Shown here one piece after another: positions 1-64,000 of a stretch of DNA of 64,000 nt; position 1 is the stretch's first letter, and every line of letters starts with the position of its first letter. Under the pieces are notes generated by a model that made no database searches, was not told the DNA's origin, and saw only the letters and a program-made list of their open reading frames with translations. Source of the DNA: Halanaerobiales bacterium (GTDB lineage: Bacteria > Bacillota > Halanaerobiia > Halanaerobiales > DTU029); assembly GCA_029981855.1 (NCBI GenBank), contig JARRCS010000004.1, forward strand, positions 26,074-90,073. The letters run 5' to 3'. The position numbers and the translations under genes were made by a program.

Positions 1-81
1 AGCCAGGTTATTGGAGATAATCGCCAGTTGATGCTGCTTTGCCAGCATACTTGAAGAAGCTATATATAATCCCTTAAGCAC
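1..81 (-). CDS. Flagellar rod protein FlgF or FlgG, 5' end only
   Basis: Only the first 27 codons lie inside the window; the gene runs off the left edge. Reading from a GTG at 81 gives MLKGLYIASSSMLAKQHQLA followed by IISNNLA. This matches the conserved N-terminus of rod proteins FlgF and FlgG (family pattern: a GLY..ASGMLA.Q stretch followed by ISNNLANV), which form the helical rod or distal rod under the hook. A strong AGGAGGTG lies 9 bases upstream and overlaps the stop of the preceding gene, so it is translated as the next gene of the flagellar operon. The fragment is too short to tell FlgF from FlgG. Confidence 0.85.
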   Translation of the reverse strand, partial: MLKGLYIASSSMLAKQHQLAIISNNLA

Positions 82-87
82 CTTTTT

Positions 88-483
88 TCACCTCCTTAAG
101 ACAATTTTGGATAATATATCGGCAATACTGGCATCACTTCTGAAGCTAAATTCACCTGCTTTAATTCTCCCCTGAAATTGAAATAAGCTAATCAGTTTCC
201 TGAAGTCTTCCGCTTTGATTAACCCCCTTTCCTCTAAGATATTTGCAACTGTTAGCCCGGAACTGCCATTAGGGATTACTATCTTTACATCTTCCAGTTG
301 TGGATATAAATGGAAATATTCTAAACTAAATTCTTCCGGAGATTGATTTATCCGGGCCACCTTCACTCCCTCTAACCTTTCTCCAGATTGAAAAAGCAGA
401 AAAATACCGATTATTATCAGAGCTATTCCCAGCGCTAAAGCCACCTCAGGAACTAACCTTTTGAGATAGTTTTTACCCGGCAA
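88..483 (-). CDS. Small membrane-anchored MltG/YceG-like (LysM-like subdomain) protein
   Basis: 131 residues. One membrane helix near the N-terminus (about residues 12-32) is followed by an extracytoplasmic part. Residues about 66-128 read like the LysM-like subdomain at the front of the endolytic transglycosylase MltG: a valine-rich strand with IPNGSSGLTVANILEERG, then a helix ending in the FQGRIKAGEFSF turn and a closing ADILSKI helix. The catalytic MltG domain is absent, so this is at most a glycan-binding or scaffolding piece. The start is a TTG preceded by GAGGAAG and overlaps the previous gene by 11 bases, so the two are probably translationally coupled. Its place between a SwrB-like gene and the rod gene suggests a role in rod passage through peptidoglycan; this is inference. 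Confidence 0.6.
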   Translation of the reverse strand: MPGKNYLKRLVPEVALALGIALIIIGIFLLFQSGERLEGVKVARINQSPEEFSLEYFHLYPQLEDVKIVIPNGSSGLTVANILEERGLIKAEDFRKLISLFQFQGRIKAGEFSFRSDASIADILSKIVLRR

Positions 484-964
484 TAGTATCTTCCTCTTTC
501 CTGTACAATTTTAGGATTAATCCGGTCTCCCTGACTCCTAGATCTAATTCTCTGGCTATCTCGTCTACTCCTAAACCCTTTTTATGTAAGACAAGGACAT
601 TACTATACTTTTCAGGTATTGGTTCCCTATCTCTCCCCCTGATAGTATGGGTAAAGATGCTTCGAAAGCTTTCTTCCTCTCTAAGCTCGTAATTATGAGT
701 TAAGTCAGCAAGGGCCTTTTTCATCAGTTGCTCCTTCCGGGTTATTTCATTAAGTAGCCTGTCCATCTCCCTGTTAACTACTACCAGCTTTTCCTGCTGG
801 TTAATAAGTTGCTGTTCCATAATACCTGTAATATTTTCTTTTACCGGTAGATTGTCCTGCCGAACCACTTGCTTATCCTGCTGATATTCTTTTAGCTGCT
901 TATACTTGCCTATTAAGCCGTAAACAGTTAGGGATAAACCGATCCCTATTAATATCCAGGTCAT
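473..964 (-). CDS. SwrB-like single-pass membrane protein (DUF6115-type)
   Basis: 163 residues. An N-terminal membrane helix (about residues 2-19) is followed by a long charged coiled-coil stretch (about 40-95) and a C-terminal segment with the pattern VLVLHKKGLGVDEIARELDL, a helix-turn-helix-like motif seen in small Bacillota proteins encoded beside flagellar sigma factors. Bacillus subtilis SwrB, which promotes flagellar type III export activation, has the same architecture (membrane helix, coiled coil, C-terminal helix-turn-helix-like part) and lies just after sigD. Here it lies three genes after fliA. The SwrB assignment rests on architecture and position, not on an alignment. Confidence 0.55.
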   Translation of the reverse strand: MTWILIGIGLSLTVYGLIGKYKQLKEYQQDKQVVRQDNLPVKENITGIMEQQLINQQEKLVVVNREMDRLLNEITRKEQLMKKALADLTHNYELREEESFRSIFTHTIRGRDREPIPEKYSNVLVLHKKGLGVDEIARELDLGVRETGLILKLYRKEEDTIAG

Positions 965-979
965 AATACCCCTCCAGAC

Positions 980-1288
980 TTATACCTTAATATCGAAAAT
1001 TTCACCCTTTCTGTGACTCTTACCCTTTTTTCCCTCTCCAGACCCTTCTTTCTTTTCCTTCTTTTTTTGGGAATCCTTTTGCCGTCTTTCCCCATTTTCT
1101 TCCCTTATTCTCGCCCCGTCAGGCTCATTATTTTTATTTACCCGCTGTTGTTTTATCCTATTTTCCGTTTCCATCTTTTGCGCCAGCTGACCCTGTTGCT
1201 GTTCACTCTGAACATACTTTACCTGCTGCATCCTCTCAACCTTCAGGGACATGGGTATATTTGTATGGGGATTGATCGGCTGAGTCAT
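980..1288 (-). CDS. Hypothetical Lys/Glu/Gln-rich protein of the flagellar operon
   Basis: About 102 residues from the ATG at 1288. The sequence is low in complexity and very charged, with many Lys, Glu, Gln and Arg in the second half and a short non-charged tail (GEIFDIKV). No membrane segment and no recognised domain. An in-frame GTG at 1300 exists, but that stretch forms the Shine-Dalgarno (AGGTGGTGAG) just upstream of the ATG, so 1288 is the better start. The gene follows the fapA-like gene with almost no gap, so it is co-transcribed. I do not recognise a function; a disordered assembly or regulatory factor is possible. Confidence 0.5.
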   Translation of the reverse strand: MTQPINPHTNIPMSLKVERMQQVKYVQSEQQQGQLAQKMETENRIKQQRVNKNNEPDGARIREENGERRQKDSQKKKEKKEGSGEGKKGKSHRKGEIFDIKV

Positions 1289-1300
1289 AACTCTCACCAC

Positions 1301-3127
1301 CTATAAAGCTACCTGTCTAACCTCTCCCTCACTCTCAATAAATTTTGAAGGACCCATTTCATCATGGATATTTAAGTGGGAATTACCGATAGTCATCTTT
1401 ACTCCAGGAAAGATCTTCTTGCCGGCAGCAATGTATCCATTCTCCACTGTCTTCATCTTCTCCTTAATATCTTCGATTTCTCCTCTTTTTTCGGCAATCA
1501 TTTTTTTCAGTCTCTCCACCGTCTTTTCTAACCTGCCATACAAAAACTTCTTTTCCTGCGTTAATTGACCTTCCTTTTTCAACTTATCCAGAATAATAAT
1601 CGCCTTTTTTGATTTAGTAAGATTAAGCTGGTCCTTTTTGATCCCTTCCTCCAGGTTTCTAATCCGGGCCTTAAGCTCGGGGTCGATTCCCACCTCCAGA
1701 TAGGTATTTGTCGCCAGGGCAGAACCGATGATATTGGCCTTAATCCTATTTCTGGCCTTATAAACCCCTCCAACCAGTAGCCCCTTCTTCTCGGTTACCT
1801 CAATACTTTCACCCGCAGTCAGCTGACTGTGCATAACTGCATCGGCAACTATAATGTTTTTCTCTGTAGTTATGATACCATTCTCGACAAATTTAACCAT
1901 TACATCTCCCCCAGCAATAATCCGCCTATTGCCTTTACCGATATAACCCTTATGAATAATTATTTTCCCCCGGGCTTCAATATCGGCACCGGTAACATTA
2001 CCCCTGACCTCTACATTACCCTGAGCCCTAACCTTAAATCCTTCCTTGACATCCCCCTTGATAATAACATTACCGACAAAATCTATATTACCCGTACTTA
2101 AATCTACATCGCCATTTACTTCATAAACGGGTAAAACATGTACCCTGTTTCCGTCCAGTACTACCTGCCCGGCAATCCCGGCTACCAGGGTATGATCATC
2201 TTGTTTCTTCACATTTTTTCCCGACGGTAGCCCTATATCCCTGGGCCTGGGTGGGGGAAGCTCTTCACCGGTAACAGCCTTTCCCGGTTTCCCTGGTTCT
2301 GCCTCCTTTTTCGTAACAAGCAGATCACCGGGCTGTACATTGGTAATTAATCCTAGTTCATAAAAATCTATACTCCCATCTTCCCGCTCGGTACCGATAG
2401 ACTCGGTCTTCTGTTCGAAATGATAGATGAGCTCGGCATCCTTACCCGGAACCGGTAGGGAGCCTTCAGCAATTAATAAATGCTCAACCGGGGTTCTGTT
2501 TTTGATTATCTGCTCTAATTTTTCACCCTTAATTCCATATTTAACACCTGCATCTGCCAGTTTATTGAAAAGATCTGCAGTAGATAAGCTCTTACCTCCG
2601 AGGGCCGGGGAGTAACTGATAAAAGCCTTCAGTTTATCCTTGCTTATCTCAATCTCGGCCTTCCCATCCCTGTCAAGCTCCGGCTTCCTGGGAGCTATCT
2701 TTACCCATTCATCTGTCGCATCCTGCAGTACACTCTGAACCTTCTGCCAGTCAACCTCAACAATCTCTTTCTTATCCAGAGTAGTCTTAATCTGCTGATA
2801 ATGAACCGCTTTCCCTTCACCTTCAGGGGGGGAAACCCTGAGGAAGACACCATCATCATTTATCTTTACAGCAAATTCTCCGTCTATACTTATATCTTCC
2901 ACAGCCATATCCAGAAATCCTTCTTCCCTGCGCGAAAGGCCCCTATCTTTCAGAGCAACTTGATAAATCTTCTTTCTGCCGAAGCCTAAAAGGCCTTTTT
3001 TCTCTTCCACCAGTTTAACTGTTAGATCTGCAGGTTCAATTTTTTCTCCGGTCTTTGCCGCCAGTTCCTTTTGACCTAGCTTAAGGGCCTCCTCCTCACT
3101 GACCGCTATAACCCTAACACTTTTCAT
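1301..3127 (-). CDS. FapA-family (DUF342) protein with N-terminal Jag-like domain
   Basis: 608 residues. The first 60 residues resemble a Jag N-terminal domain (AVSEEEALKLGQKELAAKTG, then KKGLLGFGRKKI). The middle (about 160-450) is the FapA/DUF342 region with glycine-rich repeated strands such as GNVEVRGNVTGADIEARGKI, expected to form a beta-helix like that of bactofilins and polymer-binding folds. A coiled coil lies at about 485-560. DUF342 proteins often sit in flagellar or chemotaxis operons of Bacillota, and some are linked to membrane-fluidity sensing or cell-surface polymer; their role in motility is unclear. It starts after a 109-base gap from fliA that carries an intergenic repeat, with a strong AAGGGGGG ribosome site. 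Confidence 0.75.
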   Translation of the reverse strand: MKSVRVIAVSEEEALKLGQKELAAKTGEKIEPADLTVKLVEEKKGLLGFGRKKIYQVALKDRGLSRREEGFLDMAVEDISIDGEFAVKINDDGVFLRVSPPEGEGKAVHYQQIKTTLDKKEIVEVDWQKVQSVLQDATDEWVKIAPRKPELDRDGKAEIEISKDKLKAFISYSPALGGKSLSTADLFNKLADAGVKYGIKGEKLEQIIKNRTPVEHLLIAEGSLPVPGKDAELIYHFEQKTESIGTEREDGSIDFYELGLITNVQPGDLLVTKKEAEPGKPGKAVTGEELPPPRPRDIGLPSGKNVKKQDDHTLVAGIAGQVVLDGNRVHVLPVYEVNGDVDLSTGNIDFVGNVIIKGDVKEGFKVRAQGNVEVRGNVTGADIEARGKIIIHKGYIGKGNRRIIAGGDVMVKFVENGIITTEKNIIVADAVMHSQLTAGESIEVTEKKGLLVGGVYKARNRIKANIIGSALATNTYLEVGIDPELKARIRNLEEGIKKDQLNLTKSKKAIIILDKLKKEGQLTQEKKFLYGRLEKTVERLKKMIAEKRGEIEDIKEKMKTVENGYIAAGKKIFPGVKMTIGNSHLNIHDEMGPSKFIESEGEVRQVAL

Positions 3128-3129
3128 TC

Positions 3130-3236
3130 TTTACCCCCCTTAAAATAAAGGCCTTACTTCATTCAGCAACTATTTGCCTTAAAACAACTGCAAATAGGTG
3201 TTGAAGAAATGATTGAATAGTTCACTTCAGATGGGA
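3130..3236 (-). repeat. Intergenic repeat copy 1 (fliA/fapA gap)
   Basis: This gap holds one of three related segments found in gaps of the flagellar operon. The core, read on the plus strand from about 3186, is AACTGCAAATAGGTGTTG. It runs into TGAAT and TTCACT near the fliA stop, and on the other side into CTTCATTCAGCAACT. The two CTATTTGC/GCAAATAG arms (about 3170-3177 and 3190-3197) could form an 8-bp hairpin with a 12-base loop. Copies 2 and 3 lie near 10112-10187 and 16731-16835. Origin and function are unknown. Confidence 0.6.
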
Positions 3237-3998
3237 TCAAACTAGCTGCTCCTTCTTTCTGCTCAACATTCCTCGCAATCTGTAGACCGCCCTCTTATGT
3301 AGCTGGGATATTCTTGCAGGAGATAAACCCATAACCCTGGCTATCTCCTTTTGGGTCAATTCTTCATAATAATAGAGTGAGATTACCAATCTTTCCGCTT
3401 CACTCAAACGATCAATCGCCTCAGCCAACAGATTCTCCCGCTCCTTTTGCTGGTAGTGTTTTTCCGGCCCTTTATCACTATCCTCCTTAAATATTTCAAA
3501 AAGCTGGATATCTCCCTTTTGATCAAAAAGGGAAATCCACTGTGAACTGTAAATCTGATAATAGAGCTGATTAACCTTATCCCGGGAAATATTAAGAGCA
3601 TCTGCCAGCTCATTAACGGTGGGCTTCCGTCCTAATTTACCGGCCAGTCTCTCCGCCGTTTCCTGCAACTGTTTAGCATCTCGCCTCAGGGAATGGGGTA
3701 ACCAGTCCAGTCTTCTGAGATGGTCTATGATCTCCCCTCTAATTCTTCTGGAGGCATAGCTCTCAAATTTAATCTCCTGGCGGTAATCAAATTTATTAAT
3801 GGCATCTATCAGACCTATAATTCCGTAGCTCTCCAGATCATCCTCTTCAATAAAACCCGGGACAACCATCTTAATCCTCCCCACCTGATACTTTACCAGG
3901 GGTAAATACTTGAGAATCAGCTCCTGACGGGCCTCTTCATTATGGTGGTCCTTAAATTCCTGCCAGAGGGTGTAGTTCTCTATCTTCTTTTCTGACAT
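3237..3998 (-). CDS. fliA: RNA polymerase sigma factor for flagellar genes (sigma-28, FliA/SigD)
   Basis: 253 residues, the normal length for sigma-28. Region 2 is visible in FEEDDLESYGIIGLIDAINK and FESYASRRIRGEIIDHLR, which are hallmarks of FliA/SigD/WhiG sigma factors. Region 3 follows (GRKPTVNELADALNIS), and region 4 has the helix-turn-helix LTQKEIARVMGLSPARISQL. It should direct RNA polymerase to late genes such as flagellin, whose leader here has a sigma-28-like promoter. No FlgM gene is seen in the window, although FlgM often lies beside flgN/flgK and may be just beyond the right edge. The gene lies 12 bases after a small membrane-protein gene and closes the switch/export block. Confidence 0.95.
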   Translation of the reverse strand: MSEKKIENYTLWQEFKDHHNEEARQELILKYLPLVKYQVGRIKMVVPGFIEEDDLESYGIIGLIDAINKFDYRQEIKFESYASRRIRGEIIDHLRRLDWLPHSLRRDAKQLQETAERLAGKLGRKPTVNELADALNISRDKVNQLYYQIYSSQWISLFDQKGDIQLFEIFKEDSDKGPEKHYQQKERENLLAEAIDRLSEAERLVISLYYYEELTQKEIARVMGLSPARISQLHKRAVYRLRGMLSRKKEQLV

Positions 3999-4010
3999 AA
4001 GCTACCCTCC

Positions 4011-4289
4011 CTAATCACCTTTTTTCTCACTCTTTTCCAGGATTGGTGGGTTTAGTGGTGCAAAATCCTTGTCTTCTACTTCATCCTCCTCCGGCTCTTC
4101 CTCTCCATTTTGTTGAAGGGCTTTAATTAAAATGATAAATATCCAGCCGGCTCCGGCAAAGAGGCCCAATGCTATTAAACCTCTGAGCAAGACCTCCTTT
4201 AGGGGCAATCCGAATAAGAGACTTAAAAGAACAGTAATTATGTAAGCAAGTCCGCCTGATATTAGAGCCGTCAATGCCCTCAGCCCCAT
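4011..4289 (-). CDS. Small two-helix membrane protein of the flagellar operon
   Basis: 92 residues with two predicted membrane helices (about 5-28 and 35-57) and an acidic C-terminal tail (GEEEPEEDEVEDKDF). No domain recognised. It abuts the PilZ gene with no gap (start at 4289 next to the PilZ stop at 4290) and precedes fliA by 12 bases, so it is surely part of the operon. Small membrane genes at this spot occur in other anaerobic Bacillota, but I cannot name a family. Function unknown. Confidence 0.6.
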   Translation of the reverse strand: MGLRALTALISGGLAYIITVLLSLLFGLPLKEVLLRGLIALGLFAGAGWIFIILIKALQQNGEEEPEEDEVEDKDFAPLNPPILEKSEKKGD

Positions 4290-4934
4290 CTATAACAGCC
4301 CCTTCTGCCGCAATTTCCTTTGATATTCAAATAACCAGGCAATGATCTCTTCCCGGGCATGATGGTCAATCTCAACAAATTTAATTCCGGCAGCAGTACC
4401 ATCGGGCAGGTTATATATATTTACTATCTCACCATAGATTGGGAAATCCTCTAATCCGGGAAGATCAAGGTATAGTTCCAGTAACCCCTCCCCGGGAAAA
4501 TCCTTATCAACAATCATCTTTACCCCGCCGCCGCTGATATCACAGGTTCTACTTTCTTTAAAATCCCCGCTGGGATTCTTATCAGCATCTAATAGCCTGT
4601 ATCTAATCTTTCTCATGGTTTCCATCCGGAAAAATTCCCTCCGTTGAATCCGTTCAACTTCCCCGGGATATTTGAGGGTCAAAAGGGCAACCGGCTCCCT
4701 CTCTCTGCCGATGACCTTTGATTTAATAGCATAGGCTGCATTCTCTCCTGTTATAAATATATGTAAGGGTAGATTTATCCTCAGAGGGATAAGCTCCCCC
4801 TTCAGATAAGGAGAGGTAACCTTGATATTATCTTCATTAATTTCGGCAACCTTACTGAGATAACTCCCCTGATACGGTCCCTGCTCCACAATTAAATCTA
4901 TCTTCTGGTTTATCTTAAGTTTGGGTTCAACCAT
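4290..4934 (-). CDS. PilZ-domain flagellar brake protein (YcgR-like)
   Basis: About 214 residues. The N-terminal half is a YcgR-N-like beta-barrel (KLKINQKIDLIVEQGPYQGS onward). The C-terminal half is a PilZ domain with both c-di-GMP-binding motifs: RREFFR (RxxxR) at about residue 100 and CDISGGG (DxSxxG) about 40 residues later. Such proteins bind cyclic di-GMP and slow or stop the flagellar motor, as YcgR does in Escherichia coli and YpfA/DgrA in Bacillus. The ATG at 4934 overlaps the flhG stop by one base (TGATG) and follows AGGGGGA; an in-frame TTG one codon upstream is less likely. Location after flhF-flhG links it to motor control. Confidence 0.85.
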   Translation of the reverse strand: MVEPKLKINQKIDLIVEQGPYQGSYLSKVAEINEDNIKVTSPYLKGELIPLRINLPLHIFITGENAAYAIKSKVIGREREPVALLTLKYPGEVERIQRREFFRMETMRKIRYRLLDADKNPSGDFKESRTCDISGGGVKMIVDKDFPGEGLLELYLDLPGLEDFPIYGEIVNIYNLPDGTAAGIKFVEIDHHAREEIIAWLFEYQRKLRQKGLL

Positions 4935-5806
4935 CAATTTTCCCCCTCAGGATTACGATTAAAGATACCAACTAATCTGAAGATAAAGCCCTTCATTCCC
5001 CTCGAATCATTTTCTCTAACCCGGTTTAACATTCCAGAGGCAACATCCCTGATGGCCTCTCCGGCATTAGCCTTTGGATATCTAATTAAAAAGGGGGTCT
5101 GTTCTTTAACCGACTGGCGAACATAGGTATCATAAGGTATATATCCCAGTATTTTGATATCCAGGTCAAGGTATTCCTTAATCACCTTCTTCATCCTTAC
5201 CGCCACCTCATTACCTTCTTTGCGCGAACTGGTCTGGTTGATCAACAAGCCCATATTATTTTTAAATTTACGGTTAGCAAGGATCTTAATCAGGCTGTAG
5301 GCATCCATAATCGAGGTTGGTTCCGGTGTTAGGACAATTATTACCTCATCACTGGCCATGATAAAATTAGTCACACTTTGATGGATACCAGCCCCGACAT
5401 CTAATAATATTATATCATAATTCTCTTCCATCTGCGAAGAGGCATCAAGCAGCCTCATTACCTCCAGGGAACTGATATTAACCAGCTCCTCTACCCCTGA
5501 AGTACCGGGTAAAATATCGATACCGCCTGGTCCTTCAAGCAAAGCCTCTGCAAATTTACACCTTCCCTTTAAGACATGGCTAAGATTATAACGGGGGGTT
5601 AAGCCAAGTAAGATATCAACATTGGCCATTCCTAAATCAGCATCTAAGAGAAGTACCCTCTCACCCAGTTCCTGCAGGGCTAATCCTAAGTTAAGCGATA
5701 TATTCGTCTTGCCAACCCCACCCTTTCCGCTGGCAATAGCAATTATCCTGGTATTCCTCTTTTTACCCTCCACCCTTTTCCTCAATCTGCTAGCCTGGTC
5801 ATTCAT
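4934..5806 (-). CDS. flhG: MinD-like ATPase FlhG (YlxH/FleN), flagellar number and placement
   Basis: About 290 residues. Deviant Walker A KGGVGKTNISLNLGLAL follows an N-terminal basic stretch, and the Walker B-type LLLDADLGMANVDILLG is present, as in the MinD/ParA family. The N-terminal segment (NDQASRLRKRVEGKK) resembles the DQAxxLR motif that activates FlhF GTPase activity. FlhG works with FlhF to set flagellar position and number and with C-ring proteins during assembly. The ATG at 5806 has GGGTGATC upstream and overlaps the flhF end by 8 bases; the GTG at 5815 lies within the ribosome site. Confidence 0.93.
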   Translation of the reverse strand: MNDQASRLRKRVEGKKRNTRIIAIASGKGGVGKTNISLNLGLALQELGERVLLLDADLGMANVDILLGLTPRYNLSHVLKGRCKFAEALLEGPGGIDILPGTSGVEELVNISSLEVMRLLDASSQMEENYDIILLDVGAGIHQSVTNFIMASDEVIIVLTPEPTSIMDAYSLIKILANRKFKNNMGLLINQTSSRKEGNEVAVRMKKVIKEYLDLDIKILGYIPYDTYVRQSVKEQTPFLIRYPKANAGEAIRDVASGMLNRVRENDSRGMKGFIFRLVGIFNRNPEGEN

Positions 5807-6863
5807 TAAGATCACCCATTAGGTATTCAACTAATAGCCCCGGAAAGGCCACCTGAATATCGTCCGGTACATCCTGGCCGTAAGTAATATAGGAATAGGG
5901 GAGGTTATACTTATCCTTAATATTGAGAATATCGCCGAAGGTCATGGTTTCATCCAGTTTTGTCAGGATAATCTTATCCGGGTTAAAGAGGGAAAACTGA
6001 TCAATTATTTCAGTAATATCACTACTCTTCGTATTCATGCTAATAATTAGATGGGTCTCATTAATCAGCCCCTTACTAAGTAATTTCTGCAACCGGCCCA
6101 TCTGGATTTTATCATTCCAGCTGCTGCCGGCCGTATCCATCAGGATCAGGTCATAATCTTTAAAGGTACCTGTAGTAAGTACCTTTAATAGATCATCTTC
6201 ATTATAAACAACCTCCAGGGGTATATTTAAAATATCGCTATAGGTCTTAAGCTGCTGCACGGCAGCAATCCGGTATGTATCAGCGGTAACTAACCCCACC
6301 TTTATTCCTTCATCCAGGGTAAACCTGGCCGCCAGTTTAGCAATGGTAGTCGTTTTCCCCACACCCGTTGGCCCGATAAAGGCCACCACCTGTCTAGAAT
6401 CACCGGCCTCAATCGGCTCGGGGCTACCGAGAAAATCCTTAAGTTTTCTCTCGACCAGGTCAATTACCTCATCCTTTTGGACGGTTTCATTTTCTTTAAG
6501 CAGGGTAATAAACTCTTTACTAATCTCCACATTTATCCCCTGGAGATTAAAATACTGATAGAGCAGGGACAATCCCTCCGGCAGATCACGGATAAAGTTG
6601 TTGATCTGCCAGTTTTTATTCATCTCTCTGATCATCTTCTTTAAATTATTAAGCTCTTCTAAGGTCTTATTATTTTCCTCTATCTCCCGCTCATCCTTCT
6701 CCTCAAGGGCAGCCAGAATCTCAACCTGACTCTTGCCGAAGAGGCCGAAAGGGCCCTTTTTAAATTTGCGGGTATTAAGAATAATAGCATCAGGCCCCAG
6801 GTCGGCCTTAACCTTAAAGATAGTATCCTGCATGGTTGCCCCGACATACTTTTTAACTCGCAA
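5799..6863 (-). CDS. flhF: Signal-recognition-like GTPase FlhF
   Basis: 354 residues. N-terminal B domain (YVGATMQDTIFKVKADLGPD then AIILNTRKF), a linking helical N domain, and the NG GTPase domain with P-loop GPTGVGKTTTIAKLAARF, the TADTYRIAAVQQLKTY element and a LILMDTAG G3-type motif. FlhF is a third SRP-type GTPase that recruits the first flagellar parts to their site and is controlled by FlhG, encoded next. The start is a TTG just after the flhA stop; the encoded product begins MRVKKYVGATMQD, which fits the family N-terminus. Confidence 0.93.
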   Translation of the reverse strand: MRVKKYVGATMQDTIFKVKADLGPDAIILNTRKFKKGPFGLFGKSQVEILAALEEKDEREIEENNKTLEELNNLKKMIREMNKNWQINNFIRDLPEGLSLLYQYFNLQGINVEISKEFITLLKENETVQKDEVIDLVERKLKDFLGSPEPIEAGDSRQVVAFIGPTGVGKTTTIAKLAARFTLDEGIKVGLVTADTYRIAAVQQLKTYSDILNIPLEVVYNEDDLLKVLTTGTFKDYDLILMDTAGSSWNDKIQMGRLQKLLSKGLINETHLIISMNTKSSDITEIIDQFSLFNPDKIILTKLDETMTFGDILNIKDKYNLPYSYITYGQDVPDDIQVAFPGLLVEYLMGDLNE

Positions 6864-8933
6864 TTAACTCACCGTCCCTGTAATTTCGATCTGAGTATCT
6901 GGCTCCAGTTCATTATAGGATAAGACAATTAATTCCGGTAGGGAGCGATAGGTTATTTCTTTTAAAGGTCTTCTAAGCACTGGAACCGTCAGGATAACCG
7001 GTTCATGCCCCTGTTCCAGAAGACCCCTCATACATTCAGCTATTTTTTCTAAGAGGGTCTGGACAGCCTGGGGGTCCAGGGCTAAATAATTACCTTGATC
7101 AGACTCTTCCAGAGCCTGGCTTAAGTTATCTTCCAGCTGGGGATCAATGCTGGCAGCATAGAGCTTGCCGTCATCTTCCCGGTATCTACTGGTAATCTGT
7201 CTCGAAAGAGACTGTCTGACATACTCCGTTAAGAGCTGAATATCCTTTGTTTTGGGAGCATAATCAGCCAGGGTCTCCAGAATGGTTATCAGGTTGTTGA
7301 TCGGGATTCCCTCCCAGAGCAGATTCTGTAACACCTTCTGGATCTCCCCCAGGGTCATTAAATCGGGCAGCAGTTCCTCTACTACCGCTGAATAATCATC
7401 CCTGATATTATCAATTAATTCCTTAACCTCCTGTCGGCCCAGCAATTCATAGGCGTGTTTCTTAATGACTTCGGTGAGATGGGTAGCCATCACCGAAGGG
7501 GGATCAACAACCGTATAATTGGCCATCTCGGCCTCCTCCCTCTTCTCTTCACTAATCCAGATAGCGGGAGTACCGAAGGCAGGTTCTGTTGTTTCCACTC
7601 CCTTAAGTTCTTTAGTGGTAATTCCCGAATCCATAGCCAGATAATGATCAGGAAGGATCTCGTATCTGCTAATCTCCACACCCTTTAGCTTGATCCGGTA
7701 GACATTGGGTTCTAACTGCAAATTATCTAAAATCCTGACCGGGGGAATAACTAATCCCAGTTCCATAGCCATCTGCCGTCTGACCATTGCCACCCTGTTC
7801 AAAAAATCACCACCCTGTTCGGGTAATACCAGAGAGATAAGGTTATACCCTACCTCAACCTCCATGGGGTCGACCTTTAATAAATTACCAAGCTCCTCCA
7901 TCTGAGGCCTCCGCGAACCGGGTATTTCCTCTCCTTCCCGGACCTCTTTCTCTTCCTCCCGGATCTGCTTGCCTTTCAAGAGATAACCTACACCGCCTAT
8001 TAATAAAGCCAGTACTAGAAAGGGAATTGTTGGCAATCCGGGCATAAAGGCCAGGACGGCTAATACCCCACTGGCAATCCAGAGGGCCTTAGGCTGGCCG
8101 GTAAGCTGGCCCGTCATCTCTTCCCCCATATTTGAATCTGAAGCGGCCCTGGTAACTACCAGGCCTGTAGCTGTTGAGATCAAAAGAGCAGGTATCTGAC
8201 TAACCAGACCATCACCTACTGTTAATAAGGTATAGGTTTGGGCGGCATCTGCCAGCGGCATACCCTGCTGGACCACCCCAATAACCAGACCACCAACAAT
8301 ATTGATGGCCGTAATGATCATCCCGGCGATGGCATCTCCCTTGACAAACTTGCTGGCACCATCCATGGCCCCGTAGAAATCAGCCTCCTGGCGGATCTTC
8401 TCCCTCTGTTCCTGGGCCTCTTTTTCATTGATAATACCGGCATTAAGGTCAGCATCAATACTCATCTGTTTACCGGGCATAGCATCCAGAGTAAAACGGG
8501 CGGCAACCTCCGCTACCCTTTCGGCACCTCTGGTAATGACAATAAATTGAATCACGATTAAAATCAAAAAGATTATCAGTCCGACTACATAATTACCACC
8601 CACAACAAAATTACCAAAACTCATGATGATCTTACCCGCATACCCCTGTCCCAGAATTAACCTGGTTGTTGAAACATTGAGGCCCAGCCTGAAGATGGTC
8701 GCAAATAAGAGCAGGGAGGGGAAAACAGAAAACTGCAGCGGTTCGATAATATAGATACTGACCAGGATTACTACTATGGAAAAGGTGATATTGGTAGCCA
8801 GCAAAATATCCATTAAAAAGGTCGGTAGGGGGATGATGAACATAATAACTATCCCTACTACAGTCAGGGCAAAGATAACATCGCTATTCTGATTAAATTG
8901 TCTTACTACCAGATTCTCTGATGTAGTTGGCAT
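6864..8933 (-). CDS. flhA: Flagellar type III export gate protein FlhA
   Basis: 689 residues, standard length. The N-terminal third holds about eight membrane helices and the FHIPEP-family core (FRLGLNVSTTRLILG, then GNFVVGGNYVVG). The cytoplasmic half (from about residue 340) docks chaperone-substrate complexes and ends in the conserved C-terminal domain. FlhA forms a nonameric ring under the export gate and uses the proton motive force. It lies between flhB and flhF in the usual Bacillota order and is preceded by a 41-base gap after flhB. Confidence 0.96.
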   Translation of the reverse strand: MPTTSENLVVRQFNQNSDVIFALTVVGIVIMFIIPLPTFLMDILLATNITFSIVVILVSIYIIEPLQFSVFPSLLLFATIFRLGLNVSTTRLILGQGYAGKIIMSFGNFVVGGNYVVGLIIFLILIVIQFIVITRGAERVAEVAARFTLDAMPGKQMSIDADLNAGIINEKEAQEQREKIRQEADFYGAMDGASKFVKGDAIAGMIITAINIVGGLVIGVVQQGMPLADAAQTYTLLTVGDGLVSQIPALLISTATGLVVTRAASDSNMGEEMTGQLTGQPKALWIASGVLAVLAFMPGLPTIPFLVLALLIGGVGYLLKGKQIREEEKEVREGEEIPGSRRPQMEELGNLLKVDPMEVEVGYNLISLVLPEQGGDFLNRVAMVRRQMAMELGLVIPPVRILDNLQLEPNVYRIKLKGVEISRYEILPDHYLAMDSGITTKELKGVETTEPAFGTPAIWISEEKREEAEMANYTVVDPPSVMATHLTEVIKKHAYELLGRQEVKELIDNIRDDYSAVVEELLPDLMTLGEIQKVLQNLLWEGIPINNLITILETLADYAPKTKDIQLLTEYVRQSLSRQITSRYREDDGKLYAASIDPQLEDNLSQALEESDQGNYLALDPQAVQTLLEKIAECMRGLLEQGHEPVILTVPVLRRPLKEITYRSLPELIVLSYNELEPDTQIEITGTVS

Positions 8934-8974
8934 TACCTAAGCCACCCTTCCCTTGTAGTTTTCAAGTATTCCTA

Positions 8975-10027
8975 TCAAAGTTTCTTATTGTTCCTGTATA
9001 CAAAAGCCAGTACCTCAGCCACGGCCTGATAGAGGTCAGGCGGTATCTCATCACCAATCTCGGTGGTTTCATTTAAGGCCCTGGCCAGGGGTTTATTCTC
9101 CACAATCTCGATGCCCAGCTCCTCAGCCCTTTCCTTAATCTTTTGGGCAATAAAGCCCTCACCTTTGGCCACAACAACAGGGACTTCCATCGTCTCGATT
9201 TTAAACTTCAGGGCAACTGCAATATGGGTCGGGTTGGTGATTACCACATCTGCTTCCTCCATCGCCCTGATCATCCGGTTCATACTCACCTGTAGTTGTA
9301 TCTGCCGCCGTTTTGACTTGATTTTGGGGTCACCCTCATATTGCTTGTACTCGTCCTTCACCTCCTGTTTGGTCATCCTGAGGTTTTTCATAAATTCCCA
9401 GCGCTGGTAGATGTAATCGGCTATCCCGAGGATGATTAAAAAGATAATGATATTAACGGTAATCCGGAAGATGAGATTACCGACAAATAACAGGGCCGGT
9501 TCAATCCCCTGCTGGCTTAAGGTAACTAAATGGGGCCAGGAATTCTTAAGCTGCAAATAGGTTAAAAAACCGATTAAGATGGCCTTTGCTAGTGATTTAA
9601 ATAATTCCACTACCGACTTCAGGGAAAACAACCTTTTGGCACCCTCAAGAGGATTAATCTTGCTTAACTTTGGCTGAATAACCTTGAGAGTAAAGAGAGG
9701 CCCTACCTGAAGAAAGCTGATTAAAACACCAATTATGGCCGAAACAAGCAGTACCGGACCAACCAGTCTGGCAATAAAGAAGAAACTATCTGTAATCAGG
9801 GTTAAAGAATTGGCCTTTGTCAGATCCGGTAGCCGGGATAATGATAGGTACATGGTCATCCTGCCTAAGAGGGACTGCAGCAGATTATTAAAGATTAGAT
9901 ACAGGACCAGAAAACTACCCAGCAGGGTGAAGGCTGAATTTAATTCCTGACTCTTAGCAACCTGCCCTTCTTCCCTTGCCTTTTGCAGCCGCCTCGGCGT
10001 CGGTTTTTCTGTTTTCTCACCGGGCAT
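8975..10027 (-). CDS. flhB: Flagellar export switch protein FlhB
   Basis: 350 residues. The N-terminus KTEKPTPRRLQKAREEGQVA is typical of FlhB; four membrane helices lie between about residues 30 and 210. The cytoplasmic domain has the autocleavage site NPTH in VVITNPTHIAVALKF, needed to switch export from rod/hook to filament substrates, a step signalled by FliK. The gene is separated from fliR by 154 bases containing an intergenic repeat, the longest gap in the export block. Confidence 0.96.
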   Translation of the reverse strand: MPGEKTEKPTPRRLQKAREEGQVAKSQELNSAFTLLGSFLVLYLIFNNLLQSLLGRMTMYLSLSRLPDLTKANSLTLITDSFFFIARLVGPVLLVSAIIGVLISFLQVGPLFTLKVIQPKLSKINPLEGAKRLFSLKSVVELFKSLAKAILIGFLTYLQLKNSWPHLVTLSQQGIEPALLFVGNLIFRITVNIIIFLIILGIADYIYQRWEFMKNLRMTKQEVKDEYKQYEGDPKIKSKRRQIQLQVSMNRMIRAMEEADVVITNPTHIAVALKFKIETMEVPVVVAKGEGFIAQKIKERAEELGIEIVENKPLARALNETTEIGDEIPPDLYQAVAEVLAFVYRNNKKL

Positions 10028-10111
10028 AACCTCACCCGGTACTCAAATCCGTATAAACGTAAGATTATCGGACTCTTTCCCGGACTCCTCCCTTCTATTC
10101 ATTAGGATAAA

Positions 10112-10187
10112 TTAATGCCTCACTTTGTTCGGCAACTTACTTTACTTTCAAACAACTGCAAATAGATGTTAGGGAGATGTTTCACGA
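10112..10187 (-). repeat. Intergenic repeat copy 2 (fliR/flhB gap)
   Basis: Plus-strand core AACTGCAAATAGATGTTAGG begins at about 10153 and matches copy 1 closely; 16 bases (AAACAACTGCAAATAG) are identical between the two. The flank CTCACTTTGTTCGGCAACTT matches copy 1 (TTACTTCATTCAGCAACT) with few changes. The end TTCACG reaches into the fliR stop codon. The remaining part of the gap down to flhB has no clear gene or promoter. Confidence 0.6.
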
Positions 10188-10964
10188 TAATAACCCAATC
10201 AGCTTAAAAATCTCTTCATACATATCCTGAAAGAGGTCCCTGAAACAATAGATGATAAAATGCAGGGAAAACATCAGGACGATAAAACCGATTAATATTT
10301 TCAGAGGCAGACCGACGATAAAGATATTCATTTGAGGTATGGTTCTGACCAGAAAGCCAAAGATAATATCGGCAATAAAGAGGGTGGCAATTACCGGTAG
10401 TGCTATCTTAAAAGCCAGCAGAAAGAGATTACCGGTAGTTCTAAAGATATATTCCATGGTCATGGAATTAAAGACTGCCCCTCCCAGAGGTATCAACTCA
10501 AAACTATGGTATAAGGCCTGAAGCAATAGATGATGTCCGTTTATACTCAGGAATAAGAAAACAGCCAGTATATTCTTGAACTGTCCCATCAGCGGCATCG
10601 TATCCCCCTGAACCGGGTCAGCAACATTAACTATGGCAAAACCCATCCTGAGATCGATAAAGCGGCCGGCCAGTTGAATGGCAGCAAAGGAAAGATAGGC
10701 AATAAACCCAATGGTAAAACCAATACTCAACTCCCTGATGATATCAATAAATATTATTAATTCATCTACCGGTACCATTAAGGACCGGGAATTTGCCAGT
10801 AAGGGCAGGGTAATTATAGACAGAAAGAAAGCCAGTCCGATTTTTACCCTGACGGGGATTACCCTGCTACCGAAAACAGGAGCCAGCAAAAAAAGTCCAA
10901 TATATCTTATCAGGATCAGGACAAAAAGATAGGTATAATTGCTTAAAATCTTACCCAGAGCCAT
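10182..10964 (-). CDS. fliR: Flagellar export gate protein FliR
   Basis: 260 residues, almost wholly membrane-embedded, with about six hydrophobic segments. The conserved FliR/SpaR features are present, including an RVKIGLAFFLSIITLPLL stretch and the ELSIGFTIGFIAYLSFAAIQ segment with the following GRFIDLRMGFA. FliR joins FliP5 and FliQ4 to form the helical export gate. Follows fliQ with a 12-base gap. Confidence 0.94.
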   Translation of the reverse strand: MALGKILSNYTYLFVLILIRYIGLFLLAPVFGSRVIPVRVKIGLAFFLSIITLPLLANSRSLMVPVDELIIFIDIIRELSIGFTIGFIAYLSFAAIQLAGRFIDLRMGFAIVNVADPVQGDTMPLMGQFKNILAVFLFLSINGHHLLLQALYHSFELIPLGGAVFNSMTMEYIFRTTGNLFLLAFKIALPVIATLFIADIIFGFLVRTIPQMNIFIVGLPLKILIGFIVLMFSLHFIIYCFRDLFQDMYEEIFKLIGLLS

Positions 10965-10976
10965 TCAAAAATCATC

Positions 10977-11255
10977 CTAACCGATATACTGAGGTATACT
11001 TCGAAAGAGATTGGTTACAAAATCAACCATTGTAGATAACATCCAGGGCCCGAAGATAGCTATTGAGAGCAGAATGACCAGAATCTTAGGGATAAAAGCC
11101 AGGGTCTGCTCCTGGATCTGGGTAGTAGCCTGAAAGATAGCTACCAGTAAACCGGTCAGGAGACCGAGGCCCATAATAGGGGCAATAATAAGTAAAACCG
11201 TGTAAATACTCTCTTTTCCGATACTAATAACTATAGACTGATCCAAATAAATCAC
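10977..11255 (-). CDS. fliQ: Flagellar export gate protein FliQ
   Basis: 92 residues with two membrane helices joined by a short charged loop, the standard FliQ hairpin. The family motif GLLVAIFQATTQIQEQTLAF is clear, followed by PKILVILL. FliQ packs around the FliP-FliR core of the export gate. Separated from fliP by 5 bases, so likely translationally coupled. Confidence 0.94.
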   Translation of the reverse strand: MIYLDQSIVISIGKESIYTVLLIIAPIMGLGLLTGLLVAIFQATTQIQEQTLAFIPKILVILLSIAIFGPWMLSTMVDFVTNLFRSIPQYIG

Positions 11256-11260
11256 CCGTT

Positions 11261-12031
11261 TCAGTTAAAGGTCTTGATTAAGGTCTCAATCACCAGATAC
11301 CAGCCGTCTACTAAAATAAAAAGCAGCAGCTTAAAGGGCAGGGAGATCATTACCGGAGGCAGCATCAACATCCCCATTGACATCAGGATACTGGCCACAA
11401 CCATATCGACCATTAAAAAGGGAAGATAGATCATAAAACCAATCTGAAAGGCACTCTTTAATTCACTGATCACAAAGGCTGGAATCAGAACATGTAACGG
11501 TATCTGGGACCTGTTCTGTGGCCGCTCCATTTTGGCCAGGTCAACAAAGAGGGCCAGGTCCTTCTCCCTGGTCTGTTTGAACATAAACTCCCGGACCGGT
11601 TCGACCCCTCTGCTATAAGCCTCCTCCATACTAATTTCATCATGAAGATAGGGCTGGATAGCCTCAGTATTAACCCTCTGCCAGACCGGAGCCATAATAA
11701 AGATGGTTAGAAAGATGGCCAGTCCGATCAGGACCTGGTTAGGAGGCATTCTCTGGGTAGCCAGGGCATTCCTGATTAAAGCCAGAACCACAATAATCCG
11801 GGTAAAGGAGGTAAGCATGATCAGGATTGCCGGAGCCAGCGAGAGAACTGTTAAAAGTAATAATATCTGTAATGATAGAACCAGGTCTTCTCCCTCCGCC
11901 TCCCCGACGCCCGAACCATTAATCTCCAGCCTTATATCCGGTAACCGGAATTCCTGGGCGTAACCCCTTAGGGGTATAAAGAGAATTACTATCAGGAGTA
12001 TAATTATGGCTAATAATCTTCGCCTAGTCAT
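11261..12031 (-). CDS. fliP: Flagellar export gate protein FliP
   Basis: About 256 residues. A cleavable signal peptide is visible ([18 protein letters not shown] to about GYAQ), followed by the FliP core with [39 protein letters not shown], and the conserved [20 protein letters not shown] near the C-terminus. Five FliP copies form the core of the export gate. The ATG at 12031 overlaps the fliO end; an in-frame GTG at 12040 would add three residues before the signal peptide and is less likely. Confidence 0.94.
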
Positions 12032-12365
12032 GCTGATCACGCCTGCTACCCTTAATTAAATCCTGCAGATAATCCTTAAAGCCCCTCTCCAGAGAAGTTT
12101 TAATCTCACTAAATTCGGTTTTACTCCAGCTGTCGATAACCTCTACTCTACTTTCACTAATACCCAGTAATAAAACCCTATCCTCTACCTTAATCAGGGT
12201 TAAACCTGTCTTGGGCCCAAGATAGACCCGCTCTAAAACGTGAATATAACGGCCATCAGTCTGCCCGGTAAACCTGTTCTTCAAAAGATTGGCCAGTAAA
12301 TAGATTATTCCCAGTACCAGAGCTAAATAAAAGATTATCTTCACTGTCTCCAGGGCATAATTCAT
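12024..12365 (-). CDS. fliO: Flagellar biosynthetic protein FliO (FliZ-type)
   Basis: 113 residues with one N-terminal membrane helix (about 7-26) followed by a small cytoplasmic SH3-like domain ([20 protein letters not shown], then [13 protein letters not shown]). This is the FliO/FliZ family pattern. FliO helps the FliP complex assemble and does not remain in the gate. Poorly conserved, but position between fliY and fliP supports the call. Overlaps fliP by 8 bases. Confidence 0.87.
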
Positions 12366-12379
12366 CTCTATACTGCTCC

Positions 12380-13546
12380 TTAAACATTATTTATTCTCTC
12401 CAGCGGGCTGACAATATCCTTGACCCGGAAACCGAAATTCTCGTCAATAACTACTACCTCTCCCTTGGCTATCAGTTTGCCATTCACCAGCAGGTCAACA
12501 GGTTCACCGGCCAGTTTGTCCAGCTCAATGATAGAACCCTCACCTAAATCCAGAATCTCCTTGATGGTCATCCGGCTTTTACCCAGCTGAACCGTCACCT
12601 GAAGGGGAACATCCTGAATTAATTCCATATTGTGGGGTAAAGGTGCCGGGGTACTTTCGTCAAAATCGGGAAACTTGGCCCTCTTAACCCCGACTACCTC
12701 TTCTCTAATGGTACTTCCTCTTCTTTGCTCTATAGAAAGATCCTGCTTTGCAGAGAGATTAGTGGTAACATAGTCTGTTTCCGGTTTATCCTGCATTCGC
12801 CTGACTACCTCTCTCTCAACTTCAGCCTGCACCCGGTCATCCTGGGGGTTACCATTCTTGGCCGTTAGGCCTCCGCCATTTGCCTCCATCAACCTGGCAG
12901 CAAACCGTTTGCTAAATTCCAGGGGGGCTAGCTGTTTAAAACTGCTATCAACAAGGTTGCCTATTTTCAGCCGGAAGGAGGTATCAACAATCTGTTCATC
13001 TGCACTGAAATATTCATCCTGAGAAATTGCTTCATTTAAATCCAGATAATCGGTTTCCGGCGGGCTGATATTGACAACATCGTTAATGATACTGGAGATT
13101 GCTGTCGAGGAAGAACCCATCATCTGGTTCATAGCCTCCCCGACAGCACTGAGATGAATCTCATCCAGCTCTATATCCTTACTGCTACCATCCCCTCCCA
13201 TCATTAGATCGGCAATAATTGCGGCATCCTCTTCCTTAATAATCAGGAGATTCATACCCTCCAGGCCGCTAGTATACTTCACCTTGACCAGGACACAGGG
13301 ACGCTCATACTGAGCGCTAATCTCGCCAAAGGTAGCAATACTTACTTCAGGAGCGGTTATCTCTACCTTTTGATCCAGGATTGTATAGAGGGCGGTGGCA
13401 GCTGAACCCATAGCAATATTACCAACCTCACCCAGAACATCCTTCTCCTCTTCAGTAAGCTGTTGACCATTGCTTTTATTACTAATCAGAGCATCGATCT
13501 CTTCCTGTGACAGGATGTTATTATGATCACTCAACTTCTTCACCAT
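12380..13546 (-). CDS. fliY: Flagellar motor switch phosphatase FliY (CheC-FliN fusion)
   Basis: 388 residues. The N-terminal LSQEEIDALI repeats the FliM-like CheY-P-binding peptide. A CheC-like phosphatase domain follows (TEEEKDVLGEVGNIAMGSAA, a second helix pair AVGEAMNQMMG) with the E...N pairs expected for CheY-P hydrolysis. The C-terminal 80 residues form the SpoA/FliN domain (VPLQVTVQLGKSRMTIKEIL). In Bacillota this protein replaces FliN in the C-ring and removes phosphate from CheY-P. It overlaps the fliM end by 20 bases; the exact start is not certain because the in-frame GTG at 13543 and TTG at 13534 are also possible. Confidence 0.93.
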   Translation of the reverse strand: MVKKLSDHNNILSQEEIDALISNKSNGQQLTEEEKDVLGEVGNIAMGSAATALYTILDQKVEITAPEVSIATFGEISAQYERPCVLVKVKYTSGLEGMNLLIIKEEDAAIIADLMMGGDGSSKDIELDEIHLSAVGEAMNQMMGSSSTAISSIINDVVNISPPETDYLDLNEAISQDEYFSADEQIVDTSFRLKIGNLVDSSFKQLAPLEFSKRFAARLMEANGGGLTAKNGNPQDDRVQAEVEREVVRRMQDKPETDYVTTNLSAKQDLSIEQRRGSTIREEVVGVKRAKFPDFDESTPAPLPHNMELIQDVPLQVTVQLGKSRMTIKEILDLGEGSIIELDKLAGEPVDLLVNGKLIAKGEVVVIDENFGFRVKDIVSPLERINNV

Positions 13547-14528
13547 CCTCTTCTAGATCTACTACATCGGTAATCTTGACTGCCATATGTTTCTTTGAGG
13601 TGCCGGCAATACCTTTAAATTTTATATAGTTACCGATCCTGATATCAACCTTCTCATCGGTTCTCTTATCCAGTTTAATGACATCACCTGTTTGTAGATA
13701 CAGAAGTTCAGCAACTGTCAGTTCGGCACTACCCAATTCAGCAAATAGGTCGATCCTGGCCCGTTTGACTCTATCCTTTAAGGCCTTAAGATGACTGGCA
13801 GTCTGTTCTGCCCTGGTATTGGAGAACCACTGCTGGGCATTAAGTCTATCGACAATGGGCTCGATCATAATATAGGGTATACAGATATTAATCAGGCCTT
13901 CCTGATCGGCTATCCTTGCAGTCATGGTTATTAAAATAGTCATATCATTGCCCGGGACAATCTGGGTAAACTGGGGATTGGATTCAATCTCCCTTAACCT
14001 GGGGGTAACCCTGATAATATTTTCCCAGGCCTCCGGAAAACCGCTCAAAAACCAGTTGATTACCTTTCTTAAAACAACCTTCTCTATATCGGTAAAAGGC
14101 CTGACCTTATCAAAGGCCTTACCCATCCCCCCGAATAAACGGTCAATAATGACAAAGCCGATATCGGGATTAATCTCAAATATAAACTGCCCGTTAAAGG
14201 GCTCCAGATCACTAATACCCATAATAGTTGGCTCGGGGAGTGAGCGAATAAACTCTTCATAAGATAACTGCTCGATCGAGGCCACCTCAAAATTAACCAA
14301 AGTTCTTAACTGGGTTGAAAGAATGGTGGTTAACAGCCGGGCCAGATTCTCATGAATCATCTGTAAGGTACGCATCTGTTCTTTGGATAGTTTATCAGGA
14401 CGGCGAAAATCATAGGTTTTAACCTGCTGGTCTTCCGTTTCCTTTTTCATCTCCTCTACATCTACATCACCTGATGACAGGGCTGAGATTAGCGAATCTA
14501 TCTCACTCTGACTTAAAATATCAGCCAT
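13527..14528 (-). CDS. fliM: Flagellar motor switch protein FliM
   Basis: 333 residues. The N-terminal LSQSEIDSLISAL is the CheY-P-binding peptide. The middle CheC-like domain lacks the phosphatase residue pairs but has the FliM signature PEPTIMGISDLEPFNG and RLFGG, and a C-terminal SpoA domain (GSAELTVAELLYLQTGDVIK). FliM forms the C-ring wall, binds FliG and passes the CheY signal to rotation. Co-transcribed with fliY (20-base overlap). Confidence 0.96.
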   Translation of the reverse strand: MADILSQSEIDSLISALSSGDVDVEEMKKETEDQQVKTYDFRRPDKLSKEQMRTLQMIHENLARLLTTILSTQLRTLVNFEVASIEQLSYEEFIRSLPEPTIMGISDLEPFNGQFIFEINPDIGFVIIDRLFGGMGKAFDKVRPFTDIEKVVLRKVINWFLSGFPEAWENIIRVTPRLREIESNPQFTQIVPGNDMTILITMTARIADQEGLINICIPYIMIEPIVDRLNAQQWFSNTRAEQTASHLKALKDRVKRARIDLFAELGSAELTVAELLYLQTGDVIKLDKRTDEKVDIRIGNYIKFKGIAGTSKKHMAVKITDVVDLEEDGEEVE

Positions 14529-14540
14529 TTATTTCCCCTC

Positions 14541-14990
14541 CTACTGAACGACGAACTGGGTAAACCAGACATTCTTAATCTTACCAGTAGATAATACCTG
14601 ATTAAGCCTTGTCACTATTTGATTCTTAATCACCCTGGCCCCGGGCTCCTCAATATCAGCCAGTTTCTGTTCCCGCAAAATGGTAATTATAATATCGCGC
14701 AACTGGGGGCTCCTTTTATCAAGCTCTTCAACTACCCTTTTTTCATCTACCTCAACCACAATACTGGCCCTGATATACTGATACCCCCCTGAGCCAGCAA
14801 GGTTAACCACAAAATCCCCCAGGGTATAGGTAGGTCCTATATCATCAGGTGTTACTGCAGCCTCTTCCCCTTTATCGGAATTAAAATAGGTCATCAGGCC
14901 GTAACTGGTAGCACCGGCAATTAAAATCATCACTATTCCCAGGACAATGATTGTTTTTAAATTTATAGCTGAATCCTTACCATCGGCCAT
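14541..14990 (-). CDS. fliL: Flagellar basal-body associated protein FliL
   Basis: 149 residues with a short cytoplasmic N-terminus, one membrane helix (about 11-31) and an extracytoplasmic stomatin-like domain (PTYLGDFVVNL, LRDIIITILREQK, ARVIKNQIVTRLNQVL). FliL rings the stator units and tunes torque and stator recruitment. It lies directly between motB and fliM, the standard place. Confidence 0.92.
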   Translation of the reverse strand: MADGKDSAINLKTIIVLGIVMILIAGATSYGLMTYFNSDKGEEAAVTPDDIGPTYTLGDFVVNLAGSGGYQYIRASIVVEVDEKRVVEELDKRSPQLRDIIITILREQKLADIEEPGARVIKNQIVTRLNQVLSTGKIKNVWFTQFVVQ

Positions 14991-14991
14991 T

Positions 14992-15717
14992 TTATTCCTC
15001 CTGTCTATTTATTGAATTTAGGATAACAATCTCAACCCTCCTATTTTTAGCCCGGTGTTCCGGAGTATCATTGCTATAAAGGGGTCTATACTCGGAGTAA
15101 CCTGCAGCCGATAATCTGTCCGGAGAAATATTATGGTTTTCAATAAAGAACTTAATCACATTGGTGGCTCTGGTGGTAGAAAGCTCCCAGTTAGAAGGAA
15201 ACTGCTCATTATTGATCGGTAAGTTATCGGTATGCCCTTCTACCATAATATCATTGGGTATACCTTTAATGGAAGTGGCAATCTCATGTAAAATCTTTTC
15301 CCCCTCGGGTTTAATCTCGGCTTTTCCCAGATCATATAAGATCTGACCTGTCAATCTTACTACCAGACCCCTTCTGGTTATTTCCATACTTACATTATTC
15401 TGCAAACCCTGTTCTTTTATGTACTGACTGAGCTCCCCCATTACCTTGTTTAAATTTGTCTGGGAGGGATTGAATCTATCCCCCTTTAAACCCTTAGAAA
15501 CCAAAGTGTCCTCGGAGATTGTCCGACCCCCATCCAGAACCCCCAGCTGGGCCTTGAGGGCAGCAATAAAACCCTGAAATTTCTCTAAATCCATCACCGA
15601 AAAGGAATAGAGGAGGACAAAGAAGACTAATAACAGGGTCATCATATCTCCATAAGTAGTCATCCAGGCAGGGGAACCCTTTTTAACCTTTTCCTCTTTG
15701 TTTTTCTCTCTAGGCAT
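14992..15717 (-). CDS. motB: Stator protein MotB
   Basis: 241 residues. A single membrane helix (about 19-43) contains the proton-binding-type segment WMTTYGDMMTLLLVFFVLL with the essential Asp. After a plug and linker region comes an OmpA-like peptidoglycan-binding domain with VEGHTDNLPI and RATNVIKFF. Whether the stator uses protons or sodium cannot be settled from sequence by eye. It overlaps motA by 8 bases. Confidence 0.95.
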   Translation of the reverse strand: MPREKNKEEKVKKGSPAWMTTYGDMMTLLLVFFVLLYSFSVMDLEKFQGFIAALKAQLGVLDGGRTISEDTLVSKGLKGDRFNPSQTNLNKVMGELSQYIKEQGLQNNVSMEITRRGLVVRLTGQILYDLGKAEIKPEGEKILHEIATSIKGIPNDIMVEGHTDNLPINNEQFPSNWELSTTRATNVIKFFIENHNISPDRLSAAGYSEYRPLYSNDTPEHRAKNRRVEIVILNSINRQEE

Positions 15718-16510
15718 TCTCTCCCACCGCCGAGGTTCCTATTTCAGCTTCTATCTCCTCTTCACTACCTCCCTGGGCCAGAAAGGCAGATAATTTCTCC
15801 TCAACAATCCGGGGATTTTCTCCGGCCTGAATCGATAATATACCCTCGATCATAACCTCTTTCATCAGTATCTCTTCTTCACTCTTCTCTCTTAATTTAC
15901 CGGCTAAGGGGATAAATAAGAGATTTGCCAGCAAGGCCCCATAAAGGGTGGTAATTAAGGCAACGGCCATACCGGAGCCCAAATTACTAGGATCATCCAG
16001 TTTACTCAACATCTGAATTAAACCGATTAAGGTACCAATCATTCCGAAGGCCGGTGAGAGCTGGCCCATTGTATCAAAAATACTCTGTCCCCTGGTATGC
16101 CTTTCTTCCAGAAAGGTAAGCCTTGTTTCCAGGATGTTCCTAACCAGATCAGGATCTGTACCATCAACAACTAGCTGGATTCCTTTCTGTAAAAAGGTAT
16201 CATCAATCTCCATAACATCCTGTTCCAGGGCCAGCAGGCCTTCCCTCCTGGCCTTTTCGGCAAATCCCACCAGAATATCAATGATCTCGGTGGGGTTTAT
16301 ATTACTATTCTGCAGGGCAATCCTGACCAGCTGAGGGAGCTTCATTAATTCGGGTAGAGAATAACTGACCATGGTACCGGCTAGAGTCCCCCCCAGGACG
16401 ATCAGAATTGAGTCCAGATTAAAAAAGATAATGGCATTGCCCCCGAGTATAATAGCCCCACCCAGAAGGACTACTCCGACAACAATACCAATAACCGTAG
16501 CTAAATCCAT
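15710..16510 (-). CDS. motA: Stator protein MotA
   Basis: 266 residues with four membrane helices and the MotA/TolQ core: GTLAGTMVSYSLPELMKL after helix two, a large cytoplasmic loop with FDTMGQLSPAFGMIGTLIGL leading into helix three, and MAVALITTLYGALLANLLFI. MotA surrounds MotB in a 5:2 stator and drives FliG. The motA-motB pair inside the hook-to-switch operon is usual in clostridia, unlike the separate motAB of Bacillus. Confidence 0.96.
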   Translation of the reverse strand: MDLATVIGIVVGVVLLGGAIILGGNAIIFFNLDSILIVLGGTLAGTMVSYSLPELMKLPQLVRIALQNSNINPTEIIDILVGFAEKARREGLLALEQDVMEIDDTFLQKGIQLVVDGTDPDLVRNILETRLTFLEERHTRGQSIFDTMGQLSPAFGMIGTLIGLIQMLSKLDDPSNLGSGMAVALITTLYGALLANLLFIPLAGKLREKSEEEILMKEVMIEGILSIQAGENPRIVEEKLSAFLAQGGSEEEIEAEIGTSAVGENA

Positions 16511-16514
16511 TACC

Positions 16515-16718
16515 TCACCCCTTTTCTATCCTCAAACCTGCTAAGGTTTTCCGCCGGTAAGTAATTACTTTCTCAATTATCTCATCGATGCTGTCCAAAA
16601 CTATTACCTTTCTGCCTGTTGTTAGAAAGATTATGGTATCAGGGGTGGCTTTAACAGTTTCGATTAGTTCGGCATTCACCACCAGCTCTTCTCCGTTAAT
16701 TTTAGTTACCTTGATCAT
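16515..16718 (-). CDS. FlbD/SwrD family protein
   Basis: 67 residues from the ATG at 16718. Sequence MIKVTKINGEELVVNAELIE and a following TPDTIIFLTTGRKVIV are typical of the FlbD/SwrD family, small proteins encoded after flgE in Bacillota. In Bacillus subtilis SwrD raises flagellar torque by an effect on the stators; the motA gene follows here by 5 bases, which fits. The GTG at 16727 lies inside the AAGGGGTGG ribosome site and is not the start. Confidence 0.88.
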   Translation of the reverse strand: MIKVTKINGEELVVNAELIETVKATPDTIIFLTTGRKVIVLDSIDEIIEKVITYRRKTLAGLRIEKG

Positions 16719-16730
16719 ATTAGCCACCCC

Positions 16731-16835
16731 TTTATTACTTTGTCTACAAATAACTGCAAATGGATATTGGAGAGATGTAATGAATCATAGACGAATCAAA
16801 AAATTTCACTGAATCGGAAATATCTATTTGTAGTT
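16731..16835 (-). repeat. Intergenic repeat copy 3 with inverted arms (flgE/flbD gap)
   Basis: This gap holds the third copy: plus-strand AACTGCAAATGGATATTGG at about 16752, followed by AGAGATG, TGAAT and TTCACT. In this copy the 17-base arm at 16752-16768 recurs in inverted form at 16819-16835 (AATATCTATTTGTAGTT). 15 of 17 positions match, and the two others would be G-U pairs in a plus-strand RNA. This gives an 84-base palindromic unit beginning just after the flgE stop codon. Confidence 0.6.
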
Positions 16836-16840
16836 TTCCA

Positions 16841-18400
16841 CTAACGTTTGAGATTAACCAAATCCTGGAGCATCTGATCGGCAACGGTAATAATCTTGGA
16901 GTTGGCCTGAAAACCGCGCTGGGTTGTAATCATATCGGTAAACTGCTCGGCCAGATCCACATTGGACATTTCCAGAGTGCCGGAAGCTATTTTACCCCGA
17001 CCACCATTACCGGCAACCCCTATCTGGGGAATACCCGAGTTTTCAGAGGATGTATAGAGGGTATCTCCTATTTTTGTAAGACCCGAAGGATTACTGAAAT
17101 TAGCAATTGCTATCTGACCCAGGGCCCTGGTCATTCCGTTGGAGAAACCTCCGGTAATTACACCGCTGTCATCAATGGTAAAGGACTCCAGATCACCCTT
17201 TTCATAACCGTCTTTATAGATGCCATCTATCGTGAAATCTGCAGCTAACTGGGTAACAGGGTTACTGGAATTATTAAACTCAATATCAATCTTTTGACCG
17301 GGGGTGGCACCACCATCAGGGTTAAAGGTAAAACTACCATTCCCCCCACTGATAATCTGTCCGTCACCATTAAACTCAATTGTGCCACTACCACCACTAC
17401 TTAAGGTGCCACCATCAATATTGCTAACAGTCCAGTCCCAGATATTTTCGGCTGTAAGGGTTAAGGTTCCTCCAGCACTTAAGTCAGCGATAGTACCACC
17501 GTAGTCTAAAGAGATACTCCCTGTAAAACCGGCAGCAGCCAGTTTATTATTAATATCTGTTTCCAGGGCAGTCAAGCTTGCCGGTGCACTGCCACCGGCA
17601 CTATTATCCCAGTCCGCCTGAATGATAAGTCTATTATTGTCGGGATCATAATTTAAAAAATATGACCCATCATTATCGCTTATTACAATCTCTAGATCAG
17701 CAAGTTTTTCATCAGGGGTAGCTTGGGCAACTGTAAAATTGTTTCCGTTGATAGTGGTGGAACCGTTAATCCGCCTGATAAAATCCAGGCTAATAGTATG
17801 ACTTTCCCCTAATGAATCAAAGATATCAATAGTTGCCGTCCGGCTAACACCGTTACTTATCCTGCTATCCAGGTTCTTACCAAAAATAACCTTCCGGGTT
17901 GGTTGAGCAGGCATACTCTGCCCGACGGGGATCTTAATTCCCTGAAGAGGGTTGTTAGTATTGATATTACCGTTAGCATCTGACATCCAGCCTTGAACTA
18001 TAAAACCATTGGTGGCATTTACCAGATTACCATTATCATCAAGTTTCAGTGCTCCGGCTCTGGTGTATAGATTCTGGTTACCATTATTAACTACAAAATA
18101 ACCATTACCCTGAATAGCCAGATCTGTACCCAGACCGGTCGACTGTAAATTGCCCTGTTCATGGTTGGTATCAATACTGCCGATACCTACTCCCAGACCG
18201 ACCTGCTGGGGATTCATACCACCACGGTCACCCTGAGGAGCCTTTGCTCCCTGCAGAGTCTGGCTTAAAATCTCCTTAAAGGTAACCCGGCTACTTTTAA
18301 AACCTACAGTATTGACATTGGCAATGTTGTTACCGACAACATCCATTTTCACCTGATGAACCTTCAAACCGGAAACACCGGCATACATCGAACGCATCAT
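16841..18400 (-). CDS. flgE: Flagellar hook protein FlgE
   Basis: 519 residues. N-terminal rod/hook signature SGLKVHQVKMDVVGNNIANV and NTVGFKSSRVTFKEILSQTL; C-terminal ASGTLEMSNVDLAEQFTDMI and QRGFQANSKIITVADQML. The central part is long, Gly/Asn/Ser-rich and variable, as expected for hook surface domains D1-D2. FlgE polymerises into the curved hook, with length set by FliK and growth capped by FlgD. Start is ATG at 18400 with AAAGGAGGTCG upstream; the leader carries a notable cloverleaf-like inverted repeat. Confidence 0.95.
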   Translation of the reverse strand: MMRSMYAGVSGLKVHQVKMDVVGNNIANVNTVGFKSSRVTFKEILSQTLQGAKAPQGDRGGMNPQQVGLGVGIGSIDTNHEQGNLQSTGLGTDLAIQGNGYFVVNNGNQNLYTRAGALKLDDNGNLVNATNGFIVQGWMSDANGNINTNNPLQGIKIPVGQSMPAQPTRKVIFGKNLDSRISNGVSRTATIDIFDSLGESHTISLDFIRRINGSTTINGNNFTVAQATPDEKLADLEIVISDNDGSYFLNYDPDNNRLIIQADWDNSAGGSAPASLTALETDINNKLAAAGFTGSISLDYGGTIADLSAGGTLTLTAENIWDWTVSNIDGGTLSSGGSGTIEFNGDGQIISGGNGSFTFNPDGGATPGQKIDIEFNNSSNPVTQLAADFTIDGIYKDGYEKGDLESFTIDDSGVITGGFSNGMTRALGQIAIANFSNPSGLTKIGDTLYTSSENSGIPQIGVAGNGGRGKIASGTLEMSNVDLAEQFTDMITTQRGFQANSKIITVADQMLQDLVNLKR

Positions 18401-18423
18401 AAATATACGACCTCCTTTAAGAG

Positions 18424-18499
18424 TTAAACTGGTAAAATACCGCAGTCATTTGGTATTTTAAGGCCTCCTAAAAAAGGTCCGGCCTGATAACCAGTTTAA
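18424..18499 (-). other. Cloverleaf-like (three-way junction) inverted repeat in the flgE leader
   Basis: Three nested or adjacent stems are exact in sequence: an outer 10-bp stem TTAAACTGGT/ACCAGTTTAA (18424-18433 with 18490-18499), an inner 8-bp stem AAAATACC/GGTATTTT (18434-18441 with 18452-18459, 10-base loop), and a second inner stem AGGCC/GGCCT (18461-18465 with 18481-18485) that can extend by CCT/AGG. The structure ends about 8 bases before the flgE Shine-Dalgarno, so it would fold in the message just upstream of hook translation. Function unknown; a processing, translation-control or mobile element origin is possible. Confidence 0.7.
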
Positions 18500-18535
18500 A
18501 ACAATGATAATTTCTGAACATTTGCATCATAACCT

Positions 18536-18931
18536 CTAATCCATAAAAACCGCACTATCTATATTAGTAAAGATCCTATCCTTCATATGACCATCATCAA
18601 CAGCAGTAATTACCGTTTTATTTTCCACACTAACTACATAGGCTACATTATTAACCAGGATTAAGGTATCCCTGGCGCCCTTAGCAGCAGCCTTTTCTAC
18701 ACCAACTCTTAATTGATTCAGATCCTCTTCAGTTACCGTAATATCCCTTGACATCAGACGGGTTTGAGCATGTTTGGAAAACTTAACACCGTCTTTTTCC
18801 TTTAATTGGCGAGCGAGAATATCTTTGAAGGAGCTTTTCTCTGAATCCCGGCTTCTAATAGGTTTATCCTGCCGCTGATTTACCTGTTGAGGCCTCTGTA
18901 TCGGCCGGTTAACTAGTAAGCGATTATCCAT
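18536..18931 (-). CDS. Flagellar operon protein of the TIGR02530 type
   Basis: 131 residues. A polar, Gln/Arg-rich N-terminus (VNRPIQRPQQVNQRQDKPIR) is followed by the conserved region KFSKHAQTRLMSRDI, GVEKAAAKGARDTLILVNN and VVSVENKTVITAVDD. This is the pattern of the small protein encoded between flgD and flgE in many Bacillota and Thermotogae, named only as a flagellar operon protein. Its role in hook assembly is suggested by position alone. The gene lies 17 bases after flgD. Confidence 0.8.
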   Translation of the reverse strand: MDNRLLVNRPIQRPQQVNQRQDKPIRSRDSEKSSFKDILARQLKEKDGVKFSKHAQTRLMSRDITVTEEDLNQLRVGVEKAAAKGARDTLILVNNVAYVVSVENKTVITAVDDGHMKDRIFTNIDSAVFMD

Positions 18932-18948
18932 CTTTTACCACCTTCCCT

Positions 18949-19407
18949 TTAGGAAACAGCCGTGATATCATTAACCTCTATCTTTAATTCATTTTCGAGA
19001 TAGGCATAAACTTTCCCTCCCTCAAAGGCCACCTTTTTAACCCTACTACTTAGGGTTTCTCCTGTTTCAGGGTCAATAGTTTCCACTTTCTTGCCAATAA
19101 GGGCCGCTCCCTGGCTTAAACTCTCTATCCGCAAAAAATTCTCCATATTATTGTTCATATTCTGCATCTGTTCTAAGGAACTGAACTGAGCCATCTGGGC
19201 TATAAATTCCTTATTATCCATCGGGGAGAGAGGATCCTGGTATCTTAATTCAGTTACCAGCAACCGCAGAAAAGCATCCTTTCCTAAACTGTCATTGGAA
19301 ACTTCATTTTCTTTACCGGAACCGCTGTTTATAGCATTAGTTGAACCGGAGTCGGTTATACCGGTTGTTCTGTAGTAATTTAAAACCTGAGTATTTATTC
19401 CCTCCAT
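18949..19407 (-). CDS. flgD: Flagellar hook cap protein FlgD
   Basis: About 152 residues, a short FlgD. The conserved N-terminal block is LGKDAFLRLLVTELRYQDPL followed by SPMDNKEFIAQMAQFSSLEQ, the hook-capping signature; the C-terminal part is a reduced SH3-like region. FlgD caps the growing hook and leaves when FlgK arrives. ATG at 19407 chosen; the TTG one codon upstream is also possible given the AGGAGGTG position. Confidence 0.92.
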   Translation of the reverse strand: MEGINTQVLNYYRTTGITDSGSTNAINSGSGKENEVSNDSLGKDAFLRLLVTELRYQDPLSPMDNKEFIAQMAQFSSLEQMQNMNNNMENFLRIESLSQGAALIGKKVETIDPETGETLSSRVKKVAFEGGKVYAYLENELKIEVNDITAVS

Positions 19408-19422
19408 CAATTTAACACCTCC

Positions 19423-21066
19423 TCACGCTAAAAGATTCAACTGTCTGTACCTGTAGTTATAGAGAAACCATCTTGATGGTAGAGGTGGTAGCTCACCCTC
19501 CAGCAGTTCATCCCCCTCTGAGAGAAACCTGACTATTTCTTCTCTAGACATATCCTCAAAAGACATGTTCTCAAATTCCTTACTATTATTCTGCTGCTGG
19601 TTATACTCTTCCTGTTGACTATGCTGCCGGGTATGCTGGTCTTGATTAAAATCGGAACTAAAGTTTTCGGTCTCTACCTGAATATGGTCTACATTAAATC
19701 CCTGCCGTAAGAAATTGGCCTTCAAAAACTGCAGATTCTGCTCCAGTTGATTTTTCACAAAAGAGTTATCAACCTTAAAGTTAACTGCAACCTCTCCATC
19801 TTCCACTTTAAGGTGCAACCTGACCTTCCCGAGAAACTCGGGCTCCAGCTTCATCTCGATCTCATTCTTTCCGCTGCGGTGATAGGCCTTAATCTGTCTG
19901 GTAATCTGTTCAATTATTTCCTCTGCCCTTACCTGTGAGACCGGATTATTTACCAGCCTACCTTTAACCTCTATTCCCCGGGGTGATTGCTGTTCCAATG
20001 CTCCGGAGTTAAGATTACTGGCTTTTGCAGGTTCCTCCTGATGTAAAGACTTAATCTTGAAGTTATCCTTCTCCGCTGAACTAGTCTTTCTACTCTCAGC
20101 TCCTATTCTTCCTACAGTATCTTGATCTACCCGGTTAACCGCTTTTGCTCTTGCTCCGGCTGATCCAGACTTTATACTGATCCTTTCAGGGTCTGTATAA
20201 GGCACTGACTTAACTAATTTCTCCCGGGGCAGCAATTTAAATTTCCCGGCTTTTTGATTCAGTTCATCTTTAACGGCAAATAGATCCTTATCCTTCTTTT
20301 TATCCACAGCCGCTAACCCATCATCCCCCGGACCGGCAAGCCCTGATAGCTCCATTTTCCGGGTTAATTGAGTTAACCACGGCTGTCTCCTCTTCCTGAG
20401 AAGTAGATAGGTTTCCTTAACTGCCTGTAATTCCCCGGGTTTTATCTTACTAATCTTATCTCTCGCTTCCTCCGGCGATAGCTGCAGCAGGTCTATTAAT
20501 TTGTTGGTGGCCTGTTCAACCCCGGCCGCTATCAATTTATTTGTTTTACCCTTGAACCCTTCTCCATCCTTTAATTCTTCCGGTAATTCTTGCGTGCTTA
20601 TGTTTATATTCTCATCTGCCGGGAAATACTTGCCGGTTCCCCTGAGGGACGTTGGATCCAGGTTGTCAAATTGCAATTTATTTTGCTCTTTTCCCGGTCT
20701 TAAATAGGCTATTCTCTGAAGTATCTCTTCAAAGGATAGGTCAAGTAGTTTTTGTAGAGACTCTAGCTCAGCAGCCGTCATTCCCTTGAGTGCCTCTTTG
20801 GCTTTCTTTGCCGGTAAAGACAGCCATTTGACCAGTTTCTTCAAGCTTTCTCTCTCCTGCCCTGTTTTATTAGCAAATTGAGCCATTAACTTTAGATCCT
20901 TTAGATGATGAGACGTCCCGGAAGTTAAAAAATTCAGCAGTTCCCTGAAGCTTAGTTTGCTTGATTTACTTGCAACAAAAAGGCTGTCATCTTTTTTAGA
21001 CCCGGGTTTCGCTTTACTTTCCCCCTGGAATAGATTTGCTACTTCAACCGCTCTTATTGTCTTCAC
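19423..21066 (-). CDS. fliK: Hook-length control protein FliK
   Basis: 547 residues, low conservation along most of the length, Lys/Ser/Gln-rich linkers, and a C-terminal Flg_hook domain with EMKLEPEFLGKVRLHLKVED followed by a GEVAVNFKVD strand and LKANFLRQGF. The domain triggers the FlhB switch once the hook reaches its length. The Gln/His-rich stretch after the domain (about residues 475-500) resembles the disordered FliK tail. Preceded by ylxF and followed by flgD, the standard order. Confidence 0.9.
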   Translation of the reverse strand: MKTIRAVEVANLFQGESKAKPGSKKDDSLFVASKSSKLSFRELLNFLTSGTSHHLKDLKLMAQFANKTGQERESLKKLVKWLSLPAKKAKEALKGMTAAELESLQKLLDLSFEEILQRIAYLRPGKEQNKLQFDNLDPTSLRGTGKYFPADENINISTQELPEELKDGEGFKGKTNKLIAAGVEQATNKLIDLLQLSPEEARDKISKIKPGELQAVKETYLLLRKRRQPWLTQLTRKMELSGLAGPGDDGLAAVDKKKDKDLFAVKDELNQKAGKFKLLPREKLVKSVPYTDPERISIKSGSAGARAKAVNRVDQDTVGRIGAESRKTSSAEKDNFKIKSLHQEEPAKASNLNSGALEQQSPRGIEVKGRLVNNPVSQVRAEEIIEQITRQIKAYHRSGKNEIEMKLEPEFLGKVRLHLKVEDGEVAVNFKVDNSFVKNQLEQNLQFLKANFLRQGFNVDHIQVETENFSSDFNQDQHTRQHSQQEEYNQQQNNSKEFENMSFEDMSREEIVRFLSEGDELLEGELPPLPSRWFLYNYRYRQLNLLA

Positions 21067-21105
21067 CTCCTTTCTATTCGATAAATCAAAAAATTTCCCT
21101 CCGTA

Positions 21106-21636
21106 TCACTGATTCAAGGCATTAGAGTACCTGGCTGCATCCTCAGGAGGCAAAGCGCTTAAGATTGCAGCTGCCTGTTCTTCCTTCAGGTTAATTAAGA
21201 GATCCAGAACCATATCTTCATCCAGAGAGGAGAATATTCTGGCGGCATCTTCCGGCTTCATTTTCGAATATATCTTGACCAGTTTATCGAGTCTCTCCTG
21301 TTCATCCAGGCGCTCTTTCTTTAAAAGGGCCAACTCCTTTTCAAGTTTCTCTACCTTTTTCGTATATTCATCAACCTGCCTTCTGGCAGCTGCTAAGGAC
21401 TGCTGGAGTTCCTCCTTTTTAGTGCTAACTTCCTTAAGCCGGTTCTCACTCTCCTTAAATTTCTCTAAAAGCTGATTAAAGGCCTCCTCTGTCTGCACAT
21501 AATCCTTTAAAAAGGGTGTGCTGGTGATAACCTTCTCACCCCAGGCCCGGACTGATATCACCCCGAAGATATTCAGTAACCAAACTCCAACCGCAAAAAT
21601 AACTAATAATAGAAATATAATTAGATATTTTTTCAT
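21106..21636 (-). CDS. MotE/YlxF-like membrane protein with MgtE N-terminal-type domain
   Basis: 176 residues. One N-terminal membrane helix (about 4-26), a coiled coil (about 50-115) and a C-terminal helical domain with KIYSKMKPEDAARIFSSLDE and LKEEQAAAILSALPPEDAAR, the repeated MgtE-N (PF03448-type) pattern. It lies between fliJ and fliK like Bacillus ylxF. Related MotE proteins in other bacteria act as stator chaperones, which is a possible but unproved role here. FliG shares the same right-handed superhelix fold in part. Confidence 0.8.
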   Translation of the reverse strand: MKKYLIIFLLLVIFAVGVWLLNIFGVISVRAWGEKVITSTPFLKDYVQTEEAFNQLLEKFKESENRLKEVSTKKEELQQSLAAARRQVDEYTKKVEKLEKELALLKKERLDEQERLDKLVKIYSKMKPEDAARIFSSLDEDMVLDLLINLKEEQAAAILSALPPEDAARYSNALNQ

Positions 21637-21651
21637 CCTTAACCTCCGTAA

Positions 21652-22092
21652 CTAAACCCTTTGTAAATCCCCAGCCCGCTGACCTATTTCATCTAATTCC
21701 TTCTGTTCCTTATATAATAACTTTCTATGATACCGTTTAAATTCCTTCTCCTTCAGCTTCTCCAAAACCTCCCGTTTTCTACGCCTGTCCAGAAAATCCT
21801 CCCTACACCGAGCCACTTCCCTTTCCTGGGATAAGAAACTCTCCTCGGTCTCTGCAATCTTCCTGCGATTAATATACATGTAATTGCGGGCCTGGATATT
21901 CTCGGCAACCGAGAGCTCCTTCTCTCCCCTGAGAAAACTGTAAAGCCCCTTCTGCAGATCCTCTAATCTAGTTAACTGTTTCTCAATCTCCTCTGCCCTC
22001 TGCCGGGCCTGAAAAAGCCGGTTCTGAGCCAGTTCTTCCTCGATTTGTCTAACCTCAAGAACCTTTTCTAGATTAAACTTAAATTTCTTCAA
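21652..22092 (-). CDS. fliJ: Flagellar export chaperone/stalk protein FliJ
   Basis: 146 residues, almost entirely a two-helix coiled coil rich in Glu, Arg, Lys and Gln. The N-terminus FKFNLEKVLEVRQIEEELAQ is typical of FliJ. FliJ sits in the centre of the FliI hexamer like the gamma subunit of the F1 ATPase and links it to FlhA. Follows fliI with a 12-base gap. Confidence 0.92.
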   Translation of the reverse strand: MKKFKFNLEKVLEVRQIEEELAQNRLFQARQRAEEIEKQLTRLEDLQKGLYSFLRGEKELSVAENIQARNYMYINRRKIAETEESFLSQEREVARCREDFLDRRRKREVLEKLKEKEFKRYHRKLLYKEQKELDEIGQRAGDLQRV

Positions 22093-22104
22093 CCTTATCC
22101 CGCC

Positions 22105-23415
22105 TTATTTAACTAAATTTTTCAAGCTAGCAATTGTTTCCTTAAAGTCTGCCTTCTCCTCTATTCCCTGCTTAAGGAAACTGTTAATCTCATCTATTTT
22201 ATTTAAAGCCCTATCCACATCGACATTACTTCCCGGTTGATAGGCTCCGATATTAATCAAGTCCTCTGATTCTCTGTAATCTGCCAACAGTTTCCTGAAC
22301 TCTCCAGCAGCCTCCAGATGTTCCTTGCCGGTTATATCAGGCATTACCCTGCTGACACTACCTAAAATATCAACAGCCGGATAATGATTGCGGGCAGCCA
22401 GCTCCCGGGAAAGAATTATATGGCCGTCAAGGATCCCTCGGACAGTATCGGAGACCGGTTCATTAAAGTCATCCCCTTCAACCAGAACCGTATAAAGGGC
22501 TGTAATCGTCCCGTGCTGGTTGGTCCCTGTCCTCTCCAGAAGTTTAGGTAATTCAGCAAAAACCGAGGGGGGATAACCCCTGGTAGCAGGAGGTTCACCA
22601 ACCGCCAGACCAACCTCCCTTAAGGCCATAGCCACCCTGGTAATCGAATCCATCATTAAGAGTACATCTTTACCCTGATCTCTGAAGTACTCGGCAATAG
22701 CTGTCGTAACATAGGCTGCTTTAACCCTGACCAGGGCCGGTTTATCGGAAGTGGCTACCACTACAATAGATCTCTTCAGACCCTCGGGACCGAGGTCCCT
22801 CTCAATAAAATCCCGGACCTCTCTGCCCCTTTCACCGACCAGTCCGATAACATTGATATCAGCCTCGGTATTTCTGGCAACCATTCCCAGCAGGGTGCTC
22901 TTACCGACACCACTTCCGGAAAAAATACCAACTCTCTGACCCCTGCCACAAGTCAAAAGGCCATCGATACTTCTGATTCCCAGACTTAAAGGCTCGCTGA
23001 TCCTTTTTCTCAGTAAGGGATCAGGTGGCTGTGCCTTGACAGGAACCTCCTTCAGGCCCGGTAGGGGTTCGTCCTTATTTAAAAGTGGTTCCCCTAAACC
23101 ATTAAGGACCTTACCCAGTAAACTCTCTCCAACCTTAACCTTTAGTCTCTCCCCGGTGGCGACAACCCTGGCCCCGGGATTTATCCCTTCCATCTCACCG
23201 ATGGGCATCAATAGAACCTTATTCTGGTCAAAGCCTACAACTTCAGTCTTAATCACCTGCTGACCATTTTTAATCAAACAGAGTTCACCGATACTCACTT
23301 CAGGGCCCCGGGATTCAATGATTAGTCCTACTACCCGGGTAATATGACCGAAGTTGCTGGTTAAATTAAGGTCATCCAGCTCCCCGGTTAATTTACCCAG
23401 GTCAAGCCCCTTCAT
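22105..23415 (-). CDS. fliI: Flagellum-specific export ATPase FliI
   Basis: 436 residues. Walker A GSGVGKSTLLGMVARNTEAD, the nearby GLVGERGREVRDFIE, Walker B-type DVLLMMDSITRVAMALRE, and the family block PPSVFAELPKLLERTG are all present. FliI is a hexameric ATPase related to F1-beta that delivers substrates to the export gate and is restrained by FliH. The start overlaps the fliH end by 14 bases. Confidence 0.97.
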   Translation of the reverse strand: MKGLDLGKLTGELDDLNLTSNFGHITRVVGLIIESRGPEVSIGELCLIKNGQQVIKTEVVGFDQNKVLLMPIGEMEGINPGARVVATGERLKVKVGESLLGKVLNGLGEPLLNKDEPLPGLKEVPVKAQPPDPLLRKRISEPLSLGIRSIDGLLTCGRGQRVGIFSGSGVGKSTLLGMVARNTEADINVIGLVGERGREVRDFIERDLGPEGLKRSIVVVATSDKPALVRVKAAYVTTAIAEYFRDQGKDVLLMMDSITRVAMALREVGLAVGEPPATRGYPPSVFAELPKLLERTGTNQHGTITALYTVLVEGDDFNEPVSDTVRGILDGHIILSRELAARNHYPAVDILGSVSRVMPDITGKEHLEAAGEFRKLLADYRESEDLINIGAYQPGSNVDVDRALNKIDEINSFLKQGIEEKADFKETIASLKNLVK

Positions 23416-24169
23416 ATTGCCCTACCCCTTTAAGTAACTCCTTCTCCAGCAGAGCTAATTTGTTTTCGATTGTCCCATCCCTGCCTCCGAGGTGGGTTTT
23501 AACTATACAATCACCCATTTTCAGTTTGCTGTCACCGATGAAGTTTATCTGCTGTTTGACGAAATTACTTTTGAAATCCTCTTTCACTATGTATTTTTCC
23601 AGTTCAGGATTGACAAGGATATCTATCTCCTCAAAATTACTCATATCCTGGACCATCTCCATCACAATACTATTGATAATCTGCGGGTTGATCTCCAGTT
23701 CGGCATTGACGACCTTACCGGCAATTCTTACAGCAAGTTTAATTAGATCACCGGAGAGGGCAGCAACCTGGTTATCCAGTTCCTCTTTTACTTTAAGAAC
23801 CATCTCTTCAAAATGACTAGCAATGTTATTTAGATTTGCTAAACCCTGCTGTCGTCCTTCTTCCTCACCGGCAGCATAGCCATCCTGATAACCCTGATTA
23901 TATCCCTCTTCTTTCGCCTGCTCTATCTCCTTTAAAGCCTGTTTCTTAATTTCAGCTGCTTCTTCCTCTGCCCGCTTAATTATCCCGGCAGCCTTCCTTT
24001 CTGCATCGGTAATAACCCCGGCCTTCCCCTGCTGTGCCTGCTCTTCCCCTGCAGGGTGATTATTTTTTTCTTTCTTTTTAAACTGCTTCTCTTTTTTGGT
24101 CTGGACTAATTTGCGATCCTCCAGCTTATACTCTCCGATTATCTGGGAAGCCTTGATGATATTAGACAA
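23402..24169 (-). CDS. fliH: Flagellar assembly protein FliH
   Basis: 255 residues. A basic, Gln-rich N-terminus is followed by a Glu/Ala/Lys coiled coil with GYNQGYQDGYAAGEEEGRQQ, the repeated GxxxG-like pattern of FliH, and a C-terminal domain related to the V-type ATPase peripheral stalk subunit E. FliH binds FliI and tethers it to the C-ring. It overlaps fliG by 8 bases and fliI by 14. Confidence 0.92.
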   Translation of the reverse strand: MSNIIKASQIIGEYKLEDRKLVQTKKEKQFKKKEKNNHPAGEEQAQQGKAGVITDAERKAAGIIKRAEEEAAEIKKQALKEIEQAKEEGYNQGYQDGYAAGEEEGRQQGLANLNNIASHFEEMVLKVKEELDNQVAALSGDLIKLAVRIAGKVVNAELEINPQIINSIVMEMVQDMSNFEEIDILVNPELEKYIVKEDFKSNFVKQQINFIGDSKLKMGDCIVKTHLGGRDGTIENKLALLEKELLKGVGQYEGA

Positions 24170-25169
24170 CTATCTCACTCTCCCCACCCCTGGCAATAAT
24201 AATCTCACCACTATCTTCTAACTGACGGATCACATTAACGATCCTCTGCTGGGCCTCTTCAACCTCACGCAACCTGACGGGCCCCATATATTCGATATCC
24301 TCCCGCAGCATCTCTGCAGCCCTCTTGGACATATTGCTAAAGATCTTATCCTCAACCTCATCACTGGCGGTCTTTAGGGCCAGGGCCACATCATGGGTAT
24401 CTACCTGACGCAGTACCAGCTGGACGGCCCTGTCATCCAGCAGGGTAATATCTTCAAAGATAAACATCTTATTCTTAATCTCATCAGCCAGCTCGGGGTC
24501 CTCCTCTTCCAGCTTATCTAAGATATTCTTCTCGGTCCCCCGATCAACTATATTTAAAATATTAACTATGGAATCAATTCCACCGGTAGAAGCATATTCA
24601 TTGGTTACGATTGCCGATAACTTCTGTTCTAAAACCGATTCTACCTCCTTAATAATATCCGGGGAGGTCCGGTCCATGAGGGCAATCCTCCTGGAGACAT
24701 CAGCCTGAATATTCTGGGGTAGTGAAGATAGGATCTGGGCAGCCTGTTCCGGCTGCAAATAGGCCATAATCATGGCAATGGTCTGAGGGTGTTCATTCTG
24801 AATGAAATTCAGCAGTTGGGAGGGATCTGTCTTGCGAATAGCATCAAAGGGTCTAACCTGGAGGGTAGCTGTCAGGCGCTCCAGGATATTCTTGGCCCGG
24901 TCACTTCCCACTGCCTTCTCCAGCACCTCTCTTGCATACTCTATGCCACCCCTGTTGATATAATCCTTGGCCTGTAATAACTGGTAGAATTCCTCCAGGA
25001 CATCATCTTTAGTCTCGGTACTAACCCTTTGCAGATTGGCAATTTCCAGGGTTAGTTCCTCAATCTCTTCATCATCAAGATGTTTAAATACCTTAGCCGA
25101 AAGCTCAGGACCGAGTGCCAGCAGTAGAATAGCCGCCTTATTTTTCCCCTTTAGCTTACCCCTTGGCAT
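24162..25169 (-). CDS. fliG: Flagellar motor switch protein FliG
   Basis: 335 residues. N-terminal domain KNKAAILLLALGPELSAKVF, middle domain with LNFIQNEHPQTIAMIMAYLQ (the EHPQ motif that binds FliM), and the C-terminal torque domain with FEDITLLDDRAVQLVLRQVD and the charged KTASDEVEDKIFSNMSKRAA helix. FliG joins the MS ring to the C-ring and contacts MotA. Follows fliF with a 16-base gap. Confidence 0.97.
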   Translation of the reverse strand: MPRGKLKGKNKAAILLLALGPELSAKVFKHLDDEEIEELTLEIANLQRVSTETKDDVLEEFYQLLQAKDYINRGGIEYAREVLEKAVGSDRAKNILERLTATLQVRPFDAIRKTDPSQLLNFIQNEHPQTIAMIMAYLQPEQAAQILSSLPQNIQADVSRRIALMDRTSPDIIKEVESVLEQKLSAIVTNEYASTGGIDSIVNILNIVDRGTEKNILDKLEEEDPELADEIKNKMFIFEDITLLDDRAVQLVLRQVDTHDVALALKTASDEVEDKIFSNMSKRAAEMLREDIEYMGPVRLREVEEAQQRIVNVIRQLEDSGEIIIARGGESEIVV

Positions 25170-25185
25170 AGTATCAACCCCTTAA

Positions 25186-26754
25186 TTACTCATCCATTAA
25201 CCAGCTTTTTAAGAGCTGGGCAACCTCTTCCGGTCTCTCGCTAATAATCTCGGTAATCTCCTCTTTAAGCTGCTGTCTTTTCTTATCTTCTTCTGTTAAC
25301 ACAGTAGCAGCCAGTTCATCTTCTGCCTCGTCACCTACCATAAAATCGATAGCCTTACCGGGAACGAGTTCCTCTCCGACAGGTCTCTTTGAACGCCTGA
25401 AGACCAGGAATAATAGCAAAAGAATTATCGATATCAAGGCTATTAATCCGGCATAAATATACATCCTGGTTCTTTCCGCTTCCCTGGCAGCTGCCTCTGC
25501 CCGGGCTATCTCCTGCTGGAGGGTATTATCAAAGGCCAGACTTGTTACAGTCACCTTGTCCCCCCGCTCAGCATCGTAACCAATAGCAGCCTGAACCACA
25601 TCCTTAATCTTCTGCAGGGCATCAGGCTGTAGTAAATCATTTACTATAACCGCTACGGAAAGCTGTTCAACATCTCCGGGAGCATAAACATGTCTTTCAA
25701 TCTTTTCATTGATCTCATAATTGGTAATCACATCTGAACTCTCATAGCTTCCACCCTCACTACCTTCTCCCCTCATTTGATACTGGGGAATATTACTGGT
25801 AGTTCCAGGTACCCCCTGGGCTCCGGCCTCCATTCCCTGGTAATTCTCATGCTGCTCCTGCTGGCTGCGGACTATCCCCTCATCACCTACAACAGGGGTA
25901 TATTCCTTGCTCTCTACCTCTCTCTGATCAAAATTTAATTTCGCTTTAACCTGGACAGTAAAATTATCTGGCCCCAGGACCTTGGTCAGGAGAGCCTTTA
26001 AATCAGATTTCAGTGCTTCCTCAAACTTGCGCTGAATCTCAAACTGGTTAACAGTTAACTGGGTACTATAGGGGCTTTTACTGGCAAAACTACCTGTCAA
26101 GAGGTTGCCTGCAGTATCAACAATGGTAACCTTCTCCGGTTCTAGCTCCGGAACACTGCTGGCCACCAGATTGGTAATTGCCCTCACCTGGGATTCTTTA
26201 AGCCGATAGCCGGGTTTCAATTTCAAGAGGACAGAGGCCTCAGCAGGTTTTGCCTCCTCGATAAATAGGCTATCCTTAGGGGCTGTTATCTGGACCTTAG
26301 CAAAATCAACCGCATCCATCGCCTGAATGGAACGGCTTAACTCCCCACTTAAGGCCCGGTAAAAATTAACCCTCCGTTCAAAATCGGTTGTCCCAAACTT
26401 GCTCTGGTCAAAGATCTCAAAACCGACAATCCCCTGAGAAGGAAGGCCTGCCCCTGCCATCTCCAATCTTGTTTTATGTACTTTATCAGCCGGAACCAGA
26501 ATTGTCCTGCCTCCATCACTTAATTTATAGGGTGTCCCTGCTTCATCTAATTTTTTAACGATTGCATCGGCATCTTTAGGGTCTAACTGACTGAATAAAG
26601 GCTGATACTGGATGTTTCCGCTCCAGATTATTAAGAAAAGCAAAGACAATACAACAGCTACTACACCGATACCGATAATTATCTTTGCCCTCCTGTTTAG
26701 ATTCCCCATTAATTCTTTCAACTGTTCTATGTATTCCCGTAACCAGTCACTCAT
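25186..26754 (-). CDS. fliF: Flagellar MS-ring protein FliF
   Basis: 522 residues. A first membrane helix lies at about 24-44 and a second at about 430-450; the periplasmic ring-building motifs RBM1-3 lie between, with YQPLFSQLDPKDADAIVKKL and FERRVNFYRALSGELSRSIQ. The C-terminal tail (EEVAQLLKSWLMDE) is the conserved FliG-binding peptide. FliF forms the base on which all other parts assemble. Confidence 0.97.
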   Translation of the reverse strand: MSDWLREYIEQLKELMGNLNRRAKIIIGIGVVAVVLSLLFLIIWSGNIQYQPLFSQLDPKDADAIVKKLDEAGTPYKLSDGGRTILVPADKVHKTRLEMAGAGLPSQGIVGFEIFDQSKFGTTDFERRVNFYRALSGELSRSIQAMDAVDFAKVQITAPKDSLFIEEAKPAEASVLLKLKPGYRLKESQVRAITNLVASSVPELEPEKVTIVDTAGNLLTGSFASKSPYSTQLTVNQFEIQRKFEEALKSDLKALLTKVLGPDNFTVQVKAKLNFDQREVESKEYTPVVGDEGIVRSQQEQHENYQGMEAGAQGVPGTTSNIPQYQMRGEGSEGGSYESSDVITNYEINEKIERHVYAPGDVEQLSVAVIVNDLLQPDALQKIKDVVQAAIGYDAERGDKVTVTSLAFDNTLQQEIARAEAAAREAERTRMYIYAGLIALISIILLLLFLVFRRSKRPVGEELVPGKAIDFMVGDEAEDELAATVLTEEDKKRQQLKEEITEIISERPEEVAQLLKSWLMDE

Positions 26755-26785
26755 TATTCAATCCTCTCTTATATGCTGCAAAAAA

Positions 26786-27085
26786 CTATATCTGTATCCT
26801 CATTATCTCTTTATAGGCATCGATGACCTTATTCTGTATCGCCAGGGTTAGATTTAAGGCCAGCTGGGCCTTCTCGGTGGCAATAGTAACCTGGTGGATA
26901 TTATCAATCTTCCCCAGGGCAAAATCCCGGGTAATCCTGTCGGCTTCCTGCTGCATTTGATTTACTTTAGCAATCTCATCCTTCAGCAACTCCGTAAAAG
27001 AAACACCTTGACTACTATCAGCCTGCTGACTCTCTTTTAAACCCGCATCCAGTAATCTTAAATTATTGACAACCGGTTTAATCAT
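26786..27085 (-). CDS. fliE: MS-ring/rod junction protein FliE
   Basis: 99 residues. The C-terminal half KIDNIHQVTIATEKAQLALN then LTLAIQNKVIDAYKEIMRI is the FliE signature. FliE is the first exported protein and joins the MS ring to the rod. It lies between flgC and fliF, as usual. Confidence 0.94.
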   Translation of the reverse strand: MIKPVVNNLRLLDAGLKESQQADSSQGVSFTELLKDEIAKVNQMQQEADRITRDFALGKIDNIHQVTIATEKAQLALNLTLAIQNKVIDAYKEIMRIQI

Positions 27086-27098
27086 CTCTAATCACCCC

Positions 27099-27533
27099 TT
27101 AACCCTTACCAATTTCCAAGGCCTTCAGGGCCATATTCTTGGAACTGTTCAGGGCGGTAACATTTGCCTCATAAGCCCGGGAGGCATCGATCATATCTAC
27201 CATCTCTGTAGTAATATCCACATTGGGCATGGCCACATATCCGTCCTGATTGGCATCCGGGTGTGAGGGATTATAAATCATCTTAAAAGGTGATTGATCC
27301 TCAGCAATCCGCACAACCCCAACCCCGTTACCAGCTTCCATAGTCATTTCCTTATGTAACAGGATTTTAAAGGGACTCTGCGTTTTCTCTCTGAAAACTG
27401 GTATCTTTCTGCGGTAGGGCCCACCATCTTCTGTTCTGGTAGTATTGACATTAGCAATATTGCCGGCAATTACATCCATCCTCAATCTCTGGGCCGTCAT
27501 CCCTGAGGCACTGATATTAAAACTGCCAAACAA
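27099..27533 (-). CDS. flgC: Proximal rod protein FlgC
   Basis: 144 residues. N-terminus [20 protein letters not shown], then [20 protein letters not shown]-terminus [20 protein letters not shown] and [13 protein letters not shown]. These are the two coiled-coil-forming ends of rod proteins, and the length is right for FlgC. Follows flgB by 30 bases. Confidence 0.95.
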
Positions 27534-27563
27534 AATTATCTACCCCCTTTACTGATAAGATCA

Positions 27564-28037
27564 TTATCTACTCCCCTTAGTAATTACATCTTTCAGGTTC
27601 TTAAACCGCTCATTAATCTGTTGAACCAGGGTACTGTAATAGATATTATTCTTGGCCAGTTCAGCCATCTCGACATCAATATCAACATTATTACCATCAT
27701 TCCTGTAGCTAGTGTCAGGAACAGTAATCTGTTTAAAGGGCTTTATGGACTGAGAAGACTTAATTGAATTTGCTCCCTTTAAATGGCTTTCATCGGTTGT
27801 CTTCAGTGAAAGATTAGTACTCTTTAGAAATACATTGGATAAATCAGCTAGTTTATGAGATACTTCAGCTAGCTGATTATTATTCTTATCTACAATAGAT
27901 TTCAATGTCGAAATAAAATCGACATCTTTTCTCTTATAATCCGGGGTATTAACATTGGCTATATTATTCGCCAGGGCCTTCTGTCTCAGGCTAGCCCCAT
28001 CAAGGCCAAGTTCTAGCAAATCGATAATAGATTCCAT
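27564..28037 (-). CDS. flgB: Proximal rod protein FlgB
   Basis: 157 residues, a little longer than many FlgB proteins. The N-terminus has LASLRQKALANNIANVNT-like sequence (DGASLRQKALANNIANVNTP) and the C-terminus AELAKNNIYYSTLVQQINE. First gene of the 28-kb operon; the 393-base region upstream holds the promoter, Spo0A-like boxes and two possible mini-ORFs. ATG at 28037 follows AAGGGGTGAG. Confidence 0.94.
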   Translation of the reverse strand: MESIIDLLELGLDGASLRQKALANNIANVNTPDYKRKDVDFISTLKSIVDKNNNQLAEVSHKLADLSNVFLKSTNLSLKTTDESHLKGANSIKSSQSIKPFKQITVPDTSYRNDGNNVDIDVEMAELAKNNIYYSTLVQQINERFKNLKDVITKGSR

Positions 28038-28041
28038 TATC

Positions 28042-28092
28042 TCACCCCTTTTTTTCAGGATAAATTATCTTTTGGCTTTCATCATCTGCCAT
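28042..28092 (-). CDS. Possible 16-residue leader ORF before flgB
   Basis: An ATG at 28092 preceded by AGGTGAAGCT opens a frame MADDESQKIIYPEKKG that stops at 28042, four bases before the flgB ATG; its stop lies inside the flgB ribosome site. A second small frame (28145 to 28101, MGEKVKIITPPLLL) ends inside the ribosome site of this one but lacks its own good ribosome site. They may be a translational-coupling leader or chance. No family known. Confidence 0.22.
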   Translation of the reverse strand: MADDESQKIIYPEKKG

Positions 28093-28183
28093 AGCTTCAC
28101 CTATAACAATAAAGGAGGGGTAATAATCTTCACTTTTTCACCCATTTTTGCAAATATACTTTTTTTTGTTAATAACTTATGTA

Positions 28184-28204
28184 TTCGACAATAATCTTCG
28201 ACAA
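28184..28204 (-). promoter_or_regulatory. Tandem Spo0A boxes (0A boxes) upstream of flgB
   Basis: On the minus strand two copies of TTGTCGAA lie at 28204-28197 and 28191-28184, 13 bases apart start to start. The established Spo0A-box core is TGTCGAA, so both are perfect. They lie about 30-45 bases downstream of the predicted transcription start, a place where a bound regulator would normally repress. A third site, TTGGCGAA (matching the looser TGNCGAA), lies at 28368-28361. No spo0A gene is in the window. Confidence 0.6.
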
Positions 28205-28237
28205 TAATCTATATAAATATATAAAATCTATATAATT

Positions 28238-28266
28238 ATTATAACATTTCTCAAGGCCTTTTTAAA
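28238..28266 (-). promoter_or_regulatory. Vegetative (sigma-A type) promoter of the flgB operon
   Basis: On the minus strand: TTTAAA (28266-28261), a 17-base spacer, then TGTTATAAT, a perfect -10 hexamer TATAAT (28243-28238) with an extended -10 TG. The -35 matches TTGACA at 4 of 6 bases. Start of transcription expected near 28231, giving a leader of about 195 bases before flgB. It is the only strong promoter seen ahead of the 28-kb operon. Confidence 0.6.
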
Positions 28267-28430
28267 TCACTAATATTTCGTTAGTTTAAACGTAAATTAT
28301 GTCAAATAGAAGTTAAATTACATCAGTAAATATTGTCGTTAATTATATTTTGTATATGTATTCGCCAAAAATTTCATAATCCCTACTATAACCGCGGAAA
28401 ATCAGTATTTTAGGAAAAAAGTCCTATTAT

Positions 28431-28787
28431 CTAGGTTATCTTCTTAACCGCCTCTATTACCCTTTCTTCTTTAAAGGGTTTGACGATAAAGTCTCTGGCA
28501 CCTGCCTCGATAGCCTCAATAATCATCTTCTGCTGTCCCATCGCACTGCAGACGATAATCTGGGCGTTAACGTCAATATCCTTTATTGCCCGGATTGCTT
28601 CCAGGCCATCCATAACCGGCATGGTAATATCCATTGTTACGATATCGGGTTTAAGCTCCTGATACATCTCTACTGCCTCTTTACCATTCTGTGCCTCGCC
28701 AACTATTTCGTAGTCATCTTTCAATATATTCTTTAAATTTAACCGCATAAAGGCAGCATCATCAACAATCATTACCCTTTTCTTCAC
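28431..28787 (-). CDS. cheY: Chemotaxis response regulator CheY
   Basis: 118 residues, a single receiver domain. The acidic pocket (VMIVDDAAFMRLNL), the phosphorylated Asp in DIVTMDITMPVMDG, the Thr/Ser position (IIVCSAMGQQ) and the Lys in GARDFIVKPF are in place. CheY-P binds the FliM and FliY N-terminal peptides to change rotation. Start is GTG at 28787 after AGGGGGG. No CheA, CheW or receptors are in this window. It is separated from neighbours by 237 and 393 bases and may be transcribed alone or with flgB. Confidence 0.94.
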   Translation of the reverse strand: MKKRVMIVDDAAFMRLNLKNILKDDYEIVGEAQNGKEAVEMYQELKPDIVTMDITMPVMDGLEAIRAIKDIDVNAQIIVCSAMGQQKMIIEAIEAGARDFIVKPFKEERVIEAVKKIT

Positions 28788-28878
28788 CTACTACCCCCCT
28801 TTTATCCATATTATCCCTATTGTTTTTATTCGCTATCTTTTGCCTTTTTCCTGCAAAAATTTAAGGAATTAAGCATAA

Positions 28879-28890
28879 TTTCCTAGGAAA
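28879..28890. promoter_or_regulatory. 12-bp perfect palindrome upstream of cheY
   Basis: TTTCCTAGGAAA is a perfect palindrome in the 237-base gap between pseG and cheY, followed directly by a second short one (GGAAAATTCC, 28886-28895). It could be an operator or just a small inverted repeat. The gap shows no clear sigma-A or sigma-28 promoter by eye. Confidence 0.25.
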
Positions 28891-29000
28891 ATTCCATATA
28901 ATAACTGGGTTTACGGGAAAATTGAGAAAGAGATGGATAATACAATAACCCTTTTTAGTTTATTTAGATAAATATAATCCTTTTACAGCTATATAATTCT

Positions 29001-29028
29001 TTAACCCGGAAGCCACCTTCCGGGTTAA
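29001..29028 (-). terminator. Hairpin terminator at the end of the glycan cluster (pseG)
   Basis: A perfect 12-bp stem TTAACCCGGAAG/CTTCCGGGTTAA with a 4-base loop overlaps the pseG stop codon. After the stem the minus strand reads AAAGAATTATAT, a poor T-tract, whereas the opposite strand has TTAATTTTTT. It is a good barrier hairpin for the gene cluster, but by the U-tract rule it would stop plus-strand transcription better. Confidence 0.55.
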
Positions 29029-30098
29029 TTTTTTCCTTCAGAACTAATTATATTCTTTAGTATCTTTTTAACACACCTTCTGGCCCCCTGCCCATCAACA
29101 AGTAACTGGCCCTGTTGACTCATCCGGCACCTTCTCTCATAATTCTGTCCTAAATCTAAAATACTATTAACCAGCTCTTCCTCTTTTACCCTGTCACCGG
29201 GACCTAAATTAATAATTATCCCGGCTTTTTCAAAATACTGAGCAGCTAGAGCTTGATTCTCCGCCTGTAATAAGGCCAGAGCTGGAGTACCGGTTGCAGC
29301 TAGTTCATACAGAGTACTACCTCCGGCAGAAACTGCCAGATCACAGTTTAACATTAAGTTGCTGATTTTATGGATATTAAAATGTAAGGCAATCTCTAAC
29401 TCCATGTCCCTAGTAACTTTAATAATCTCAGTTAAATTATTAAAAGCCGGCCCGATCACCAGATCTACATGCAGATTATCCATTTCCTCAAGATTATCCC
29501 CTGTTATTTTTTCATTCACTAGTTTTAAGGCCCGGATTATTTTGGAGGAAAGATTTAGGGGATCCCCCCCGCCAACGGTAACCAGAATCCTTCTCACCCT
29601 TTTGTTGAGCCTCCGTTTCGGTAGATCAGAGAATTCATCCCGTAGCAGGGTATATTTGGTTCCCAGTAGAAATCTTGTTTTACCGGTTAAAGAAGAATAT
29701 TCAAGATCTTGAGCATAAATATTTCCATTAATGAAAATATCAGAGGGGAAGGCATAGGGGGCAAAGTCATGAATGGTAACCAGTAGTTTAACCACTTCCT
29801 TCATCTGGTTTAAATAATTTTGCTCAATTTGATATGAATCCGTAATTAAAATATCAATCTCTTCGTTAATGATAATATCTTTGACCGTTGCAATTTCACC
29901 ATCATAATCCAGTCCGGAAAATATATTTATCATTTCAAAACCATGTTGGTGCAGTAGTTGGTTTACCCCTGATTCACTTTTAGTAATAAAAATGATCCCG
30001 GTCTGACCCGGAAAGGCATTGGCCAGAGCCAGGCAGCGCACCAGATGGCCCATCCCAACCGAAGATCCCCCATCGACGCGAAAAGCGATCTTTAACAT
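29025..30098 (-). CDS. pseG: UDP-sugar hydrolase PseG (UDP-2,4-diacetamido-2,4,6-trideoxy-altropyranose hydrolase)
   Basis: 357 residues, GT-B-like fold. The N-terminal motif AFRVDGGSSVGMGHLVRCLA is the PseG signature, with the G.GH.RC catalytic histidine. The C-terminal domain has CDLAVSAGGSTLYELAATGT, the UDP-binding part shared with MurG. It releases UDP from the 2,4-diacylated sugar before PseI condensation with phosphoenolpyruvate. It is not fused to a PseH acetyltransferase, as happens in some genomes. The upstream 113-base gap is AT-rich and shows only a repeated ATTAAAGATTA. Confidence 0.88.
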   Translation of the reverse strand: MLKIAFRVDGGSSVGMGHLVRCLALANAFPGQTGIIFITKSESGVNQLLHQHGFEMINIFSGLDYDGEIATVKDIIINEEIDILITDSYQIEQNYLNQMKEVVKLLVTIHDFAPYAFPSDIFINGNIYAQDLEYSSLTGKTRFLLGTKYTLLRDEFSDLPKRRLNKRVRRILVTVGGGDPLNLSSKIIRALKLVNEKITGDNLEEMDNLHVDLVIGPAFNNLTEIIKVTRDMELEIALHFNIHKISNLMLNCDLAVSAGGSTLYELAATGTPALALLQAENQALAAQYFEKAGIIINLGPGDRVKEEELVNSILDLGQNYERRCRMSQQGQLLVDGQGARRCVKKILKNIISSEGKN

Positions 30099-30211
30099 CT
30101 ATATCACCCATATAAGTTTATTAAAGATTACTTAAAAAGCTTTTTATTTTAATAAATCTCAAGTATTACTTAAATTTCAATTACAATAATTCCAATTACA
30201 CTAATTAAAGA

Positions 30212-30958
30212 TTAAATGTATTTCTTCTGCTGAACATGGCTGTTAAGCCGAGCCAGTTCCGGTTCCTGGTCCAGCAGCTTAATTGTTTCTTTAATATCAA
30301 ATACCTTATCCTCCCGATATAACCTCTCATAGATCTCTTTGACCAGCCTGAAATCATCAATCTCATCAACACATAGGCGGTAATCGCGTCTCAGTACCTC
30401 CGGAGCCTGGTGATGAGCAATATTAAAGATTTCGGGATGTCGGTAAATGTATAAGGTAACATGTTCCCGGTAGAGATCGTCTTTTTTATCATCACTCAGT
30501 AATTCCTTTACCCTTAATAAAGTCTCCAAATAAAAAACCTCAGTATCCAAACCCCGGGGGTAGCCCCTATGGCCCATATAATCAACCTCAGATTTTAAAA
30601 AATCTGCAATAACCTCGTCAACCGTTACCGGATCGATCAGGGGACAGTCCCCGGTAATTCGGATTATCACATCAGCCCCGAATTTCTGGGCAGCCTCGAT
30701 ATAACGAGAGAGCACGTCCGTCTCTGAACCGCGGTAAAAATCTACTCCTTCCCTTTTTGCAATCTCTACAACCCGGTCATCAGCTTTTTCCTTGCTGGTG
30801 GCAATGACAATCTGATTAAGATTCTCTGCTCTCTTTAATCTATTAATTAAATGAGCCAGCATTGGTTTACCAACAATCTCCTTCGCTACCTTACCAGGTA
30901 GGCGAGATGAGCCCATTCTGGCCTGGACAATAGCAACAATTTTATGTTCCTGTACCAT
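30212..30958 (-). CDS. SpsF-type cytidylyltransferase (CMP-nonulosonate synthetase)
   Basis: About 248 residues from the ATG at 30958. The nucleotidyltransferase N-terminus AIVQARMGSSRLPGKVAKEI, the IRITGDCPLIDPVTVDEVI block and the later DTEVFYLETL are those of the SpsF/KdsB-like branch. It most probably activates the product of the NeuB-like enzyme next door with CTP to a CMP-sugar (the PseF role). The substrate cannot be named from sequence. An in-frame GTG at 30967 precedes the AGAGGTGAAAGG ribosome site and is not the start. Confidence 0.82.
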   Translation of the reverse strand: MVQEHKIVAIVQARMGSSRLPGKVAKEIVGKPMLAHLINRLKRAENLNQIVIATSKEKADDRVVEIAKREGVDFYRGSETDVLSRYIEAAQKFGADVIIRITGDCPLIDPVTVDEVIADFLKSEVDYMGHRGYPRGLDTEVFYLETLLRVKELLSDDKKDDLYREHVTLYIYRHPEIFNIAHHQAPEVLRRDYRLCVDEIDDFRLVKEIYERLYREDKVFDIKETIKLLDQEPELARLNSHVQQKKYI

Positions 30959-30985
30959 ACCTTTCACCTCTACTTTTCACTATCA

Positions 30986-32035
30986 TTAAATCTTATCCCA
31001 TGTTATCGGTTCATTAGCCCTAATATCCTTTCTTACCTTCCGACCAATTACCAGATCATAATATTTAGGTTTTAAGCCAATCCCAGGTCTCAAAACGGCG
31101 ACCATATCTTCTGTAATTTCAGCTCCTTCAGAAATATCCTTAATGGCAAAAATACTACGCCTCCCCCGCCGGTAATGTATCTCTTCCGAAGGGACAAGTT
31201 TTTTAATAGGAATGCCAATTGCTAACTCCGCTTCCCTGATACCTTTTACCATTGCTTTGAGCTCATCAGGTTCTAGAGCAAATTTATGATCAGGACCGGG
31301 TAAATTTCTATCCAGGGTAAAGTGTTTCTCAATAACCTTTGCACCTCTGGCCACAGCAGCCACCGGGACAGTAATTCCCATAGTATGGTCTGAATAACCA
31401 ACCGGGACCTGGAAAGCCTGGCTCATGGTATCCATAGCTGCCAGATTAACATCCTCAACTGGCATGGGATAACTTATTCCGCAGTGAAGGAGAATAACCT
31501 GATCATTATCTTCACTATAAATGGCCTCCAGCGCTTCTTCTATCTCCCCTAGATTGGCCATTCCGGTGGAAAGGATAATTGGCTTACCCTTTTTAGCAAT
31601 ATACCTTAAAAAAGGGATATCAATACATTCAAAGGAAGCAACTTTAAATGCTGGCACTCCCAGTTCATCCATCTGGTCAACTGCTTCGTAATCAAAGGGA
31701 GTGGAAAGGAAGATTAAACCCTGTTTTTGAGCATAATCCTGTAATTCCTGCTGCCATTCCCTGGGTAATTCCAGCTTTTTATATAGCTCATAAAGGTTAT
31801 CGGCTATGTCATATTCATCTCCCAGTTCCATAATTTTGTCATCGGTCCTGGCAGCTATCTTGTCGGCTGTAAAGGTCTGGAATTTGACCGCATCTACTCC
31901 GGAATCAGCGGCTATATCGATTAACTTTCTGGCCTGGTCCAGATCACCATTATGATTGCTTCCGGCTTCTGCGATTATAAAGGTGGATTGGCCTTTCCCT
32001 ACTAATCTTTTACCAATTTTAATATTATGACCCAA
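30986..32035 (-). CDS. pseI: NeuB-family nonulosonic acid synthase (pseudaminic acid synthase PseI or related)
   Basis: 349 residues. NeuB-type TIM barrel with IIAEAGSNHNGDLDQARKLI, DAVKFQTFTADKIA, STGMANLGEIEEALEAI, GYSDHTMGITVPVAAVARGA and KVIEKHFTLDR, then a C-terminal SAF/antifreeze-like domain (SIFAIKDISEGAEITEDMV). It condenses a 6-deoxy-2,4-diamino hexose with phosphoenolpyruvate. With PseB, PseC and PseG present, a pseudaminic-type product is most likely; sialic or legionaminic acid cannot be ruled out. TTG start after GAGGTGTTAAGAA. Confidence 0.85.
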   Translation of the reverse strand: MGHNIKIGKRLVGKGQSTFIIAEAGSNHNGDLDQARKLIDIAADSGVDAVKFQTFTADKIAARTDDKIMELGDEYDIADNLYELYKKLELPREWQQELQDYAQKQGLIFLSTPFDYEAVDQMDELGVPAFKVASFECIDIPFLRYIAKKGKPIILSTGMANLGEIEEALEAIYSEDNDQVILLHCGISYPMPVEDVNLAAMDTMSQAFQVPVGYSDHTMGITVPVAAVARGAKVIEKHFTLDRNLPGPDHKFALEPDELKAMVKGIREAELAIGIPIKKLVPSEEIHYRRGRRSIFAIKDISEGAEITEDMVAVLRPGIGLKPKYYDLVIGRKVRKDIRANEPITWDKI

Positions 32036-32060
32036 TTCTTAACACCTCACATTTATATGC

Positions 32061-32738
32061 TCAAAAAGATTTCAATGCTTTCTCTAATTCAGAAAAGAAA
32101 TTTATCTCATAGTCAGCCTCATATTCCGGCGATAATCTCTTATCAATATACATCCCCTTCTCACGGATAATGCGGATAGTCTTCATACCCAGTCGACGTG
32201 CTGTTATAAAATCCTTCTCCGGATTATCACCGATATAAACGGCTTCTTCCGGGTTAACATTGAATCTCTCCAATAACTTGAGATAAGCAAAGGAAGAAGG
32301 TTTACGTCTGTCCACTCCATAATCATCGGTAACTATTATTTCTTCGATCAGTTTATTAAGTCCAAGCTCCTTTATTTTATTCCACTGAACAGTGAAATTA
32401 CCATCAGTAATTAAACCCAGCTTATAATTTCCCTTCAATCCGGCAAAAACCCTCTCTACATCTGGATATAATCTGAGATTATCAGGTTTATGCTTGCGAT
32501 ATATATTTACCATCCGCTCAACTTCAGCTCCGGGCAGACCAAAGTGAGCCAGTGTTAGATCAAAGGTCTTCCCCCTGCCCTCTTCATCCAGAACAGTTAA
32601 GAGTTTATTATAAAAGTCTTTAGCGGAGAGATCATACCTGGCACTGATGTAATTACTGACCGCTCTAAAACCACTCTTCACATATTCCAGTTCGTAATAA
32701 AGGGTATCATCAAGATCAAAGATTAGAGCCTTAATCAT
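32061..32738 (-). CDS. HAD-family hydrolase
   Basis: 225 residues. HAD motifs: IFDLDDTLYYE (nucleophile and general acid Asp), LGLITDGNF (motif II), and VYIGDNPEKDF (motif IV); motif III Lys lies around RKPSSFAYLKL. Similar to haloacid dehalogenase/phosphatases such as the YjjG type. Overlaps the ATP-grasp gene by 8 bases and lies next to pseI, so it probably acts on a phosphorylated precursor of the same sugar path. Substrate unknown. Confidence 0.78.
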   Translation of the reverse strand: MIKALIFDLDDTLYYELEYVKSGFRAVSNYISARYDLSAKDFYNKLLTVLDEEGRGKTFDLTLAHFGLPGAEVERMVNIYRKHKPDNLRLYPDVERVFAGLKGNYKLGLITDGNFTVQWNKIKELGLNKLIEEIIVTDDYGVDRRKPSSFAYLKLLERFNVNPEEAVYIGDNPEKDFITARRLGMKTIRIIREKGMYIDKRLSPEYEADYEINFFSELEKALKSF

Positions 32739-33723
32739 CTAGAACACCTGTTTTTAGTTTGATTAAATCAACTTTGTTTTTAAATAAGGGAGTATCATAT
32801 CTAAGCATAGCCAGATCAGCTTCAAAGTCCCCGATGAAGGGATCTATTTTTTCACCCGCTACCATCCGGGCAATCAAAAGGGGATAATTGATACCGGCCC
32901 GGCAAGAAAGAGGAACCCCTCCACCGAAACGGGGATTTATCTCAATAAATTTAAAATTTCCTTCCGGAGTTATAATTGCCTGTAAATTAGCCGGGCCAAT
33001 TATGCCTAAACCCTCGATTATCTTTTTACTCCAGTTAATTAAGCTATCATCTTTGACTGTAAGGGCCTTGCTAACTTCACCAGCCCTGATCTCAATCCTT
33101 TTCCTGGGAACAGAAGAAAGGAGATTTCCTTCAAGATCTGACAGTGTATCTATGGTATACTCCGTACCCTCAATATATTCCTGAATTATTGGGTTATTGA
33201 TATATTCTGTAAATAACCTTAATTCCCTCTCCTTCTTTATTAAAAAGGCATTCTGACTTCCCTGACCAAAACGTGGTTTAATAAATAAAGGAAAGGATAA
33301 ATTCTCATTAAGCTCTCCCGGCAGAAAGGTCTCAGGTGTAGGGATATTATTGTTTTTAAAATATTGATAAAGCCTGTACTTATCCTTACAGAGCTCAATA
33401 ACATCTCTTGAAGATAGAAGGACTTTAATTCCTCTATTCTCAAAAATCTCTCTGGCTTCATCCAGTACAAGAAATCCTTTTTCCAGGAGTGGAATTATAA
33501 CCCTGATATCTTCTTTTTGACAGATATCTAAAATCCTGTCAATATAATCGGGATCATCGACTCTGGGTGTAAGATAATATTTATCGGCCAGATATAAAGC
33601 GGGAGCCAGGGGGCTATTATCAGTTACGATAACCCTGCCACCGATTTTATTTAACTCTTCTCTGAATATTTTTGTTAATGTCCCCCGCCGACCGATGGTA
33701 GTAATTAGAATATTGGTTTTCAT
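32731..33723 (-). CDS. ATP-grasp ligase (carbamoyl-phosphate-synthase-like)
   Basis: About 330 residues. Pre-ATP-grasp domain (ILITTIGRRGTLTKIFREEL), then an ATP-grasp core with FPLFIKPRFGQGSQNAFLI, PIIQEYIEGTEYTIDTLSD and the Mg-binding FKFIEINPRFGGGVPLS. Proteins of this type join a carboxylate to an amine with ATP. In a nonulosonate cluster without PseH it may acylate the C4 amine with an amino or hydroxy acid; this is inference. Start ATG at 33723 after GGGTGATATCA. Confidence 0.8.
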   Translation of the reverse strand: MKTNILITTIGRRGTLTKIFREELNKIGGRVIVTDNSPLAPALYLADKYYLTPRVDDPDYIDRILDICQKEDIRVIIPLLEKGFLVLDEAREIFENRGIKVLLSSRDVIELCKDKYRLYQYFKNNNIPTPETFLPGELNENLSFPLFIKPRFGQGSQNAFLIKKERELRLFTEYINNPIIQEYIEGTEYTIDTLSDLEGNLLSSVPRKRIEIRAGEVSKALTVKDDSLINWSKKIIEGLGIIGPANLQAIITPEGNFKFIEINPRFGGGVPLSCRAGINYPLLIARMVAGEKIDPFIGDFEADLAMLRYDTPLFKNKVDLIKLKTGVLDD

Positions 33724-33781
33724 TGATATCACCCAGTTTAAATAATAAATCTCTGTTGATGATTAATTTCTATCCTGGTAA

Positions 33782-34867
33782 TTATCCTTTTAAAATGATA
33801 TCTATTAACTCCATTGCATCCTTAACAACTATATCCATGTTAGCATACTTATATTTTCCCAGTCTCCCTATAAAATAGACATTGTCCAGCTTTTTTGCTT
33901 CTTCTGCATATAAATTATATAATTCCCTGTTTTCCTTTCTCGGAATGGGATAATAGGGTTCTCCCTCTCCACAGGGGTATTCCTTTACTATTGTGGTCCT
34001 GGCTGATTGTTGACCGGTTAAATGCTTAAATTCGGTTATTCTGGTGAAATCATAGTCATTGGGGTAATTTACAGTACCAACCTGTTGATAATACTCCCTG
34101 TCAAGGGTTTCAAATTTAAAGTTCAAGGATCTATAGGGTAATTTTCCGTATTTATAATCGAAATAGTAATCAATAGATCCGGTATAGATCATCTTACTAA
34201 ATTTTATTTCTCCTTCTATCTCTTTGTAGTCTGTATTTAGAAGGATACTTATATTTTTGTGATCAAGCATCTTTTGAATTAATTTTGTATATCCATTTGC
34301 CGGCATCCCTTGATACCTATCGGTAAAATATCTATCATCTCTGTTATATCTTACAGGTATTCTGGCTGTAACCTCTTTATCCAACTCTTCAGGATATAGA
34401 TCCCACTGCTTTTTGGTATATCCCTTAAAAATTAATTCATATAGCTCTTCACCCACTTTACTTACAACCATATCCCTGGCATTATGTACTAGAATGTCCC
34501 TTTTAACTTTCTCGTAAAATTTATTTATATTAAAATAATTATAATCTGTACCATAAAGCAGATTAATAGTATCAAGATTAATTGGAATAGGTACTAACTT
34601 TCCATTGACATAGGCCAGCACTCTATGCTGATAGTTTCTCCATTCGGTAAACCTTGATAGAAAATCCCAGACCTCCTTATAGTTAGTATGAAATATATGA
34701 GGACCATATTTATGGACCAGGATTCCATGGTCATTATAATAATCATAAGCATTTCCACCTATATGATTTCTCTTATCAACAATTAATACCCTGTTCCCCT
34801 TTTCAGCCAGTAGATTTGCACAGGTGCTGCCTGAAAACCCGGTCCCAACAATTAAATAATCAAACAT
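33782..34867 (-). CDS. glf: UDP-galactopyranose mutase
   Basis: 361 residues. FAD-binding motif FDYLIVGTGFSGSTCANLLA, and the Glf core GNAYDYYNDHGILVHKYGPH, HIFHTNYKEVWDFLSRFTEW, GKLVPIPINLDTINLLYG and GYTKKQWDLYPEELDKEVTA. It converts UDP-galactopyranose to UDP-galactofuranose. Its place in this cluster suggests that the surface or flagellar glycan carries galactofuranose, made by one of the nearby transferases. Confidence 0.93.
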   Translation of the reverse strand: MFDYLIVGTGFSGSTCANLLAEKGNRVLIVDKRNHIGGNAYDYYNDHGILVHKYGPHIFHTNYKEVWDFLSRFTEWRNYQHRVLAYVNGKLVPIPINLDTINLLYGTDYNYFNINKFYEKVKRDILVHNARDMVVSKVGEELYELIFKGYTKKQWDLYPEELDKEVTARIPVRYNRDDRYFTDRYQGMPANGYTKLIQKMLDHKNISILLNTDYKEIEGEIKFSKMIYTGSIDYYFDYKYGKLPYRSLNFKFETLDREYYQQVGTVNYPNDYDFTRITEFKHLTGQQSARTTIVKEYPCGEGEPYYPIPRKENRELYNLYAEEAKKLDNVYFIGRLGKYKYANMDIVVKDAMELIDIILKG

Positions 34868-34886
34868 CCTTTGCCCTCCTGTAAAG

Positions 34887-35375
34887 TTAATCTTCCTCCC
34901 TTAATGATTTCAGCTTAAATGGCATGAATAGAATAATAAAAATAGAAAAAATACCGGTGAGAATAAAGGAAAGAAAAGACATAGCAATATTCTGTAAACC
35001 CATCAGCATTATTTTTGTTTTACTTATCTCTTTAAAGTCGGAGACCACATTACAAATTACCCTTTTTTTAGTTTTAAGGGTCAGGGAATATAGTAAAACA
35101 TTTAAAAATCCGGCACCGGTAATATTGGTTACAGGAATAATAACCAGGTCAAATTCTTCATCCGCTAATTCCTTAACTTTATTTTTAAATTTGAAAGACC
35201 CTTTATAGGGATATATATGTATCTTATCAATCATCTTATATTTTTCTGCCAGTTTAACACCATGTTCATGAGTCAGTAAATTTATATTGTAATCTTTATA
35301 TTTTTCCTGAATGGTAATAATGTTCTTATCTAACTGTTGAAAACTTACCGAGCGAATAATAAGAAGTTTTTTCAC
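34887..35375 (-). CDS. GT9-like N-terminal fragment with C-terminal membrane helix
   Basis: 162 residues from a GTG at 35375 that follows GGGGAGG with a 7-base gap; a longer frame upstream lacks a ribosome site and would overlap the previous gene. Residues about 1-100 resemble the N-terminal half of heptosyltransferase-type (GT9) enzymes (KLLIIRSVSFQQLDKNIITI, EFDLVIIPVTNITGAGFLN). The C-terminal half of the enzyme is missing and replaced by a hydrophobic segment (SFLSFILTGIFSIFIILFM). It may be a membrane-anchored remnant or a new small protein. Function unknown. Confidence 0.5.
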   Translation of the reverse strand: MKKLLIIRSVSFQQLDKNIITIQEKYKDYNINLLTHEHGVKLAEKYKMIDKIHIYPYKGSFKFKNKVKELADEEFDLVIIPVTNITGAGFLNVLLYSLTLKTKKRVICNVVSDFKEISKTKIMLMGLQNIAMSFLSFILTGIFSIFIILFMPFKLKSLREED

Positions 35376-35388
35376 ATTCCAGCCTCCC

Positions 35389-36285
35389 CTATCTAAAAAA
35401 TGTAAAGGATACATTAAAGGGTATCCTTAGATTTTTAGCAATACTTCTGTCTACCGGCTTCCTTTTCCCCTTCAATTTCCCCATCTTAATAAAGGCGGAG
35501 AACATAGCCTTAATATATATCAAGGTCTTCTGCTCCATTGAGAAATAAAAGCAATTATAAATCAGCTGGATAGTAAATTTGATCGCCATATCCAAGGGAT
35601 AGTTTTTCCAGATAAGCCAGAAGGCGTTCCGGGTATAATAAAAAGGCGCCCTCCAGGAAGATCGATTTTCGGGAGAATACTTGTGATAGGATACTATATC
35701 TGGGAAAAACCGAATCTTGTATCCTGCATTTAAGATTCTAAAGGCTATATCCTGTTCGTTCCAGTATAAAAAGAATTCCTCAGGATAAAATCCCACCTTC
35801 TCTAACAGACCCCTTCTAACACCCGCACCGGCACCGTTAAAGGCCATAAGATAATCTTTTGACTCTGCTGCAGCATCCTCACTTTGATCTTCTTTATCAT
35901 TTTTTATATCATCATAATTGTAATAATTCCTTACATCAAAGGCTACAAGGCCAAGCTCTTCATCTTTACGAAACTTGTCCAACATCTTCTTAATAGCATC
36001 CCTTTCAGGAAAGGAGTCATCATCCAGTATTACTATATATTCACCCCTGGCGTTTTTAAAACCGATATTATAGGCCTCTATACCTATATTTTTAAACATC
36101 TTGATTAATTTAACCTCCGGAAACTCCTTTTCTATCATCTCCACTGTCCCGTCAGTAGAATAATTATCTACAACTATTACTTCCAGGTTATCATAATCTA
36201 TCTCCCTAATCCCATTCAGACTTTCCCGCAGATCCTCTTTTCTATTCCAGCAGATTGTTACTATACTTACCAGGGGATCATTCAT
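35389..36285 (-). CDS. GT2 glycosyltransferase (rhamnosyltransferase-like)
   Basis: 298 residues. GT-A fold with DPLVSIVTICWNRKEDLRES, the VVDNYSTDGTVEMIE block, and DDDSFPERDAI (metal-binding DxD-type motif). RNAFWLIWKNYPLDMAIKFT at the C-terminus is seen in dTDP-rhamnosyl transferase-like GT2 enzymes. The substrate is unknown. It begins 17 bases after the previous gene. Confidence 0.83.
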   Translation of the reverse strand: MNDPLVSIVTICWNRKEDLRESLNGIREIDYDNLEVIVVDNYSTDGTVEMIEKEFPEVKLIKMFKNIGIEAYNIGFKNARGEYIVILDDDSFPERDAIKKMLDKFRKDEELGLVAFDVRNYYNYDDIKNDKEDQSEDAAAESKDYLMAFNGAGAGVRRGLLEKVGFYPEEFFLYWNEQDIAFRILNAGYKIRFFPDIVSYHKYSPENRSSWRAPFYYTRNAFWLIWKNYPLDMAIKFTIQLIYNCFYFSMEQKTLIYIKAMFSAFIKMGKLKGKRKPVDRSIAKNLRIPFNVSFTFFR

Positions 36286-36302
36286 TCTTCACACCCTCTC
36301 TA

Positions 36303-37664
36303 TCATGAATCGAGCCTGCCCTTTAAAGTCAAAAGCTTGTTTAAAAACAAGGGATAGTAAATATTTTTCATCATCTTATAGACATTATCAAAACCTTTCA
36401 CATACTCCCTATCTTCATTAGAGCTTACCACATTAAAGAAGCGGTCTATATAAAAATCCATCCTATCTTCAATTTTGTTCTTAATATCAAAAATATGAAA
36501 ACAGACCTGACCTACCAGATCATATTCGTCATATTTGGCTTCTTTAAATTTAATCACCTTATATTCACCGAACTGCTCCCTTAATTCATTAATATCACTG
36601 TACTTCACGGCAATGGTAATATTTAAATCATTATTAAGCTTTATTAACTCATTCGTTACATCCCTCAAGATCTTTGTATCATTATAATCTATTAGAAGAA
36701 TATTTTTTTTATCGGTAATAATATTTTGCAATTTATTCTCTATAAGTTCTATATCAAAGATTCTACCTGCCGGTGCTTTTCCTCTTACATTATGACATGC
36801 ATCCTCAACAGCAGCAATTATGGTTTTGGCACTGCTGTATTTTCCCGTATAATTACATGAATAAACCGCCTGAAAGATCTCATCAAATATTTTTTCAGCA
36901 AATTCTTTTATTCTATCTTTGTCCAGATATTTAACAAAAAAATGAACCCTGTTTCTCCAGAAATAATAGGTGCCGAAGGTATTTGATTTTGCTTTAACAC
37001 CCATTTTGTGCCAGACGTTAGACCTTGTATAGGAAACCACCCTGAAACCCGCCAGTTTCATTCTGTAAGCCCATTCTATGTCATCCCAATAAATGAAATT
37101 GCCTTCATCTATTATCCCTGCCTTTTTAATTGCATCAGCCCTTACTAAAAGGGAACAAGCCGCCACGTAATCACACTCAACAATCTCGGGTAATTGGCCA
37201 TTATCTTTAAACCCTTTATAATTAGGGTTTATATAAAAATTATTCCAATCGATACTTGAGCCCAATTCCTGTATTTCTCCCGGTTTATCCATAGAATATA
37301 TCAATGAACCAGCTATTGCTACATCCTCATTCCTTTCCAGATAATTATAAAGCTCTTTTAAAGCATCTTCATCTAAAATAACATCATTATCCAGTAAATA
37401 GATGTATTTATAATCTTTTTTGAAGGCTTCTCTAATTCCTGTATTAAATCCTCCTGAACCACCTTTATTTTCACTATTTCTTATCAGGTTAACTTCACGT
37501 CCAAAAAAATCATTAATAGCTTCTACTGAACCATCTGTTGAGGCATTATCTACGACATATAGATCATAATTTTGAAAGGAGGATTTCTTTACTGACTCTA
37601 TACACTGTAAAACATAGTCTTTTTTATTGTAATTTAATATTATTATCGCAACAGCTTTATTCAT
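36303..37664 (-). CDS. GT2 glycosyltransferase with extra C-terminal domain
   Basis: 453 residues. The first 270 residues are a GT2 (IIILNYNKKDYVLQCIESVK, VVDNASTDGSVEAINDFFGR, LLDNDVILDEDALKELYNYL). The last ~150 residues form a separate domain (LIDYNDTKILRDVTNELIKL) that does not show the GxGxxG-like start of the module shared by the neighbours. Donor and acceptor unknown. Confidence 0.82.
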   Translation of the reverse strand: MNKAVAIIILNYNKKDYVLQCIESVKKSSFQNYDLYVVDNASTDGSVEAINDFFGREVNLIRNSENKGGSGGFNTGIREAFKKDYKYIYLLDNDVILDEDALKELYNYLERNEDVAIAGSLIYSMDKPGEIQELGSSIDWNNFYINPNYKGFKDNGQLPEIVECDYVAACSLLVRADAIKKAGIIDEGNFIYWDDIEWAYRMKLAGFRVVSYTRSNVWHKMGVKAKSNTFGTYYFWRNRVHFFVKYLDKDRIKEFAEKIFDEIFQAVYSCNYTGKYSSAKTIIAAVEDACHNVRGKAPAGRIFDIELIENKLQNIITDKKNILLIDYNDTKILRDVTNELIKLNNDLNITIAVKYSDINELREQFGEYKVIKFKEAKYDEYDLVGQVCFHIFDIKNKIEDRMDFYIDRFFNVVSSNEDREYVKGFDNVYKMMKNIYYPLFLNKLLTLKGRLDS

Positions 37665-37713
37665 GAAAGCCTCCTAACATCATTCATATCTCGATTTAAA
37701 AGATTCAACATAA

Positions 37714-38730
37714 TTAATAATAAACAACAAAATCGTCTAGATGATTATATCCAAGGTCTTTCAAGTATTCCGCTATTTCAAACTTACCTGGTTGGGATGC
37801 AACTAAAATTTTGGGCTTTTTTTCTGTTTCCTTAAGTAATTCTGGAGAAAATACTTTTTTTCCCTTAATTATTGTATCTTGTTTCTTTTTATCACTATCG
37901 ATAAACCCTTTAATATTGAGATTATTTATGTTTAGAGCATATAAAAGATTCTGCCCCATACTTCCAGCACCCCAGACATAGACTTCATTATTTTCTTCGA
38001 ACAAATTGTTAATCTCTTCTTTTTTGATTCTATATAAACTCTTTCTAAAAAATAGATCATTGTTTCTAGCTGTAATTGAAGTACTAGATACCCTCATTTT
38101 CACCAGAACCTTATCTATATTGGCCATCTTATATCCCATTTTATTTAATTTATAAAATAAATTATAATCCGTTCCCATTGGGAAATCTTCATAACCAACC
38201 TTTTTTATAACCTTACTTTTACCCATAATAGTTGTATGGGTTAAAGAACAATACCAGTATAATCTTTCCCTCATTGCCTGCCAATGAACAACACTATTTA
38301 TTTCCTTTTCAATTATTGATTTGAAGGTTCGATATCTTTGGCTTTTTTTTACTTTATTATTATGTGGAAAAAACTCTATAAAACTTCCCACAATATCTAT
38401 ATCTGGATTGTTTTCTAAAAATTTTTTTTGTTCCATAAATCTAATAGGTTCAAATATATCATCTGAATCTGCTTTAGCAATATATTTGCCATTAACCTTC
38501 GATAAACCAAAATCTAAAGCAGGCCCAACTCCCTGGTTTTGCTCAAAATCAAATAATCTAATTCTACTATCATTATAACTTTCTATAATTTCCCGTGTTC
38601 TATCAGTAGACCCGTCATTGACGATTATAAACTCAAAATCATCATAAGTTTGATTCAATATACTCTCTATTGATTCACCAATAAATTCTTCCCCATTGTA
38701 AACAGACATTAAAACACTTATTTCAGGCAC
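37714..38730 (-). CDS. GT2 glycosyltransferase with C-terminal Rossmann-like module
   Basis: 338 residues. GT2 domain: EISVLMSVYNGEEFIGESIE, IVNDGSTDRTREIIESYND and AKADSDDIFEPIRF (metal motif). The last ~95 residues begin EVYVWGAGSMGQNLLYALNI, then GFIDSDKKKQ, FSPELLKE and ILVASQPGKFEIAEYLKDLG; this is the module repeated in nearby genes. Linked by 48 bases to the next transferase. Substrate unknown. Confidence 0.82.
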   Translation of the reverse strand: MPEISVLMSVYNGEEFIGESIESILNQTYDDFEFIIVNDGSTDRTREIIESYNDSRIRLFDFEQNQGVGPALDFGLSKVNGKYIAKADSDDIFEPIRFMEQKKFLENNPDIDIVGSFIEFFPHNNKVKKSQRYRTFKSIIEKEINSVVHWQAMRERLYWYCSLTHTTIMGKSKVIKKVGYEDFPMGTDYNLFYKLNKMGYKMANIDKVLVKMRVSSTSITARNNDLFFRKSLYRIKKEEINNLFEENNEVYVWGAGSMGQNLLYALNINNLNIKGFIDSDKKKQDTIIKGKKVFSPELLKETEKKPKILVASQPGKFEIAEYLKDLGYNHLDDFVVYY

Positions 38731-38777
38731 CTAGACTTCCCTCCTTCCATAAATTATATAAATATTTTATAAAGCTA

Positions 38778-40040
38778 TTATTGTAAAGTAGTCTGGAAAA
38801 CTTTAAATTGATTAATCCCCATTTCTGTCAGTTGTTTTGATATTTCTCCGTAATATGAACTTGTAATAATAACTTCATTTTTATCCCTTTTATAATTTTC
38901 TTTTAAATAATCTGGTGACTTTATCTCTACATTATTAATTTTTTTACCCCATTTTCTTTTATCATTATCACAGAAATAGGCAATACAATATTTCCTTTTC
39001 AATATCTCAAAGGCAACCTTCCCTAATGTTGAGGCTCCAAATAAAATTAAATCAACCTTTTTCTCATTTAATGTATCTTCAACATGCTTTTTACTGGTTT
39101 TCTCTAAACCCTTAATCATCTTATCAATCTTTTTGATCTGTTTTTCTAAGGAATAATGCCTTTTTACAAAATCCCGGTATTCTGTTGAATTATATTCAGC
39201 TGATTTTATCATCTCTAGTGCTTCATCTATCGTATTAAAAAGATACTTCTCCGACCAGATATCTTTTGCAGTAGGAAAATTATGAATTACTGGTTTGATT
39301 CCCTTTGCCATTCCCTCTGCAATATTATAGCCGAAACTTTCGTAAACACTTGTGGAGATAATATAATCTTTATTTTCCAACCATTTATTAATATCTTTCT
39401 GCCAACCTTCAAAGTAAACATGATCCTTTAAATTCATTTCGTCGATTAAATGGTTCCAATATAATTCGATTAGATTTTCATAAAACTTCCCGGCTACAAA
39501 TAATTTATATCTTGGATCAAATTCAACTAATTTTTTTATAATTTGTAATATCATCATTGGATTCTTAATAAGTCTCACTTTGGCAATATAAGCAAGGTTA
39601 TATCCCTTTTCTCTGGGTTGAAAACTAAATAAATCCAAATTGACAGGATTACTTATTGTTTCAATAGACACCCGCTGTTCAATGTCCGGAAGAAATTCTT
39701 TCAACAACTTTTTAACATGGTCCAGGACAACCACCAGTTTATCTATATTCTCCCATTTGACGATAAAGGGGTACTCGGTAAAAATTTCATACCTGTGCAA
39801 TCTACATATAATTTTCTTCCGCTTCGCCAGTTCCAGATCACTTGCATAAGCTATAATATCATCACACCATTCAAACCAACATATATCTGCCCATTCCATC
39901 CCTTCATTTATTTGAAAAAGGTTGGTAACCTCAATTTTTCTAACTTTATAATTTAATGACAATCCCTTAATAATATCATTTAAGAAATCATCCATACCTT
40001 TTTTAACGAAAAATGCTACTTTTATGTTATTTTTAACCAT
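38778..40040 (-). CDS. GT4-like glycosyltransferase with C-terminal Rossmann-like module
   Basis: 420 residues. GT-B fold: VVLDHVKKLLKEFLPDIEQR, YNLAYIAKVRLIKNPMMILQ, DYIISTSVYESFGYNIAEGM (the GT4 EX7E-like region) and AKGIKPVIHNF. Its last ~95 residues carry the shared module (LILFGASTLGKVAFEILKRK, YFCDNDKRKWGKKINNVEIK, VIITSSYYGEISKQLTEMGI). Donor unknown. Confidence 0.78.
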   Translation of the reverse strand: MVKNNIKVAFFVKKGMDDFLNDIIKGLSLNYKVRKIEVTNLFQINEGMEWADICWFEWCDDIIAYASDLELAKRKKIICRLHRYEIFTEYPFIVKWENIDKLVVVLDHVKKLLKEFLPDIEQRVSIETISNPVNLDLFSFQPREKGYNLAYIAKVRLIKNPMMILQIIKKLVEFDPRYKLFVAGKFYENLIELYWNHLIDEMNLKDHVYFEGWQKDINKWLENKDYIISTSVYESFGYNIAEGMAKGIKPVIHNFPTAKDIWSEKYLFNTIDEALEMIKSAEYNSTEYRDFVKRHYSLEKQIKKIDKMIKGLEKTSKKHVEDTLNEKKVDLILFGASTLGKVAFEILKRKYCIAYFCDNDKRKWGKKINNVEIKSPDYLKENYKRDKNEVIITSSYYGEISKQLTEMGINQFKVFQTTLQ

Positions 40041-40060
40041 AGTTTTTACTCCCTTTTATG

Positions 40061-41152
40061 TTAAATAAAGAATAATAAATCGTCCTTATTATAAAGTTTT
40101 ATGATTTTTACCTCTTTTTTTAACAGATTATTTATTATCTTAAAGATCTCATCCTGATATAAATAACTTGAAATAATTATCCTATCCAACTCCAAATCAT
40201 TTATCTGTTCGGGGCTATAAACGTATCTATTTAAAAATTTTTCTCCCCAGTAATCTTCATTGGAATCAAAAAAGAATATATTGAAATCTATATCCCCAAA
40301 AATATCTTCATATAATCCTAACATACCTGTAGTATGTCCACCGGTACCGTAAATGCCAATATTTTTACCGTAAGCTCCCTCAAAGGCTTTTACCAAAAGA
40401 GGCTTTAATTTATCACACCAATAATCATAGCAATTTTCCTTTAAATATTTATTTGGCAAGATATCAATGCTTCCCCCATATTTATTTATCACCCTATGTT
40501 TTTCGGAAGTAAATTTATCTAACTGAGAAACACTTTTAGATTGATTATGCTCTCTAAATTTTGCCAGGACTTTATCTAAATATTTAATCTCACTTATCTT
40601 TAACAATTTTATCCAGAGATCATAATCCATTACATAATTTAAACTTTCATCTAAATAGCCAACTTTTTTTACTGCCTTCATAGAATAGAATGAACCCGGC
40701 TGAGCAATTGATGATCTTTTATGTAAAAGTACATCTAAATCAATATCTGGGACTTTATATATTTTATTCTGGTTTCCTTCTTCATCTATAAATAATAAAT
40801 TACCATAAACAATACCCAATTTATTGTTCTTAATAAATTCATCAACTACGGTTTCTACACAATCCCGCATTAATATATCATCTGAATTAATCCAGCCAAC
40901 AATTTCCCCCTTTGCCATCTTAAAACCCTTGTTAATCGCGTCTGACTGACCATTATCCTTCTCAGATATATAGGTTAGCCTATTTTTATATCTTTCCAGT
41001 ATCTTTAATGTATTATCTTTTGAACCACCATCAACTACTATATATTCAATATTATCATAGGTCTGATCTAAAACTGAGTTAACTGTTTCTTTTATATATT
41101 GCCCTTGATTATATGAGGGTGTAATTATACTTACTAAAGGTTTTTCATCCAT
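40061..41152 (-). CDS. GT2 glycosyltransferase with C-terminal Rossmann-like module
   Basis: 363 residues. GT2 domain: VSIITPSYNQGQYIKETVNS, IVVDGGSKDNTLKILERYK and GWINSDDILMRDCVETVVDE. The C-terminal ~100 residues match the shared module with a HTTG variant of the loop (IGIYGTGGHTTGMLGLYEDI), FFFDSNEDYWGEKFLNRYVY, and RIIISSYLYQDEIFKIINNL. This copy is the most diverged of the five. Substrate unknown. Confidence 0.82.
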   Translation of the reverse strand: MDEKPLVSIITPSYNQGQYIKETVNSVLDQTYDNIEYIVVDGGSKDNTLKILERYKNRLTYISEKDNGQSDAINKGFKMAKGEIVGWINSDDILMRDCVETVVDEFIKNNKLGIVYGNLLFIDEEGNQNKIYKVPDIDLDVLLHKRSSIAQPGSFYSMKAVKKVGYLDESLNYVMDYDLWIKLLKISEIKYLDKVLAKFREHNQSKSVSQLDKFTSEKHRVINKYGGSIDILPNKYLKENCYDYWCDKLKPLLVKAFEGAYGKNIGIYGTGGHTTGMLGLYEDIFGDIDFNIFFFDSNEDYWGEKFLNRYVYSPEQINDLELDRIIISSYLYQDEIFKIINNLLKKEVKIIKLYNKDDLLFFI

Positions 41153-41181
41153 TTACTTCCCTCCTTATAAATACTCTTATC

Positions 41182-43548
41182 CTACTCATAAATTGTCAGG
41201 ACTTTCCTTTCATCAATTCCCATACCTAAAAGTTGTTCTTTTATCGCATCTTTACCGTAAATCGAAGCGATAATTATCTTATCAACTTTGTTACATAATT
41301 CCAATTCGGGTTTTAAAACCATTTTGCCGAAAAGGCTCCTATTCCATTTAAATTTATCATTATCAAAGAAATATTCTACAGCTACATTTTCAGAAGCTTC
41401 CTGAATAAGGTTAAAAACTAACTTCCCTAATTCACCTGAACCAAATATGGCAACCCTTTTATTATTATCTTCAAGAATAAAATCAATAAATTGATCAGCA
41501 AAGATAAAACTATTCTTTTCATTAAAGGAATACATCCTTTTCGATCTATCCTCTTTTTTATATGCCTGATCTAAGTCCTTCTGGCTAACATCATTTTCTT
41601 TTATAAATCTATATCCATAATTTAATAAATCTTGATTTTTTGAAAAACCTAATGTTGAAACAATATTTTCAAAGGTGTATTTAAAATGAAAATTTCCAGT
41701 TAAATTGAATGCAATATCTGAATCGAAATCCCAGTCGCTAATTAAGACTCCCTCTTTTTTTAACAACCCATTTAACCTGGCAGCTAACTGAACAGGATCT
41801 TTAACATATTCAAAGATATTATTACTGACCAAGACATCGTAATAATTATCTTTTAAAGTATTAACAAAGCTTATATTTTGATAACCCTTAATGTTTTCAA
41901 ATATATAATCAAAAATATTAGATTTATATATATCAATATTAGAAGAAGGAGTTCTCTTAGCAATCTCCTTTGCTACAGTTCCAATACTATCATTATAGAC
42001 TAAAATATTTAGATTTTTTTTATCTTTAAAATAGTCCGCTATCAGATTGATATGGTACATTGATGTTGGCTCTGTTTCAATAAATAAACTATAAAATAAC
42101 CAGATTGGGTGAGATTGAAAAATATCTAAGTCTTCTTCTGAAATATTTTCCGTTTCTAATCCTATATCATACCAGACTTGATTCATAATTTGCCTTACAT
42201 CTTTAATATTTGGAGCTTTATTAATATCAAAATACCCCACATATTTTTTTAAGTTATTCCATTTAAGCAACCCGTAAACCTCTGACCACTTTTTAACTTC
42301 TATATCTCTGGTAAGTAATTCTTCATATAAATTTAAATATTTTTTTCCTACGATCCTAAAAGAATAATTATTTATAACTTTCTCCCTTGTCTCTTTACCT
42401 AAAACCTTTAATCTTCTTTCATCTTTTAAAATCCATCCAATACCTTCAGCTAAATCTTCGGCAGATTTATATTCAGCCAGATAACCATTTTTCTTATGTT
42501 CTAGCATATCGGGCATTCCACCAATATTAAAAGCGACAACAGGCGTACCACATGCCATTGATTCCATAACGGTGTTAGGTAAGTTATCTTCTAATGAAGG
42601 AGCAATAAATACATCAGCGGCACTATAGCATAAGGCCAGAGTATAATCATCTTTTAAAGTTCCCATAAAATTTACCTTATAAGGAAAACTTTCCATCTCT
42701 TCAGAACTGGAAGCACCAAAAACCAATAACTCTAAATTATTATTAAAATCTTTACGCCTAAAACTTAACTTTTCTAAAGCTTCTTTAAGATAAGTAAACC
42801 CTTTTCTTTTATCCTTTGTTGCCTTTACTGCTCCAAATAAAACTAAATGCTTATCCATTGGAAGATTTAAAATCATGCGAGCAACCTTTTTATCAATTGG
42901 TTTAAATATTCCCGTATCAAGAGTATTAGGTATAACTTTAATTTCTGAGTCTGAAAAGAGAGAACTTTCCCTGGCAGATTCTGCAAGCCATTTGCTTGGT
43001 GTTACTATAGTTAAGTCTAATTTATTAAAAATTTCATGTTTTTTTAACCAGACTTTTCTCGTTAAATCCTCCTCTTGATCAGATTTTAGAATTGGACATC
43101 GCCCACACTTTTCCTGATATCTATCACAAAAATTACTGTAATGACAGCCACCGGTAAAAGGCCACATATCATGAAGAGTCCAGACAATGGGTTTATTTAA
43201 ACGTTCAAGCTTATTTAAACTCTTTAATGAAAGAAAATCTCCATTTATCCAGTGCAGATTTATAATTTCAGCATCCTTTATAAGACTATCATTAGAAATA
43301 TCTACTCCTTCTCTACCTGTAGAAAAAGGAACAGGATACCTTTCAAGATAAAAATTTAAGGATGGGATACTATTATCATAAATTGATTTTGAAGTATTAG
43401 GAAAACTAACGGTTAAATCATCCCCCTTTTTAGTCCTGACAAACATTCTGGAATCAATATCTAATCTATTTAAAGCCTGATTTAATCTATAGGCGGCCCT
43501 GGCTGCTCCACCCTGTATATCCGAGCTGCTAATGTGTACTATTTTCAA
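41182..43548 (-). CDS. Three-domain protein: GT4 glycosyltransferase + methyltransferase-like + Rossmann-like module
   Basis: About 788 residues. Residues 1-420 are a GT4 (KIVHISSSDIQGGAARAAYR, WTLHDMWPFTGGCHYSNFCD, VFIAPSLEDNLPNTVMESMA), with a Cys-rich GGCHYSNFCDRYQEKCGRC loop known in WcaC-like transferases. Residues about 490-640 resemble a class I SAM methyltransferase (YYDVLVSNNIFEYVKDP, LKKEGVLISDWDF), though the GxGxG motif is unclear. The last ~95 are the shared module. A TTG at 43548 with GAGGG 9 bases before it was chosen over the TTG at 43557. Probably modifies the sugar it transfers; inference. Confidence 0.75.
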   Translation of the reverse strand: MKIVHISSSDIQGGAARAAYRLNQALNRLDIDSRMFVRTKKGDDLTVSFPNTSKSIYDNSIPSLNFYLERYPVPFSTGREGVDISNDSLIKDAEIINLHWINGDFLSLKSLNKLERLNKPIVWTLHDMWPFTGGCHYSNFCDRYQEKCGRCPILKSDQEEDLTRKVWLKKHEIFNKLDLTIVTPSKWLAESARESSLFSDSEIKVIPNTLDTGIFKPIDKKVARMILNLPMDKHLVLFGAVKATKDKRKGFTYLKEALEKLSFRRKDFNNNLELLVFGASSSEEMESFPYKVNFMGTLKDDYTLALCYSAADVFIAPSLEDNLPNTVMESMACGTPVVAFNIGGMPDMLEHKKNGYLAEYKSAEDLAEGIGWILKDERRLKVLGKETREKVINNYSFRIVGKKYLNLYEELLTRDIEVKKWSEVYGLLKWNNLKKYVGYFDINKAPNIKDVRQIMNQVWYDIGLETENISEEDLDIFQSHPIWLFYSLFIETEPTSMYHINLIADYFKDKKNLNILVYNDSIGTVAKEIAKRTPSSNIDIYKSNIFDYIFENIKGYQNISFVNTLKDNYYDVLVSNNIFEYVKDPVQLAARLNGLLKKEGVLISDWDFDSDIAFNLTGNFHFKYTFENIVSTLGFSKNQDLLNYGYRFIKENDVSQKDLDQAYKKEDRSKRMYSFNEKNSFIFADQFIDFILEDNNKRVAIFGSGELGKLVFNLIQEASENVAVEYFFDNDKFKWNRSLFGKMVLKPELELCNKVDKIIIASIYGKDAIKEQLLGMGIDERKVLTIYE

Positions 43549-44023
43549 ATTTATCAACCCTCGTATAATATGATTAGTGACATTAATTAAAAGTCACTTT
43601 TGAAACCTAAATTAATAATTTTTTAATCCTATACATTAAAAACAGTAGTAGTAGTTGTGGTTATGTGGGCAACTTGGTCTTTAGTTGTCCAAGCGGTGTG
43701 GATAATGTGCGTCAATTTGATTTTTAATTGTCCACATTATCCATATAAGCGTCATATCCACAACTCATAAGAGCTGCTACAAAATTTGTCCTCCAGGTTG
43801 TTCCTATGATACAATTTAACCATAAGTATCTAGGGACTTGCTTTTCACCCCAGTTGCATGCTCTTTAGCATGACTTATTTCCATCTTTTGGAATGTTGGC
43901 TAGGCGGGTATCTTATTACCTAATTTGCTTATTTTAGACTAAAATTTTTTTGATTTCCCTCTTGACATCTTACCGTATTTCTTAACATAAAATTATACAC
44001 ATTATCACCTTCATAATAATAAT
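43549..44023. other. 475-base AT-rich non-coding gap with many hairpins
   Basis: No gene of convincing coding character on either strand. It holds a large interrupted palindrome (43653-43765) and several exact small hairpins: GATAC/GTATC (43808-43830), CTAGGG/CCCCAG with one wobble (43830-43853), CATGC/GCATG (43857-43872) and TTCCA/TGGAA (43879-43893). This stretch is more GC-rich than the genes beside it. It could be the relic of a mobile element end or a structured RNA; I cannot name it. Confidence 0.5.
43653..43765. repeat. Large interrupted palindrome with DnaA-box-like sites
   Basis: Outer arms AGTTGTGGTTATG and CATATCCACAACT (43653-43665 with 43753-43765, 12 of 13 paired) enclose an 11-bp arm TGGATAATGTG/CACATTATCCA (43699-43709 with 43733-43743) and a 5-bp CAATT/AATTG stem. 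A further CTTGG/CCAAG pair sits between. The strands carry one perfect DnaA-box consensus TTATCCACA (minus strand) and near matches ATATCCACA and TTGTCCACA. Function not known. Confidence 0.6.
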
Positions 44024-46714
44024 TTAACAAACAAATTCTTTGAATCTTTTATCAGAAACTTTAGCTAATTTTTCTAACTTACTTTTTATTTTTAAATGTT
44101 TTTTAATAAAATCACTTTTATTTAAGTAAATATTATCAAACATTTCACTGATCTTTTTAAAACTTACTTCTTTAATATTAATACAGTTTTTAGTATTATC
44201 TATTATCTCATTAAAACCATAAATTTTGCCAATATTAGAATCATAATCTATTGCTAATGTTGGGATGCCAAGTGTATTACCAAAAACTACAGAATGAAAC
44301 CTCATCCCGACCAACATTTCAGCTTCTTGAAATATTTTTATTGATTCTTCTACTGAATATTCTCCTCCATAAAATTTTATCAATTCGTTATCAGGAAGTT
44401 TTTTCTTTAACTCAAAAAAGTAATTCCGATCATCATTTCCCAAAAAATAAGTATGCATGGGAAAAAATCTAACTTCTTTTTTATATTCATTAATTATCTT
44501 TTCTACTAATTTTATAATTGAATCTATAAAATTATCTTTTATATTGATATATTCATTCTTATTTTTACAATAGTTCAACGGCCAATCCCTTATTGAAAAT
44601 AAGATATAGGAATTATTATTTTTTCTTGGCTTCACGTAATCAAGTAAATAATTAACTGCTGGATCAACATATGAACTATAATTTATATTTTCTATAATTT
44701 CGGGATAGCTTTTCGCTGAATTATCATCTCTTAACATAATAAGATCTGAAAGTTGTAATATAAATTTAACTACATTTTTTAACCTGTTCGATTTTAATGG
44801 CCCTAAACCACAGTTATATATTACTGTTTTTTTTCTAAATAATTTAGCTAAAATAAATGTAAATAAAATGTTATTTAGATTTTCTATATCCATTAAAGGC
44901 CCGCCACCCATTATAATAACATCAGACTCTTTAATTTTTTTTATATTTTCTTTAATACCTTTACCGAAAATTTCATTATTGTTATTAGTTTTTATCATTT
45001 TCATTGTTTCTTCTGTATAATATGGCACAATTGAAGATATATTCAATTTTATATTAGAATTAATCTTAATTAAATTCCTTATTATGCCTCCTAAAATTGC
45101 TTTGTCACCTAATGTTTCTGTTCCATACCAACCAGTTATATAGGCTACCCCTAATTGATTTTTATTTTTAGATTTCACGTGCTTTAAAATTGGAACTAAT
45201 AAAAATGATAAATAATATAATAAACGATAACTTTTTTTGATATATTTTGCTTTTAACTCTCTAAATTTATATTTTAAAATAGTCTTTATATTATGGATAC
45301 CATTATAATCGTGTATACAATAATCACAGTGATTCTTTAAAATATCTTTTCGTTTTTTCACATTAAGAAAATATAAATTTTTTAAGTCTTCTTTTAGAGC
45401 ATTTCCTAATAACGGACTTTTAGTAAAACAATAATATAAATTTCCTTCAGGATCTAAGGAAATACCCCTATTTTTCCAATCACAACCTGCTCCTCTTGGT
45501 TTATTCTCAATTAATTGATCAATTAAAGATTTATAAAATATTTTTTGGTCAATTTTGCTTTCATAATTATTAATTAATCCCTCTAAAAACTTAGCAATTT
45601 TTATTTTCTCTTCTCTATTAAACTCAAAATTTGATCTTAAATCAGCATTATATAATCTATCTATTTGTGTAGCTATTCTAAATTTAATATATTTCCCCCG
45701 ATCTTTTGCATAATTTAATACATTATATAAATCATGTATATTATCTTTAACTATAGTAGTACTTAGACTGTAATCAAATCCCCTATTATCAAGAGCATCT
45801 AATAAAGCATTTAAATTATCAAAAGAAAATCTATTACCTCGAATTTTATTATGAACTTCACCAATACCATCAAGGGAAAACATGATTGAAAAATCTATAT
45901 TATTTTTTCGGCATAATTCTTCTATTTTTGGTAATACTTCCAAAATCTTATTCTTTAAAAGGCCATTAGATATAATAGAAATCCACTTTAATTTTGGAGT
46001 GCTATTAATAATAAATTTAATAACATCTAAAATATCTTTACGTAAAAAAGGTTCTCCCCCACTTAGGCCAACCCCAACTACTTCTTTAAAAAGTTCATTA
46101 GAAAAAACTTCCCCTATTTCCTCGGGAGTCATCATATGCTCTTCTCTATTTTCTCTCTTCCAAACATTACACATTTTACATCTACAATTGCAGAGACTAG
46201 TAATTGGAAAATTTACTACTTTTGGATATTCTTTTATTCCAAATATAATACTTAAATCATTTTTTATTGACTTAAAAAGATATTTTAGAAATTTTTTTAT
46301 TTTATCCAAATTTGTATTACCATTAGTGTTTATCGCCGGAATAATTTTTGTTTTAGTTACTCCAATATTTATCAGTTGTTTTTCTATTTCAACTTTCCAA
46401 GTAGAAGCAATAACTACCTTGTCAACTTTATTAATTTTTTTTAATTGTGGTTTAATAATTTTTTTCCCATAAACCTCCTTTCCCCATTTTATTTGACTAT
46501 TATCCATAAACCATTTGATTCTAATATTACTACCTGTTAAGTTATTAAAATCTTGAATAAAACTAAAAACAATTTTTCCTGCATTTCCAGCACCAAAAAT
46601 AATAATCTCATCATTATTATTATTTCTAACATATTTTATAAATTTCTTGGTTATTATCTCATATCTTGATGAATTTATTAATTTATATAAATATAATGAT
46701 GAACTTCCTTTCAT
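44024..46714 (-). CDS. Triple fusion: Rossmann-like module + radical SAM/SPASM + polysaccharide pyruvyltransferase
   Basis: 896 residues. Residues about 35-130 are the shared module (EIIIFGAGNAGKIVFSFIQD, WFMDNSQIKWGKEVYGKK). Residues about 165-470 are a radical SAM enzyme: the CX3CX2C cluster is Cys175/179/182 (CNCRCKMC), GGEP is at 219-222, and SPASM-type cysteines are 411, 429, 463 and 466. Residues about 521-896 match the polysaccharide pyruvyltransferase family (GTETLGDKAILGGIIRNLI, VIIMGGGPLMDIENLN, LVGMRFHSVVFGNTLGIPTL). The gene is strikingly AT-rich and flanked by two palindrome-bearing gaps. Substrate unknown; probably a late sugar modification. Confidence 0.8.
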   Translation of the reverse strand: MKGSSSLYLYKLINSSRYEIITKKFIKYVRNNNNDEIIIFGAGNAGKIVFSFIQDFNNLTGSNIRIKWFMDNSQIKWGKEVYGKKIIKPQLKKINKVDKVVIASTWKVEIEKQLINIGVTKTKIIPAINTNGNTNLDKIKKFLKYLFKSIKNDLSIIFGIKEYPKVVNFPITSLCNCRCKMCNVWKRENREEHMMTPEEIGEVFSNELFKEVVGVGLSGGEPFLRKDILDVIKFIINSTPKLKWISIISNGLLKNKILEVLPKIEELCRKNNIDFSIMFSLDGIGEVHNKIRGNRFSFDNLNALLDALDNRGFDYSLSTTIVKDNIHDLYNVLNYAKDRGKYIKFRIATQIDRLYNADLRSNFEFNREEKIKIAKFLEGLINNYESKIDQKIFYKSLIDQLIENKPRGAGCDWKNRGISLDPEGNLYYCFTKSPLLGNALKEDLKNLYFLNVKKRKDILKNHCDYCIHDYNGIHNIKTILKYKFRELKAKYIKKSYRLLYYLSFLLVPILKHVKSKNKNQLGVAYITGWYGTETLGDKAILGGIIRNLIKINSNIKLNISSIVPYYTEETMKMIKTNNNNEIFGKGIKENIKKIKESDVIIMGGGPLMDIENLNNILFTFILAKLFRKKTVIYNCGLGPLKSNRLKNVVKFILQLSDLIMLRDDNSAKSYPEIIENINYSSYVDPAVNYLLDYVKPRKNNNSYILFSIRDWPLNYCKNKNEYINIKDNFIDSIIKLVEKIINEYKKEVRFFPMHTYFLGNDDRNYFFELKKKLPDNELIKFYGGEYSVEESIKIFQEAEMLVGMRFHSVVFGNTLGIPTLAIDYDSNIGKIYGFNEIIDNTKNCINIKEVSFKKISEMFDNIYLNKSDFIKKHLKIKSKLEKLAKVSDKRFKEFVC

Positions 46715-46746
46715 TTTTCTCCCCCTAATGTGGCTAAATATACATT

Positions 46747-46945
46747 ATTAATTATTCTGATTATAAAGTTTAAACAACTATATTAGGTCAGCAATGATTT
46801 TTCTGTAGCGACTTTTGAAACAGACTGCAGCCATGGACGACGGAAGGCTGTTTCTAACAGTGAGCGAAGCAGGATGCGTAGCGAACGACAAGCAGAAGAA
46901 AAATCATTGTTGTGCTGAGTTAACTTTATAATCATATTAATTATT
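46747..46945. mobile_element. MITE-like palindromic element flanked by 10-base direct repeats
   Basis: A 177-base unit (46758-46934) has end arms TGATTATAAAGTTTAAAC and GTTAACTTTATAATCA as inverted repeats. Inside are a second arm pair around ATGATTTTTCT/AGAAAAATCAT (46794-46804 with 46897-46907) and a GC-rich core with CAGCC/GGCTG. The ends abut the same 10 bases ATTAATTATT on both sides (46747-46756 and 46936-46945), which looks like a target-site duplication. No ORF inside. The region is AT-rich, so the direct repeat alone is weak evidence. Confidence 0.55.
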
Positions 46946-46970
46946 ATATAACTCAATTTCCAATCAAAAA

Positions 46971-47918
46971 TTATAATTCCTTCTCTTCAAAATCCAAATA
47001 AATCTTATACCATTCATAAGTCATCTTAATCCCTTCTCTCAAATCGATCCTGGCTTTCCAACCTAATTCATTCAGTTTTGATACATCAAGCAATTTCCGG
47101 GGAGTCCCATCGGGTTTAGAAGTATCATTGACAATCTTTCCTTCAAAGCCAACGATCTCTTTAATTAATTGGGTCAGTTCCCGGATAGAAATATCCTTGC
47201 CTGTTCCTATATTGATAATCTCACTACCATCATAATTGTTCATTAGATATACCACAGCATCTGCCAGGTCATCAACATGTAAAAACTCTCTCCGTGGTTT
47301 GCCTGTCCCCCAGATTACTACCTCATCTTTATTATTTACTTTTGCTTCATGAAATTTCCTGATTAGGGCAGGGAATACGTGGGAGGTTTCAAGATTAAAA
47401 TTATCATTGGGTCCATAGAGATTTGTAGGCATAACAGAGATAAAATTAGTCCCGTACTGTTTGTTATAGTGCTGGCACATTTTAAGCCCTGCTATCTTGG
47501 CAATAGCATAAGCTTCATTGGTGGGTTCCAGCTTGCCGTCTAAAAGATATTCCTCTTTCATCGGCTGTTTGGCATATTTGGGATAGATACAGGAACTGCC
47601 TAAAAATAATAACTTTTTTACATTATTACGGTAAGCAGCTTCAATTACATTTGACTGAATCATGATATTATCATAGATAAATTCGGCTGAATATCTATCA
47701 TTAGCCTTAATGCCACCAACTTTAGCGGCAGCCAGAAAGACATAATCCGGTTTCTCTTTAGCAAAAAAATCTTCAACCTCAGCCTGTCTTCTTAGATCAA
47801 GCTCGGAGGAGGTTCTAAACAGTAAGTTTGAATAACCTTCTTTTTTAAGTTTTCTCATAATAGCTGATCCAACCAGTCCACGGTGGCCAGCAACATAGAT
47901 CTTATCATCTTTATTCAT
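46971..47918 (-). CDS. fcl: GDP-L-fucose synthase
   Basis: 315 residues. NADP-binding [20 protein letters not shown], catalytic Ser-Tyr-Lys region [16 protein letters not shown] and [20 protein letters not shown], and the [18 protein letters not shown] segment are typical of GDP-4-keto-6-deoxymannose 3,5-epimerase-reductase. Together with Gmd it makes GDP-L-fucose from GDP-mannose. Follows gmd by 17 bases. Confidence 0.93.
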
Positions 47919-47935
47919 GAGCTATTCCACCCTTT

Positions 47936-48979
47936 TTAAATATCGCCCCGTTCTTTTATAGCCTTTAAATCTGCCTCGACCATTAATTTAACTAATTCCT
48001 CAAAGGTAACCTTACTTTCCCAGCCTAGTTCTCTTTTGGCTTTAGATGGATCACCGAGTAAAAAATTAACCTCAGTAGGTCTAAAATATTTAGGATCGAT
48101 CTCTACTATTACCTTACCTGTCCTTCTATCTATACCCTTTTCATCGGCTCCTTCACCTTCCCAGACTAAGTCAATTCCCACATATTTAAAGGCCAGTTCA
48201 GCAAACTCTCTAACCGTATGGGCTTCACCGGTAGCAATTACATAATCCTCCGGTTTATCCTGTTGTAACATCATCCACATCATTTCTACATAATCTTTAG
48301 CATATCCCCAGTCCCTTTTGGCATTGAGGTTCCCTAAATATAATTTTTCCTGCTTCCCTTTAGCAATTCGGGCGGCTGCTCTGGTTATCTTGCGGGTAAC
48401 AAAACGCTTTCCACGGCGGGGAGATTCATGATTGAAAAGAATACCGTTTACTGCATACAAACCATAGGCTTCCCGGTAATTTTTAACAATCCAGTAAGCA
48501 TATAATTTGGCCACAGCATAGGGACTTCGGGGGTAAAAGGGGGTATTTTCATTCTGAGGAACCTCCTGTACCTTTCCAAATAATTCACTGGTTGATGCTT
48601 GGTAAAACCTTGTATCAATCTCCGTTTCTTTGATTGCATCCAGCAACCTTAATGTCCCGGTAGCATCTACATCGGTAGTATATTCCGGCATCTGGAAGGA
48701 AACAGCCACATGACTTTGAGCAGCCAGATTATAGATCTCATCTGGCTTAATCTTTTCTACCAGTCGACTCAGATTACTGGCATCGGTCATATCTCCGTAA
48801 TGCAGAAATAACCGTACATCCTTTTCATGGGGATCTTGATAAATATGGTTGATTCTTTCTGTATTAAAGGTAGAAGCACGTCTGATAATTCCATGAACCT
48901 CATAACCTTTATCTAACAATAATTCTGCCAGATATGAACCATCCTGGCCGGTTATACCTGTAATCAGTGCTTTCTTCAT
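47936..48979 (-). CDS. gmd: GDP-mannose 4,6-dehydratase
   Basis: 347 residues. [20 protein letters not shown] is the NADP-binding signature. [40 protein letters not shown] and [20 protein letters not shown] hold the Thr/Ser, Tyr and Lys residues of the SDR active site. First step to GDP-fucose. The upstream 105-base gap to pseC is AT-rich and shows no clear promoter. Confidence 0.95.
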
Positions 48980-49084
48980 AGCTATATATATCCTCTCATA
49001 TGAATATGATAATTAAAACTATATAAATATGTTAACACTATTATCCCAACGAAAAATAGTAATATAAAAAGATTCAAGTAATTA

Positions 49085-50233
49085 CTATAACCCTTTTAAA
49101 ACTTCAATTACATATTCAACATCACTATCACTCATTCTGGGGTACAATGGTAAAGTTATCGTCCTTTTGTAGAATCCTTCAGCTACAGGGCAGATTCCCT
49201 TACAGTAGCCCAATTTTTGGTAATAGGAATGCCAGTAGACAGGAATATAATGAACCTGTACCCCTAACCCCTTATCTCTGAGATATTCGAAGACCTCTTT
49301 CCTGCTTTTTCCCAGCTGTTCTTCATCTACCTGAACAACATAGAGGTGCCAGGAACTCTCCCGGTCATCCTTCTGAAAGGGGAGTTTTAACCAGTCTATA
49401 TCAGCCAGTTCCCGGTTATAAATACCGGCAATCTCCCGTCTTCTTTCCAGAAACCCGTCACTTTTTTTTAGCTGACTTATACCGAAAGCAGCCTGGATAT
49501 CAGTCATCCGGTAGTTATAGCCCAGAAACTGCTGCTCATGATACCAGGGTCCGTCTGCAGTTTTAATAAATATATCTGTATCTTTAGTAATACCATGGGT
49601 CCTGAACTGGATCAATTTATTATAATACTCTTCAGAATTAGTAGTAATCATACCACCCTCTCCGGTGGTAATATGTTTAACGGGATGAAAGCTAAATATG
49701 GTCATATCACTATACCTGCAGTTTCCAATTTTTTCTCCTTTATATGTAGCACCCAGAGCATGGGCTGCATCCTCAATAACCGTTAAATTATTTTCCCGAG
49801 CAATTCTATAAATCTCATCAAGGTCACAGGGCTGTCCAGTATAATGGACCGGGATGACGGCGGCCGTCATTTCCGTAATTTTCTTCTTTATCTCTTCTGG
49901 AGAAATATTGTAAGTTTGAGGGTCGATATCAGCAAAAATGGGTTTGCCCTCCATATAGAGAACAGAATTAGCAGTAGCGGCAAAGGTCATGGGTGAGGTG
50001 ATAACCTCATCCCCTTCTTTGATCCCGGCTGCAAAACAGGCTGCATGTAAAGCGGCAGTTCCGTTAGCAATAGCTACTGCATATTTAGCCCCTACATAAT
50101 CAGCAAAACTTTCTTCAAATTCCTTTATCTTTGGACCTGTAGTTAGATAGTCACTCTTTAAAACATCTATAACTGCCTGAATGTCATCATCATCTATCCA
50201 CTGCCTGCCGTAGGGTATAAACTTATCAGTCAT
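49085..50233 (-). CDS. pseC: UDP-4-amino sugar aminotransferase PseC
   Basis: 382 residues, DegT/DnrJ/EryC1 family. Motifs: DYLTTGPKIKEFEESFADYV, NGTAALHAACFAAGIKEGDE, and the pyridoxal-phosphate lysine in SFHPVKHITTGEGGMITTN. PseC moves an amino group to the C4 keto sugar made by PseB. Nearly abuts pseB (2 bases), the usual pair order. Confidence 0.92.
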   Translation of the reverse strand: MTDKFIPYGRQWIDDDDIQAVIDVLKSDYLTTGPKIKEFEESFADYVGAKYAVAIANGTAALHAACFAAGIKEGDEVITSPMTFAATANSVLYMEGKPIFADIDPQTYNISPEEIKKKITEMTAAVIPVHYTGQPCDLDEIYRIARENNLTVIEDAAHALGATYKGEKIGNCRYSDMTIFSFHPVKHITTGEGGMITTNSEEYYNKLIQFRTHGITKDTDIFIKTADGPWYHEQQFLGYNYRMTDIQAAFGISQLKKSDGFLERRREIAGIYNRELADIDWLKLPFQKDDRESSWHLYVVQVDEEQLGKSRKEVFEYLRDKGLGVQVHYIPVYWHSYYQKLGYCKGICPVAEGFYKRTITLPLYPRMSDSDVEYVIEVLKGL

Positions 50234-50235
50234 CT

Positions 50236-51207
50236 CTATAACTCCTTAATCATCTCTCGCATCTCTTCTATAGTTAGCCATTTATCATTTTTATCACTGG
50301 TATATTCAAAACCATCCGGTAGGGATTTACCATCTTTATGGTTGGATGAATTCCACCAGTTAAATTCCGGTTTAATTATGTAATAATCAGGAAATTCCAG
50401 TGTGTGGCGGGCATCTGACCTGGTAATCAGCACCTCATGTATTTTTTCTCCCGGCCTGATCCCGACAATCTCCTGTTCACATTCAGGGGCAATGGCTTTT
50501 GCCAGGTCGGTAATCTTCATACTGGGAATCTTGGGAACAAAGATCTCCCCCCCGTGCATCTTTTCCAAAGACGTTAATACCATCTCTACTCCCTGTTCCA
50601 GGGTAATCCAGAAGCGGGTCATTCTGGGGTCGGTAATAGGTAGGCTGCCGGTCTCCTTCATCTTCTGGAAAAGGGGTATTACACTCCCCCGGCTCCCCAT
50701 AACATTTCCGTAACGGACTACGGCAAACCTGGTATCCTTTTTACCGGCATATGAATTTCCAGCAATAAATAATTTATCAGAACACAGTTTAGTTGCACCA
50801 TATAGATTGACCGGGTTGGCTGCCTTATCGGTACTCAGGGCCACAATTCTCTTTACACCTTTATCAATAGCGGCATTGATAATATTTTGAGCTCCGATAA
50901 CATTTGTCTTTATTGCTTCAAAGGGGTTATACTCACACTCGGGTACTCGTTTTAAGGCTGCTGCATGAACGATAATGTCCACACCTTCAAAAGCCCGGCA
51001 AAGTCTTTCCTTGTCCCGAACATCACCGATGAAAAATCTAAGTCTAGGGTCATTATTAAATTGTGATCTCATATTGGCCTGCTTTAATTCATCCCGGCTG
51101 AAAATAATTAACTTTTCCACATCATACCTGTTAAGTACTATTTCGGTAAATTTTTTCCCAAAAGAGCCCGTCCCACCGGTAACTAATACCGTTTTACCAT
51201 CTAACAT
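50236..51207 (-). CDS. pseB: UDP-GlcNAc 4,6-dehydratase (inverting) PseB
   Basis: 323 residues, SDR family. KTVLVTGGTGSFGKKFTEIV (NADP-binding with the GSFG form of FlaA1/PseB), HAAALKRVPECEYNPFEAIK, STDKAANPVNLYGATKLCSD and PRMTRFWITLEQGVEMVL are all diagnostic of PseB. It starts the pseudaminic acid pathway from UDP-GlcNAc by C5 inversion and C6 deoxygenation. A 135-base gap separates it from the Maf gene upstream; no strong promoter seen. Confidence 0.94.
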   Translation of the reverse strand: MLDGKTVLVTGGTGSFGKKFTEIVLNRYDVEKLIIFSRDELKQANMRSQFNNDPRLRFFIGDVRDKERLCRAFEGVDIIVHAAALKRVPECEYNPFEAIKTNVIGAQNIINAAIDKGVKRIVALSTDKAANPVNLYGATKLCSDKLFIAGNSYAGKKDTRFAVVRYGNVMGSRGSVIPLFQKMKETGSLPITDPRMTRFWITLEQGVEMVLTSLEKMHGGEIFVPKIPSMKITDLAKAIAPECEQEIVGIRPGEKIHEVLITRSDARHTLEFPDYYIIKPEFNWWNSSNHKDGKSLPDGFEYTSDKNDKWLTIEEMREMIKEL

Positions 51208-51342
51208 CCTGACCCAACTCCTTTATTTAACACACTAATAAAACATAATATTATTTTTTTCGCACAAATTAGACACTCCTATTTAAGTAATTCTATCATA
51301 TAATACAAATTCCTGCCCTATTTTTATTTTTGGAAAAAAATA

Positions 51343-52815
51343 CTAAGATAACTCCATTTTAAGGAAATTCCGTAACTTTTCCACGGGAAGATTATTATTC
51401 TGAGACTTATATTCTCTGATAACGCTTGTAATAATCTCCTTTCTTCCAAAGGAAAACTTACAGTAGGTACTAATCACTTTCTTTAGAGTCATTATTCTCG
51501 TTCCCTTTATCTTTGCTCCTCCCTCTGTGGCATCAATAAAGGTAATACCTTTATTCTCAGCGATGAATCTCTCAAATTTTCTCAGGTAAAGATAATAACT
51601 GGTAGAAGTATAGACTTTATCCTCAACAATTCCCTCAATCTCCCTTAACTGAGATATATCTTTTCTGGCATTACCATAAAAGGTATCCGAGGCATGGGTT
51701 ATCCCTTCCTTACTATAAGCGAAATCCTGACCGACAAAAATTATTGGATTTCCTCCAAGTTGGAGGGCAAAATCAAGAGCTGTCAGGGCAACGGTTCCTC
51801 CGGTTAGGATTCTACCCTTATCAACTTTTTCAGCCAGCCTATCCATAATTAAATCATCTTTCGCCAGCCCAATTATTTTAGGCCCCTTATAATTCTCAAC
51901 AACCTTCCAGTTGGTACCAAGAGTGTGTAATAAAGGAATATCGAGATCTTTATATTTACTGAAAACCCTGTCATAAACTATTTTTATTGGTTCAATTGTA
52001 ACTACAAAGTCTGGTCTAATCTCCCTCTTGAGCAGAGGGGTTAAAGCGGTATCAACAGAAATTATAACCCCTCTGTCTTTAATCTCCTCTAAAACATTAA
52101 TATTTTTATCCAGTGACGGCCCTGCTGAAATTATAAAAACAGGAACTTCTGAAAAAAGCCCTGTAAAGCTTTTAACTCCGATAGTCTTATTAACTAAGCT
52201 TATATTTTTAATTAGATTATTTTTAATTGCTCTACCCAATCTCTCACTGTTATACGAACTCACCCTTATTTCTTCTAGAATATCTTTAAAAAACAAGAAG
52301 CCATCTGGAATAATTTTTATTGACTGGGAATGAACAATAAGTTGGCTCACCGATGATGATAGATTATCAAGTAATAGTTGAATTTCTCTGGTGAAGGAGG
52401 CTGGCTCAGCAGCAAGAACAATCTTTACCCTCTCATCTCTCAAAACTCCTGTTAGATCCCGGTTCTCCAAGGCAAGTTTGAAAATATCTAAATTTGGAAC
52501 AATAATATTTAGAGCCTGTTCTCTCTTTAATCTCGATAATATCTCTTCCACATGATACCCCAGTCCAAAGCCTATCAAAACTATTGATTTTTTACCTGTT
52601 AGATCCTGGCTATCGGCAAACCTTATAGCCTCCCTCTGAGGATTATATAGACTATGCAGGAAAATATCCTCCCTGTCTTTTACATTAACCTTTACAGTAA
52701 ACTCTTCATTTTTTGTTTTTACTAACTTTAAATCTCTAAAAGTATTAAAATCAGCCAGTAGTTTTCTATCTTTTTCATCTAAACAACTTATATTTTTCTC
52801 ATATAAAGAAACCAT
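51343..52815 (-). CDS. Maf-type motility-associated glycosyltransferase (second copy)
   Basis: About 490 residues. DUF115/MptE-like core: VPVFIISAGPSLDKNINVLE, REIRPDFVVTIEPIKIVYDR, IIFVGQDFAYSKEGITHASD and FIDATEGGAKIKGTRIMTLK. These are the motifs of Maf enzymes that transfer nonulosonic acid to Ser/Thr of flagellin. About 120 residues shorter than the other copy. The ATG at 52815 has AGGTGG upstream; the GTG at 52824 is inside that site. Confidence 0.87.
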   Translation of the reverse strand: MVSLYEKNISCLDEKDRKLLADFNTFRDLKLVKTKNEEFTVKVNVKDREDIFLHSLYNPQREAIRFADSQDLTGKKSIVLIGFGLGYHVEEILSRLKREQALNIIVPNLDIFKLALENRDLTGVLRDERVKIVLAAEPASFTREIQLLLDNLSSSVSQLIVHSQSIKIIPDGFLFFKDILEEIRVSSYNSERLGRAIKNNLIKNISLVNKTIGVKSFTGLFSEVPVFIISAGPSLDKNINVLEEIKDRGVIISVDTALTPLLKREIRPDFVVTIEPIKIVYDRVFSKYKDLDIPLLHTLGTNWKVVENYKGPKIIGLAKDDLIMDRLAEKVDKGRILTGGTVALTALDFALQLGGNPIIFVGQDFAYSKEGITHASDTFYGNARKDISQLREIEGIVEDKVYTSTSYYLYLRKFERFIAENKGITFIDATEGGAKIKGTRIMTLKKVISTYCKFSFGRKEIITSVIREYKSQNNNLPVEKLRNFLKMELS

Positions 52816-52824
52816 CTGGTCCAC

Positions 52825-53400
52825 CTAATTCTCCGGCTCACTCTGTTCCTTTACTTCCTTCACCAACTCCAGATAGTCTTCCAGCACAGGCACCAGTTCA
52901 TATTCAAGAATATCATTTAATAATACTATATCCTGCCTTTCCATTGCATCTAGCAGCTCTTCCATGGTTCCCTGCCAATTATTAATGAATTCCTTAGTAC
53001 TATCTACTTCCCCCATACTTATCAGACTGCCTAGTAAGGTATTTAACCATTCCAGGCCCTCCAGACCCTGGCTAAGCAGTTTAAAGGATTCAGCTTCCCT
53101 ACCCTGGTTAAATTTATTGATAATCTCCTCTACACCTGAAATAAACTGAAGGATATAGTTTTCAGCTTCAACCAGTGTATCCCTGGTAAGATCCTTGACA
53201 TTCTTGCTAATAATCTTGAGTTCCTCAATGGGTTTAATCTTTTCCAACTCTTCTTCAGTAAAGCCTGTAATATTCTCCCCATCGGCGATCACCTCAGTTA
53301 CAACAAACCCTGCTACCTCAATTGCATCAATTACATCACCGATGTTTTCATAATTAGCCTTCTCCAGTTCAATATCGGCACCATAGATCGTCACTCTCAT
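52825..53400 (-). CDS. Hypothetical helical protein between two Maf genes
   Basis: 191 residues. The first ~60 residues look like a small alpha-beta domain (MRVTIYGADIELEKANYENI, VAGFVVTEVIADGENITGF); the rest is a run of long acidic helices (EFINNWQGTMEELLDAMERQ) with no cysteine and no membrane segment. The shape of the second part recalls export chaperones such as FliS/FliT, but there is no motif match. It overlaps the first Maf by one base and abuts the second, so it is fully coupled to both. An adaptor for glycosylation is a plausible guess. Confidence 0.6.
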   Translation of the reverse strand: MRVTIYGADIELEKANYENIGDVIDAIEVAGFVVTEVIADGENITGFTEEELEKIKPIEELKIISKNVKDLTRDTLVEAENYILQFISGVEEIINKFNQGREAESFKLLSQGLEGLEWLNTLLGSLISMGEVDSTKEFINNWQGTMEELLDAMERQDIVLLNDILEYELVPVLEDYLELVKEVKEQSEPEN

Positions 53401-55247
53401 TATTTTTCCTCCTTAGTTAATATGCAGTAGTTTTCTTTCATAATCTCCAGGGTTCTATTACTACCGGTAATTAATCTATTATAAAAATCTACAGTCTGGT
53501 TTAACACCTGCATATCTCCCTTATAAAAATCCCTTTTAAAATAGACATCAAAGATTTCTGATTCAAAAAAGATGATATTATTTTTTAATGAATTAATCCG
53601 CTCATTAATTTCTCCCAGTTGAGAAGAAAGATTATCAACCATCTCCTCTTCAAAAGACGGAGCGTCAATTAACCGGTCAATCAACCTCAGCCCTTTTTCT
53701 GCTAATTCTTTAACCTCTGCTATACCACCAATTATTTTTTTTAGCTCTATAAGCAATTCTTCACCCCACTGGGGAGTAAAGGATAATATTTCTGTCAGTA
53801 ATCTATCTTTTGCACCTATCTCTTTCTGACAATATTTATCTACCACCTTTTCCAGGGTCATCAATTCAGTACCCTCAATCCGGGCCCCACCCTCTGTCGC
53901 ATCAATAAACTTGATCTCGGTGCCCATATTTTTCATCACTCTGATACTTCTATTAAACCATTGTAAATAGTTATAAAAATCTCCCCTGGTCCAGACCGGG
54001 TCACCATTAATATCCTTTATTTTAAAGTATTTCTTGCCCGAAACTTTCATATCCTCCTCTACCGTTCTCCTGAAGACATTTCCTTCAGCATGAGTATAAT
54101 TACCGGTTAAAGCCAGGTCCTGCCCGACAAAAACGATGGGGTCAGCCTGTAAGTAATAGGCGAAAACAAAGGCTAGATGTGCCACTGAACCTCCAGTAGG
54201 CATCCTTCCTTTGTAATCCATATATTGTTCAAGCCAACTCAAAATGTAATCTTCAGTTACATCCATGAAAGTAGGAGCCATAATTTTGGGCCCTGGCCAG
54301 TCGTTAAAAATTTTGGGCTGGACCCTGGGACAGGCAACCAGAATTGTTTCTTTTAATCTTTCATAATTTACCCCCTCTAAATACTTAAAAATCTCTTTTT
54401 TTCCATCAAGGACCGTAAGGATATCGGGGATAATATCCCTGGATAATAATGTTTTTAAGGAAGCATCAATAGCAATTATCAAGCCCTTTCCTTTTGCTTT
54501 TTTTAAATGATTAACATTCTTTTGTAGGGAAGGACCGGCAGCAACCAGAAATGCAGGCTGACCCTGGGCAAAACCCTTAAATCTAACATAACCGGGAGTA
54601 TTGATAAGCAGAGTTAAATTCTTTAAAAAATTTAGATTCCAGGTCTTACCATCTTTAATAGTAGTCACTTTATTACCGATAATTTTATTCAACAATTCAT
54701 TCATAACTTCATGGAATAAAAGAGAGAATTTTCCAGAATATTTAATAGCTGATGGTAGTATAAGGAAATCAATTTCTTCAAAAAAAGAATTAATATTATC
54801 ATCAATAAAATCAAATAATTCCTGGTCCTCAATTTTATTCTTAATTAAAAAATAAAAATTGGTAGAATTAAAAACTTGACTGAAATCGTGAAGTTTCAAA
54901 GCTTCTTTAACTAAGACAGGCTTATTTTCTATTACAAAGACTTTAATTTTTTTATCTTTTAACACATCAAATAATCCCAAAAGGTGATAACCAAGGCCAA
55001 AACCAAATACTACTATTGAATTCACTCTGTCCAGATCGATCTGTTCTACCAACCGCTGTGCCTCCCGCTCAGGATTATATTTACTGTGTACTAAAAGGAA
55101 AGTTCCATCAACATTCATAATAGCAGTTCTGGAACCATTTTGGGCCTCAATCATTTCTATTTTATAACCATCACTCTCAGCTCTTTTTATTTCCTTGACT
55201 ATTTCAGGATGTTCTCTTTCCATGATTTCTAGATTTTTCTGTAACAT
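53400..55247 (-). CDS. Maf-type motility-associated glycosyltransferase (first copy)
   Basis: 615 residues. An N-terminal domain (about 1-200) is followed by the MptE-like catalytic core (PAFLVAAGPSLQKNVNHLKK, SRDIIPDILTVLDGKKEIFK, PIVFVGQDLALTGNYTHAEG, FIDATEGGARIEGTELMTLE) and a C-terminal helical extension of about 120 residues. Maf enzymes put pseudaminic or legionaminic acid on flagellin before export. It lies just after fliD, the usual spot, and the pse genes follow, which supports a pseudaminic-type donor. Confidence 0.9.
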   Translation of the reverse strand: MLQKNLEIMEREHPEIVKEIKRAESDGYKIEMIEAQNGSRTAIMNVDGTFLLVHSKYNPEREAQRLVEQIDLDRVNSIVVFGFGLGYHLLGLFDVLKDKKIKVFVIENKPVLVKEALKLHDFSQVFNSTNFYFLIKNKIEDQELFDFIDDNINSFFEEIDFLILPSAIKYSGKFSLLFHEVMNELLNKIIGNKVTTIKDGKTWNLNFLKNLTLLINTPGYVRFKGFAQGQPAFLVAAGPSLQKNVNHLKKAKGKGLIIAIDASLKTLLSRDIIPDILTVLDGKKEIFKYLEGVNYERLKETILVACPRVQPKIFNDWPGPKIMAPTFMDVTEDYILSWLEQYMDYKGRMPTGGSVAHLAFVFAYYLQADPIVFVGQDLALTGNYTHAEGNVFRRTVEEDMKVSGKKYFKIKDINGDPVWTRGDFYNYLQWFNRSIRVMKNMGTEIKFIDATEGGARIEGTELMTLEKVVDKYCQKEIGAKDRLLTEILSFTPQWGEELLIELKKIIGGIAEVKELAEKGLRLIDRLIDAPSFEEEMVDNLSSQLGEINERINSLKNNIIFFESEIFDVYFKRDFYKGDMQVLNQTVDFYNRLITGSNRTLEIMKENYCILTKEEK

Positions 55248-55275
55248 CTATTTAACTCACCCCAAACTGAAATAG

Positions 55276-55305
55276 TAAAAAACAACCCAGGATGAAAATC
55301 CTGAG
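55276..55305 (-). terminator. Intrinsic terminator after fliD
   Basis: On the minus strand a stem CTCAGGAT/ATCCTGGG (one G-U pair, TTTC loop; 55305-55298 with 55293-55286) is followed by TTGTTTTTT. It lies between fliD and the first maf gene, so the late filament unit probably ends here in part. Confidence 0.7.
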
Positions 55306-55314
55306 CAGTATAGG

Positions 55315-55336
55315 ATATATATATATATATATATAT
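55315..55336. repeat. (AT)11 dinucleotide repeat downstream of fliD
   Basis: Eleven AT units in a row lie 13 bases after the fliD stop and before its terminator. Such tracts are prone to length change. It is not in a coding region, so any effect would be on message stability or on a promoter for the maf gene. Confidence 0.9.
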
Positions 55337-55349
55337 CTTCAAATGGCAA

Positions 55350-56963
55350 CTAACTCCAGAATCCCATAGATCCAATCTGGGCAGCCAGCCAGTTACCCTG
55401 ATTCTGCATCTGAGCTATCATCTGTTCCATTCGGGTAAACTGATTTCTGAGATTATCTTCTCTGATAGCCAATTGTCGTTCTAAGTCTGCAATATCTTCA
55501 TCTAGATAATCAACCTCATTTTCAAGGGTATCTATTCTTCCAGTAACATAGCCTTCGAAGTTATCAATAGCCAGATCAACCTGCTCTATTACCTGGTCCA
55601 TAACACCATTAACCCCAACAAACCGCTGTTTAACATCTGATAGATTATTCTCTAAAGCCTCATCCAGTTCCTCATCATCAATAGATAACTTACCATTTTT
55701 GTCGACCTCAATCCCAAAAAGAGAGATAGCATTTTTCTCAAAGGTTCCTGGTAGCAATAAATCCTTTAGCACCTGGCTATCACTACCGGTTAAATCAACC
55801 GGTCTATTATCATTACTTTCTATTACAATACGGTTATCTTCAACATAGGAAGTAACTCCACTGATCCCATCAATGGCTTTAGCGATGTCTTCTAGACTCT
55901 CACTGCCGGTAAAACTGATAGTATTGGTGCTGCCGTTGGCTGTTATAACTAGATCTCCCCCTGCAGATAATGGATTATTAGGAAGCCAGTCCTCGGAGCT
56001 CACTGTAGTTAAAGCAGGAACTACACTGTTATATAAACGGCTTTCTATACTTCTTAAAGTAGAATCCCCCTGTAAAATAGCTTCCTTACCAGTATACTGA
56101 GCCAGCTTATCCTGGAGGGCATTATACGTTTCAACAAAGGCTTTGATTTTTTTCTTCATTGCTTCTTTATCTGCTTCAACAGTCAGGGTAGCTTTGGTAT
56201 TTAATTTTCCTTCCAGTTGTAAGGTAACTCCTTCAATTACATCATCAATAGTGTTACTTTCTCTGGTAATTGTAAGGCTATCAACAGTAAACTCTGCATT
56301 TTGAGCCTGTTGCAGTTCATGTTGAATGATATTGGTAGCATCAACAATATCCAGTTCCTGCAAGACACTGTTACTATCAGTAAAAGATAATTCATTAGAT
56401 GTACCGCTATTGGCACTCTCAATTACCAGGGTATTATCAATAATGGACGCCTCTACCAGTTTATTACCATCACCATCATCATTCCCGGAGGCATTATTTA
56501 TTGCATCCATCACATCATTTAATGAATCATCTCCGGTAACTGTTACAGTAAAGCTCTCTCCACCGGCCAGACTTATGGTAAAGGTACCGCCAGTATCATC
56601 TGCTCCCAGATTTAAATCACTTGTCGAATCACTCTGCCGGGCAGAGGCAACCCGGTGGGACTGAGCCAGTTTAGTAACTTCAATCTCATAAATGCCAGAC
56701 TGGGCTTCAGAGGTAGCTGTTGCTGTAACCACCTCTTCGTCACTACTGGACGCTGACATCTGGTCAAAGACTTCTTCTAAGTCCTTAGCTTTCGTTTTTA
56801 AGGTATCAAGACTGGTATTAACAGCCCGGAAAGCATTAATCTGATCATTTAGCTCATCCTGCCTGTTCTCTAATCTTCTGACAGGTGTTCTTTCAATCCA
56901 CATTATCTGATTGATAATCTTATCTATGTCAAGTCCACTGAAACCATTAAGGGTTATACCCAA
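55350..56963 (-). CDS. fliD: Filament cap protein FliD
   Basis: 537 residues. FliD_N: GITLNGFSGLDIDKIINQIM and IERTPVRRLENRQDELNDQI. Middle domain is Ser/Thr/Asp-rich with TITRESNTIDDVIEGVTLQL (flagellin-hook-IN-type motif). FliD_C ends in a coiled coil NLRNQFTRMEQMIAQMQNQG. FliD caps the filament and folds flagellin subunits. Start is TTG at 56963 with AGGAGG 9 bases before. Confidence 0.94.
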   Translation of the reverse strand: MGITLNGFSGLDIDKIINQIMWIERTPVRRLENRQDELNDQINAFRAVNTSLDTLKTKAKDLEEVFDQMSASSSDEEVVTATATSEAQSGIYEIEVTKLAQSHRVASARQSDSTSDLNLGADDTGGTFTISLAGGESFTVTVTGDDSLNDVMDAINNASGNDDGDGNKLVEASIIDNTLVIESANSGTSNELSFTDSNSVLQELDIVDATNIIQHELQQAQNAEFTVDSLTITRESNTIDDVIEGVTLQLEGKLNTKATLTVEADKEAMKKKIKAFVETYNALQDKLAQYTGKEAILQGDSTLRSIESRLYNSVVPALTTVSSEDWLPNNPLSAGGDLVITANGSTNTISFTGSESLEDIAKAIDGISGVTSYVEDNRIVIESNDNRPVDLTGSDSQVLKDLLLPGTFEKNAISLFGIEVDKNGKLSIDDEELDEALENNLSDVKQRFVGVNGVMDQVIEQVDLAIDNFEGYVTGRIDTLENEVDYLDEDIADLERQLAIREDNLRNQFTRMEQMIAQMQNQGNWLAAQIGSMGFWS

Positions 56964-56990
56964 CTTTGCTCACCTCCTTTGTAAAAGAGG

Positions 56991-57026
56991 AAAAAGCCAA
57001 CCGACAAAGATGCCGGCCGGCTTTTT
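56991..57026 (-). terminator. Strong intrinsic terminator after flagellin
   Basis: On the minus strand a 13-bp stem AAAAAGCCGGCCG/CGGTTGGCTTTTT (two G-U pairs) with a 10-base loop ends in a T-run. It lies 20 bases after the flagellin stop. It would separate the abundant flagellin message from fliD. Confidence 0.85.
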
Positions 57027-57046
57027 TAAAGAATAAAACTATCCAA

Positions 57047-57880
57047 TTAACCTAGAAGCTGTAAAACACTCTGGGGCCTCATATTAGCCTGAGCTAGCAT
57101 AGCAGTACCGGCCTGGGACAGAATCTGAGCCTTAGTCAACTTGGACATTTCCAGAGCCATATCAACGTCACGGATTCTTGATTCAGAAGCCTGCAGATTC
57201 TCTCTGGTGGTATCCAGGTTCTTGATAGTATGTTCTAACCTGTTCTGGACAGCACCAAGTTTAGCTCTCTCTTCAGAAACAGCATTGATGGCATTATCAA
57301 GACTTTGGATAGCGGAATTAGCAGCACTTTGAGTATCAATAGTGACAGTTGTGCCAATATTTAAAGTACTACCACTTGCTGTCATATTACTAATTTCAAG
57401 TGTAATACTTTGCCCTGAATTTGCACCAATGTGGAATGTAAGAGCATTACTTGTACCACTAAAAGTCCCATCGAGTAATACCTTGGTATTAAACTCAGTC
57501 TGAGTAGCGATCCGGGTAATTTCAGTACGTAACTGGCTGAACTCACTAGCCAGTTTTGCCCGGTCTGTTGAAGTATTGGTATCATTTGCAGCCTGTACAG
57601 CCAGGTCCCTCATCCGGCGAAGGATACTGTGGGTTTCCTGCAGTCCACCTTCCGCAGTCTGAATCAGAGAAATTGCGTCCTGAGCATTACGGGCTGCCTG
57701 TTCCAGACCACTGATCTGAGCCCTCATTTTCTCAGAGATGGCCAGTCCGGCAGCATCATCTGCAGCCCTGTTGATCCTGTACCCTGAAGATAACTTTTCC
57801 ATCGATTTACTCATCATATTGTTGGTAACAGTTAAATTCCTCAGGGCATTCATGGAAGCAATGTTGTGATTAATCCTCAT
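57047..57880 (-). CDS. fliC: Flagellin (FliC/Hag), short type
   Basis: 277 residues. The N-terminal D0-D1 part is [20 protein letters not shown] and [20 protein letters not shown], ending in [20 protein letters not shown]; the C-terminal D1-D0 part is [20 protein letters not shown]-like ([20 protein letters not shown]) ending [14 protein letters not shown]. The central variable region is only about 45 residues and Ser/Thr-rich ([38 protein letters not shown]), good targets for Maf glycosylation. The leader has a CsrA-type hairpin and a sigma-28-like promoter. Confidence 0.96.
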
Positions 57881-57890
57881 TAAATATCAT

Positions 57891-57929
57891 CCTCCTTGAT
57901 ATAATATTTTTGAAAGCATCCTTGCTTTC
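57891..57929 (-). promoter_or_regulatory. CsrA-binding sites in the flagellin leader
   Basis: Minus-strand hairpin GAAAGC-AAGGAT-GCTTTC (57929-57912) shows GGA in its loop and reads CAAGGATG, the full core of the CsrA SELEX consensus (CARGGAUG). The flagellin Shine-Dalgarno CAAGGAGGATG (57896-57887) repeats CAAGGA. Two sites, one overlapping the ribosome site, are the known arrangement in Bacillus hag messages. Confidence 0.7.
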
Positions 57930-57941
57930 ATTTATCTCAAC

Positions 57942-57974
57942 CATCTCCCTAATAGTCACATTATTAGTGAGATG
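57942..57974 (-). ncRNA. Upstream leader hairpin in the flagellin message
   Basis: Minus-strand stem CATCTC-A-CTAATA / TATTAG-G-GAGATG with a 7-base loop (12 paired bases, one mismatch). It lies just upstream of the CsrA hairpin in the same leader and may stabilise the message or help CsrA binding. Confidence 0.5.
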
Positions 57975-58018
57975 GAAGGATACAAATGATAATTAAAAAA
58001 TATTATAATCTATTATTA

Positions 58019-58045
58019 TTATCGTAAAACGTCAGTTATTTATTA
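58019..58045 (-). promoter_or_regulatory. Sigma-28-type promoter of flagellin
   Basis: Minus strand TAAT (58045-58042), 15-base spacer, TACGATAA (58026-58019). Consensus is TAAA-N15-GCCGATAA, so 9 of 12 bases match and the spacing is exact. Transcription would begin near 58012, giving a leader of about 130 bases. The match is moderate, and no better candidate is seen in the gap. Confidence 0.45.
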
Positions 58046-58091
58046 ATATAAAAATAGCGATAATAATATAAAATAGAATAAATATATTACT

Positions 58092-58355
58092 CTATCTCTG
58101 TTTTTCTTCTTCTTTTACCCTTTTTACTCTTTTTTTCAATAAATCAGCAAAATCTGAGGGTAATTTAGATTTTTTGTTAGCTGCCAGCAGATTCTCTTTT
58201 TGAATTTCCTGATATACTTCTTCCCTGTGAATCATAACTGATTTAGGAGCTTCGATTCCTAACTGTACCCGGTTATTATCTATTTCTATAATTATAATCT
58301 TTATTTCATCATTAATAATAATGCTCTCATCCTTTTTCCTGGTTAAAATTAACAT
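58092..58355 (-). CDS. csrA: Carbon storage regulator CsrA
   Basis: 87 residues. MLILTRKKDESIIINDEIKI and RVQLGIEAPKSVMIHREEVY are the conserved CsrA core; the tail is extended and basic (KKRVKRVKEEEKQR). CsrA blocks flagellin translation and is freed or held by FliW. The ATG at 58355 follows AGGGGGCAGATT and lies 10 bases after fliW. Confidence 0.95.
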   Translation of the reverse strand: MLILTRKKDESIIINDEIKIIIIEIDNNRVQLGIEAPKSVMIHREEVYQEIQKENLLAANKKSKLPSDFADLLKKRVKRVKEEEKQR

Positions 58356-58365
58356 AATCTGCCCC

Positions 58366-58815
58366 CTAACCTGGTACTCCTTTTGCAACATTATCTTTCC
58401 TGAATAAATAGTAACGGGTGGGATAATCCTTTTTTAAAATGATCTGTCCAGCTTTACGGTTTTTGGCATTAATAATTATTGGTGCTTTAAGGTTTGTACT
58501 AACAAAACTCCCCTCTTCACCGATTACTACCAGAGTATAAATCACTACATCATCAGCACTCCCTAATTCTATTTTTTTCTGGAATTTTTCACTCAAACTA
58601 ATCTCATAATCTTCAACAAATTGCAGAGGATTAATCATAATAAAGGAAAGCTCTGGTTCTTCCACAGACTGGAGCCAGTAAAAAACTTCATCATCTAAAC
58701 TATCTATTATAGCAAACTCTTTATAGTCTTCAAAACCGAGGATGCTTTCGGTAAAACTAATAATCTTTTCCTCTTCAACCTCTATTATACCAAAATTAGT
58801 TGTTTCAATTTTCAT
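58366..58815 (-). CDS. fliW: Flagellar assembly factor FliW
   Basis: 149 residues. FTESILGFEDYKEFAIID, VFYWLQSVEEPELSFIMINP and LKAPIIINAKNRKAGQIIL are the FliW motifs. FliW binds flagellin when it accumulates and otherwise binds CsrA to block it. The neighbouring csrA and flagellin genes complete the partner switch. Confidence 0.94.
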   Translation of the reverse strand: MKIETTNFGIIEVEEEKIISFTESILGFEDYKEFAIIDSLDDEVFYWLQSVEEPELSFIMINPLQFVEDYEISLSEKFQKKIELGSADDVVIYTLVVIGEEGSFVSTNLKAPIIINAKNRKAGQIILKKDYPTRYYLFRKDNVAKGVPG

Positions 58816-58847
58816 ATATCTCCATCTCCCTAGATAAAATGTAATTA

Positions 58848-59423
58848 CTAAACCTTATAATCAATTAACCGTCCTGAAACATCTATTTGCAATTCACCTT
58901 TCTGGATAAGGTAAATTTTAAGATCATCAGGTTGATAATCTACTTTAGGGAGTATATAATCACTCTCAACTTCTAGTCTGGTCTGGCCGCCTTTTACCTC
59001 CAATTTTGGAGTCTTAACCTTAATCTCAGGGGCAGACCTGGGAATAGTGGTTAAAATAGGTTCTCTATTTTCTTCATCCAGCTCCTTCCGGGCCAGTTCG
59101 GCAATAGCATTTCCACCTAACTCTATTTTAGCCAGCCGGTCACCCTCACTGACTATCTCAGTTAATGCCCGAGTACACTTCCTATTCGCTTTTCCCTGTA
59201 AATACCGGGTAAGGGAAGTAAATTTCCTTAAATTTAAATCTTCCAGCGGTTTAGTTTGATCTATTTCAATCCTGGCCGCTGGATTATCAATCTGGAAGGG
59301 TTTATCCTTCTTATATTCCAGTTCCATATTAGGTGTACCCATTTTTAACCGAAAATAACCGGGTATTCTTTCAATCCCAATCCTGCCAAAAATATATCGG
59401 ACTGTCAACCGGGGGAAATCCAA
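58848..59423 (-). CDS. DUF6470 family protein
   Basis: About 191 residues. The family start (PRLTVRYIFGRIGIERIPG) and the linked repeats PAARIEIDQTKPLEDLNLRK and TIPRSAPEIKVKTPKLEVKG are visible; the sequence is rich in beta strands. Always found between flgL and fliW in this clade, function unknown. TTG at 59423 with AGGGGG 8 bases before it is preferred to the GTG at 59432, which lies in the ribosome site. Confidence 0.8.
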   Translation of the reverse strand: MDFPRLTVRYIFGRIGIERIPGYFRLKMGTPNMELEYKKDKPFQIDNPAARIEIDQTKPLEDLNLRKFTSLTRYLQGKANRKCTRALTEIVSEGDRLAKIELGGNAIAELARKELDEENREPILTTIPRSAPEIKVKTPKLEVKGGQTRLEVESDYILPKVDYQPDDLKIYLIQKGELQIDVSGRLIDYKV

Positions 59424-59440
59424 GGATAACACCCCCTAAT

Positions 59441-60349
59441 TTACTTTAAAAAATTAATTAATGATGGCATTATTATACGAGCTCCGACAGCTAAAGCTGC
59501 CCGATAAACATTCTCCTCATTTTTAAGTTTCATAATTGTCTCAGGTATGTCAACATCCTTAGTGTTGGAAAGAATCTTGGAATATTCCACTTCCTGAGTT
59601 TCCAATCTGGTCTTGACCAGTTCCAGTCTCTGCTGGCGGGCACCCACCCTGGCCCTGGCAGCAAGGGTCTTTTCAATATGCTGGTCAATCTTACTTATAC
59701 TATTATTGATACCAGGTATATCACCAGTAGCCAGACTATTACTCAATTCCTTTAGATCAGCAAAGATCTGACTGAACCCTCCGTTACCTACATCTTTACC
59801 CGATATATTGATCTCTACAATTGAACCCTCAAATATCTCTCTCTTAATCTGAGCTTGAGAAATAGTCCCACTGTCCAGATAGTCAGCAGGATTTATTGTA
59901 TTCCCATCTTTATAGGGTTTTATCTTGGTTTTAGTTCCGTTGAAAATATACCGGTCACCATATTTACTGTTACCTATCTCAATCAAGTGTTTCTTTATCT
60001 GCTCAACCTCTTCCTGCATTTTAGCACGTTCATTATTTGTCCAGGTACCGTTAGCACCCTTAACAGCAATATCTCTTATTCTGCGTAAGGTTTTCACCAC
60101 ATCATCAAGGGCCTGATCGGTAATAGCTAGCCACCTAATACCTGTCTCTGCATTGTCGGCGTACTGGTTATTAAATTTAATGGTTGTTTCTAGTTTTAAA
60201 GACTTGGCAGCATCAATGGCGTTATCAGAGATCTGGCTAAATTTCGCCCCGTTAGATAACTGGTTCATATATTTATTTAATCTTCTACTGCTTTCCCGAT
60301 AGTTTTTCATGAAGTCATTAATAATAATATTATTGGTAATACGCGTCAT
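59441..60349 (-). CDS. flgL: Hook-filament junction protein FlgL
   Basis: 302 residues. RITNNIIINDFMKNYRESSR, SNGAKFSQISDNAIDAAKSL and the flagellin-like GDRYIFNGTKTKIKPY block, then C-terminal TIMKLKNEENVYRAALAVGA. Shorter than many FlgL proteins but complete. Joins the hook-FlgK to the filament. Lies 11 bases after flgK. Confidence 0.93.
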   Translation of the reverse strand: MTRITNNIIINDFMKNYRESSRRLNKYMNQLSNGAKFSQISDNAIDAAKSLKLETTIKFNNQYADNAETGIRWLAITDQALDDVVKTLRRIRDIAVKGANGTWTNNERAKMQEEVEQIKKHLIEIGNSKYGDRYIFNGTKTKIKPYKDGNTINPADYLDSGTISQAQIKREIFEGSIVEINISGKDVGNGGFSQIFADLKELSNSLATGDIPGINNSISKIDQHIEKTLAARARVGARQQRLELVKTRLETQEVEYSKILSNTKDVDIPETIMKLKNEENVYRAALAVGARIIMPSLINFLK

Positions 60350-60360
60350 AATAACCCTCC

Positions 60361-61836
60361 CTATCTCAACAGACCATTAACCAGGGTATCTAACATCTCA
60401 TTCATACTTGCAATAACCTTGGCTGCAGCATTATAACCATGCTGATATTTAATCATTTCAGTAAGCTCTTCATCAAGAGACACTCCCGAAATCTCTTCCC
60501 GTTTTTGTTTGAGCTGTTCGATCAGGACTTCCTGGTTATCACTCATCCTTTCAGCCCTCTCTATATCGATTCCCAATTTGCTGGCCTGGGTCTGCCAGAA
60601 GTCATTAAAAGTTGTTGTATCAATTGTTCCCTGTTTATATCTAAGATCAGCAATTGCCAGGGCATTTTCACCATTACCGCTATCATCAGGGTCTGGACTG
60701 GTAGAGGCAGCAATTTTAGCCGGATCGGAAGCTATAGCAGAGTTCACTTTAAAATGGGCTGCATCATATTCTCCGGCTTCAAATTCAAAAAATTTAAGAT
60801 TGGTATTTCCGTAAAGGTCATACCCACCCTGATGTAGATAATTTACTTCATTTTTTAAACTACGTACTAATTTATCAAGTTTATTGACCTTATAGTCAAT
60901 GATTTTATCTCTGACATCAATTAAACCTTTGATTTCTCCACTTTCTACCGGCACTGTATTACCATTAACTTTAAAGGTAAATATAGCAAAATCATATTGA
61001 TAGGGAACATCAGCTGTCAGCGGGTTATCATCATGATCAACATTTACACTTATGTTTTCAATATTTTTCACGGCAACTAATTCATTATAAGATCCTCCAT
61101 CAATAAGGTTAATCCCGTTAAGACTAATATTAACCTGATTATAACTATCAACCCTGACCTGAATATCAACCATTTTAGAAAGCTTCTCAATCAAATAATC
61201 ACGTTCATCAGCCAGATCATTAGCTTTCTTATTCATTCCCGATTCAATAACCTTTATCTGATGATTTAAAGAAGCTATTTTCGTTAAGAGATCATTCACT
61301 TCAACAATCTTACCCTCAATCTCACTTCCCAGGTGTTCTCTAAAATTTACCAGGGCTTTATCAATATTATTAAACTGAGTAGTCAGGGTTATCGATTTCT
61401 GAACAACCGTCTCTCTAAGAGCCAGACTTTCCGGGTTATTGTTCAATTCCTGAAAACTTTCCCAGAATTCATTGAGGGTATTAAATAACCCTCCATCATC
61501 TAGTTCATTGAAGATGCTTTCTATTTCCCGCAAATTGTCCTTTTTAACCGTCCATTCCCCAAGCGCCTGATTTTCATATCTAATCCTGGTATCAATAAAT
61601 TGATCCCGTATGCGTTCAATCCGTTCAACCTTAACCCCGGTCCCAACCTGACCGGCACCGGTAGTACTGTAGATGGAAGGATAGGTATAAGGGGTTGTGG
61701 TGCTCTGAATAGCCCACTGGCGGGAGTATTTATCATTATTGGCATTAGCAATATTATGTGCCGTCACACTCAAGGACTTTTGCTGGGTCTGTAAAGCTTT
61801 CTTGCCTATCTCAATTCCTCCAAATGTAGAACCCAT
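60361..61836 (-). CDS. flgK: Hook-filament junction protein FlgK
   Basis: 491 residues. N-terminus TFGGIEIGKKALQTQQKSLS and SVTAHNIANANNDKYSRQWA; middle DGGLFNTLNEFWESFQELNN; C-terminus SLDEELTEMIKYQHGYNAAA. Standard FlgK pattern. First junction protein added to the hook once FlgD leaves. Confidence 0.95.
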   Translation of the reverse strand: MGSTFGGIEIGKKALQTQQKSLSVTAHNIANANNDKYSRQWAIQSTTTPYTYPSIYSTTGAGQVGTGVKVERIERIRDQFIDTRIRYENQALGEWTVKKDNLREIESIFNELDDGGLFNTLNEFWESFQELNNNPESLALRETVVQKSITLTTQFNNIDKALVNFREHLGSEIEGKIVEVNDLLTKIASLNHQIKVIESGMNKKANDLADERDYLIEKLSKMVDIQVRVDSYNQVNISLNGINLIDGGSYNELVAVKNIENISVNVDHDDNPLTADVPYQYDFAIFTFKVNGNTVPVESGEIKGLIDVRDKIIDYKVNKLDKLVRSLKNEVNYLHQGGYDLYGNTNLKFFEFEAGEYDAAHFKVNSAIASDPAKIAASTSPDPDDSGNGENALAIADLRYKQGTIDTTTFNDFWQTQASKLGIDIERAERMSDNQEVLIEQLKQKREEISGVSLDEELTEMIKYQHGYNAAAKVIASMNEMLDTLVNGLLR

Positions 61837-61851
61837 TTTCTTACCTCCTGA

Positions 61852-62313
61852 TTAGGCTTTGTGGTTTATAATGCCACTCTCTTTGGGCCTTAGTTGACCC
61901 CTTTTATCATAGGTGCCCTGACTATTATTACTGGTTACTAAATTCAAGTTTAAATTCAAAAATTGAAGGGAATTATGGATTAATTTTTCATTAAGTATAT
62001 TCTGATCATCAATCTTTAAAACCACATCAGATAATTTCTCCTGCAGTTCTATTAACTTATCCCTATAAGGATAACCAGCTTTCTCTAATAGCATGGTAAT
62101 ACTGTTATTACCGGCAATCCTTTCTCGACTACTTTTTAACTCCCGAGCTCTATTTAAATAGTTTTCTTCTTTACTTACTATCTCTTCCAGTCCGGTCAAA
62201 TCCTCGGTAATTAACACTTCCTGTTTCTGCTTACCTAAAGTATATAATTGCTGATAAACACTGTATTCTTCCTCTAAAAAATTTATTAACTTGTCCAGGT
62301 TAATATCATCCAT
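61852..62313 (-). CDS. flgN: Flagellar export chaperone FlgN
   Basis: 153 residues from the ATG at 62313. Helical, with KLINFLEEEYSVYQQLYTLG and LIHNSLQFLNLNLNLVTSNN near the C-terminus, a pattern of FlgN, the chaperone of FlgK and FlgL. Lies right before flgK. The GTG at 62322 lies in the AAAGGGTGA ribosome site. Confidence 0.85.
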   Translation of the reverse strand: MDDINLDKLINFLEEEYSVYQQLYTLGKQKQEVLITEDLTGLEEIVSKEENYLNRARELKSSRERIAGNNSITMLLEKAGYPYRDKLIELQEKLSDVVLKIDDQNILNEKLIHNSLQFLNLNLNLVTSNNSQGTYDKRGQLRPKESGIINHKA

Positions 62314-62366
62314 TAAGCTCACCCTTTATTAAAAAAATAATGGCAAAACCAATAAAAACCAGAACA

Positions 62367-62720
62367 TTAAACATTTTCATCTAATAATATACCTACCATC
62401 TCTCTGATTCTGCCGATCATATCCAGTATTTCTTTAGGTGGTATCTCCTTAATTATTTCATTGTTTTCTAAATTGATTACCTCGACCATCATCCTATCGG
62501 ATTTATCATGGATCTTAAACTTCAATTCCTTCCGAAAGGTCTGAACCGCCTTGTTTAACAGATTCACTCCTTCTTCAACTTCCTTTTTACTGATATTTCT
62601 TAACCTTTCCTTTTGATCTTTAACCTGAGATTGAACAGAGTTCTCATCTGTGTTTTTTTGCCTTAAACTTTCGCTAATACTAGTTACCGGCTGATTTTGG
62701 CTAATCTCTCCTACCTTCAT
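62367..62720 (-). CDS. flaG: FlaG family protein
   Basis: 117 residues from the ATG at 62720 (GGGGGTGA upstream). C-terminal LKFKIHDKSDRMMVEVINLE then IIKEIPPKEILDMIGRIREM is the FlaG domain. FlaG influences filament length in several bacteria. A longer reading frame upstream overlaps the previous gene and has no ribosome site. Confidence 0.88.
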   Translation of the reverse strand: MKVGEISQNQPVTSISESLRQKNTDENSVQSQVKDQKERLRNISKKEVEEGVNLLNKAVQTFRKELKFKIHDKSDRMMVEVINLENNEIIKEIPPKEILDMIGRIREMVGILLDENV

Positions 62721-62745
62721 CTTTAAATTCACCCCCTGATCAATA

Positions 62746-63228
62746 TTATCCTTTCTTATCAATAAAAGAAGAATAAATTCTTGGCCTTTGCTTGTAAGAC
62801 TTATTAACATGTATCCCACGTTTAAGTTCTTTTCTCTGCTCCATTAATTTTAGCCTGTTTTTTTTGATTAACTGCTGGTTTTTTTGATCTATTTCATATA
62901 AACTTTCCATAACTTCAATTAGATTAAATGCTGTTCTTTTAAAACTGGTTGGAACCGGCCTAGTTTCAAGTAGTTCCTTTAACCAGCTTTTCGGGTTTAA
63001 ATCTAATCGGCTAATTATTCTTTCCTTATAGAATTCTAACGATTCCTCCAATATATCAATTTCGGTAATTATTTCCTCTTTTTCTTTTAATAATTTTTCC
63101 AGCATCTCCAACTCACTCAATTCAATTGCTTTACTCTGCTTCCGACTTAAATCTAATAACCTTTTATAAAGACCGAATTCCTTATTAAAAGTATTCTCTA
63201 TTATTTTCAGGTCTTTTTTATCCTTCAA
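62746..63228 (-). CDS. Helical FlgN/FliT-like hypothetical protein
   Basis: 160 residues, all helical and charged: FGLYKRLLDLSRKQSKAIEL, LEMLEKLLKEKEEIITEIDI and YEIDQKNQQLIKKNRLKLME. The overall pattern resembles FlgN/FliT-type export chaperones but no firm family assignment is possible. It overlaps the fliS end by 11 bases. Possibly a second substrate-specific chaperone. Confidence 0.6.
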   Translation of the reverse strand: MKDKKDLKIIENTFNKEFGLYKRLLDLSRKQSKAIELSELEMLEKLLKEKEEIITEIDILEESLEFYKERIISRLDLNPKSWLKELLETRPVPTSFKRTAFNLIEVMESLYEIDQKNQQLIKKNRLKLMEQRKELKRGIHVNKSYKQRPRIYSSFIDKKG

Positions 63229-63634
63229 AATTTAAGCCTCCAATTTTTTGACCTTGACCCTGTTTCAGCTGCCGGATTGCCTCTTCCCAGGTTTCCTTTA
63301 AATCCACTAAAAGATCCAAAACCTCATCGACTATCTCAGGGTCCTTTCTAATATTAGCCTGGATTAAACGGCGGTTTATATAATCATAAAGATTGTATAG
63401 ATTATTTGCAATCTCTCCACCCCGTTCCATATCTAGAGTCACCATTAACTCATTAATAATTGCCTGAACCCGCTTTAGATTATTGTTAGCCAGTTCAACC
63501 TTCTTATCAACTAACCCCTGGCGGGCCTGCTGTCCAAATTTAATAGCACCATTATACAACATAAGTAATAATTGCTCCTGAGTTGCTGTTTCATACTGGA
63601 TGTTTTTATATTTTTGATAGGGATTATTTAACAT
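63218..63634 (-). CDS. fliS: Flagellin export chaperone FliS
   Basis: 138 residues. NNPYQKYKNIQYETATQEQL, LLLMLYNGAIKFGQQARQGL and NLYDYINRRLIQANIRKDPE are the FliS family motifs. It holds flagellin in the cytoplasm before export and links to FliW. The ATG at 63634 lies 8 bases after AGGAGG; the upstream GTG at 63643 overlaps that site. Confidence 0.93.
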   Translation of the reverse strand: MLNNPYQKYKNIQYETATQEQLLLMLYNGAIKFGQQARQGLVDKKVELANNNLKRVQAIINELMVTLDMERGGEIANNLYNLYDYINRRLIQANIRKDPEIVDEVLDLLVDLKETWEEAIRQLKQGQGQKIGGLNFEG

Positions 63635-63747
63635 AAAAGACACCTCCTGTAGGTTACTGTAATCATCATAAAACCTGCGCTGTGACAGCGGCCGTCATAT
63701 CCACATCTTTACATTTATGTGGTGGATTAACTGATTTAAGCAAGATT

Positions 63748-64000
63748 TTAAGCCTTATGGTCGATCAGTTGTCCTGCTCCCTTTTTATCCTCCATTGGAT
63801 TACCCTTTCCGGCAGCCTGCCTGATTAAGTTCAGAGAATAGTTATTGATCTGTAAACAATCCTGAATAAGTTGTCTGTTTTCTTCATTAATCTGCTGTAA
63901 AGTCTTAAGGACATACAAAATATCCTTTCTCAACTCCCTGAGTTCCTCTTTCTCTTCCGGAAATAGAGCCAGCAATTCTTTAAAAGAGGCCTCTTCCTTC
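63748..64000 (-). CDS. FlgN-like export chaperone, 5' end outside the window
   Basis: At least 83 residues; the frame is open to the right edge, and the first codon here is not the start. KEELRELRKDILYVLKTLQQ and QINEENRQLIQDCLQINNYS, LNLIRQAAGKG are FlgN-type helices. Its C-terminal end is separated from fliS by 113 bases that hold two small hairpins. Third FlgN-like gene of this segment. Confidence 0.6.
   Translation of the reverse strand, partial: KEEASFKELLALFPEEKEELRELRKDILYVLKTLQQINEENRQLIQDCLQINNYSLNLIRQAAGKGNPMEDKKGAGQLIDHKA

Follow-up and report, generated by a model that had tools for sequence, protein, structure and literature searches.

A small Rossmann-like module is shared by five neighbouring enzymes of a flagellar glycosylation island and by enzymes of other glycan loci

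Five consecutive genes of a glycosylation island in a Halanaerobiales bacterium each carry a copy of one homologous module of ~95 residues. With five strands, the module is a small Rossmann-like member of the PglD_N/CoA_binding_3/C2185-like_N/Rex superfamily, and it is fused to many other enzymes in related genomes. By analogy with better-studied domains of this kind, we tentatively favor, at a confidence just short of even, a role as a nucleotide-binding, probably oligomerizing accessory domain that would regulate or co-assemble the enzymes of glycan loci.

Results

Five neighboring genes carry one homologous module

The window, by which we mean the whole 64,000-nucleotide stretch analyzed, is part of a flagellar region, in which a glycosylation island at ~29.0-51.2 kb is flanked on one side by fliF/fliG (24.2-26.8 kb) and on the other (51.3-62.3 kb) by two Maf-type genes, fliD, a flagellin gene, a second flagellin-type gene, flgK and flgN. 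The island encodes PseG, and from family knowledge we take its other genes to include pseudaminate-pathway, GDP-mannose dehydratase/epimerase and UDP-galactopyranose mutase types. Module-bearing genes account for 5 of its 18 ORFs (37714, 38778, 40061, 41182 and 44024), consecutive on the minus strand, with a 466-bp gap lacking any listed ORF between 43557 and 44024; an Rfam scan of the window gave no match. Their domains are as follows.

46319..46672, minus strand: module A, N-terminal, gene 44024-46714 (profile match and alignment)
45710..46207, minus strand: radical SAM domain, gene 44024-46714 (Pfam PF04055, E 1.3e-13, residues 170-335)
44237..45112, minus strand: polysaccharide pyruvyl transferase domain, gene 44024-46714 (Pfam PF04230, E 1.7e-32, residues 535-826)
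42313..43557, minus strand: GT4-type glycosyltransferase part, gene 41182-43557 (Pfam PF13692/PF00534/PF13439)
41740..41859, minus strand: methyltransferase-like part, partial match, gene 41182-43557 (Pfam PF08241, E 6e-5, residues 567-606)
41185..41520, minus strand: module B, C-terminal, gene 41182-43557, on which the structural model was built (profile match, alignment)
40757..41131, minus strand: GT2 domain, gene 40061-41152 (Pfam PF00535, E 2.1e-34)
40079..40426, minus strand: module C, C-terminal, gene 40061-41152, more divergent than the other four (alignment; leave-one-out E 2.4e-7)
39243..39620, minus strand: GT4 domain, gene 38778-40040 (Pfam PF00534, E 1.1e-13)
38781..39116, minus strand: module D, C-terminal, gene 38778-40040 (profile match, alignment)
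38302..38718, minus strand: GT2 domain, gene 37714-38730 (Pfam PF00535, E 9.1e-35)
37717..38046, minus strand: module E, C-terminal, gene 37714-38730 (profile match, alignment)

A preliminary description of this DNA had placed five similar modules in these genes, at the N-terminus for 44024-46714 and at the C-terminus for the other four, and the genes, coordinates and arrangement are all as it claimed. The resemblance is homology far above chance: profiles built from four modules recovered the fifth at E values of 2.9e-23 (A), 2.6e-24 (B), 2.4e-7 (C), 1.2e-15 (D) and 4.2e-13 (E) in a search space of 343 six-frame stretches of the window, and an alignment of the five spans the whole module length. 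This leave-one-out homology rules out five unrelated Rossmann folds. The same profiles gave no further window match at E < 10, a search of the bacterium's own genome with a single module sequence returned nothing beyond the five, and a five-copy profile added only weak Rex- or oxidoreductase-like matches.

The glycine-type loops listed in that description (FGAGNAGK, FGSGELGK, YGTGGHTTG, FGASTLGK and WGAGSMGQ) are present verbatim, and its other motifs stand with some trimming. FxD[N/S] occurs in all five modules and a tryptophan turn in four, but the turn is KWG itself only in 44024 and 38778, being KWN in 41182 and YWG in 40061. The proline segment and the strand ending in serine are found in five of five; the closing L..GI-type helix can be made out clearly in only four. 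The catalytic parts, described as unrelated, do represent several families but not five, since they comprise two GT2 enzymes, two GT4-containing enzymes and one radical SAM-pyruvyltransferase.

The module belongs to a superfamily of small Rossmann-like domains

An AF2 model of module B (pLDDT 90.3) is a small Rossmann-like domain of five strands with flanking helices; the full-length model of the gene 37714 product was poor (pLDDT 59.8). The closest fold matches to module B were Rex 3wg9 (Z 13.1), 3nkl (Z 13.0) and the N-terminal domain of 2g6t (Z 12.7, rmsd 2.1 over 90 residues), followed by WbaP 8t53 (Z 11.4), the PglD-type 4eaa (Z 10.3), succinyl-CoA synthetase alpha, and the C-methyltransferase KijD1 (5t67 at Z 9.4). 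A profile of 75 module sequences identified 3nkl (1.2e-12) and the sugar C-methyltransferase 4rv9 (2.4e-8) and also picked up Rex, 2g6t, VioB and WbaP; 3nkl was the best PDB match both by sequence and by Foldseek. No Pfam model matched the five window modules at its cut-off, and the sub-threshold Pfam and NCBIfam matches were to PglD_N, C2185-like_N, Methyltransf_14, CoA_binding and Rex.

In a tree with the Rex, PglD and CapD domains of the same genomes, each of these three formed one group and the modules stood apart. The module versus Rex/PglD/CapD labels, which were set by ORF length and position, required 2 changes on the tree against 28.5 in shuffles, and a tree forcing Rex, PglD and CapD together opposite the modules fitted better than the free tree, with the proviso that the alignment is short and the deep forks are poorly supported. 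Profile alignment, structure prediction and clustering, the checks suggested by the preliminary description, yield one family with a Rossmann-like model, set apart from these relatives.

The Rex likeness raises the question of whether the module is a redox or NAD(H) sensor. Rex NAD-binding domains are among the top matches by both fold and profile, and Asn is the commonest residue after the strand-2 Asp in modules and Rex alike. Nevertheless, the module, with five strands, is short: its size is closer to that of PglD_N than to that of a complete NAD-binding fold. It is also separated from Rex in the tree, and we consider a Rex-like sensor very unlikely.

Conservation among modules points to a putative nucleotide site

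Judged from alignment, the positions conserved among modules are those of a putative nucleotide site. Across 162 distinct modules, the three loop glycines are conserved at 98%, 79% and 60% and the strand-2 Asp at 85%. The GxGxxG-type loop and the strand-2 acidic residue are the superfamily hallmark; in the window, FxD is present in five of five, and the glycine loop is complete in A, B and E, whereas D has Ser as the middle residue and C is without the third Gly. An incomplete glycine loop is also seen in a fair share of copies overall. Of the earlier interpretation, which holds up in part, the idea of one shared binding-type domain is supported: there is a single family, clustering away from Rex, PglD and CapD, with conserved features of a nucleotide site. 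In a PglD-type enzyme, whose N-domain provides a UDP platform, the Asp equivalent to the strand-2 residue touches the ribose and the next Asp touches the uracil (PMC8040287). This next residue is Asp in most CapD and PglD rows, but is Asn (42%), Ser (20%) or Lys (14%) among the 162 modules and Asn or Ser in all five window copies. With the uracil-contacting Asp replaced, modules may bind something other than uridine, or different copies may have different ligands.

The module is spread over many enzymes, loci and genomes

Other families of the same phylum, from which the genomes were systematically sampled, also have related modules, as do two Lachnospiraceae records; a consensus-based search for related loci returned these two Lachnospiraceae loci only. 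A consensus tblastn of phage and plasmid collections, for which the consensus is a weak query, found nothing. The module is fused at either end (82 C-terminal and 67 N-terminal among 168 module ORFs) to at least 15 enzyme classes. The partners include GT2, GT4, GT11, GT56, GT-D, WbsX, MUCI70-type, CDP-glycerol phosphotransferase, CDP-alcohol transferase, LicD, TupA ATP-grasp, FrhB, TIM barrel, cytidylyltransferase, MptE-like, radical SAM and several methyltransferase families, FkbM-type among them. About 7 of 115 relatives scanned also match Methyltransf_14, some being true C-methyltransferases, so relative counts are slightly inflated.

Loci with several modules recur elsewhere in the phylum, with 11 or more in one locus, and the window set, for which the preliminary description knew of no parallel, is not unique. 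Modules are borne by 11 of 16 ORFs in L110, 10 of 17 in L111 and 9 of 15 in L113, six modules are found in L088 and seven plus six in L090/L091, and L057 has five consecutive module genes of five families (FkbM methyltransferase, GT-D, GT2, GT4 and glycerophosphotransferase). Counted at E 1e-8, after ORFs of the lengths usual for Rex, PglD and CapD had been removed by hand, 13 of 299 genomes have at least two modules and 4 have at least five, against ~4 and ~0.0003 expected under a Poisson model that ignores relatedness and glycan-gene content. Richness in glycan genes alone was rejected as the cause, as two genomes with 28-31 GT2 genes (G078 and G085) have no module at this threshold. An open-access literature search found no account of the domain or of such loci.

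This spread bears on another functional reading, that each module holds the nucleotide sugar used by the catalytic domain to which it is attached, in the manner of PglD-type acetyltransferases and sugar C-methyltransferases. The UDP platform of PglD-type N-domains and the match of C-methyltransferase C-terminal domains to the module, in sequence (4rv9) as in fold (5t67), are consistent with it, and by analogy to PglD-type and WbaP domains nucleotide-sugar binding by modules is plausible. However, modules are also found on FkbM-type methyltransferases, radical SAM enzymes, TupA ATP-grasp proteins, CDP-alcohol transferases and standalone proteins; because some of these enzymes use no nucleotide sugar, own-donor binding cannot be the general role. 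GT2 and GT4 folds, moreover, already contain a donor site of their own. We regard this reading as unlikely.

The window copies were not duplicated in place

A tree placing the five window modules in a single clade was rejected (p-AU 0.0035), which excludes local duplication of one module and indicates that the copies mostly did not arise in place. With modules spread over many loci and enzyme classes and no local clade among the window copies, the suggested dedication of the module to a single glycan assembly line is not supported here. Only A and B fall together, in a group that also takes in two rows from other genomes. E clusters with modules that other genomes carry on similar GT2 enzymes, and the module nearest to D (51%) is N-terminal and sits on a methyltransferase in genome G149. 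These groupings imply that modules move between enzymes and termini. Modules from the same locus do resemble each other a little more than expected at random, with 59 changes where shuffles averaged 66.3 and never fell below 60. Going by these trees, the window set would have been assembled largely by separate acquisition or inheritance.

Discussion

What would a promiscuous domain of this kind do on so many enzymes? Since the donors of the partners differ or are absent, a pathway-wide ligand, or docking, accounts for the spread better than own-donor binding. The main rival to our proposal is homotypic docking, in which modules would attach to each other or to a single shared partner and keep a locus's enzymes together, with an anchored copy in some loci recruiting them to the membrane. 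The partners' donors are unrelated, as docking would allow, and multi-module loci are over-represented by the Poisson count given above, with about half of the ORFs in some Lachnospiraceae-type loci bearing a module. In addition, such loci or their vicinity (L056, L057/L111, L093, L113, L114, L115 and L117) contain eight standalone modules that have a hydrophobic helix at the N-terminus, recognized by hydropathy only and weaker in the two L117 copies; seven measure ~155-161 aa and one is a fragment of 98 aa. These putatively anchored copies would fit membrane recruitment. On the other hand, the window locus has no anchored standalone copy in a genome with only five modules, and docking by itself would need neither the conserved glycine loop nor the Asp. 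Docking alone is a real possibility, though not a probable one.

In the nucleotide-binding accessory role that we favor, each window enzyme would have its own copy of one promiscuous domain. The module would bind a ligand shared across glycan synthesis, either a nucleotide or a nucleotide conjugate, such as the nucleotide released by transferases, and would probably oligomerize; binding and oligomerization may then lead to regulation or co-assembly of the locus enzymes, here those of a flagellin-glycosylation island. We further speculate, with considerable doubt, that many glycan loci of the phylum rely on one nucleotide-responsive docking and sensing module, which unrelated enzyme families each gained, and that in some loci an anchored copy gathers a ligand-controlled complex.

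The coordination of the cytoplasmic enzymes of one glycan pathway is largely unknown, and a domain that the transferases, methyltransferases, phosphotransferase-type and radical SAM enzymes of a single locus have in common provides a direct handle on it. The module resembles a general component, for control or assembly, of the bacterial glycan machinery that has been overlooked so far. A single ligand screen and a single interaction test would serve hundreds of unstudied enzymes, many of Lachnospiraceae type, and the module can be used as an annotation marker for glycan loci missed by current family libraries.

Several known domains share features with the module. C2185-like_N (PF22674), presumably founded on 2g6t from Clostridium acetobutylicum, has the same fold and is likewise a small domain fused to another domain. 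Its model had no match in the window's own genome at E 0.001, and the best reported window module scores 20.6 bits against a gathering score of 27; one relative (L108:16900-18267) passes at 34.6 bits, and the model takes in only a slice of module diversity. PglD_N (PF17836), the UDP-sugar platform of PglD/VioB-type acetyltransferases, has size, fold, glycine loop and strand-2 Asp in common with the module, with weak matches in four of the five modules and a best full-length window protein at 18.9 bits, below the gathering score of 23.4; unlike PglD-type proteins, modules have no acetyltransferase domain, the second Asp is not conserved, and the GGH of the loop is missing in four of five. The Rex NAD-binding domain resembles modules in fold (Z up to 13.1) and in the D-[N]-x-x-x-K-x-G turn, but no Rex winged-helix DNA-binding domain stands beside modules, whose partners are glycan enzymes. 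Methyltransf_14 (PF08484), the C-terminal domain of sugar C-methyltransferases, is similar by profile and fold but has different partner enzymes, and no window module reaches its cut-off. CoA_binding_3 (PF13727), the accessory domain of WbaP/CapD/PglF, grouped here with 3nkl, is like the module an accessory domain in glycan synthesis. Its Pfam model matched neither the window proteins nor the modules, its DD motif is mostly D[N/S] in modules, CapD-type domains form one tree group holding no modules, and, in contrast to CoA_binding_3 proteins, modules lack the four-helix membrane bundle and have many other enzymes as partners. The WbaP accessory domain is nonetheless the closest functional precedent: UMP, UDP and UTP stabilize it and UDP-Gal destabilizes it, it contributes the greater part of the dimer contact, and it has been proposed to regulate its enzyme (PMC10942596).

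Standalone modules of ~155-161 aa in the multi-module loci of relatives have a hydrophobic N-terminal helix and a linker that is alike among the copies.

Positions of these helix-bearing standalone copies
L111:15056-15532
L113:2744-3220
L114:4556-5032
L093:10341-10826
L056:3108-3575

At L045:4726-5211, a 161-aa standalone module lies within a pseudaminate locus, adjoined by transposase-like fragments; it is 46% identical to the N-terminal module of the radical SAM/polysaccharide pyruvyl transferase gene, and may be the leftover of a longer gene.

At the edge of the glycosylation island, two neighbouring Maf-type (MptE-like) genes (window 51343-55247) adjoin fliD and flagellin, and at L112:5521-6831 in a relative an MptE-like domain bears the module fused at its N-terminal side. 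Midway through the run of five module genes lie 466 bp without a listed ORF (window 43558-44023); an Rfam search of the window at the gathering threshold returned zero matches.

The gene order of window 33782-38730 is apparently repeated at L093:161-5000 of G228, a genome from another family, as mutase, short GT9-like gene, GT2, GT2 and GT2 with module, which suggests transfer of a glycan block.
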